From contig JACPSI010000127.1 in the NCBI GenBank assembly GCA_016193365.1, positions 1 to 32,383 of the forward strand: 32,383 nt of DNA, written 5' to 3'. Below, piece after piece: positions 1-32,383 of this stretch. Each line of letters starts with the position of its first letter. The stretch's first letter is position 1. The stretch is from Ignavibacteriales bacterium. Lineage in GTDB: Bacteria > Bacteroidota > Ignavibacteria > UBA10030. The position numbers were made by a program, and so were the translations under genes. The notes under the pieces were generated by a model, which saw nothing but the letters and a program-made list of their open reading frames with translations, made no database searches and was not told the DNA's origin.

Positions 1-2264
1 ACGGTAGAGTATTCGCCTACCAACCTGCCGTCGGGAATTGTACCAAAGGCGAGTTGGCCTGCATTGAGGTTTGTCAGAAACAACGCGTCACCTGCAATTT
101 GGCCGTCAGGCGTTACCCTGAAATAGTCCAATTCACCATCAGAGCTTGTCACCTTGAAAGGGTCGGCCATTATTTCGTCGATCGCTTCAGACTGGCGGAC
201 AACAAGTCCTGACACATTTTCCACCGGGGCATAGATTTTTGGAACTGTTATGGTCTGAGTTGTCGTCAAGTCGACAAAGTTCACCGTGTCTGAACCTGTT
301 CCACCTTTGCTGACAGGGACTACCGCAGAAAGGTTGGCGGGGTCAAGATTGGTTAAACCCGAGCCGTTGCCGGTAAAACTGTTGGAAGAACTCGAGAATG
401 TATAATTGTTGGCATAGGTCCCGCTTGCCAGTGAACTCGCGCTTACAAAGGTTAAAGCTGAGCCGTCAAGTGCCGGCAATTTACCGAGGCTCGTAAGTTG
501 CACCAATTGGTCGGCACCGTTGAAGGTATTGCCAGCTTTTGTCACGTTCGATGAAAGCCTTGCATCGTCCAGGGTTCCGCTCGACAGATTTGCCGCGTTA
601 AGACTCGTCAAACCCGCGCCGCTTCCTGTAAAGCTGTTTGATTCGTTGGAGAATGTGTAAACATTTCCATAGGTGCCTCCTGCCAGTGAACCCGCGCTCA
701 CCCCCGTTAATGCTGAGCCGTCCAGCGCGGGGAGTTTTCCGAGGCTCGTAAGTTGCACCAGTTGGTTGGCGCCATTGAACGAATTACCTGCCTTTGTCAC
801 GTTCAAAGAAAGCCTGGCGTCGTCAACGGTTCCGTTCGACAAGCTTGTGGCGTTTAGGCCTGTCAAGCCTGCACCGCTGCCTGTGAAACTGTTCGACTCG
901 CTTGAGAAAGTGTAGTCGTTGGCATACGTTCCACCTGTCAGATTGCTGGCATTGAGGTTTGTCAATGCAGATCCGTCGCCACTAAAGCTGCCGGTAAAAC
1001 TGTTTAACGCATTCGTGAAACTGTATTGATTGGCATATGTACCGGCGGCGAGCGAACTGCTGCTCACGTTCGTTAACGCGGAACCATCGAGTCCCGGCAA
1101 TGGTCCAGTAAGCTTGGAGGCGCTTATCCCTTCCGCAATCTTTGCGTTGGTGATGGAGCCGTCCCTCAAATCCGCCGTGCTGATCGATGCATCTTTAATG
1201 TTTGTGCTGTCAACAGAATTGATTCCAAGAGCAGAGGCTGTTATGTTCGTCAGGGCCGAGCCATCGAGAGCTGGCAGTGCCCCGGTCAGCTTAGAGGAGC
1301 TCAGGCCCGTAATTTTGCCGTCCGTCACTGCTCCATCGGCGAGCTCCGCACTTGTGATTGCACCATCAACAATCTTGTCGCTCGTTACCGCATTGTCGGC
1401 GATTTTTGCCGTTGTGACTGAGGCCGGGGCGATTGTCGGATTCGGGAAACTTCCTGTCAAATCTCCGCCTGCACTGCCTGAAGGAACAGCGCTCAGAGCC
1501 GCAAGCGCAATATCAGCCGTGTCGGCTTTCGGCGACTTAAAGTCAGAGATAACGTCGGCGCGTTGGATTGTCCCATCGAAAATCTTTGCACTGGTTACTG
1601 CCTGGTCCTGGATTGCCCCCGTACCGACAGAATTGCTTCCTACAATGGATGCGAACGCATAGGAAGCTGTATCAGCCAATGGGGCCTTGAAATTAGCCGC
1701 CACGTCAGCGGTTGTGATCGTACCGTCTGCAATTTTCGAGCTCGTCACCGCGTCGTTCGCAAGCTTGACTCCTGTGACTGCATTATCGCCAAGTTTCGCG
1801 GACGTTATGGCCCCGTCCTGGATTGAAGATGTCACGACAGAATTTGCGCCAACGATCGAGGTGAATGCGAATTTCGCCGTATCCGCACGCAGGGCATAGA
1901 ATGCAAAGCCAACTGCACCGAGCCGGATCCTCGGTACGAGAACCTCAGGTCCGACCTGAAGGTTCAGCCAATATGCTTTGTCGAATCTCACGGAATCAGG
2001 AAATGCCGTTTGATCGCCCAACATTGTTACAAAGAGCCCTTTGCGCAGAGCCAATGATTTCGTTTCAGTCCAAAGCGCCGTGCCGCCGGTCGCCGATGAG
2101 TAGAACTGAAAGGTAAAATCATAACTGCCATCCGGTTTTGCAACGCCGTTCGTGTCCGTCAAAACCCCCTGATAGGAAATCACCCCCGGACCCTGAGCGA
2201 ACACGAAGGAATGAAGAGAGAGCGAGAGCAAAAAGAAAACGAGAACGTGAAAACGATTTGACAT
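1..2264 (-). CDS. Secreted tail-fibre/adhesin-like repeat protein (3' end outside window)
   Basis: Reading the minus strand from the ATG at 2264 gives an open frame of 754 complete codons with no stop before the window edge, so the C-terminus is missing. GGAGG lies 5 bases before the ATG. Residues 1-23 form a signal peptide (hydrophobic core, VFA-Q cleavage site). Residues ~25-120 form an N-terminal domain (GVISYQGVLTDTNG) that is common at the head of such exported proteins. Residues ~130-340 carry short repeats of the type TSAKIADGTI / NAVTSDKI. From ~350 on there are repeats built on NSFTGSGAGLTxLN and LPALDGSALT, including an 85-residue tandem duplication. The low-charge Ser/Thr/Asn/Gly-rich composition resembles beta-helical tail-fibre or surface stalk proteins; a C-terminal anchor or chaperone domain may lie beyond the edge. 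A structural or adhesive role is inference. Several plus-strand open frames here are shadows of the repeats. Confidence 0.85.
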   Translation of the reverse strand, partial: MSNRFHVLVFFLLSLSLHSFVFAQGPGVISYQGVLTDTNGVAKPDGSYDFTFQFYSSATGGTALWTETKSLALRKGLFVTMLGDQTAFPDSVRFDKAYWLNLQVGPEVLVPRIRLGAVGFAFYALRADTAKFAFTSIVGANSVVTSSIQDGAITSAKLGDNAVTGVKLANDAVTSSKIADGTITTADVAANFKAPLADTASYAFASIVGSNSVGTGAIQDQAVTSAKIFDGTIQRADVISDFKSPKADTADIALAALSAVPSGSAGGDLTGSFPNPTIAPASVTTAKIADNAVTSDKIVDGAITSAELADGAVTDGKITGLSSSKLTGALPALDGSALTNITASALGINSVDSTNIKDASISTADLRDGSITNAKIAEGISASKLTGPLPGLDGSALTNVSSSSLAAGTYANQYSFTNALNSFTGSFSGDGSALTNLNASNLTGGTYANDYTFSSESNSFTGSGAGLTGLNATSLSNGTVDDARLSLNVTKAGNSFNGANQLVQLTSLGKLPALDGSALTGVSAGSLAGGTYGNVYTFSNESNSFTGSGAGLTSLNAANLSSGTLDDARLSSNVTKAGNTFNGADQLVQLTSLGKLPALDGSALTFVSASSLASGTYANNYTFSSSSNSFTGNGSGLTNLDPANLSAVVPVSKGGTGSDTVNFVDLTTTQTITVPKIYAPVENVSGLVVRQSEAIDEIMADPFKVTSSDGELDYFRVTPDGQIAGDALFLTNLNAGQLAFGTIPDGRLVGEYST
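487..996 (-). repeat. Tandem 255-bp coding duplication inside the repeat protein
   Basis: The block beginning AGGCTCGTAAGTTGCACCA occurs at 487 and again at 742, exactly 255 bp (85 codons) apart. Similarity continues through most of the unit (LPALDGSALT, SLAxGTY, NSFTGSGAGLT, DDARLS, NVTKAGN). Third-position differences show that the copies have begun to diverge, so this is not an assembly stutter. The period is a multiple of three, which keeps the frame. Confidence 0.85.
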
Positions 2265-2310
2265 GGTAGCCTCCATGCTGGTGGTGTAAAGATGTACGGT
2301 CAACGAATTT

Positions 2311-2331
2311 GGGACAAATGGGATTTGTCCC
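2311..2331 (-). repeat. Perfect 9-3-9 inverted repeat in the 5' leader of the repeat-protein gene
   Basis: GGGACAAAT, a 3-base spacer and ATTTGTCCC form a perfect palindrome 47-67 bases upstream of the ATG at 2264 and downstream of the candidate promoter. It could be an operator, an RNA hairpin in the leader, or one copy of a dispersed palindromic repeat. The window holds no second copy that I found. Confidence 0.6.
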
Positions 2332-2403
2332 CTGCAACTTCTTTCTCACAAGTGAATGAAATCAGGCTGGATGTCTGAATGTGACTGCCTCCCAGCGCGG
2401 ACG

Positions 2404-2432
2404 AATATACTTTTCGACGTAGGCGTAGTCAA
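2404..2432 (-). promoter_or_regulatory. Candidate sigma-70-type promoter of the repeat-protein gene
   Basis: On the minus strand TTGACT (2432-2427) is followed after exactly 17 bases by TATATT (2409-2404). The predicted start near 2396 gives a leader of about 130 nt that includes the 2311-2331 hairpin. Confidence 0.5.
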
Positions 2433-2601
2433 TACTATGTTTACTGTAATCCACCCTAGGTAGAAATACTGAGTGTTCGTTTTATATCGTTTTGAAGGGC
2501 TTTTGAGGAAAGTCGGAAGACTTAACGATGGGCTGTGTGTGCAGCAGTGTGCTTCAGGTCACTCTGGTTGCTTCATTTCGAGAATTTCGGCGTGCAAAGT
2601 T

Positions 2602-4263
2602 TTATTTCTCATCGAGCTTCGGATGTTTCAAATGAAAATCTGTTGCGTCCTGATACTTCTTTGCGACGGCGAGCAATTTTCCTTCGCTGAACAATTGCCC
2701 CGTGAACGTGATACTCGTCGGCGTACCCTCTGTTGTGAAACCATTTGGAAGAACAACACACGGATGGCCCGTAAGATTCGTCAGAAGCAAGTTATCGCCG
2801 AAGGAAGGAGCGACATACACTTCGAAATTCTTCATAATGCTGCTCATGTCCTGAATCGCCAGCGTCCGAATGCGATTCGCCTGAATGTATTCGACGGCCG
2901 GGATAAACCTTGAAGTGCGGAACACGTTGGGCCAGGCGTTTTTGATCTGGCGGACAAGCTGGTCGTCCTTACCACTGCGCGTGAGTTCATCAAACGCTGC
3001 CGCAGCTTCTGCGCTGAGGATAATCGACATATCGTCAATCGGACGCTTTGGCAATTCAAATGGTATGAGGGTAGCGCCAAGCAGCCGCAGGACGGTCAAA
3101 ACAGAATCACTGTTGGCTTTGTTGTTCCTCACGCTGTCGAAGGCTGTTTTGAGGTAGCCGATTTGCATTCCCTTCAAACTCACGATCGGATCATAGTTAA
3201 AAGGCACATCGTACACAGTCTGGTCCTTTTCGTCGGGCCCATAGAGCGCATTGAAGACAATCGCGCAATCCTCGACACTGCGGCAGATCGGCCCCAGTTT
3301 GTCCATCGACCAGCTGAGTGCCATCGCACCTGCGCGGCTGACCCGGCCATAGGTGGGACGCAATCCGGTGGTCCCGCATCGTGTCGACGGAGAGACGATG
3401 GATCCCCACGTCTCACTGCCAATTGCAAACGCAACAAGCCCGGCTGCTGTCGCCGAGGCAGAGCCGGCAGATGATCCGCTCGAGCCTTGCTTGAAGTTCC
3501 ACGGGTTTCGCGTCATCCCGCCAAACCACACGTCACCCCAGGCGAGCTCGCCGAGTGTCAGCTTCGCGACAAGCACGGCGCCCGCCTCTTCCAGTTTCTT
3601 AATAACAGTCGCATCCTCGTCAATAACCTGTTCTTTGTAAGGCACGGAACCCCACGTCGTTTTGTATCCTTTCACCGCGAGCAAATCCTTCGCTCCGTAG
3701 GGAATACCGTGAAGAGGACCCCGATACCTGCCGGCACGGACTTCATTGTCCGCCCGCTGAGCCTGTTTCAATGCAAGTTCTTCTGTCAAGGTGATCACAC
3801 ATTCGAGTTTGGGACCATATTTCTTTAGCCTATCGAGATACATCTTCGTTAACTGAGTCGACGTTACTTTTCGCGTTCGCACAAGCTCAGCAAGTTGTCC
3901 AATAGAGTAAAATGCGAGGTCTTCGATATTCTTCGGCATATCGACTTTTTCTGTCGCGCTCATTTTAAATGGCTTCCGATGTGTCTCAGTTTTCATCCCG
4001 ACGGGAATCGGGTTGAAAAGAATTGCCGGGATGACGCTGTTGGGAAGCGATTCCTTCCGGAGGTTTTCAAAATTCTTGAGGTTTTCCTGTAAGCCTTCCA
4101 GCATGGAATCACGCTCTGCTGGCGTGAAGCTTAATCCGATAAGAAATTCGGCGCCTTCAACACTTCGCAGCGGCGTCGTACGAGAACCAATCATCATGCC
4201 GATGAGCAATGAGAGGATGCAAAAAAATGACACGAGAACAGAGCGGAAGATGTTGATCTTCAT
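2602..4263 (-). CDS. Exported amidase-signature hydrolase
   Basis: A 553-residue member of the amidase signature family (GatA/fatty-acid amide hydrolase fold), which hydrolyses carboxamides to acid plus ammonia or amine. The Ser-cisSer-Lys triad can be placed: K192 in GIPYGAKD, S264 in GSSGSSAGS and S288 in GSETWGSI. Trp precedes Gly-Ser where many family members have Gly. Residues 9-26 form an uncleaved signal anchor or signal peptide, followed by a ~90-residue extension before the amidase core, so the enzyme is probably periplasmic. This location argues against a GatCAB (tRNA) role. It lies 45 bp downstream of the EEP lipoprotein gene and 3' of gdhA in the same direction, consistent with one transcript. 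The natural substrate cannot be told from sequence. Confidence 0.9.
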   Translation of the reverse strand: MKINIFRSVLVSFFCILSLLIGMMIGSRTTPLRSVEGAEFLIGLSFTPAERDSMLEGLQENLKNFENLRKESLPNSVIPAILFNPIPVGMKTETHRKPFKMSATEKVDMPKNIEDLAFYSIGQLAELVRTRKVTSTQLTKMYLDRLKKYGPKLECVITLTEELALKQAQRADNEVRAGRYRGPLHGIPYGAKDLLAVKGYKTTWGSVPYKEQVIDEDATVIKKLEEAGAVLVAKLTLGELAWGDVWFGGMTRNPWNFKQGSSGSSAGSASATAAGLVAFAIGSETWGSIVSPSTRCGTTGLRPTYGRVSRAGAMALSWSMDKLGPICRSVEDCAIVFNALYGPDEKDQTVYDVPFNYDPIVSLKGMQIGYLKTAFDSVRNNKANSDSVLTVLRLLGATLIPFELPKRPIDDMSIILSAEAAAAFDELTRSGKDDQLVRQIKNAWPNVFRTSRFIPAVEYIQANRIRTLAIQDMSSIMKNFEVYVAPSFGDNLLLTNLTGHPCVVLPNGFTTEGTPTSITFTGQLFSEGKLLAVAKKYQDATDFHLKHPKLDEK

Positions 4264-4308
4264 AGGATTTCCTTTTTCACGGTTACTTTCGAAGGAATGA
4301 GAAGGACT

Positions 4309-5112
4309 CTACGGCAGTTGCTGACGGAAAAGTCCGAATTTTGCGACGATCATCGGGCCGAATTCGGTTTCCACCGAACGTGTTGAGATCAACTTGAGCG
4401 CCTCGTTCGACACATACCAGATGCGGTTTTCGGGGTTGGCGGCACTTCTCGCGTGCGAATCTTCAAAACCGCTTCCACTGAGTGCTCTTTTTGATGTTGG
4501 AAGATTGCCTGTGAGAATCACAGCCTGACTTTTTTCGGATTTGATCGACGAAGAGACGGCTGCAATGCAGGAGATCTGGTCTTCAAGAGAGCTCTTTGGC
4601 AATTGTGCGGCCACGACATGAACCTCCCGCGTTCCTCCGTCTATGACAGCCTGCAGGGCTGCTTCAAATTTTGCAGATTTCACTTTTTCAAATGACTGGT
4701 TGAATTTCGAGCGAATCGGGTAGGAGCTGAACACGGCGTTTCCCATTTGACGCCCCGAGTTGTTCACCATTTCGCCAAATGCACTGTTCAGGTCTGCCAT
4801 TTTTGCGAGCTCATTGACAAAATCAGCACGGGTGTCAACACCGGGGTAACGTGTAATCCCCTGGACCGCGAGGACTTCAATCTGTTCTTTTTTCAAAATG
4901 CCGGACAGTTTTCTCAGCTCTGTTCTTTCGATCCTTTTATTGTAGCTGGAGAGATTCAGGCTGCCAACCTGGATCGTTATATCTGGTTTTTCCCCTGAGC
5001 CATCCTTCTGGGCGGGCTGCGAAGAACAGCCGATGAGAAACAAAACACCAAGCCAAAGATGAAATCTACCCAGCAATCGCGCTGCGTCGTGAGTGTTTTT
5101 GATGTTCGACAT
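4309..5112 (-). CDS. Lipoprotein with degenerate endonuclease/exonuclease/phosphatase (EEP) fold
   Basis: A 267-residue protein with a lipobox (LFLIGC, Cys29), so probably a membrane-anchored lipoprotein. The body follows the order of EEP-superfamily blocks: VGSLNLSS (50-56), LAVQGI (81-86), GNAVFSSYPI (124-133), VHVVAAQL (165-171), VILTGNLPTS (198-207), RIWYVS (230-235). The usual catalytic residues appear replaced: the QE metal-ligand position reads QG (Q84-G85), the conserved His of the HL block reads Gln170, the GDFN block reads GNLP, and RIDY reads RIWY. The fold call is by block order from memory; inactivity is inference. It is 12 bp downstream of gdhA and 45 bp upstream of the amidase gene, so probably co-transcribed. 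It may bind a ligand rather than cut. Confidence 0.6.
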   Translation of the reverse strand: MSNIKNTHDAARLLGRFHLWLGVLFLIGCSSQPAQKDGSGEKPDITIQVGSLNLSSYNKRIERTELRKLSGILKKEQIEVLAVQGITRYPGVDTRADFVNELAKMADLNSAFGEMVNNSGRQMGNAVFSSYPIRSKFNQSFEKVKSAKFEAALQAVIDGGTREVHVVAAQLPKSSLEDQISCIAAVSSSIKSEKSQAVILTGNLPTSKRALSGSGFEDSHARSAANPENRIWYVSNEALKLISTRSVETEFGPMIVAKFGLFRQQLP

Positions 5113-5124
5113 CCAGTTTCCTTC

Positions 5125-6393
5125 TTAGTAGCCCCGTAATTTTGTTGCTCTTGCGACGCGGTCAACGGCCAGAATAAAGGCGCCGATCCGCATGGAGACC
5201 TTGTGTTTTCGGCTCATTGCTTCCACGTCGTGATAGGACCGCACCATGACCTTCTCGAGCTCATCGTTGACGCGCTCGATATCCCACCGAAACTGCTGAA
5301 GGTTTTGCGCCCATTCGAAATACGATACCGTGACGCCTCCGGCATTTGCAAGGATATCCGGTATGACGGGAATACCTTTTTTCTCCAGAATCTCATCCGC
5401 TTCAAACGTCGTCGGACTGTTTGCACCTTCAACAATCATCTTTGCTTTCACGTATTCTGCGTTCCCTTTGTGAATCTGGTTATCGAGAGCGGCCGGTATG
5501 AGGACATCGCATTCAAGCTCCAGCAATTCGGCGTTTGTGATCTCTTCACACTTCGGGAATCCGGAGAGAACACGATTTTTCTTTACATGGGTAATCACTT
5601 CCGAAATGTTGATTCCTTTCGCGTTGTAAATCCCGCTTTTGGCATCGCTCACCGCGATCACCCTGACTCCCATGTCGTGGAGAATCTTCGCCGTGTTTGA
5701 ACCGACGTTGCCAAAACCCTGAATGGCAACGGTCGATTTTTTGAAATCGATTTTATTGGACTTTGCCGCCTCGCGAAAAACTATGACGACACCCCTGCCC
5801 GTTGCTTCTTCACGTCCATAGGATCCCAGAAGGTCGACAGGCTTACCGGTCACGCACGCCGGAGAAAACCCGTGTCGCTTGCTGTATTCGTCCATCAGCC
5901 AGGACATAACTTGTGCATTCGTGTTGACATCCGGCGCCGGAATATCCTCGTTCGGGCCAATCACGCAATCGATTTTCGAGGTAAAGATTCTTGTGAGTTT
6001 TTCGAGCTCGTTGATGGAAAGTTTCGCAGGGTCGCATGTGATGCCTCCCTTGGCACCGCCAAAGGGGACATCGACCACGGCTGTCTTCCAGGTCATGAGC
6101 GCTGCCAGAGCGCGCACTTCGTCCAAATCCACGTCAGGGTGATACCGCAGCCCGCCTTTGTTGGGCCCGCGCGCGTTGTTGTGCTGGACTCGATAACCCA
6201 CCAAAACTTCCAGCCTCCCGGTGTCCCGCATCAATGGAAGCTCTACCCTCAGCTCGCGGTCGGGCGATTTGAGAAGATGAGCGATGTCGCGGTCGAGTTC
6301 GATTTTTCCTGCTGCAACGTCGAAATTATGCAATGCCGTCTCGTAGCTCGTCACTTTTTTTTCGGGAGTAACGAGATGGGTTAGAGTGGCCAC
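5125..6393 (-). CDS. gdhA: Glutamate dehydrogenase (NAD(P)-dependent)
   Basis: A 422-residue Glu/Leu/Phe/Val dehydrogenase that interconverts glutamate with 2-oxoglutarate plus ammonia in the cytoplasm. Substrate-site motifs are intact: PNKGGLRYHP (K79), TWKTAVVDVPFGGAKGG (K103, K115) and APDVNT (D155). A Rossmann fold follows with GFGNVGS at 226-232. Asp250 at the end of the second strand (AVSDAKSG) favours NAD over NADP, as known for the family. Length matches the hexameric bacterial/archaeal class (~420). The start codon is GTG, with GAGG about 9 bases upstream; no in-frame ATG upstream is available. A good promoter match lies at 6451-6479, so it can be transcribed apart from the genes upstream. 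Downstream lipoprotein and amidase genes follow closely. Confidence 0.95.
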   Translation of the reverse strand: MATLTHLVTPEKKVTSYETALHNFDVAAGKIELDRDIAHLLKSPDRELRVELPLMRDTGRLEVLVGYRVQHNNARGPNKGGLRYHPDVDLDEVRALAALMTWKTAVVDVPFGGAKGGITCDPAKLSINELEKLTRIFTSKIDCVIGPNEDIPAPDVNTNAQVMSWLMDEYSKRHGFSPACVTGKPVDLLGSYGREEATGRGVVIVFREAAKSNKIDFKKSTVAIQGFGNVGSNTAKILHDMGVRVIAVSDAKSGIYNAKGINISEVITHVKKNRVLSGFPKCEEITNAELLELECDVLIPAALDNQIHKGNAEYVKAKMIVEGANSPTTFEADEILEKKGIPVIPDILANAGGVTVSYFEWAQNLQQFRWDIERVNDELEKVMVRSYHDVEAMSRKHKVSMRIGAFILAVDRVARATKLRGY

Positions 6394-6450
6394 GCGAAAT
6401 ACCTCGCTTATGAGAATGCGTCGAATTGATGAATTGGATGAGGCTTGATC

Positions 6451-6479
6451 AAGATAAGGGACAGGCGATCATTTCTCAA
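6451..6479 (-). promoter_or_regulatory. Candidate sigma-70-type promoter of gdhA
   Basis: On the minus strand TTGAGA (6479-6474), a 17-base spacer and TATCTT (6456-6451) precede gdhA. The predicted transcript start near 6443 gives a leader of about 50 nt. The -35 box lies immediately after the stop of the 53-residue membrane protein. Confidence 0.5.
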
Positions 6480-6484
6480 GGAGA

Positions 6485-6646
6485 TCAAACTCCCGTCCGC
6501 TTCGTAAAGAACCTGTAGAGAAATAACGCTGAGAACATTCCAACAATGACGAGACCGAACGTTCCAAGGGCGCTGATTTCAAAATACCTTCCTCCAAAAA
6601 TCCCCGCCACCGCACCAAGGGTTATGACGACCAATTGTGGCTTCAT
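6485..6646 (-). CDS. Small membrane protein, 53 residues
   Basis: A short minus-strand frame opens with ATG at 6646 and ends in TGA at 6485-6487. Its product begins MKPQLVVITLGAVAG and ends RFFTKRTGV. It has two hydrophobic stretches (residues ~4-17 and ~27-46) separated by a short charged loop, with a positively charged C-terminal tail, as expected of a small two-span inner-membrane protein. It fills the otherwise empty gap between the beta-barrel gene (38 bp upstream) and the gdhA promoter. I see no strong ribosome binding site, and I do not recognise the family. The clean membrane pattern and position support a real gene, but short frames can arise by chance. Confidence 0.5.
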   Translation of the reverse strand: MKPQLVVITLGAVAGIFGGRYFEISALGTFGLVIVGMFSALFLYRFFTKRTGV

Positions 6647-6684
6647 GGTTTCATATTTCGGGCTGGCCGGAGCGCATAATGTTT

Positions 6685-7500
6685 TTAAAGCCCGATCGCG
6701 ACGCCGATGCTATTCCATTGGATATGCTCTGCGTAAAACTGGCCCCGTTCATCTACGCCCGTTTGGTGTGCAAGCGAGAACCGCAGATTTCTGCCATTGG
6801 TCGACGGCCAGAGAAATCCCAGCTCAAACCTCTGCGTTGAGGCGAAACTCACTTCCTGGCGAAACTTGAAGTCGCTTCCCGCATAAACCACAAAACCAGG
6901 GCCAAAAGAGAACAATTCAGCGTCAACTCCGGTTTGGATCCACCATGGTTTGTGAATCGGTGAACCCGCGACAAAGTTGTACGAATACTGCGTCCCGGTA
7001 TAGAGCCGAACGGGTGAGAACATGTGGACAAAAAAAAGCTGAAGATAGTCCCTGCTGTAATCCAATGGTTTTGCGTTGAGACGGGCAAGCGCATTGTCAC
7101 CCAGATGATGGCTTGTGTGGCTTACACCCAGTCGGATAATCGTTGATTCATGCACGAGCGCGTCGAGAAGGAAAAAATCGATTACGAATTCGGTGCTCAT
7201 GAGGCTGATGCTCTGTTCAAGATCCAGCTGGGCATGCACAGATGCCCCGACGCTCGCCTGAAGCATGAATCCGGGATAATCTGTTCCGAGAACAGGCACG
7301 ACGGACCCGACGGTTCCCCTGAACTGTTTATTGCCGAACAGTTTTGCGGCTCCAAAACGGTGCGCCATGACGTCGCCGATAAAGGGTCTGAGCATTTGAT
7401 AGCTGGGGAAGAATTGAAGGGGTGAATCCGGCTGGCTGAGCAACTCGCGCAAATCTATAAAACCAATGGCAATGACGGTGAAGATTAGTCGTTTGTGCAT
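6685..7500 (-). CDS. Outer-membrane beta-barrel protein, DUF1207-like
   Basis: A 271-residue protein with an N-terminal hydrophobic signal (residues 1-22). The remainder is made of alternating amphipathic strands rich in aromatic residues and ending in hydrophobics (IGVAIGL), the pattern of an outer-membrane barrel. The segment LGVSHTSHHLGDNAL (about residues 123-137) resembles the SSHLGDE block of DUF1207 proteins; that family link is from memory and tentative. It follows the lipoprotein gene by 45 bp and precedes the 53-residue membrane protein by 38 bp, so the three are probably one transcript downstream of amrS. Function unknown. Confidence 0.6.
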   Translation of the reverse strand: MHKRLIFTVIAIGFIDLRELLSQPDSPLQFFPSYQMLRPFIGDVMAHRFGAAKLFGNKQFRGTVGSVVPVLGTDYPGFMLQASVGASVHAQLDLEQSISLMSTEFVIDFFLLDALVHESTIIRLGVSHTSHHLGDNALARLNAKPLDYSRDYLQLFFVHMFSPVRLYTGTQYSYNFVAGSPIHKPWWIQTGVDAELFSFGPGFVVYAGSDFKFRQEVSFASTQRFELGFLWPSTNGRNLRFSLAHQTGVDERGQFYAEHIQWNSIGVAIGL

Positions 7501-7545
7501 TCGTTATTTCTTGAAATCACCCGCGATTCACTCAACGCGCCGTTC

Positions 7546-8145
7546 TCAGAAAGACTGAAACGTGCCGCCAGTTTCAATCTGACTCTCGGCGGAAATACGC
7601 CCCAATTCGTTTACCGATGTTGCCTTTGGCAAGGCAATTTCCCGGACAAACTCAGGGCCGCTGTTTGGATTCAGGTAAGCTTCAACGATGACAATTCCTT
7701 TCGCGTCGTCCCATTTCAAAACGATTTGTTTTCCGCGTGATGGGTCGGGCTTCGTGTGAACCACCGCAATTCCTGACGGCCACAGGGGCATTCGCATCGC
7801 TCTCGCCATTTCGTGGTCTTCTTCCGTCGCATGGTCTTCATCGGGCAGACGTTCGGACGACCCCATGGTAGAGAAGTAGTAACTGACCCATTGCCGCGGA
7901 GTACCGTTCGGAAGCACCGCAGGAAACATCGAGCGTTCGAAGTTGTATTCAGCAAGCTGCCAGGTAATCGTTGCTGTCGCCTGGCGAAGCTCCGGCGGCT
8001 CTGACGACCCACAGTGGAGGCTCGCGAAAAAGCAGCTTATAAAGAGAGTCTCGACGAGCAACTTCAACGGACGCTTCTTCGTACGTGAATTGCTAAGAAA
8101 CAATGACGGACTTTTCAAAAATTGAATCACAAAGACTATCCCCAT
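7546..8145 (-). CDS. Hypothetical lipoprotein
   Basis: An unrecognised protein of up to ~200 residues. A lipobox-like segment (CFFASLHC followed by GSS) marks a probable lipid-modified Cys. The ATG used here (8145) overlaps the amrS stop by 10 bp and leaves 44 residues before the Cys, which is long for a signal peptide. A TTG at 8067 would give a compact signal of about 18 residues (KLLVETLFISCFFASL) and may be the true start. An ATG at 8220 is possible but would bury 85 bp in amrS. The mature part is mixed and acidic (DEDHATEEDHE) with a C-terminal beta-rich stretch. It probably shares an operon with amrS and the barrel gene. Confidence 0.6.
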   Translation of the reverse strand: MGIVFVIQFLKSPSLFLSNSRTKKRPLKLLVETLFISCFFASLHCGSSEPPELRQATATITWQLAEYNFERSMFPAVLPNGTPRQWVSYYFSTMGSSERLPDEDHATEEDHEMARAMRMPLWPSGIAVVHTKPDPSRGKQIVLKWDDAKGIVIVEAYLNPNSGPEFVREIALPKATSVNELGRISAESQIETGGTFQSF

Positions 8146-9191
8146 CTGCCGGGGATTGTGGTTCCGCACTTGAAACAACTTCCGTCCTTGACTTCGTTTT
8201 TTGCCACACGGAAGCCCCAACGTTCAACAAGTGTTTCATGGCACGAGGGGCAAAACGTGTTCTCATACTTGCCTACCTGGCCAGGAAGATTTCCGGCATA
8301 AACGTAGCGGAGCCCGGCGTTGTATCCGATTTCCGCAGCGCGAATCAGCGTTGAGACCGGCGTGTTGTCGGGGTCGATCATCTTGTAATCCTTGTGAAAA
8401 GCCGTCACGTGCCATGGGATGTCGGGCGAAATTCCTGCCAAAAAAGATGCTATGTCGCGCAACTCCTCTTCCGAATCGTTGAATCCCGGTACGAGCAGTG
8501 TGACAATCTCCATCCAGAATCCGCGTTCATGCAGCATTTTGATTGTGTCCAGGACATTCTGAAGTACACCGCCAAGCTGCGAGTATTCTTTTTGCCTGAA
8601 ACCTTTCAGGTCAACTTTGTACAGGTCCACCCACGGCTTGATATATTCAAGCACTTCTGATGTCCCGTTTCCGTTGGAGACATAGGAAGTGATAAGCCCA
8701 ACCTGCTTTGCCATTCTGAAAATCTCGACGGCCCATTCGCTCGTGATGAGGGGCTCGTTGTACGTGCTCGTGACAATTTTGGCTTTATTCTTCAGAGCAA
8801 GGTCGATAAATTCTTCTGGAGAAATAAAATCCGGAGACGACCCCGCCACAGGGTCACGAAGCGCTTGCGATGTCACCCAGTTTTGGCAATATCCGCAATG
8901 ATAATCACAGCCCAGCATGCCAAAACTTAGCGCCTTTGAGCCGGGGTACGCATGGAAAAAGGGCTTTTTCTCGACAGGGTCAAGCTGCAACGCGCCGACA
9001 TACCCCCACGGAACAAAGAGTTTCCCGTCTCGATTAAAACGCACGCGACAGATGCCATCTTTGCCGGGCGGAATTTTGCAGCGGTGCCCGCACGCATAAC
9101 AGCGTACCCATTTGTCGGGCATGGATTCATACAGCAGACCCTCCCGGGTATGCTCAGTAAGCAGCTCTTTCAGTGTGATTGTCTCTGCCAT
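8136..9191 (-). CDS. amrS: AmmeMemoRadiSam system radical SAM enzyme (AmrS)
   Basis: A 351-residue radical-SAM protein. The cluster-binding motif CDYHCGYC sits at C95, C99 and C102; SAM- and barrel-type motifs follow (TSTYNEP, YVSNGNGTSEVL, LKGF, HVTAFHKDY). The N-terminal Cys cluster (C31, C34, C38, C48 in CYACGHRCKIPPG...GIC) and a C-terminal zinc-ribbon-like CPSC...CFKC tail are typical of the AmrS family, related to pyruvate formate-lyase activating enzymes. The ATG at 9191 was chosen over the in-frame start at 9239 because it matches the family start and leaves the palindromic leader untranslated. The usual partners (AMMECR1-like AmrA and Memo-like AmrB) are not in the window. It leads a run with a lipoprotein and an outer-membrane protein. 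Substrate unknown. Confidence 0.9.
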   Translation of the reverse strand: MAETITLKELLTEHTREGLLYESMPDKWVRCYACGHRCKIPPGKDGICRVRFNRDGKLFVPWGYVGALQLDPVEKKPFFHAYPGSKALSFGMLGCDYHCGYCQNWVTSQALRDPVAGSSPDFISPEEFIDLALKNKAKIVTSTYNEPLITSEWAVEIFRMAKQVGLITSYVSNGNGTSEVLEYIKPWVDLYKVDLKGFRQKEYSQLGGVLQNVLDTIKMLHERGFWMEIVTLLVPGFNDSEEELRDIASFLAGISPDIPWHVTAFHKDYKMIDPDNTPVSTLIRAAEIGYNAGLRYVYAGNLPGQVGKYENTFCPSCHETLVERWGFRVAKNEVKDGSCFKCGTTIPGRWG

Positions 9192-9199
9192 GTGTCGTG

Positions 9200-9286
9200 A
9201 CCTTCCGAAGGTTTCATTGCGAGACTTCCGAAATCTCACCAGTATTCAAAGGTAGACTTCTGAAGTCTGCTCAGGATTTCGGAAGG
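9200..9286 (-). repeat. Cluster of TTCNGAA palindromes in the amrS leader
   Basis: Four inverted repeats centred on TTCNGAA crowd the amrS leader: ACCTTC-C-GAAGGT (9200-9212), CTTCCGAAATC (9225-9235), AGACTTC-T-GAAGTCT (9254-9268) and GATTTCGGAAG (9275-9285). The second and fourth are perfect 11-bp reverse complements of each other and enclose the third, so the RNA could fold into a stem topped by a hairpin, with the first palindrome close to the ATG. It may be an operator array, a leader structure or a dispersed palindromic repeat. Confidence 0.7.
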
Positions 9287-9299
9287 TTATCTCGTCATT

Positions 9300-9328
9300 A
9301 AGATACAGTGATAGATTTCCTGAGTCAA
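9300..9328 (-). promoter_or_regulatory. Candidate sigma-70-type promoter of amrS
   Basis: On the minus strand TTGACT (9328-9323), 17 bases, then TATCTT (9305-9300). Transcription from about 9292 would place the whole TTCNGAA palindrome cluster in the 5' leader of amrS. Confidence 0.5.
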
Positions 9329-9366
9329 GCATATGAAAAACGGTTGATTTTTCCTATTTTCCACAC

Positions 9367-10551
9367 ATGATTACACTTTTGGCACGACTTCGGAGAAAAA
9401 AGTCCAAATTAATTGTTGGGTTAATTTCGGGGACCTCCGTCGACGGGATTGATGCGGCGCTCGTGAAAATATCAGGCAATGCTACCTCAACGCGTCTTCG
9501 GCTCATTGCGTACGATACCTATTCCTACCCCGAAGGAGTACGGGAGTATGTGCTTGAGAACTCCCTTGCCGGGAAGGGAAGCGTGGATATCCTCTGCTCG
9601 TTGAATATTCTTATCGCCCAGTTCTTTGCCGATGCCGTGAAGAAAGTTGCGCGCAAAGCCGATGTTTCTTTACGCGAGATCGACCTCATCGGTTCACACG
9701 GTCAGACGGTGCACCATCTTCCTGACGTAAAACGGCTCTTCGGAAAACATGTTCGCTCAACGCTGCAGATTGGCGACCCTTCCTCCATTGCGCAACTTAC
9801 GGGAATTCCTACGGTGGGAGATTTTCGAACTGCCGACATGGCCGCAGGCGGCCAAGGTGCCCCTCTTGCTCCATATCTCGACTACGTCGTGTTTCGGTCA
9901 AAACAGAAAGGAAGGCTTCTACTCAATCTCGGCGGAATCGCCAACATGACGATGCTTCCAAAAAATTGTTCACTCGACGAGGTCATCGCATTCGATACAG
10001 GACCGTCAAACATGGTCATGGATGCGTTGATGAAAAGGTTTTACGGGCAAACGTTTGACGCGGGAGGAAGAGTTGCAGAATCCGGCTCAGTGCTTCCTCA
10101 CGTTCTGAAATGGATGATGAAAATGCAGTATTTCAAAAAAGCTCCGCCAAAATCGACGGGTCGGGAACTGTTCGGTGCGCGTTTTGTCAGCGAAGTGCTC
10201 CGCAGATCGCGGGGCAAGTCGAAACAGGACGTCATCGCAACAGCGACGGAACTCACTGCCCGTACTGTGTACGGCCAGTACACCCGTTTTGTCCGGCCGA
10301 AAAATAAAATCGACGAGGTCATCGCCAGCGGCGGCGGTGTTCACAACAAAACACTCATGCGCGCACTCCGGTCGTACTTCTCGCCCATTCCCGTCCTTCC
10401 GGCGGAAGACATTGGCTTTTCTTCCGACGCAAAGGAAGCCATCCTCTTCGCGGTTCTCGCCAACGAAACAATTTCCGAAAACCCGTCGAACGTACCACGC
10501 GCCACTGGGGCACAGAAACCTGTCATTCTGGGAAAAATCTGCTTAGCTTAA
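9367..10551 (+). CDS. anmK: Anhydro-N-acetylmuramic acid kinase
   Basis: A 394-residue AnmK, which opens the 1,6-anhydro ring of anhMurNAc and phosphorylates it with ATP, giving MurNAc-6-phosphate in cytoplasmic peptidoglycan recycling. Recognisable blocks are GLISGTSVDGIDAAL (18-32), GSHGQTVHH (109-117), GDFRTADMAAGGQGAPLAP (151-169), LLNLGGIANMT (185-195) and FDTGPSNMVMDAL (209-221), all of the ASKHA kinase fold, followed by ASGGGVHN and FSSDAKEAILFAVLANE near the end. Length is normal for the family (~370-390). It diverges from amrS across a 175-bp region; no strong Shine-Dalgarno is visible before the ATG. MurQ, the enzyme expected to act next, is not in the window. Confidence 0.95.
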   Translation: MITLLARLRRKKSKLIVGLISGTSVDGIDAALVKISGNATSTRLRLIAYDTYSYPEGVREYVLENSLAGKGSVDILCSLNILIAQFFADAVKKVARKADVSLREIDLIGSHGQTVHHLPDVKRLFGKHVRSTLQIGDPSSIAQLTGIPTVGDFRTADMAAGGQGAPLAPYLDYVVFRSKQKGRLLLNLGGIANMTMLPKNCSLDEVIAFDTGPSNMVMDALMKRFYGQTFDAGGRVAESGSVLPHVLKWMMKMQYFKKAPPKSTGRELFGARFVSEVLRRSRGKSKQDVIATATELTARTVYGQYTRFVRPKNKIDEVIASGGGVHNKTLMRALRSYFSPIPVLPAEDIGFSSDAKEAILFAVLANETISENPSNVPRATGAQKPVILGKICLA

Positions 10552-10554
10552 TAA

Positions 10555-10633
10555 AGAAGCGACGCATCTGCACCGCAACCTCTTTGATTGCTTCAAAGCA
10601 ATCGGAGAGATGCCTTCAAGATGCGTCGCTTCT
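10555..10633. repeat. Nested palindrome between anmK and the MFS gene
   Basis: Outer arms AGAAGCGACGCATCT (10555-10569) and AGATGCGTCGCTTCT (10619-10633) are perfect 15-bp reverse complements. Inside, CTCTTTGATTGCTT / AAGCAATCGGAGAG forms a second stem of 14 pairs (two G-U) around a CA turn. The whole 79-bp block could extrude as a cruciform or fold as one long RNA hairpin. No U-run follows directly, so it is not a classical terminator; it may attenuate transcription into the MFS gene or be a small palindromic mobile repeat. Confidence 0.8.
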
Positions 10634-10648
10634 GCTCTAAACTGTTTT

Positions 10649-11851
10649 ATGCGCAAAGAAAAGCTCATCATCATATTCACCGTTCTGGTGGACGTCATTG
10701 GGTTCGGCATGGTCATCCCGATACTTCCGTTTTACGTCACTGAATTCGGCGCTTCTCCCTTCGTTATAACCGCCTTGTTTGCATCCTTTTCGCTTTGCTC
10801 GTTTTTCAGCGCTCCATTGTTGGGGGCATTGTCGGATCGGATTGGCCGGAGGCCCGTCCTTATCGTCAGCCTGTTCACCACTGCAATCGGGTGGTTTGTC
10901 TTTGCTAGCGCGACATCCATCCCGTTGTTGTTCCTCGGCAGGGTCATCGATGGCCTGGCGGCAGGAAATTTTACGATTGCGCAGGGATACCTCGTCGATA
11001 TTTCGGAGGACGACAAAGAACGAACCGCCAACCTCGGCATCATAGGGGCAACATTCGGCGTCGGCTTTATGCTCGGCCCGCTTCTTGGCGGAGTACTGAG
11101 TAAAGTTTCTCATGCGTTTCCGTTTTGGATTGCCGGCGGAATGGCCCTCGCCAACACCGTCACGGCATATTACTTTCTGCCGGAAACTCACAACAAACGC
11201 GAGGCCCGCACACCGCTGAACTTTAATCCGCTTGCTCCACTCGCCAGGGCGCTGCTCGACAGCAAGTTGCGTCCTGTCTATTTTTCCTGGATGTTGTTTA
11301 TGCTTGCCTTTGTCACTTCACAATCGATCTTTGCGCTTTTTGTCAACGACGTGTTTGGGTTTGACTCCTTCGTGACGGGCATGCTTTTCACGGGCGTGGG
11401 CGTTATTGTTGCTCTTAACCAGACTCTCCTACTCAAAAAGTTCTGGCTGAGGTTCTTTCGCGAGTCCACTCTGCAACCGATAATGTTTGCCGCTCTTACG
11501 CTGGGCGCATTGCTGGTGACGTTGAAATCTCTCCAACTGTTCTACCTGAGCTTAGTATTATTTGGCACAGGACAATCGATTCTCCGCGTCGTCATAACGA
11601 GCGAAGTGGCCGGGAGCGCCGACCCGCAGAAAAAAGGAGAAACGCTTGGGATTCTCTCGTCCATCTTGTCTGCATGCATGGTGGCCGGTCCTATCGCCTC
11701 GGGAGCGCTGTTTGAGTTCCACAATACTCTTCCGTATTTCGCTGCGGCATTGTATCTCCTCATCGGCCTTACGGTTGCACTCAGAAGCCGGGAGCAAACC
11801 TCAGAGCTTAGAATTATGACTGATCGTGTCAGTGGGGTTGACAAGCCGTAA
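10649..11851 (+). CDS. MFS transporter, TetA-like drug:H+ antiporter family
   Basis: A 400-residue major-facilitator protein with about 12 hydrophobic spans. The MFS signature between spans 2 and 3 is clear (GALSDRIGRRPVL). Span 1 carries DVIGFGMVIPILPFY, typical of the TetA/DHA1 branch of efflux pumps, and the later GPLLGGVLS resembles the antiporter motif of span 5. The substrate cannot be inferred; TetA resemblance does not prove tetracycline export. The ATG at 10649 is preferred: an in-frame ATG at 10610 would begin inside the nested palindrome and add a non-conserved 13-residue leader. Neither has a well-spaced ribosome binding site. The gene follows anmK by about 100 bp and precedes three unknown membrane genes. 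Confidence 0.9.
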   Translation: MRKEKLIIIFTVLVDVIGFGMVIPILPFYVTEFGASPFVITALFASFSLCSFFSAPLLGALSDRIGRRPVLIVSLFTTAIGWFVFASATSIPLLFLGRVIDGLAAGNFTIAQGYLVDISEDDKERTANLGIIGATFGVGFMLGPLLGGVLSKVSHAFPFWIAGGMALANTVTAYYFLPETHNKREARTPLNFNPLAPLARALLDSKLRPVYFSWMLFMLAFVTSQSIFALFVNDVFGFDSFVTGMLFTGVGVIVALNQTLLLKKFWLRFFRESTLQPIMFAALTLGALLVTLKSLQLFYLSLVLFGTGQSILRVVITSEVAGSADPQKKGETLGILSSILSACMVAGPIASGALFEFHNTLPYFAAALYLLIGLTVALRSREQTSELRIMTDRVSGVDKP

Positions 11852-11914
11852 GTTTCTTTGTACACTCTTACCGCTTTCCTTACCAATCCTCTTTGACAAT
11901 TTACGGGAGGTCCT

Positions 11915-12547
11915 ATGATGTTCCTTTGGCTCATCGTTGGTCTCGTCCTCGTCACTATAGCGTTCTTTCTTCCCGGGAGCCCGCAGGATGTTTGGCCCAA
12001 TCTCAATTTGGCCGGTATTGTCGCCGCCATTTACATCCTCGCGCTCATAGCCTATACCTTGCGGTCACCATTCGGTAAAAAGGCGCAAGCCATCGTGTGG
12101 ATCATCACGCTGCTTACCTTGCCTGCACTTGGAATGTTTTGGACTGGAATGGATACAACCAGCCACTGGCAGCACAACAAGCTCCTCAGTATTCGTGAGA
12201 TGATCGGCAGGGGAATTATCGCCGCTGAAGTGTCGGATACTCTGCTTTCCGTGCTTGACGAGTACCACAATCAAAAAGGTGGAAAAAAGACCACACTCCA
12301 TCAAGTATTTCAACGACGATATCCGCGCGTCATGGTCGGTGACAACATTCACCTGCCCGGCTACCCCGGCGACAGTCTTCGTATCTTCATGAGCAGTCTC
12401 TCCGATGATGCGATCATGCTGGATGCCCAGGAAATGTACGTCAAAGGCCGCGACCCGGCGTTCAAGAATTTCAATGGAAGGACTGGGATGGTCCAGGAGC
12501 GGTATACACTCACCGCGAAAGGAGTACACCATGAATCCCAAAATTGA
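11915..12547 (+). CDS. Unrecognised membrane protein with soluble C-terminal domain
   Basis: A 210-residue protein. Three hydrophobic spans (about residues 4-20, 31-49, 58-78) are followed by a ~130-residue soluble part starting HWQHNKLLSIREMIGRG and containing HNQKGGKKTTLHQVF and GDNIHLPGYPGDSLRIF. GGGAGG sits 6 bases before the first of two adjacent ATGs, a good ribosome binding site. The stop lies 17 bp inside the next gene, so the two are probably translationally coupled. I do not recognise the family. The last membrane span followed by a helical stretch has the general shape of an envelope protein displaying a domain outside the membrane; no function is proposed. Confidence 0.75.
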   Translation: MMFLWLIVGLVLVTIAFFLPGSPQDVWPNLNLAGIVAAIYILALIAYTLRSPFGKKAQAIVWIITLLTLPALGMFWTGMDTTSHWQHNKLLSIREMIGRGIIAAEVSDTLLSVLDEYHNQKGGKKTTLHQVFQRRYPRVMVGDNIHLPGYPGDSLRIFMSSLSDDAIMLDAQEMYVKGRDPAFKNFNGRTGMVQERYTLTAKGVHHESQN

Positions 12548-13301
12548 ATCGGATGTCAAGAGAGCGGAATTCTCCCCCGAATTTATCCAGGTACTCATCG
12601 CTCTCACGGGAGCCACGTTACTCCTGGTCTTCGTTTTTGAACACGTGTTCAAGCTTCATACGTTATATGAGCGATATTTCTTCACTCCCTTTCCATGGAT
12701 TATCGCTGCCGGACTGACCATTGCTGACGGACTTTCAAAATTCTCAGGCGAACAGCCAGCCGTCGTTTCCCAAGGAGAGCGTCTTGCCGTTTTGGCAAAC
12801 TTTCTCATTATCTATGTCGTTGCCCCAACGATGTTCTTTTTTGGGTGGCGGCACCGACGCTTGCTCCAGGATCAGGGTGAGGGAAGAAGAACCCTTTGGA
12901 CGTTCATTCTTATTGTGGGGGGCATGTTAACGTTCTCTGCAGTTATCCCTGCCATTCCTGCAGCCATCGCCCAGCGCGCGGTCTCAACGAGTTTACGAGA
13001 TGCGCAGGCGGTTCAGGGAAACAAAGACCTCATGATCAATGATCTCAACGTTCTCGCATGGTCAGCGCGTCAGTACAAGATCCTCCCGAAATCATTGGGG
13101 GGAGGAGGCGGGTCATTTGTCGGATATTCACCGACAGGCGAAATCGCATCAACAGAAGAAGGAACATATTCCGTGGAAGCCTCAGCGAATGTTTGCAGTG
13201 TGAATGCGCGGTCAAAAAAATATCCATACGCTACCATCCGTTTGATCATCGATGAGAGAGGAAAACTTCAGAAGTGGAATTACGGTGGGCCATTCGAATA
13301 A
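12531..13301 (+). CDS. Unrecognised membrane protein with GGGGGS-containing C-terminal domain
   Basis: A 256-residue protein with four likely membrane spans (about residues 20-38, 48-62, 86-104, 122-145). A soluble domain follows: a helix (DLNVLAWSARQYKIL) running into KSLGGGGGSFVGY and a beta-rich end (YATIRLIIDERGKLQKWNYGG). Start chosen at ATG 12531, with AAAGGAG upstream, rather than the longer frame from 12405 that would overlap the previous gene by 143 bp. The helix plus glycine run recalls pseudopilin-like globular domains in Ignavibacteria proteins, a resemblance from memory that needs a structural search. It overlaps the gene before it by 17 bp and is followed after 21 bp by the third gene of the cassette. 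Confidence 0.75.
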   Translation: MNPKIESDVKRAEFSPEFIQVLIALTGATLLLVFVFEHVFKLHTLYERYFFTPFPWIIAAGLTIADGLSKFSGEQPAVVSQGERLAVLANFLIIYVVAPTMFFFGWRHRRLLQDQGEGRRTLWTFILIVGGMLTFSAVIPAIPAAIAQRAVSTSLRDAQAVQGNKDLMINDLNVLAWSARQYKILPKSLGGGGGSFVGYSPTGEIASTEEGTYSVEASANVCSVNARSKKYPYATIRLIIDERGKLQKWNYGGPFE

Positions 13302-13322
13302 TAAAACGGGAAAGAAATTAAC

Positions 13323-13739
13323 ATGGAAAACTCAACCTCCGTTCGACCTTTTAAGGTAATCGACTGGAAATGGGTCGGCTTAGGATACTGCTTCTACGTC
13401 GTTTACCATTTACTGCCTTCCTATCTTCTCCTTGGTTTGACTCAGTTCGGTTGGACCGATGAGCTTGCCAAAGGTATCTGCCTTTTTGCCGGACTTGCCC
13501 TCATCGGCTTTTACATCGGTTATCGTTCGCAAGGCGTGACCATCCTTGAGCCGGCAATTTCAGCCATCGTGTATATACTCACGCTTGCCTTGCTTTTCGA
13601 CCGATTCTGGGGAAGGTCGTTTTCGATAAGATCCGCAGGATTGATTTATGTGTGGATTCTTGGCGGTTTTGTGATCGCGTTCGTCAGCGCCTGGATAGGA
13701 GAATTGTGGCAGGCCCGAAGGCAATCTGCGAAAGCGTAA
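13323..13739 (+). CDS. Unrecognised four-span membrane protein
   Basis: A 138-residue, very hydrophobic protein with about four membrane spans (residues ~18-38, 48-66, 75-92, 103-125) and short polar loops such as YRSQGVTILEP between spans 2 and 3. The C-terminal tail is basic (WQARRQSAKA), suggesting an inside orientation. It is the last gene of the three-gene membrane cassette; a strong hairpin terminator begins 5 bp after its stop. I do not recognise the family. The ribosome binding site is weak (GGGAAAG 9 bases upstream). Confidence 0.75.
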   Translation: MENSTSVRPFKVIDWKWVGLGYCFYVVYHLLPSYLLLGLTQFGWTDELAKGICLFAGLALIGFYIGYRSQGVTILEPAISAIVYILTLALLFDRFWGRSFSIRSAGLIYVWILGGFVIAFVSAWIGELWQARRQSAKA

Positions 13740-13743
13740 GAAA

Positions 13744-13774
13744 AAGCCCCGTGAGTGGATCTCTCACGGGGCTT
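13744..13774. terminator. Bidirectional intrinsic terminator
   Basis: AAGCCCCGTGAG and CTCACGGGGCTT form a perfect 12-bp stem with a 7-base loop. It sits between the convergent membrane cassette (stop at 13739) and TPR gene (stop at 13796). Read on the minus strand it is followed by a T-run (TTTTTC), making it a textbook terminator for the etf-bfn-TPR operon; on the plus strand the trailing sequence is less T-rich. Confidence 0.9.
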
Positions 13775-13795
13775 GTAATAAACCACCGAATACAA

Positions 13796-14608
13796 CTATT
13801 TCTGCTTGAGCATTTCCAGCAGCACTTTTGATTCCCGCCGGAACTGGTCGTCGTCCTCGTCCTGCGTAGGCAGCAACGATATCACGGACAAATGCTCTCG
13901 CGCCTTGTCATATTCGTCAAGGTCGATATAGGCGCGCGCAGCGTCAAGCCGATACATGATAAAATCGGGCCGTAACAAAATTGCTTTTTCGTAGTTCGTC
14001 GTCGCATCTTCCACGCTTGCCCATCCCAACCCAAGCGGCCACCGCACAATTCTCGGCTTTTCGCTTACCTTGGCGTGTGTTCGGCCCAGGACATAATAGG
14101 CGGCATTATTGCTCGAATCCAACTCGATGCCTTTCTCGCAATCCATCTTCGCCTGCTTTACATAGTCCAGCGCACTCCAGACTCCTTTAAAAAGCGCAAT
14201 ACGCCCGTTGGCGATCGCCCTACGTGTGTACGCCATGGAATTCTTCGGGTTGAGGGACACAGCTTTTTCCGCGAAGTCCAGCGACTTCTCGTAGGTTGCA
14301 AGTTGTTTCTCCTTCTCAGCCTCTGTCGTGGAAGGAAGATGTTCGCCGATGTCCACATAACAACGACTGATTCGCCAGAGAACTTCGTCATCGCTTGGCG
14401 CCAGGGCCAACGCATCCTGAAATTTCTCAAGGGCTTTCTGGTTGTCGAACAGTTTCAGGGCAAGGTCGTCGCCTTCGGCGATGAGCCGGCTGATGTTTCC
14501 GGTGTCGAGGGATACTGTCTGGCAATACGAGGTGACTGGAAAAGCCAACGCTACAATGACAGCAAAGGAATGCGCGCTGCCCCCCCACACGCGAAACTTT
14601 TCTGGCAA
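13796..14608 (-). CDS. Exported tetratricopeptide-repeat protein
   Basis: A protein of up to 270 residues with an N-terminal signal (hydrophobic SFAVIVALAFPVTSYC) and TPR-type helical pairs: KALEKFQDALALAPSDDEVLWRI, DFAEKAVSLNPKNSMAYTRRA, KMDCEKGIELDSSNNAAYYVLG and NYEKAILLRPDFIMYRLDAA. These repeats usually scaffold protein-protein contacts; location is probably periplasmic. The start is uncertain. The frame opens with TTG at 14608, and a GTG at 14590 is an alternative; neither has a clear ribosome binding site, and a run of seven G lies just after them. It is 44 bp downstream of the bifunctional nuclease gene and ends at the strong terminator, so it closes that operon. Confidence 0.8.
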   Translation of the reverse strand: MPEKFRVWGGSAHSFAVIVALAFPVTSYCQTVSLDTGNISRLIAEGDDLALKLFDNQKALEKFQDALALAPSDDEVLWRISRCYVDIGEHLPSTTEAEKEKQLATYEKSLDFAEKAVSLNPKNSMAYTRRAIANGRIALFKGVWSALDYVKQAKMDCEKGIELDSSNNAAYYVLGRTHAKVSEKPRIVRWPLGLGWASVEDATTNYEKAILLRPDFIMYRLDAARAYIDLDEYDKAREHLSVISLLPTQDEDDDQFRRESKVLLEMLKQK

Positions 14609-14652
14609 AGGCGAGAAGTTCGTGTAGATCCCTTAAATAATTTCAAAAAGCG

Positions 14653-15243
14653 TTATGAATTGCGGGCCTGCATTTTTTGAATCTCGTCGCGCAGCTTGGC
14701 GGCTTTTTCGTATTCCTCTTTGACGATGGCTTCCGCCAACTGGTGCTGGAGCTGCTCCAGTTTTGAAAGTTTTTGTTTGGGCGGCTTTTCCTTTTCCCCT
14801 TCTTTTGCGGCCGGGCCCGGCGGGGTAATCTTGTCGGCATCTTCGGATTCAGGGACAAAACCGGCCTCTTCCATGACCTTGTCCGCAACAAAGATCGGGA
14901 CGCCAAACCGGACAGCAAGCGCAATGGCATCGCTGGGGCGGGAATCTATCTCCTGGCTGTCCACGCTCAGTTTTGCGTAAAACGTCCCGTCACGCAATTC
15001 GTTAATGAACACGTCATTCAGCCCGCCGCCGAGCGTGTCGATAATGGCTTTCATCAAATCGTGGGTCAACGGCCGCGGGGGCTTGATGCCCTCCATTTCC
15101 AATGCAATCGACTGGGCCTCAAAAGCGCCGATGATGATCGGGAGACGACGCTGTCCGTTCACTTCTTTCAAAATGAGCGCGTATGCGCCGCCGCTCGACG
15201 GACTCGTCGATAATCCCAGAATGTCAACTTGAATCTTGTCCAC
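14653..15243 (-). CDS. Bifunctional nuclease family (BFN/DUF151) protein with C-terminal UVR motif
   Basis: A 196-residue protein. Residues 1-130 match the BFN/DUF151 domain: LPIIIGAFEAQSIALEME, RPLTHDLMKAIIDTLG and SRPSDAIALAVRFGVPIFV are its hallmark blocks. A charged Pro/Lys linker (about 136-158) leads to a UvrB/UvrC-type motif (LQHQLAEAIVKEEYEKAAKLRDEIQKM, shown here in part by its YEKAAKLRDEI core at 178-188). The BFN name comes from a plant homologue with RNase and DNase activity; the role of bacterial members is unsettled. It begins 24 bp after the etfA stop, so it is in the etf operon. The BFN plus UVR arrangement is common in Bacteroidota and relatives. Confidence 0.9.
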   Translation of the reverse strand: MDKIQVDILGLSTSPSSGGAYALILKEVNGQRRLPIIIGAFEAQSIALEMEGIKPPRPLTHDLMKAIIDTLGGGLNDVFINELRDGTFYAKLSVDSQEIDSRPSDAIALAVRFGVPIFVADKVMEEAGFVPESEDADKITPPGPAAKEGEKEKPPKQKLSKLEQLQHQLAEAIVKEEYEKAAKLRDEIQKMQARNS

Positions 15244-15267
15244 GCAGCTCCTTGCAGTCTGTTGAAA

Positions 15268-16242
15268 CTATTTCCCCAGCAGTTTCTTTACTTCGCTTGT
15301 CAGGGCGGGAACGATTTCAAACGCATCGCCGACAATGCCGTAGTCGGCCACTTGAAAGATCGGTGCATCCTTGTCTTTGTTGATTGCCACAATATACTTC
15401 GAAGAAGACATTCCCGCAAGGTGCTGTATGGCGCCACTCACGGCAATGGCAATGTAGAGCGAAGGAGAAACCGTTTTTCCCGTTTGACCCACTTGCTCGT
15501 CATGGGGCCGCCAGCCGGCGTCAACAACAGCACGCGATGCTCCGACAGCTCCACCCAGGACGCCCGCAAGCTCTTCTATTATATTGAAGTTCTCCGGAGC
15601 TTTTAAACCTCTTCCGCCGGTCACAATGATGTCGGCTTCTGCAACATCCAACCTCCCTTTCGATTGAGCGACTTCAACTACTCTGCAACCGAAATCCTCT
15701 TCAGAAAGTTGCACATTCGCTTCCTCGACGGACGCTGCGGAATCGTTTCCCGTTCCCGCGGTGAAAACATTCGGGCGCAATGAAAAAACTTTAACACTGG
15801 AGACGACTTTCACGTCTGTTAATGCCTTGCCTGCGTAGACGGGACGCGTCGCAATAATTTCTTCCCCTTCGACCTTTAATGAAGTGCAGTCAGATGCAAG
15901 GCCGGCATCAAGCCTCACCGCAATCCGAGGCGCACAATCCTTTCCCATTGCGGTTGCGCTGAGAAAAACAGCACTCGCATTTTCTTTCAGAGCAATGTCC
16001 GCAACGATCTTTGCATATGCCGTGGTTGAATACTGGAGCAATCGTGGATCCTCAACGGTCAGAACCCTCTTCGCGCCAAATGCGCCGAGTTCGCCGGCAA
16101 ACGACTGAACGGCGTCGCCTATCACGAGTGCAACGACTTCTCCCTTGAGTTGGTCAGCGACCGTCCGAGCGGCTTGTACAACTTCGTACGCGGTTTTCTT
16201 CAGTTTATGATCCCGTTGTTCTGCGAAGACTAATATCTTCAT
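15268..16242 (-). CDS. etfA: Electron transfer flavoprotein alpha subunit
   Basis: A 324-residue EtfA. The N-terminal half (1-~185) has the ETF alpha/beta fold; the C-terminal FAD domain is intact: VTGGRGL (207-213), [15 protein letters not shown] (230-244, Arg236), [10 protein letters not shown] (251-260), [12 protein letters not shown] (266-277) and [20 protein letters not shown] (287-306). With EtfB it carries electrons from acyl-CoA and other dehydrogenases to the quinone pool or an oxidoreductase. Length is normal (~320). It follows etfB by 27 bp on the same strand. Confidence 0.97.
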
Positions 16243-16269
16243 ACGTTCGAGTGTTGTATCGGCAAAACT

Positions 16270-17016
16270 TCAAATGACTTTGGCTTCTTCATGCAACAAC
16301 TTCACCAGTTGAGGCACAGCGCTGACATCGGTCCCCACGATTTTCCCGGGATTTTTCGGCAGCGGCTTCCTCATTCCGAGAAGTTGAACCTTCGGCGAGC
16401 GTGCGGCGGGTGCGCGCTCTTCGATCGGTTTGTTTTTCGCACCCATGATCCCTTTCAACGACGGGTAACGCGGCTCATTCAAGCCTTTTTGGGCAGTAAT
16501 GACACACGGGAGTCGTGCTTCTACTTTCTCGTGCCCTCCCTCAATCTCCCGCTCTGCGATGACCTTTCCGCTCTGCATTTCCAGCTTTACCACAACGGAC
16601 ACAGATGGAATACCAAGCATTTCGGCAACCATGGAACCCACAGCGGCGTTATCCGTATCGATGGATTGCTTCCCGAAAAAGACAATGTCCGGCGAAACTT
16701 CTTTTACATAATCTGCAATTGCCCGTGCGACGGAAAAAGAGTCCTGTGACGATTCATCCTTCAATAAAACAGCCTTGTCTGCACCCATGGCAAGAGTCTT
16801 GCGCAGCGTTTCTTTGTGGGGATCGCCGCCCAGCGAAACCGCAACGACTTCTCCGCCGTTCTTTTCTTTGAACCGCAACGATTCCTCGATAGCGAACTCG
16901 TCATACGGGCTTATGATGAAATTCACCCCGGCTTTATCGATTGTTTTTCCATCACCGCCAATATTGACTTTCGTGGCGGAATCCGGAACGTGGCTGGTGC
17001 AAACAACGATTTTCAT
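16270..17016 (-). CDS. etfB: Electron transfer flavoprotein beta subunit
   Basis: A 248-residue EtfB, the AMP-binding partner of EtfA. Family blocks are present: VNFIISPYDEFAIEESLRFKE (31-51; core SPYDEFAIEE), SLGGDPHKETLRKTLAMGAD, FFGKQSIDTDNAAVG and the ETF-beta signature (ITAQKGLNEPRYPSLKGIM). Start at ATG 17016 with the canonical MKIVVC beginning. It heads the etfB-etfA-bfn-TPR operon, with a candidate promoter at 17091-17119. No acyl-CoA dehydrogenase or ETF:quinone oxidoreductase gene lies nearby, so its electron donors are encoded elsewhere. Confidence 0.97.
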   Translation of the reverse strand: MKIVVCTSHVPDSATKVNIGGDGKTIDKAGVNFIISPYDEFAIEESLRFKEKNGGEVVAVSLGGDPHKETLRKTLAMGADKAVLLKDESSQDSFSVARAIADYVKEVSPDIVFFGKQSIDTDNAAVGSMVAEMLGIPSVSVVVKLEMQSGKVIAEREIEGGHEKVEARLPCVITAQKGLNEPRYPSLKGIMGAKNKPIEERAPAARSPKVQLLGMRKPLPKNPGKIVGTDVSAVPQLVKLLHEEAKVI

Positions 17017-17090
17017 GGTTCAGACTGAGAAAATGACTTCGTGGAGTACTTCGAGGGCTACCATAAAAATACTGTCAATTGATTAGTTTC

Positions 17091-17119
17091 AAAGTATTAA
17101 ACATTTGCTCAACGGTCAA
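17091..17119 (-). promoter_or_regulatory. Candidate promoter of the etfB operon
   Basis: On the minus strand TTGACC (17119-17114), 17 bases, then TACTTT (17096-17091). It lies just after the stop of the DinB-like gene and predicts a ~70-nt leader before etfB. A second TTGACA closer to etfB lacks a matching -10 at proper spacing. Confidence 0.4.
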
Positions 17120-17135
17120 GGTTCGGCTCGCGACA

Positions 17136-17624
17136 TCAGCCGCGGTATAAATGTCCGGTATTTACACGCACGCCAAGCAGCTTCAGACACATGAAAAATT
17201 CGGCTTTGTGATTGATATGATGCTCCACAGCAAGCATCCCAATGCGCCATCGAGGCACCTTGCCGCCAAACTGAGGCGTTTCAATCTCTCCCACGTTGAA
17301 TTCTTCCTCAGTTAAAGACCCAACGAGCCTTTTAAACTCCGCATGATTCTCATGAAGAGCTTTGACAGCCTCGTCAATAGTTGCCGACGGAGTGTGTCGA
17401 TTTTTCACAAACCTCTCCCTCATGGATTTGAACCCCCAATCACCGGTTGCCATGCCGTGCCCGTAGACTTTAAGAGCTCCGGCCATGTGTGCCATCTGCT
17501 GTCCGAGGGAGAATGAATTCTCCGTCGGCTTCCAGTCGATGTTGCCGGCAGGAACGAGACGGAACAATGATTCTGTGGGCTTGAGCATTTCGTCAAAGTA
17601 GGCGAGGTAGTTTTGCAGAGTCAT
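17136..17624 (-). CDS. DinB-fold (DinB/YfiT-like) protein
   Basis: A 162-residue four-helix-bundle protein of the DinB superfamily. The start WKPTENSFSLGQQMAHMAGAL is typical, and the metal-ligand histidines appear present: H46 in helix 2 and H135/H139 in EHHINHKAEF of helix 4. Members often act as thiol-dependent transferases or hydrolases, but this one's substrate is unknown. ATG 17624 was chosen over an in-frame start at 17693, because the longer version would overlap the upstream enzyme gene and adds a non-conserved stretch. It starts 11 bp after the stop of the PLP enzyme, so the two are likely co-transcribed. Confidence 0.8.
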   Translation of the reverse strand: MTLQNYLAYFDEMLKPTESLFRLVPAGNIDWKPTENSFSLGQQMAHMAGALKVYGHGMATGDWGFKSMRERFVKNRHTPSATIDEAVKALHENHAEFKRLVGSLTEEEFNVGEIETPQFGGKVPRWRIGMLAVEHHINHKAEFFMCLKLLGVRVNTGHLYRG

Positions 17625-17635
17625 AGGGCACCGTG

Positions 17636-18583
17636 TCAGAGAATTTTCTTGAGAAACGCGGGATCCACATTCCCCCCGCTGATAATGGCGCACACTGTTT
17701 TACCGCTGAGGTTCAGCACGTTGTGATAGACGGCGGCCGGAGCCACCGCTCCCGTCGGCTCCACCACGACTTTCATCCGCTCGATCAGGAATTTCATCAT
17801 GTCGATCACCTGTTGGTCGCTGACCGTGATAACGTCGTCGACGTAGTTCATCAGGATTTCGAAATTCCTCTTTCCTATCGATTGCGTGCGCATGCCATCG
17901 GCGATGGTATTGGGCGGCTGGATGCTTACGATCTCTTTTTTTCTGAAGGTCTGGTAACAGTCATTCGCCGTTTCTGTTTCAACGCCAATGACTTTTACGC
18001 CCGGGAAGAGTTTCTTTGCTGCCACGGCATTGCCTGCGATAATCCCTCCCCCGCCCACGGGGACAAAGAGATAATCAAGCTTATCAATGTCCTGAGCGAT
18101 TTCTACTGCAACAGTTCCCTGCCCGGCAATGATTTTGTCGTCATCGTACGGCGGTACGGGAACAAGTTTCCTTTCTTCCTCCAGGTTTTTGGCGACTCGC
18201 TCTCTATCATCCGAGGAATCTTCACAGAAGATGACTTCTGCACCGTAGGATTTCGTTCCTGCCACCTTGTTTGGCGGGGCGGATTTTGGCATGACGATGG
18301 TTGCATGCACACCGAGCATGCTTGCGGCGAGGGCAACACCCTGTGCGTGATTCCCCGAGGAGTGCGCCACGACTCCCCGTTTCCTCTCTTCGAGAGTGAG
18401 TGAATGGATTTTGTTATAAGCCCCGCGAATCTTGAATGCCCCGATTCGCTGGAAATTTTCGGCTTTCAGAAATACCCGATTGAGGCTGTGTGTGTCGAGC
18501 GTTCGGGAGGTGAGCAGAGGAGTCTTATGCACAACCGGTTTAACCACGCGATAGGCCGCTTCAATATCGGCGTACGTAATCAT
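17636..18583 (-). CDS. Threonine dehydratase / serine racemase-type PLP enzyme
   Basis: A 315-residue fold-type II PLP enzyme. The cofactor lysine is K51 in GAFKIRGAYN; SSGNHAQG (75-82) binds the substrate carboxylate and carries the Ser used in serine racemases; the glycine loop VGGGGIIAG (176-184) holds the PLP phosphate; ISGGNVD lies near the end. There is no C-terminal ACT-like regulatory domain, so this is the short catabolic (TdcB-like) or serine racemase type rather than biosynthetic IlvA. Likely reaction: threonine or serine to 2-oxobutyrate or pyruvate plus ammonia. ATG 18583 fits the family start (MITYADIEAAYRVVKP). A promoter match whose -10 ends about 10 bases before this ATG suggests a nearly leaderless message; a TTG at 18622 is an unlikely alternative. 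Confidence 0.9.
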   Translation of the reverse strand: MITYADIEAAYRVVKPVVHKTPLLTSRTLDTHSLNRVFLKAENFQRIGAFKIRGAYNKIHSLTLEERKRGVVAHSSGNHAQGVALAASMLGVHATIVMPKSAPPNKVAGTKSYGAEVIFCEDSSDDRERVAKNLEEERKLVPVPPYDDDKIIAGQGTVAVEIAQDIDKLDYLFVPVGGGGIIAGNAVAAKKLFPGVKVIGVETETANDCYQTFRKKEIVSIQPPNTIADGMRTQSIGKRNFEILMNYVDDVITVSDQQVIDMMKFLIERMKVVVEPTGAVAPAAVYHNVLNLSGKTVCAIISGGNVDPAFLKKIL

Positions 18584-18593
18584 TACTGTGAAG

Positions 18594-18622
18594 AAAGTAG
18601 AGAAAACGGACTTGATTGACAA
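18594..18622 (-). promoter_or_regulatory. Candidate promoter of the PLP enzyme gene, nearly leaderless
   Basis: On the minus strand TTGTCA (18622-18617), 17 bases, TACTTT (18599-18594). Transcription would begin around 18587, only a few bases before the ATG at 18583, which fits the absence of a ribosome binding site. Its -35 overlaps the -35 of the opposite hisA promoter. Confidence 0.4.
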
Positions 18623-18641
18623 GCCAAAAAAGGGCTACATT
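18612..18641 (+). promoter_or_regulatory. Candidate promoter of hisA
   Basis: TTGATT (18612-18617), 18 bases, TACATT (18636-18641), about 38 bases before the hisA ATG. It overlaps the divergent promoter for the PLP enzyme, so the two would compete for polymerase. Confidence 0.35.
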
Positions 18642-18679
18642 CTTCTGGCTTTGCTGCGTACCTCGCACCTTCTACAAAC

Positions 18680-19399
18680 ATGCAGATCATTCCTTCGATC
18701 GAGATTTACAACGACAAGTGTGTTCACCTGCGGGCCGGGAATTTCAGCGACCGGCTCGAGTATCCCATGTCTCCAGTCGATGCGGCAAAGAATTTCGCGG
18801 GACACGGTTTCTCGTTTCTTCACGTCGTCGACCTCGAAGGCGCACAATACGGCCAGGTAAAAAACTGGGCAACGATCGAAGCGCTGCTAACCGTCGATGG
18901 CCTTAAACTTGAAATCGGCGGCGGCGTCAGATCGAAAGAAGAAATCGAGCGCCTCCTGGAAATGGGCGCACGCCGGGCTGTTCTCGGCAGTATAGCCGTC
19001 ACGCTCCCCTCACTGGTGAAAAAATGGATCCACGATATCGGCTCTCAGCGCATCGCCGTTGCCGTCGATGTTCGCAACGGAAAAATCGTGCACAGCGGAT
19101 GGCTTGAAGAAATCGAGCAGTCGCCAACAATGTTCATGATGGAATTGAAGAATGCCGGCGCTCAGTGCTTTGAGTATACGGACGTCACCCGCGAAAACTC
19201 GAACGACGGGCCGAACATCGAGCTCTATAAAGAGCTGCGTACGTTTTTCAAGGATGTTGAACTGATCGCTTCAGGCGGAGTTTCGACTGTTCAACACATC
19301 GAAGCCCTTGCCGCGGCGGGCGTTTCAGGGGTTATTCTTGGAAACGTTCTCTACGATGGAATGCTTCGGGTGGACGAATTGAAACCGTTTGTCGGGTGA
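18680..19399 (+). CDS. hisA: HisA-family phosphoribosyl isomerase, catalytic Asp replaced by Glu
   Basis: A 239-residue (beta/alpha)8 barrel of the HisA family, which isomerises ProFAR to PRFAR in histidine synthesis. Family blocks are clear: IIPSIEIYNDKCVHL (3-17), VVDLEGA (49-55), IGGGVRS (79-85), AVDVRNGKI (128-136), EYTDVTREN (165-173) and ASGGVST (197-203). D130 (second catalytic acid) and the TD of the TDVTRE loop are kept. The first catalytic Asp (position 8 in HisA) is Glu here, a change I would not expect in a standard HisA. No other his gene is in the window; it stands between divergent and convergent neighbours. It may be a working HisA with a conservative change or a paralogue with another substrate. 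Confidence 0.85.
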   Translation: MQIIPSIEIYNDKCVHLRAGNFSDRLEYPMSPVDAAKNFAGHGFSFLHVVDLEGAQYGQVKNWATIEALLTVDGLKLEIGGGVRSKEEIERLLEMGARRAVLGSIAVTLPSLVKKWIHDIGSQRIAVAVDVRNGKIVHSGWLEEIEQSPTMFMMELKNAGAQCFEYTDVTRENSNDGPNIELYKELRTFFKDVELIASGGVSTVQHIEALAAAGVSGVILGNVLYDGMLRVDELKPFVG

Positions 19400-19411
19400 A
19401 CTGAAGGGGGG

Positions 19412-19810
19412 TTATTGCTCTTTGTGCACAAACTCGTGCCCGGCAGCCTGCAGAGCCTTGACAGCCTTGAGCAGATGCTCTTCCCTGAAAAAGATGTAAT
19501 CCGTGTTAAAGGTGGAGACAACGAAGATACTAATGTTGGCATCGGCAAGGCATTTGGACAGCGTCGCGACGACGCCGACCTCCTGGAAGCCCATCTGGCC
19601 GTCCACGCGGAAGCACCGGTAGCCGATTTCCTGCTGGACGTTCGTCGGCGCCATGAACTCCGGGCTGATGATGGCGAGTTCTTCGTCGGTTCGCATGATG
19701 AAGACCATTTCGCCCTTTGAAAAGATTTTCGGGACGTCCTCAAACAGCGGGAGTTTGCTGATGGCGAACTTGTCTTCGAGAAGATGCAGTTTGTATTTCT
19801 TATCCGTCAT
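19412..19810 (-). CDS. ACT-domain protein
   Basis: A 132-residue protein with paired ACT-like units; the second (FRVDGQMGFQEVGVVATLSKCLADANISIFVVSTFNTDYIFF, core GVVATLSKCLADANISIF at 79-96) has the beta-alpha-beta-beta-alpha-beta pattern of ACT_7-type domains, which bind small ligands such as amino acids. No catalytic domain is attached, so it is probably a stand-alone sensor or regulator. The ATG at 19810 is preferred over GTG 19843; neither has a Shine-Dalgarno, and a promoter match at 19823-19851 would make the message nearly leaderless from the ATG. It converges on hisA with only 12 bp between stops. Confidence 0.75.
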   Translation of the reverse strand: MTDKKYKLHLLEDKFAISKLPLFEDVPKIFSKGEMVFIMRTDEELAIISPEFMAPTNVQQEIGYRCFRVDGQMGFQEVGVVATLSKCLADANISIFVVSTFNTDYIFFREEHLLKAVKALQAAGHEFVHKEQ

Positions 19811-19822
19811 GGCGAACAAGCA

Positions 19823-19851
19823 AAGGTAAGGTTTCTCTCGCACGCTTGCAA
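19823..19851 (-). promoter_or_regulatory. Candidate promoter of the ACT-domain gene
   Basis: On the minus strand TTGCAA (19851-19846), 17 bases, TACCTT (19828-19823), ending 12 bases before the ATG at 19810. This is a weaker match than the others, but it supports the ATG start and a very short leader. Confidence 0.3.
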
Positions 19852-19874
19852 GTCGCCCGGGAGAAGACCGCTCC

Positions 19875-19903
19875 TTGCTTAATTTAATTCAAACCTCTAC
19901 TTT
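19875..19903 (+). promoter_or_regulatory. Candidate promoter of the PhoD-like gene
   Basis: TTGCTT (19875-19880), 17 bases, TACTTT (19898-19903). Predicted start near 19910 gives a leader of about 27 nt before the ATG at 19937. Confidence 0.35.
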
Positions 19904-19936
19904 CTGCTGTTTTCAAAACATGTTTGCGAAGTGACC

Positions 19937-21286
19937 ATGACTAAACGACCTCTTTTTCTTGTACTCTTTGTTTGCTTCCTTCACGTTGCTATAGCCGTTT
20001 GTCAATCTCTTTTGCAGTCGGGCCCGATGGCGGGCTATGGGCAAATGACCGAAGTGATGCTGTGGGTGCAAACGACGAAATCAACAACTGTTCAGTTCCG
20101 GTATTGGCCTATCGGTGCGGCAAAGAAAAAGGTTGTGAGTGAAAAGATATCGTCAACCGCCGAGAAAGCTTTTACCGCTCATGTTCTTATTCGAAACCTC
20201 TCACCGGGAACGAAGTATGAGTATGAACTTCTCCTCGGAGGAAAACTCGAAAAACGCGCTTATCCTTTGCGATTTCAAACGCAGCCTCTCTGGCAGTGGC
20301 GTACGGACCCACCCGAGTTTAGCGTGGCCGTTGCTTCGTGTTTCTACGTGAACGAGACTGAATGGGATCGTCCGGGAAAACCCTACGGGCAGCATCATGA
20401 GATCTTGTCAAAACTCGTTGAAAAGAGTCCGGACATTATGCTCTGGCTGGGCGACAACGTGTACTACCGCGAAGTCGATTGGCACAGCGTCGAGGGCCTC
20501 CGACATCGTTACACGCACACGAGGTCATTTCCGGAGCTTCAGCCTTTATTAGGGTCTGTCCACCATTATGCTATCTGGGATGACCACGACTACGGGCCGA
20601 ACGACGCCGACCGAAGCTACAGGTTGAAAGAGGAAGCCCTCGAAACGTTCAGGCTTTTCTGGGGAAACCAGACTTACGGGACGCGGGAAACACCCGGAGT
20701 TTTTCAGCGTTTCGAATGGGCAGACGTGGAGTTCTTCATGCTCGACGACCGTTATCATCGTTCTCCTAACCGGGCACCGGACAACGAAGAAAAAACCATG
20801 TTTGGAAAAGCCCAGCTGCAATGGCTCATAGACGCACTGGCGAGCAGCAGCGCAACGTTCAAAATCATCGCGGGCGGGAACCAGATGCTCAATCCTTTTC
20901 ATTATTACGAAGCCTTCAGCGATTATACGCATGAATACCGGCAGCTCATCGATTTCATTAAGCAACAAAAAGTCCGCGGGGTTCTCTTTCTGTCTGGAGA
21001 CCGTCATCACACCGAACTCATCAAACTTGCCGACACGACGTTTTATCCTCTATATGACTTCACGAGTTCTCCTCTCACCGCCGGGCTTGGCAACCCGGAG
21101 AAAGAGATAAATAATCCCTCCCGTGTTCCCGGGACACTTGTTTCCGACGCTCAAAATTTCGGGCTTTTGCGGTTCAGCGGAAAACGAACAGACAGAAAGA
21201 TCACGCTCGAGAGTTGGGACTACACCGGGAAATTACGGTGGTCGCATGATATCCGTGCAAGCGAACTTAGAGCTCCTTCAAACTAA
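19937..21286 (+). CDS. PhoD-like phosphoesterase (alkaline phosphatase D family), exported
   Basis: A 449-residue secreted metallo-phosphoesterase. Residues 1-~23 are a signal peptide. An N-terminal beta-sandwich domain (~25-118; FRYWP, LSPGTKYEYEL) precedes the PhoD catalytic domain: VASCFYV (132-138), WLGDNVYY (170-177), YAIWDDHDYGPNDADRSY (211-228) and LSGDRHHTEL near residue 355. These hold the Asp, Asn and His ligands of the metal centre. PhoD enzymes release phosphate from mono- or diesters outside the cytoplasm, often Ca/Fe dependent. A GTG two codons upstream (19931) is an alternative start. A lipoprotein gene follows after 8 bp, clearly in the same operon. No Pho box is evident. Confidence 0.9.
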   Translation: MTKRPLFLVLFVCFLHVAIAVCQSLLQSGPMAGYGQMTEVMLWVQTTKSTTVQFRYWPIGAAKKKVVSEKISSTAEKAFTAHVLIRNLSPGTKYEYELLLGGKLEKRAYPLRFQTQPLWQWRTDPPEFSVAVASCFYVNETEWDRPGKPYGQHHEILSKLVEKSPDIMLWLGDNVYYREVDWHSVEGLRHRYTHTRSFPELQPLLGSVHHYAIWDDHDYGPNDADRSYRLKEEALETFRLFWGNQTYGTRETPGVFQRFEWADVEFFMLDDRYHRSPNRAPDNEEKTMFGKAQLQWLIDALASSSATFKIIAGGNQMLNPFHYYEAFSDYTHEYRQLIDFIKQQKVRGVLFLSGDRHHTELIKLADTTFYPLYDFTSSPLTAGLGNPEKEINNPSRVPGTLVSDAQNFGLLRFSGKRTDRKITLESWDYTGKLRWSHDIRASELRAPSN

Positions 21287-21294
21287 GAATTCAC

Positions 21295-21957
21295 ATGAAT
21301 CTATCTTTTGTCAGAAATCTCATTCCCTTCGTGTTTGCCAGCTTCGTTGTGTACGTCGTCAGCGGATGCGGAACAACACAGCCGACGCGTCATTTGGACA
21401 AATACGACAGCCGGCCGTTCGCAGACATCGCAACGTACATTTTTTCCATGGACGATGTGCACAAAGCCGCTGTTCTTGCGCTTCAGCAAAAGGGGTATAT
21501 CGTTACAGTGAGCGATCCGGTTACGGGATTGGTCAACGGAGAGTTGGAGAGTCCTGATATTTTGGCCGAAGAGCAGAAGTTCGAAGAACAGCACGAGGGA
21601 CCGTCGGCTGGAACCATCTTGCTTGGGATCCTGGGGATCATTTTTCTTTTTGGCATCATCGCATGGCTGGTAAGCTCCACCGATGATCCATCCGATTCAA
21701 CTAGCGAACACGAGAAACGAGAAAGGCACCGCGAGCCGTATTATTCGCCTCCGGACAAAGAGAAAACGGCGAGCTACAGGTACGTTGTGTCCCTCACTTT
21801 GTCGCCGTACGGGATGGATTCCACGGAAGTAGTCATCTCTGCAATGCGGTCCAAGTTGGAAAACGGAGGTGTGGTAAGTTCGGGCAGGATGGAAAACAAA
21901 TACCTGAACTATTCGATATTCGAGGGGATCCAGGCTCGGATAGAAACAAAGAAATAA
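21295..21957 (+). CDS. Lipoprotein with an internal transmembrane segment, unknown function
   Basis: A 220-residue protein. A lipobox (VVSGC, Cys25) ends the signal peptide. An alpha/beta stretch follows (VHKAAVLALQQKGYIVTVSD, core KAAVLALQQKGYIV at 57-70). At residues 107-127 there is a strong hydrophobic span (TILLGILGIIFLFGIIAWLV), then a highly charged linker and a second alpha/beta stretch (VSLTLSPYGMDSTEVVISAMRS). The two halves look like parts of one small domain split by the span, which is odd because lipidation and a single span would put them on opposite sides of the membrane. I do not recognise the family. It lies 8 bp after the PhoD-like gene. Confidence 0.7.
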   Translation: MNLSFVRNLIPFVFASFVVYVVSGCGTTQPTRHLDKYDSRPFADIATYIFSMDDVHKAAVLALQQKGYIVTVSDPVTGLVNGELESPDILAEEQKFEEQHEGPSAGTILLGILGIIFLFGIIAWLVSSTDDPSDSTSEHEKRERHREPYYSPPDKEKTASYRYVVSLTLSPYGMDSTEVVISAMRSKLENGGVVSSGRMENKYLNYSIFEGIQARIETKK

Positions 21958-21996
21958 GCGATCTCCACTTTGACATTTTGTTTTACCAGAAGGAAG

Positions 21997-22030
21997 TTCC
22001 GCTTGGGTTTACAGCGGGAGTTTTTCTTTC
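21997..22030 (+). terminator. Candidate intrinsic terminator of the PhoD-lipoprotein operon
   Basis: TTCCGCT and AGCGGGA form a 7-bp stem (one G-U pair) around a 9-base loop, followed by GTTTTTCTTTCC. It lies 40 bases after the lipoprotein stop. Confidence 0.55.
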
Positions 22031-22034
22031 CTTG

Positions 22035-22079
22035 TCCACTACAGTGGAGGGTCTTACTTCTTTCCGAGAAAGAAGTAAG
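22035..22079. repeat. Two perfect inverted repeats after the lipoprotein gene
   Basis: TCCACT-AC-AGTGGA (22035-22048) and CTTACTTCTTTC-CGA-GAAAGAAGTAAG (22053-22079, 12-bp arms) follow the terminator within 50 bp. They lie between convergent genes. Neither has a T-run on either side, so they may protect mRNA 3' ends or be palindromic repeats. Confidence 0.65.
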
Positions 22080-22176
22080 CAGCTTGTGCGTGCGATTCTT
22101 TAAAATAAGCATTAAACAACGCAGCCCGCTTGATAGAATCTAGATGGGCGATTTAGTGATTACGTTTTCAAAGGTT

Positions 22177-22713
22177 CTATAAACCGCCTGTCGACTTTGC
22201 CCGAGGGATACTCAAGGTCTCCCATTTCGGGCCGGTATAATGCTTTGCCAGTAAGACAATTTGCCCTACGTGAACTGCATAATGTCTCAGTTGACTCTGG
22301 AGAGCTTCGAGAACCGCATGAGCTTCGCCTCGGATCGTCACAGTTCGGCCTAGATCCTCAGGTTTCAACGTTGAGACCGCCGTAAAGAGCCTCTCCCAGC
22401 CATCCTCCCATGCTTCATGAATCTTCTCTCGTGTGTCTCCGAGAGCTAATTTGAACTCACTGTCGCGCTTTCGATTTGGTTTTTCACCGTCTGACGTGAG
22501 AAAGTCGGTCCAGCGTGAGCGCATGTTTCCCGCGAGGTGTTTCATGATAATGGCAATACTGTTCGAATCGGGGTCGAGTGTCGCAAAGAAATGCTCATCC
22601 CTGATCTGTCCAATTGCACGCTCTGCCTGAGCCTTGAGCTTCCTGAACTGGAGGATGCAGTCTTCTCTGTATGCTTGTTCGATACTCAAGCGTTTGAATG
22701 CCCGGGAGTTCAA
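22177..22713 (-). CDS. DUF1572 (DinB-like) family protein
   Basis: A protein of up to 178 residues matching the DUF1572 branch of the DinB fold: DEHFFATLDPDSNSIAIIMKHLAGNMRSRWTDFLTSDG (core NSIAIIMKHLAGNMRSRW at 51-68), with H59 and later H143 and H147 (LRHYAVHVGQIVLLAKHY) as likely metal ligands. Function is unknown; the fold suggests a metal-dependent thiol transferase or hydrolase. The longest frame starts at TTG 22713; a second TTG at 22689 (before SIEQAYREDC) is nearer the usual family start. No ribosome binding site is visible for either. It lies directly downstream of the terminator for the response regulator, so its own promoter must be very close or it relies on read-through. Confidence 0.8.
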   Translation of the reverse strand: MNSRAFKRLSIEQAYREDCILQFRKLKAQAERAIGQIRDEHFFATLDPDSNSIAIIMKHLAGNMRSRWTDFLTSDGEKPNRKRDSEFKLALGDTREKIHEAWEDGWERLFTAVSTLKPEDLGRTVTIRGEAHAVLEALQSQLRHYAVHVGQIVLLAKHYTGPKWETLSIPRAKSTGGL

Positions 22714-22730
22714 AAACGGATTTCTGAAAC

Positions 22731-22758
22731 AAAAAAGGCGACCATCGGCCGCCCTTTT
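22731..22758 (-). terminator. Intrinsic terminator of the response regulator gene
   Basis: On the minus strand AAAAGGGCGGCC, a GAT turn and GGTCGCCTTTT form a stem of about 12 pairs (with G-U pairs) that runs into TTTTTT. It begins about 20 bases after the response-regulator stop. Confidence 0.8.
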
Positions 22759-22780
22759 GAAAAACTCATTCTGGTTTCTC

Positions 22781-23587
22781 TCAGTCGTTCTCTCTTCGCT
22801 CTTTTAAACGCTGCTCCAGCACAGGCGATTCCGCGGGCCCAACTTCAACCCGACGGACTTCCGTTTCAAACTCGCGTTTGATTGTCTCCAGCTCAGTCGT
22901 TTCAGAGTGGCGGGCATGAACAATCCGGAACAGGCTTAACAAACCGCGAACACCTGTTTCAAGCCTTCTCACCTGACGCTGAATCTCACTTAAAGAGGCG
23001 GCAACTTCTGCACGTGCATTTTCCGGCAGTTTCGCAATGACTTTCGGAGCGCGCAGGTCGATCTCGGCGCCAATTTCCGCAAGCGTATCGTTCAACGTCG
23101 GCGTAATCGCATTAATCACGTCCCGCATTTTATCCGTCGCTTCTTTGTTCAAACCCATTTCCTTCGAACGCTCTTCCTCAATCGCGCGTTCAATACGGAA
23201 AAGGTGCCTCTCGTGCACCGCCTGGATGTCCAGAAACAGGTGAGGAACGTCGATCTGTTCCTTCCGCAAATAGTCGTACGCGCCGAGTTTCATCGCTTCC
23301 ACCGCGACCCCTTCAGACCCTGCCGCCGTGAGCATGATGACGGGCGTGAGGTTCTTCTGCTCGAGCATCCATTGCAAAACATTCAGGCCGTTGACATCAG
23401 GCATTCTATAGTCGAGGAGAATGACATCGAATCCGCGGCGGGCATTCTTGAGAATCTCAATGGCCTCTGCTCCTGAATACGCAATCGTGGTGTGGAATCC
23501 GTATTCCTCGCTGAGCTGGAGAGCGAGGACTTTGACAAACGTTTTCTCGTCGTCAACTAACAAAATGGAAAGTGGTTCTTTATACAT
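22781..23587 (-). CDS. Response regulator with receiver domain and helical C-terminus
   Basis: A 268-residue protein. Residues 6-~125 are a complete receiver domain: acidic pair D12-D13, phospho-acceptor D59 (LLDYRMPD), switch Thr87 (IMLTA) and Lys109 (YLRKE). The remaining ~140 residues are highly charged and helical (HERHLFRIERAIEEERSKEM; later RRLETGVRGLL and a Glu/Arg-rich tail), with no DNA-binding, GGDEF or other recognised output domain, so it probably signals by protein contacts or dimerisation. No sensor kinase is adjacent. A promoter match lies at 23650-23678 and a strong terminator follows, so it is a single-gene unit. Start ATG 23587. Confidence 0.9.
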   Translation of the reverse strand: MYKEPLSILLVDDEKTFVKVLALQLSEEYGFHTTIAYSGAEAIEILKNARRGFDVILLDYRMPDVNGLNVLQWMLEQKNLTPVIMLTAAGSEGVAVEAMKLGAYDYLRKEQIDVPHLFLDIQAVHERHLFRIERAIEEERSKEMGLNKEATDKMRDVINAITPTLNDTLAEIGAEIDLRAPKVIAKLPENARAEVAASLSEIQRQVRRLETGVRGLLSLFRIVHARHSETTELETIKREFETEVRRVEVGPAESPVLEQRLKERREND

Positions 23588-23649
23588 TAAAAATGCGCTC
23601 CCTAGGACGAAAGTGGTGGAGGACGGTAGGAGTTGAATTCTGGACGCTC

Positions 23650-23678
23650 AATCTATGAACCAGCGGCAAGAAATGCAA
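23650..23678 (-). promoter_or_regulatory. Candidate promoter of the response regulator gene
   Basis: On the minus strand TTGCAT (23678-23673), 17 bases, TAGATT (23655-23650), giving a leader of about 55 nt before the ATG at 23587. Confidence 0.35.
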
Positions 23679-23773
23679 GAAAAATTCTCTCGCGCCAACA
23701 GATTCTACAATAAGAACAGGCTATCACGTGAGCCTCATCAATGTACATCGGCTCATTTTGAGACGGTGACCAA

Positions 23774-24115
23774 CTACTTCGTGATCATCAGCTTTTTCCT
23801 CGCGTCATCACTCATCATTGTCGGGTTCCAGGCGGGCTGCCAGACAAGCCGTACGTCGGCTTCTTGCACACCCGGAACCTGCAAAACTCTCTTCTTCACA
23901 TTGTCGGCAATCCAATCTGCCGCACCGCAGCCGGGCGTCGTCAGCGTCATCTTCACACCCACCCAATCGTCCACGATCGTCACTCCGTACACAAGCCCAA
24001 GGTTGACGATGTCGACGGGAATTTCCGGATCGTAGCACTCCCTGAGCGCGTCATAAATGACATCCTCGGTTATCCTGCCGTCGTTCCCGTTTTCCTTTTG
24101 CTGATGTTCGATCAT
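23774..24115 (-). CDS. DUF59/MIP18-family metal-sulfur cluster assembly factor (SufT/PaaD-like)
   Basis: A 113-residue single-domain protein of the DUF59 (MIP18) family. The hallmark block DPEIPVDIVNLGLVYGV (29-45) and the conserved Cys in TLTTPGCGAADWI (Cys63) are both present; the tail VRLVWQPAWNPTMMS is typical too. Family members (SufT, PaaD, MIP18) help deliver Fe-S clusters to target proteins. No suf or isc gene is adjacent. It faces away from the heme operon across a 211-bp divergent region. ATG start at 24115, with a partial ribosome binding site (TTGAGAT). Confidence 0.9.
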   Translation of the reverse strand: MIEHQQKENGNDGRITEDVIYDALRECYDPEIPVDIVNLGLVYGVTIVDDWVGVKMTLTTPGCGAADWIADNVKKRVLQVPGVQEADVRLVWQPAWNPTMMSDDARKKLMITK

Positions 24116-24256
24116 ATCTCAAGTTAAAAAAAAGTAACATGAGCCTCAATCAAGATTTGTTGTTCCTGGGGAACAGGTTTGTCAGGAATGGGAATCCGAC
24201 TGAACGCAACTTCATTATTTCAGTCGAAAAGCGACACTCTCAAAGTGGTACATTCC

Positions 24257-24285
24257 TTGCTACTTCCGAGTCGTTCAACTATATT
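24257..24285 (+). promoter_or_regulatory. Candidate promoter of the heme operon
   Basis: TTGCTA (24257-24262), 17 bases, TATATT (24280-24285). Transcript start near 24292 gives a leader of ~35 nt before the TTG start of the ccsA/hemX-like gene. No riboswitch fold or obvious operator is seen in the remainder of the 24116-24326 gap. Confidence 0.5.
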
Positions 24286-24326
24286 TTAGTACTGCCTGTG
24301 GGAACTGAATCCTCAATGGTGTTAAA

Positions 24327-25145
24327 TTGTTGATCGACATACTCAACGGTGTTCTCCCTCTGTTGTATGCGGGAACGGTCTGGCTGTATGCCAGGGCCTT
24401 TTTTAGCGATGCTCATGTTGCAAAAAAGATCAAGACTCCCGTCCTGATTGGAACTGTCGTTGCGCACGCCGGCTACCTCTTCCTCCGGACTCTCACGTTT
24501 CAACATCCTCCCATCACGACGACCTCTGAAATCATGTCGCTGATCGCGTTCTGCGTTGCGGTTGCGTATGCCCTCACGGAGGCACTCACAAAGGTCAAAA
24601 ACACCGGTTATTTTATTCTGATACTTTCATTCTTCTTCCAGGTCGTATCCACGTTTTTCATCCAGGACCTTCATGAGGTGAAGCCCATCCTCAGGAGCAA
24701 TCTTCTGGGGATTCATGTGTCGGCTGCGTTGCTGGGATACACGGCTATTACTATTTCGGCCGGCTATGGATTTCTCTACTTGATGCTGTACCACAACATC
24801 AAGTCCAACCGGTTTGGCGTTCTTTATTCAAAGCTTCCCAATCTCGAGACACTTGAGCGCATGAGTTTCGTTTCCACCGTTCTCGGGTTTTTTCTAATAA
24901 CCATAGCTATCATTATCGGTTTCGTATGGCTGCCGAAAGCCTATGAAAGCTTCTCGTATTTCGACGCCAAGCTTATCGGCACCCTCGTCGTCTGGGGCCT
25001 CTACGGAATCGGGCTGGTGGCAAAAAAGATGCTGGGCTGGCAGGGACGCAAGATTATGATTCTTTCTCTGACGGGGTTTGTCATCTCCGTTTTTTCTCTG
25101 ACCGCGATAAACATGTTTTTCAGCAGCTTCCATAATTTTTATTAA
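24327..25145 (+). CDS. CcsA/HemX-like membrane protein, first gene of the heme operon
   Basis: A 272-residue protein with about eight hydrophobic spans, of the cytochrome c assembly (CcsA/HemX/YpjD) family. Candidate heme-handling His residues are H47 (VVAHAGYLF), H60 (FQHPP) and H130 (GIHVSAALLGY). The tryptophan-rich WWD segment of true CcsA (WGxxWxWDPKE) is degenerate here: ESFSYFDAKLIGTLVVWG at 207-224. That makes it more HemX-like than a full heme lyase. HemX also sits next to hemA in Bacillus, where it is reported to lower GluTR levels; this one may likewise tune HemA. The frame begins with TTG (24327), with a second TTG immediately after; no ATG start is available. hemA follows after 18 bp. 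Confidence 0.8.
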   Translation: MLIDILNGVLPLLYAGTVWLYARAFFSDAHVAKKIKTPVLIGTVVAHAGYLFLRTLTFQHPPITTTSEIMSLIAFCVAVAYALTEALTKVKNTGYFILILSFFFQVVSTFFIQDLHEVKPILRSNLLGIHVSAALLGYTAITISAGYGFLYLMLYHNIKSNRFGVLYSKLPNLETLERMSFVSTVLGFFLITIAIIIGFVWLPKAYESFSYFDAKLIGTLVVWGLYGIGLVAKKMLGWQGRKIMILSLTGFVISVFSLTAINMFFSSFHNFY

Positions 25146-25163
25146 AATCGCCGGATTGATCTT

Positions 25164-26453
25164 ATGAATCTTGTCTCGATAGGCATCAATCACCGTACGG
25201 CCCCGCTTGAGGTGCGGGAGAAATTGTGGTTCTCAGCCGAAGAAATGCGGTCGGTCCTTCCCGCGATTCGTGACCGCTGGTTTTCTGAATGCTTCCTTGT
25301 CTCCACATGCAACCGCACGGAGATTTACGGCATTCCCTCCGCCGCTATCGGGAACCCGCCCGCGGTCAACAACCTCGGCCAATATCTGATCGATGCGAAG
25401 TCGGCGCGAAGTTCTGTGGACAAACATCATCTCTACTCGCTGCACTCCACCTTTGCAGTCAATCATTTGTTGAGAGTCGCATCCGGTGTCGACTCGATGG
25501 TCGTCGGAGACGTTCAAATTCTCAGTCAGTTGAAAGAAGGCTTTAACCTTGCGCAGGATCAGAAAACCATCGGCATTTTCCTCAACCGCCTGGTGCAGTC
25601 TGCTTATCGTGTGGGAAAACGAGCGCGCACAGAGTCAACGATTGGGGAGGGCGCTGTTTCCATCAGTTATGCCGCCGTGGAGTTGGCGGGGAAGATTTTC
25701 GACAGCCTCTCAAAGAAATCGGCTCTCCTCGTTGGTGCAGGTGAAACCGGCGAGTTAACGGCGAGGCATCTAACCGGCAAAGGCATCGGAAGATTGCTCA
25801 TCACAAACCGCACGCGGTCGAAAGCTGAAGATGTGGTGACGTCTCTTGGCGGAACCGTCGTTGATTTCGACGAGTTGTCCGACACGATGACCGAGGTCGA
25901 TATTGTCATCACGTCTGTCGAATCTCAACAACCGATGATCACGGCGTCTCAGCTTGCCGACGTCATGAGGAAACGATCCCACAGACCGCTTTTTATCATC
26001 GACATCGGTGTGCCGCGCAACGTTGAACCCGCTGCCAACGCTATAGAGAACGTTTTCTTGCATGACCTCGATGCGCTTCTCGGCATTGTTGACCAAAACC
26101 TCGAAAAGCGAAAGTCGGAAATTCCCCTGGTCAATTCCATTATTCTCGAGGAGCTCAAGGAGTTTTATGCCTGGTATTCCTCTCTCGAAGTTAATCCGAC
26201 TATTGCCGACCTCCACACGCACTTTGAAGAAATCCGGCAGAACGAAGTTGCGAAAAACGTGAATAGATTTTCTTCCCCGAATGACAGGGAATTGCTCGAT
26301 CTCGTGACAAAACGAATCGTCAACAAGCTTCTCCACCTCCCGACCACCATGTTGAAGAATGGCCACGAAGAGCCCGATGAAGTCAAACGCAAGAGAATAC
26401 ACATTTTGCGTACCCTCTTCGGCTTGAACAATGATGCGAACAAGCGTTCATGA
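25164..26453 (+). CDS. hemA: Glutamyl-tRNA reductase
   Basis: A 429-residue GluTR, which reduces glutamyl-tRNA(Glu) with NADPH to glutamate-1-semialdehyde, the first committed step of C5-pathway tetrapyrrole synthesis. The catalytic Cys49 lies in STCNRTEIYG; NHLLRVASGVDSMVVGDVQI (100-119) carries the conserved His101, with Asp where many have Glu. The NADPH domain has LLVGAGETGELTARHL (188-203), followed by TNRTRSKAE, and a C-terminal dimerisation region ends the protein. Length is typical (~420). Its last four bases (ATGA) overlap the start of hemCD, implying translational coupling. Confidence 0.97.
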   Translation: MNLVSIGINHRTAPLEVREKLWFSAEEMRSVLPAIRDRWFSECFLVSTCNRTEIYGIPSAAIGNPPAVNNLGQYLIDAKSARSSVDKHHLYSLHSTFAVNHLLRVASGVDSMVVGDVQILSQLKEGFNLAQDQKTIGIFLNRLVQSAYRVGKRARTESTIGEGAVSISYAAVELAGKIFDSLSKKSALLVGAGETGELTARHLTGKGIGRLLITNRTRSKAEDVVTSLGGTVVDFDELSDTMTEVDIVITSVESQQPMITASQLADVMRKRSHRPLFIIDIGVPRNVEPAANAIENVFLHDLDALLGIVDQNLEKRKSEIPLVNSIILEELKEFYAWYSSLEVNPTIADLHTHFEEIRQNEVAKNVNRFSSPNDRELLDLVTKRIVNKLLHLPTTMLKNGHEEPDEVKRKRIHILRTLFGLNNDANKRS

Positions 26454-28060
26454 AGAGGACAAAGCTGACGATCGGAACGCGGGGGAGCGAACTCGCCCAA
26501 TGGCAAACAGCCTGGATCGCTCAGCAGCTCCATCGGCTTTTACCTGAAATTGCAGTCGAGACCGTCATCATCAAGACGACGGGGGACAAGATTCTTGATT
26601 CTCCGTTGTCCAAAATCGGCGACAAGGGCCTCTTTACAAAAGAAATCGAGCGAGCGCTCCTCGACGGAGCCATCGACCTTGCAGTCCATAGCTTGAAAGA
26701 CCTGCCAACAGTTATCCAGGGGGGATTGACCATAGCTGTTGTAACAGAGCGCGATGACGTCCGCGATGTTTTCATTTCGCATCCTCAAAAAAAGTATCGG
26801 TCCTTCAGGGACATTCCACGAAATGGTGTCATCGCCACGGGAAGTTTGCGAAGGAAATGTCAACTCTTGCATCATCAACCTGAGCTTCGCATTGTCGACC
26901 TCCGCGGAAGTCTTCGCACTCGCCGTGAAAAACTGGAGAAATCGGAGTGGGACGGAATTATTCTCGCAAAAGCCGGCGTTACGCGGCTCGGCTGGACGGA
27001 AATGATTTCAGAAACCTTCGACACCGAATTTATGTTGCCTGCGGTGGGACAGGGCGCTCTTGCCGTCGAGATTCGGGAAGACGATGCGGAACTCCGGGGC
27101 CTGCTGATGCCGTTGAATCATCTTCCGACACAACAAGCTACTTCCGGAGAACGGGCGCTTCTTCGGAGGCTTGAAGGCGGATGTCAAATTCCGATCGGAA
27201 CGTATGGAAGAGTTGAGAACGGCTCATTCAAGCTCGATGCCATGGTAGGCAGCCTTGACGGCTCGAAAATCGTTCGCGGTTCAATTCAGGGCGCCGCGAC
27301 ACAGTCTGATGCGCTCGGTCATCAACTCGCTGAGGAGTTGCTGGCGAAAGGCGCGGGAGCCATTCTGGATGAAATCAGAAAAACTGTTAAAGGGACGGTG
27401 AATGTCGGGTCATCCCCGACGCCGTCCTGGGATGAGTGCGATAAGGCGCTTAAAAACATTGCGGCTTACGACGGCTTGATATTGACGAGTGTGAACGCAG
27501 CGACATATGTTCTTAACCGCGCAAGGCTTGTGAATGATGATGGATTCCGGACTTTTTCTCAGAAGGCTATTTATGTCGTTGGAGAAAAAACGAAACGGGC
27601 TGTCGACGGCTTTGGATTGAGTGCTCGAACATTTGAAGAAGCCCGCGATGGCCGCACGATGGCACGGGCGCTCGCTCAGCAAGGCGTGAAGGGAAAAAGA
27701 CTCCTGTTTCCCAAAGGGAATCTAGCTTCCGATGAAATCCCGTCCATCCTTCGCGAGCACGGCGCTGCTGTCGACGAGGTTGTCGTTTACGAAACACGCC
27801 CTCCTTCTGACGAAGAGAGGGCAAGAATGAAAGAAATGTTTTCGCGGGAGCAAGTCGATCTGGTGATTTTTTTTAGCCCGTCGAGCATCAACAATTTTCT
27901 CAGCATAGTGCCTAAAGAATCGCTCGAGCGTGTTCGCATTGCCGCCATCGGCCAAACGACATCAGCTGCGGCGCAAAAAGCCTTATTACACTCCGACATT
28001 ATTGCGAATGAGCCGACCACCGAAGGGATTGTTTCGTCTATTGTAAGATTCTATGAATAG
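26450..28060 (+). CDS. hemC: Fused porphobilinogen deaminase-uroporphyrinogen III synthase (HemCD), HemD half shortened
   Basis: A 536-residue fusion. Residues 1-~312 are porphobilinogen deaminase: GTRGSELAQWQ (9-19), HSLKDLPT (80-87, catalytic D84), ATGSLRRKCQLL (129-140) and the dipyrromethane-cofactor Cys245 in LEGGCQIPIG. Residues ~325-536 match HemD: YDGLILTSVNAATYVL (340-354), YVVGEKTKRAV, GKRLLFPKGNLASDEIP, VVVYETRPP, VIFFSPSSINNFL and AIGQTTSAAA. The two enzymes make uroporphyrinogen III from four porphobilinogens. The linker runs straight from the HemC end to the second block of HemD: the usual first strand and helix of HemD (about 40 residues with the LTRP-type motif) are absent. 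HemD activity may therefore need a rearranged fold. The gene overlaps hemA by 4 bp and hemE by 8 bp. Confidence 0.93.
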   Translation: MKRTKLTIGTRGSELAQWQTAWIAQQLHRLLPEIAVETVIIKTTGDKILDSPLSKIGDKGLFTKEIERALLDGAIDLAVHSLKDLPTVIQGGLTIAVVTERDDVRDVFISHPQKKYRSFRDIPRNGVIATGSLRRKCQLLHHQPELRIVDLRGSLRTRREKLEKSEWDGIILAKAGVTRLGWTEMISETFDTEFMLPAVGQGALAVEIREDDAELRGLLMPLNHLPTQQATSGERALLRRLEGGCQIPIGTYGRVENGSFKLDAMVGSLDGSKIVRGSIQGAATQSDALGHQLAEELLAKGAGAILDEIRKTVKGTVNVGSSPTPSWDECDKALKNIAAYDGLILTSVNAATYVLNRARLVNDDGFRTFSQKAIYVVGEKTKRAVDGFGLSARTFEEARDGRTMARALAQQGVKGKRLLFPKGNLASDEIPSILREHGAAVDEVVVYETRPPSDEERARMKEMFSREQVDLVIFFSPSSINNFLSIVPKESLERVRIAAIGQTTSAAAQKALLHSDIIANEPTTEGIVSSIVRFYE

Positions 28061-29144
28061 CGTAACGCAAAGACAGTCCGCAACATCGAGGCCGAAAGCT
28101 CTGATCAACGATTTGTTTTTGAGGGCGTGCAAGCGTGAGGATGTCGAACGAACACCCGCGTGGTTTATGCGCCAGGCGGGACGATATTTGCCTGAATACC
28201 GACAGGTGAGGGAAAAAGTTGATTTCCTGACGTTGTGCAAAACTCCGGATCTTGCGGCCGAGGTGACCGTTCAGCCTGTTGATATTCTCGGCGTCGATGC
28301 GGCAATTATTTTTTCAGACATCCTTGTCGTTCCCGAGGCGATGGGAATGGAGCTCATCGTTGAAGAAGGAAAAGGCGGCCCGCGTTTTCCCGCTCCGATT
28401 CGTTCTCGTGAGGAAATCGACAAGCTGGTTGTCCCTGACCCATATTCAAAACTCAAGTTCGTGCTGGAAGCGATCAAAGCAGCAAGACAAAATCTGAACA
28501 ACAAGGTCCCGCTCATTGGATTTGCCGGTTCTCCATGGACGCTCGCTGCTTACATGGTGGAAGGAAAGGGATCGAAAGACTTCCGTTTCGCAAAAGAATT
28601 AGCCTTCTCTTCGCCAAAGGATGCTCATACACTTCTCGATAAACTCGCAAGTGCCGTGGCTGCATACCTGAACGCCCAGATCGAGGCCGGTGCTCAAGCG
28701 ATCCAGATCTTTGATACGTGGGGCGGCCTTCTCGGACAGGAAGAATTCGAGGAGTTCTCGCTCCGTTACCTCAAGCAAGTACTCTCTTTGCTGAGAACAA
28801 ACGGCGCTCCGGTCATCACCTTTTGCAAAGACTGTGGACAGTCACTCGAAAAAATCGCGGACACGGGTGCTGACGTTGTCGGACTCGACTGGAAGACGGA
28901 TATCAGAAAAGCGAGAGATATGGTCGGAAGCTACGTTGCCCTTCAGGGCAATCTCGACCCCGTGATGCTCTTTGCAACACCGGAACGGATTGAGAAAGCG
29001 GTTCGAACAATACTCGAGAAATTCGGCAAAGGAAACGGTCATGTGTTCAATCTCGGACATGGAATCCTACCAGACACGCCGGTAGAGAACGTCAAAGTTT
29101 TTATCAATGCTGTAAAGAAGTTCAGCGTTCAATACCATGTATAG
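28053..29144 (+). CDS. hemE: Uroporphyrinogen decarboxylase
   Basis: A 363-residue HemE, which removes four acetate carboxyls from uroporphyrinogen III to give coproporphyrinogen III, without cofactor. Active-site blocks are intact: PAWFMRQAGRYLPEYR (35-50; Arg40 and Arg44), IIFSDIL (85-91; Asp89) and GFAGSPWTLAAYMVEG. The first ~15 residues (SVTQRQSATSRPK) are a loose extension relative to most homologues. It starts 8 bp inside the end of hemCD, consistent with coupled translation; no clear ribosome binding site is separable from coding sequence. Confidence 0.97.
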   Translation: MNSVTQRQSATSRPKALINDLFLRACKREDVERTPAWFMRQAGRYLPEYRQVREKVDFLTLCKTPDLAAEVTVQPVDILGVDAAIIFSDILVVPEAMGMELIVEEGKGGPRFPAPIRSREEIDKLVVPDPYSKLKFVLEAIKAARQNLNNKVPLIGFAGSPWTLAAYMVEGKGSKDFRFAKELAFSSPKDAHTLLDKLASAVAAYLNAQIEAGAQAIQIFDTWGGLLGQEEFEEFSLRYLKQVLSLLRTNGAPVITFCKDCGQSLEKIADTGADVVGLDWKTDIRKARDMVGSYVALQGNLDPVMLFATPERIEKAVRTILEKFGKGNGHVFNLGHGILPDTPVENVKVFINAVKKFSVQYHV

Positions 29145-29152
29145 TTGTTAAA

Positions 29153-29188
29153 TGCAAAGGGCGCAAAGAAGACGCAGAGATCGCAAAG
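29153..29188 (+). repeat. CGCAAAG-type heptamer repeat between hemE and hemF
   Basis: TGCAAAG (29153), CGCAAAG (29162), CGCAGAG (29173) and CGCAAAG (29182) follow one another at 9-11-9 base steps, that is, a ~20-base period. This is the only gap of note (112 bp) inside the heme operon. Similar CGCAAAG heptamer arrays are dispersed in many bacterial genomes as intergenic repeats (from memory). No terminator structure is evident. Confidence 0.6.
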
Positions 29189-29256
29189 AAAACAACTCGG
29201 CGCCCTTCGCACCCCCTTTACGGTCATTGCGGTTTCTTTTTTGACTCATTCTCATT

Positions 29257-30171
29257 ATGCCGCTTGTGGAAACGATTGCATCGAGAAAAGTCTCGCTTAA
29301 ATTAAGGGCGTCCACGTTTTTCAAGGAGTTGCAGGAAACAATCTGTGCAGCCATTGAAGGTGTGGACGGTCAAAGTAAATTCACGATTGACCGTTGGACT
29401 CATCCACATGGAGGGGGTGGTGATACGAGAATCATTGAAAACGGCGGAGTGCTTGAAAAAGGCGGCGTGAACTTTTCAGACGTGAGCGGCCAACTCAGCG
29501 AGAGGCTTGCCCGGCGACTCAAGGTGAAGCCAGAACACTTTCGCGCCACAGGAATCTCTCTCGTCCTTCACCCCTACAACCCGATGATTCCTACCGTTCA
29601 TTGTAACCTCCGTTATCTTGAACTCGAGAATGAAGATCGCTGGTTCGGCGGCGGAATGGATCTTACACCTTATTACCTGAACGAACAGGACGTTATTCAT
29701 TTCCATTCTACTCTCAAAAAAGCTTGCGATAAACACGATTCGTCCTATTATCCACGCTTCAAAAAATGGTGTGACGAATACTTCTTTATCAAACATCGAA
29801 GTGAGGGGCGCGGTGTTGGAGGGATTTTTTTCGATGACCTCCGCGAGAAGCCCGAGGAAACATTCTCGTTCGTCCAGGATATCGGCAACACGTTTCTCGA
29901 GGCCTACATTCCCATCGTCAACAACAGAAGAAAGGATCGTTGGGGCGACGCCGAGCGCCAGTGGCAGCTTCATCGGCGCGGACGGTATGCGGAGTTTAAT
30001 CTGGTGTACGACCGAGGCACGCTCTTCGGCCTGGAGACGGAAGGAAGAGTTGAATCCATTTTGATGTCGCTCCCACCGGCCGTACAGTGGAAATATAACG
30101 TTCAACCAAAACCCGATTCGCCGGAAGTAAAGCTTCTCGAAGCCCTGAAAACGCCAAAAGACTGGCTGTAG
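29257..30171 (+). CDS. hemF: Oxygen-dependent coproporphyrinogen III oxidase
   Basis: A 304-residue HemF, which converts coproporphyrinogen III to protoporphyrinogen IX with O2. Conserved blocks are all present: VLHPYNPMIPTVHCNLRYL (103-121), RWFGGGMDLTPYY (128-140), DEYFFIKHR (173-181), RGVGGIFFDDL (185-195) and RGRYAEFNLVYDRGTLFGL (241-259). Length matches the family (~300). The anaerobic radical-SAM alternative (HemN) is not in the window. No strong ribosome binding site is seen before the ATG at 29257. hemH starts 7 bp after its stop. Confidence 0.97.
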   Translation: MPLVETIASRKVSLKLRASTFFKELQETICAAIEGVDGQSKFTIDRWTHPHGGGGDTRIIENGGVLEKGGVNFSDVSGQLSERLARRLKVKPEHFRATGISLVLHPYNPMIPTVHCNLRYLELENEDRWFGGGMDLTPYYLNEQDVIHFHSTLKKACDKHDSSYYPRFKKWCDEYFFIKHRSEGRGVGGIFFDDLREKPEETFSFVQDIGNTFLEAYIPIVNNRRKDRWGDAERQWQLHRRGRYAEFNLVYDRGTLFGLETEGRVESILMSLPPAVQWKYNVQPKPDSPEVKLLEALKTPKDWL

Positions 30172-30178
30172 AGCTGGC

Positions 30179-31162
30179 ATGAACAAGAAAAAAATCGCAG
30201 TTGTGCTGTTTCAGCTTGGCGGGCCGGATTCACTCGGCTCGGTCCAGCCCTTCTTGTACAATTTGTTTTGCGACCCGGATATCATCAATCTGCCGGGCGC
30301 ATTTCTATTCCGCAAGCTTCTTGCACGATTTATTTCCACTCGACGCGCACCCAAAGTCCAGGATCTGTACAAAAGAATTGGCTCAAAGTCTCCCATCTTG
30401 AAACAAACACAGCTTCAGGCAGAAAGTTTAAAGAGTGCTCTTGGAAAACTCGGCATCGATGCGGACGTTCACATCGCTATGCGTTACTGGCATCCCATGA
30501 CAGACGAAGTTGTGAAAAACTTGTTGAACAGCCAAACCGACGAAATCGTGTTGCTGCCGCTGTATCCTCATTACTCCAGGGCAACGACCGGCTCAAGCCT
30601 CAACGAATGGAAACGTGTGACGCAGCAACTTCGCTACAACGGAGTTCCCACGAAATCTATTGAGCATTATAGCGACCACCCACTCTACATCGAAGCGATG
30701 GTCGAGCACGTGAATCTTGCCCTTGCCCGATTCACGAAGGAAGAGCAAGGAAATGTGCACCTTGTTTTCAGTGCTCACGGAATTCCGATGTCGTTCGTGA
30801 AAGGAGGGGATCCCTATCCGGAACACATCAAGCGATCCTACGAGCTGATTGTTGAAGAAGGCGCCTGGCGGCTTCCGCACCACCTTTGTTTTCAGAGCAA
30901 AGTTGGGCCGCAGAAATGGCTTGAACCATCCCTCACGAAGACAATCGAGGATTTAGCTGCGCAAAATGTTTCTCATCTCGTTGTGATACCGATTTCGTTT
31001 GTTACGGACCACATCGAGACACTTTCTGAGATCAACATTGAAGCACGCGAAGAAGCGCACGAGCTAGGAGTAAAGGGTTTTGAACTGATGCCGGCGTTGA
31101 TCCGCAACAAAAAGTTCATCGACTGTTTGGCAGACCTCGTCCGGAAACAGGTGAAGAACTAA
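30179..31162 (+). CDS. hemH: Ferrochelatase
   Basis: A 327-residue HemH, which inserts Fe(II) into protoporphyrin IX. The start VVLFQLGGPDSLGSVQPFLYNLF is typical. Catalytic His200 lies in VFSAHGIP (196-203), and the acidic metal-path residues are in FVTDHIETLSEIN (274-286; Glu280, Glu284). CFQSKVGPQKWLEP (237-250) is the family's signature loop. Length is that of the bacterial single-domain enzyme without a C-terminal [2Fe-2S] extension. It sits 7 bp after hemF and 1 bp before the oxidase gene, a tight operon. Its presence indicates the protoporphyrin-dependent heme route rather than the coproporphyrin route. Confidence 0.97.
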   Translation: MNKKKIAVVLFQLGGPDSLGSVQPFLYNLFCDPDIINLPGAFLFRKLLARFISTRRAPKVQDLYKRIGSKSPILKQTQLQAESLKSALGKLGIDADVHIAMRYWHPMTDEVVKNLLNSQTDEIVLLPLYPHYSRATTGSSLNEWKRVTQQLRYNGVPTKSIEHYSDHPLYIEAMVEHVNLALARFTKEEQGNVHLVFSAHGIPMSFVKGGDPYPEHIKRSYELIVEEGAWRLPHHLCFQSKVGPQKWLEPSLTKTIEDLAAQNVSHLVVIPISFVTDHIETLSEINIEAREEAHELGVKGFELMPALIRNKKFIDCLADLVRKQVKN

Positions 31163-31163
31163 C

Positions 31164-32383
31164 ATGCCAAAAGTTGTTGTCATAGGAGCGGGTATTTCTG
31201 GGTTAGCGACCGCTTGGTGGCTCCACAAACAAGGCGTAGATGTTCTTGTACTCGAAAAAAATTCTCACGTCGGCGGAACGATGCAAACGATTCACGAAAA
31301 CGGCTGGCTCATTGAAACGGGGCCTCATAGCGCCCTCGAAACGACGCCGCTGTTTCAGACGCTTTTTGAAGATCTCGGGATCAGGGATGAGGTCGTTTAT
31401 GCCAATGAAGCTGCGAACAAGCGTTACATATTGCGTGACGGAAAACTTCATGCGCTTCCGATGTCGCCGGGCGCTTTTTTCCGGTCAAAGCTCTGGTCAT
31501 TTCCGGGCAAACTCCGTTTGTTGAAAGAGCCGTTTGTCGGTCGCGCGGACAAGGAAGAAACAGTCGCCGAATTCGTCGTCCGAAGACTTGGGCGGGAATT
31601 TCTGGATTACGCCATCAACCCATTTGTTGCAGGTGTGTTTGCGGGAGATCCGGAGCAGCTGAGCATTCAAGCAGCGTTTCCGAAACTCTACGCGCTGGAA
31701 AAGAATTACGGAGGTTTAATCAAGGGACAGATTCTTGGAGCGCGTGAGCGAAGGAAGCGCGCCGAAAAAGCCAAAGACCGTGCGGGCATGTTCTCGTTTA
31801 AGAACGGCATGCAGACATTGCCCGAAAGCCTCGCAAAAGCTCTCGTTGGTAGAGTTAAAACCAATGTTTCTGTGGAGAAAATGGCGGCATCGAAGTCATC
31901 AAACGGTGCCGGACACTCGTATGAAATTCACGGCTCCGAAAACGGAAGGTCGTTCAGTTTGACATGCGATTCTGTCATTCTTGCAATTCCGTCTTTTTAC
32001 GCCGCTGGTTTGATAGAACAGCTCGATGTCACTGTTGGACAGGCATTGAAAAGAATCTACTATCCTCCGGTGGCTGAGGTTTTCCTTGGTTTCAATGCGG
32101 AGGATGTTGGGAGGCCTCTCCATGGCTTTGGCTTCCTCGTGCCGGCAAAAGAACAACGAAATATTTTGGGAACAATTTGGTCGTCGACGATTTTTCCAGG
32201 CAGAGCTCCAGACGACGCTGTTGCGCTTACGACATTCGTAGGCGGTTCGCGGCAGCCGGAGCTTGCACTGAAGAACGATTCTGAACTAACCGAGACTGTC
32301 ACGAATGAATTGCAGGATCTCATGGAGGTGAAGGGCAAACCAATTCACGGAAAAGTCATTAGATGGGAAAGGGCTATTCCTCA
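31164..32383 (+). CDS. hemG: Protoporphyrinogen oxidase, HemY-type (3' end outside window)
   Basis: An open frame of 406 complete codons from ATG 31164 continues past the right edge, so the last part is missing. The start MPKVVVIGAGISGLATAWWL holds the FAD dinucleotide motif GAGISG (8-13), followed by the ribose-binding Glu (LVLEKNSHVGG). FINPF-type YAINPFVAGVFAGDPEQLS, typical of protoporphyrinogen oxidase, is clear near residues 150-170, and WERAIP lies at the edge, before the family's end block. The enzyme oxidises protoporphyrinogen IX (or coproporphyrinogen) with O2 and FAD. AGGTGA upstream within hemH serves as ribosome binding site. In some schemes the O2-dependent type is named hemY. 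Confidence 0.95.
   Translation, partial: MPKVVVIGAGISGLATAWWLHKQGVDVLVLEKNSHVGGTMQTIHENGWLIETGPHSALETTPLFQTLFEDLGIRDEVVYANEAANKRYILRDGKLHALPMSPGAFFRSKLWSFPGKLRLLKEPFVGRADKEETVAEFVVRRLGREFLDYAINPFVAGVFAGDPEQLSIQAAFPKLYALEKNYGGLIKGQILGARERRKRAEKAKDRAGMFSFKNGMQTLPESLAKALVGRVKTNVSVEKMAASKSSNGAGHSYEIHGSENGRSFSLTCDSVILAIPSFYAAGLIEQLDVTVGQALKRIYYPPVAEVFLGFNAEDVGRPLHGFGFLVPAKEQRNILGTIWSSTIFPGRAPDDAVALTTFVGGSRQPELALKNDSELTETVTNELQDLMEVKGKPIHGKVIRWERAIP

Follow-up and report, generated by a model that had tools for sequence, protein, structure and literature searches.

The window, a 32,383-nucleotide stretch of contig C113 in the 3.16-Mb draft genome (97% complete) of an Ignavibacteriales bacterium, contains three consecutive plus-strand genes for membrane proteins of 210, 256 and 138 residues, here designated A, B and C. 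A first-pass annotation of this DNA had described them as an unrecognised cassette with a 17-bp overlap between the first two genes and a 21-bp gap before the third, and the genes, overlap and gap are all present as claimed. The mechanical open reading frame of B opens upstream of the gene start, at 12405 rather than 12531. The features of the locus are as follows:

11915..12547, plus strand: gene A, 210 aa, with three membrane helices, the third extended as a 64-residue helix into a beta domain; the N-terminus is predicted inside and the domain outside
12077..12544, plus strand: probable pilin-like part of A, residues 55-210, from the AlphaFold2 (AF2) model and its comparison with PilV 5v23
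12518..12524, plus strand: AAAGGAG, ribosome-binding-like site of B, within the conserved T-x-K-G codons of A
12531..12547, plus strand: 17-bp overlap of A and B; for 57 of 61 A genes the start codon of B has this position
12531..13301, plus strand: gene B, 256 aa, with three membrane helices, a predicted periplasmic loop helix, and the last span prolonged as a long helix into a beta domain
12891..13298, plus strand: pilin-like part of B as modelled, residues 121-256, with the GGGGGSF motif, from the AF2 model and its comparison with PilV 5v23
13323..13739, plus strand: gene C, 138 aa, an accessory gene whose product has, as read from the sequence, about four membrane spans
13744..13774, no strand assigned: 12-bp hairpin separating C from the convergent TPR gene, with its T-run on the minus strand

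The cassette had also been thought to be bounded by a strong terminator. The hairpin at 13744-13774 is indeed strong (-23.7 kcal/mol, z -6.2). Its T-run, however, is on the minus strand, which fits the convergent TPR gene at 13796-14608 best, so that the terminator claim holds only in part. A promoter-like site ahead of A (11838-11866) was not above chance, the region holding 2 such sites against 2.4 expected. The neighbours of this copy encode AnmK, an MFS transporter and a TPR protein. Elsewhere in the window, positions 24327-31162 carry an ordinary heme biosynthesis cluster (hemA, a hemC/D-like fusion, hemE, hemF and hemH, named by eye).

None of the three window proteins matched a Pfam or NCBIfam model over its cut-off. 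When all members of the A, B and C alignments were compared with Pfam, the only matches were weak and scattered, none better than E 2.8e-4 and none shared by more than two members, and NCBIfam searches with the A, B and C proteins of the genus-mate and with five paralogs gave matches only far below cut-off. Searches of the A and B profiles against the sequences of solved structures yielded chance-level matches only. Going by titles and abstract openings, no description of the A-B pair was found in the literature, nor any paper naming a partner of this kind for ECF/anti-sigma operons.

Relatives of A were collected with A itself as query, which found them in 19 of 61 close genomes, and then with a 24-row A profile, which recovered them from 27 of 98 genomes of the order and, in samples of 294 genomes from the class and 395 from the phylum, from 21 and 30 respectively. 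These genome sets overlap, and 23 of the 30 phylum-level finds belong to one distant family, f33. The loci compared comprise 58 stretches with 61 A genes, the window included. In 57 of the 61, reaching as far as a distant family of the phylum, B starts at exactly the 17-bp overlap (56 with ATG, one with GTG), which is more than chance would give. Of the frames that open there, 55 reach at least 190 aa, and a contig end truncates each of the remaining two. The exceptions are L046, with an overlap of 14 bp, L126, L127, and L048, which lacks B. A Shine-Dalgarno-like word of 4-6 bases precedes the B start in 45 of the 61 genes (a count without a chance control), lying within the T-x-K-G codons of A, so part of the C-terminal conservation of A may reflect a nucleotide constraint. 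No second copy of A was found in the window's own genome; B has six further matches there, mostly across its C-terminal domain.

The stable unit is thus A-B and not the three-gene cassette. Gene C follows B in 15 A-B pairs and follows A in one A-C pair without B, and thus accompanies 16 of the 61 A genes; it was not found beside any of the 24 A genes in f33. For four of the 45 A genes counted as lacking C (L031, L034, L135 and L136), the contig stops shortly after A or B. C is therefore an accessory gene. Its residues 26-93 weakly match DUF7670 (E 2.8e-4), with a score of 21.7 bits that lies under the Pfam gathering cut-off of 29, and only one of 14 C members matches at all. A fused tandem duplicate related to C (298 aa) occurs elsewhere in the same genome (contig C46, L049:3446-4342), in a 9-kb stretch without an A or B match. 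The MFS gene was considered as a component and rejected, being present in only three of the 58 A stretches (the window, L026 and L030). The first-pass annotation had suggested from gene order and coupling that all three proteins form one complex, and had asked whether the genes stay together in other genomes, with or without the MFS gene. For A and B they do, and we conclude that these two very probably form one complex.

AlphaFold2 models of A and B were built from the alignments of their relatives, with mean pLDDT values of 92.7 and 84.8. In both models, a 64-residue helix runs from the last membrane span into a small four-strand beta sheet. In A, the helix spans residues 55-118 and the strands residues 155-162, 167-177, 192-200 and 203-208, with two membrane helices in front. 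In B, the helix spans residues 121-184 and is followed by four strands, the block having pLDDT values of 84-97, with two membrane helices and a loop helix in front. The model places the four strands behind the GGGGGS sequence, and so bears out the earlier remark that B has a helix followed by GGGGGS and a beta-rich end. Several spans had likewise been claimed for each protein, and hydropathy finds three in each. Across the relatives, by hydropathy only, 47 of the 61 A proteins have three spans, eight have two, four have four and two have one, while all 54 B proteins have three or four. By the same analysis, the loop before the last span carries a net charge of +3 in the A and B of the window, and this places the C-terminal domains, by prediction, in the periplasm.

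A structure-based search had been recommended for each product. Foldseek alone gave no match with E < 0.001 for either model: the best match for B was a PilA fusion with an E of only 0.05, and no pilin was among the 50 matches listed for A. The pilin match depends on a second comparison (VIA) of Foldseek's candidates. Residues 157-256 of B superpose on PilV (5v23) over 87 residues with an rmsd of 2.0 and a Z of 9.8, a score below the value of about 13 up to which the tool advises caution for long-helix models. Type IV pilins fill the nine highest rows for the B domain (Z 9.8 to 6.1), ahead of the first unrelated row at 5.7. For A, PilV is again on top, with a Z of 7.6, within the range that the tool calls common, and an rmsd of 2.7 over 86 residues; PilE (6.2) and PilA4 (6.1) are among several pilins that are interspersed with unrelated rows of similar Z.

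Profile comparison indicates that the domains of A and B are related to each other. The A profile reaches the B domain in G011 and G027 (E 4e-5 and 4e-4) and in G291, G429, G445 and G453 (E 9e-9 to 2e-4), and profile-profile alignment of A with B, covering 81 columns, gives an E of 2e-5 and a probability of 77%. On these models, we assign the soluble domain of B to the type IV pilin-like fold with high confidence, and that of A to a pilin-like fold with moderate confidence, the latter assignment leaning on the likeness of A to B. The earlier verdict that the proteins could not be assigned to a known family accordingly holds in that no curated family claims the genes; the fold of the soluble domain is nevertheless recognisable, firmly in B and probably in A.

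The B domain also occurs in other settings. Four mini-proteins of 127-130 aa consist of one N-terminal span and B's pilin-like domain (L002:1498-1881, L007:1357-1746 in the window's own genome, L032:987-1379 and L033:10731-11117). Three of the four were seen to start with MGQQQ, and prepilin peptidase was not detected in the host genomes; they look like unprocessed mini-pilins. In a further locus of the window's genome (L050, contig C78), two polytopic proteins with B's domain are encoded one gene apart at 5254-5898 and 6368-6967, and a gene for a STAS domain lies about 2 kb past the pair at 8826-9164, with a second STAS recognised by eye. In L004:1477-2202, also in this genome, the GGGGSYxGY domain of B stands behind a TPR region in a protein whose start is signal-like and which has no membrane span immediately ahead of the domain.

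Pilin folds are known from filaments and from secretion pseudopili that depend on a prepilin peptidase, and pilins carry a leader and a cleavage motif of the form [GA]-[hydrophobic]-x3-E ahead of the helix. A prepilin-like motif near the start of the last span was found in none of the 61 A proteins and in one of the 54 B proteins. A pilin would be expected to have a single span, extracted from the membrane as the pilus assembles; the A and B of the window have three, and the two spans ahead of the pilin helix would be expected to stop extraction from the membrane. Prepilin peptidase (PF01478) was tested in 41 of the 52 A-bearing genomes. No match was obtained in the window's genome (G000, a draft 97% complete), while 12 of 14 control genomes did match, nor in 37 of the 40 further A-bearing genomes. 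On the motif, span and peptidase results, membership of A-B in a type IV pilus was rejected. With type IV pilins such as PilV, PilA and PilE, the pair shares the long helix that starts within the membrane and the four-strand beta domain behind it; it differs from them in the two extra spans, in the missing motif, in the lack of a detected peptidase, in being a gene pair with a preserved 17-bp overlap, and in having signalling neighbours in some lineages.

Outside f33, 12 of 37 A genes have an ECF sigma factor and a zinc-finger-type anti-sigma factor directly upstream on the same strand (L029, L031, the second copy in L033, L034, L039, L045, L047 and L132-L136). These calls were made with profiles derived from an initial subset of the same genes, and Pfam confirms three of the pairs and one further anti-sigma. 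About 0.07 ECF-type neighbours would be expected by chance for 36 of the A genes (L130, cut by a contig end, being left out), an estimate derived from 184 zf-HC2 matches in about 101 Mb of sequence from the 27 genomes of the order with A. If only three ECF lineages are counted among 15, where 15 is an assumed number, the chance is about 3e-6. In a tree of 58 A proteins (without L048, L126 and L136), the ECF-linked rows fall in three separate places, although a single origin followed by losses is also possible. The linkage needs four changes on this tree, one of which is due to L130, labelled as having no such pair though its contig ends 366 bp ahead of A. The tree also joins two long branches, L127 and L137, a grouping that may be false.

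Five further A genes adjoin signalling genes of other kinds, giving 17 of 37 outside f33; these five were classed after inspection and without a chance control. A Ser/Thr kinase frame ends just ahead of A in two loci, at a distance of 12 bp in L040, with the kinase split over two overlapping frames, and of 9 bp in L041, with a stretch of unread bases in the frame. The B of L044 forms part of a 967-aa fusion protein that ends in a SpoIIE phosphatase domain and has further SpoIIE-like genes around it; the intervening region resembles a CHASE2 sensor by eye and is not called by Pfam. A GAF-SpoIIE gene lies downstream of C in L037, and a class III cyclase gene downstream of B in L046. No signalling gene adjoins the window copy or that of its genus-mate (G001, the nearest relative among the genomes compared), and an ECF pair stands next to A in none of the 24 cases in f33. 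There, A-B often lies beside photolyase-like genes, the single one tested falling below the Pfam cut-off, with a BlaI-type repressor further off in L118; a kinase-like frame 0.7 kb away on the other strand in L111 was left out of the signalling count.

Some other features recur at the ECF-linked loci. The A proteins of family f1 that follow an ECF pair (L029, L031, the second copy in L033, L034 and L039) share a similar N-terminal strand before the first span, ME-x-x-[TS]-[VI]-TIE or close to it, which could touch the anti-sigma factor; the strand is missing from the A of the window. An ammonium-transporter-like gene, recognised by eye, lies just upstream of the sigma/anti-sigma/A-B array in L029, L031 and L034, together with a P-II-like gene in L029 and L034, and genes of both kinds (by eye) precede the first A-B-C copy in L033.

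We consider the chances about even that A-B is a membrane-fixed, non-polymerising pilin-fold pair that passes an envelope signal to interchangeable outputs. In this model, two related inner-membrane proteins, synthesised in step through translational coupling, would assemble into a fixed heteromer that does not polymerise. Each is predicted to cross the membrane three times, with the last span continuing as a long periplasmic helix into the small pilin-like beta domain. An envelope event at the two periplasmic domains would alter the packing of the membrane helices, and their state would be read by a partner on the cytosolic side, which according to lineage could be an anti-sigma factor, a kinase, a SpoIIE phosphatase or a cyclase; a partner is likewise presumed for the window's orphan copy. 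The architecture is well supported, and the sensing role stands at about one half.

Anti-sigma domains may perceive stimuli through added sensory domains or possibly by binding other sensory proteins, according to PMC7406223. The anti-sigma factors that precede A-B have one membrane span and only a short tail, so that a partner could bring the sensor; those without A-B behind them in the same stretches are equally short, and the short tail alone thus does not call for A-B. The loci resemble ECF sigma/zf-HC2 anti-sigma operons in that 12 A-B pairs stand directly behind such a gene pair. They differ in that A and B match no Pfam or NCBIfam model and that the window copy has no sigma or anti-sigma genes beside it. 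A precedent for a pilin that is read within the membrane is PilS-PilA of Pseudomonas aeruginosa, in which, according to PMC6058289, an inner-membrane pilin acts as the signal to a membrane sensor kinase. The likeness would lie in a pilin-fold protein of the inner membrane that signals to a membrane-bound regulator; PilA is a true pilus subunit whose pool is sensed, whereas A-B has extra membrane anchors and no pilus peptidase was found.

The main rival to the sensor reading is that A-B is a stress-induced effector, an envelope-protective or structural complex controlled by the neighbouring sigma factor or kinase, and in the window and f33 lineages by a promoter of its own. An ECF pair is often followed by its target genes rather than by its sensors, and 20 of the 37 A genes outside f33, the window's included, as well as the 24 of f33, have no signalling neighbour. 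The orphan state of the window copy and its genus-mate and the lack of ECF pairs in f33 also weaken the sensor reading itself. Several loci have wall or stress neighbours. The cell-wall recycling kinase AnmK is encoded near A-B in two families of the order (window 9367-10551, by Pfam, and L128:1690-2865, by eye); a class A penicillin-binding protein lies just upstream in L112, a beta-lactamase-like gene and PrsW occur in L038, and the BlaI-type repressor of f33 may be added to these. This cell-wall flavour fits either a sensor or an output. An effector role leaves unexplained the fusion of B to SpoIIE and the recurrence of kinase, cyclase and phosphatase genes beside the pair, and we regard it as rather unlikely, if clearly the strongest competitor.

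It is improbable that A, B and C together make up a transporter or channel in which the long helices form a periplasmic collar and C is an extra membrane subunit. A and B are polytopic, as C is by eye, the MFS gene lies directly upstream in the window and in L026, and the lower structure rows for A include several that correspond to the membrane portions of mechanosensitive channels; those rows cover only the membrane helices of A, however, no transporter family is matched over cut-off, C was not found with 45 of the 61 A genes (the four cut by contig ends among them), and the MFS gene was not found in 55 of the 58 stretches. A role for A and B as pseudopilins or minor pilins, in either a type IV pilus or a type II secretion system, is most improbable, since their pilin-like fold is accompanied by two additional spans upstream of the pilin helix, by almost no cleavage-like motif ahead of the last span, and by no prepilin peptidase in the window's genome or 37 of 40 others.

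The A-B pair is real and conserved, unnamed in the family libraries searched, and carries a recognisable fold in an unexpected setting. The overlap kept in 57 of 61 A genes makes it a strikingly stable case for the study of translational coupling. A conserved pilin-fold pair locked in the membrane of bacteria without a detected prepilin peptidase would represent a different use of this fold. With somewhat less confidence than the sensor reading itself, we suggest that A-B may define a new class of transmembrane receptor, in which a pilin fold is used outside the pilus, within a heteromer anchored permanently in the membrane, as a plug-in sensor that serves ECF sigma factors, Ser/Thr kinases, SpoIIE phosphatases and cyclases in Ignavibacteriales-type and other lineages of the phylum. 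Should A-B prove to be the input of ECF sigma factors whose anti-sigma partners lack a sensor domain, this would offer a concrete answer to the question of what those anti-sigma factors respond to.
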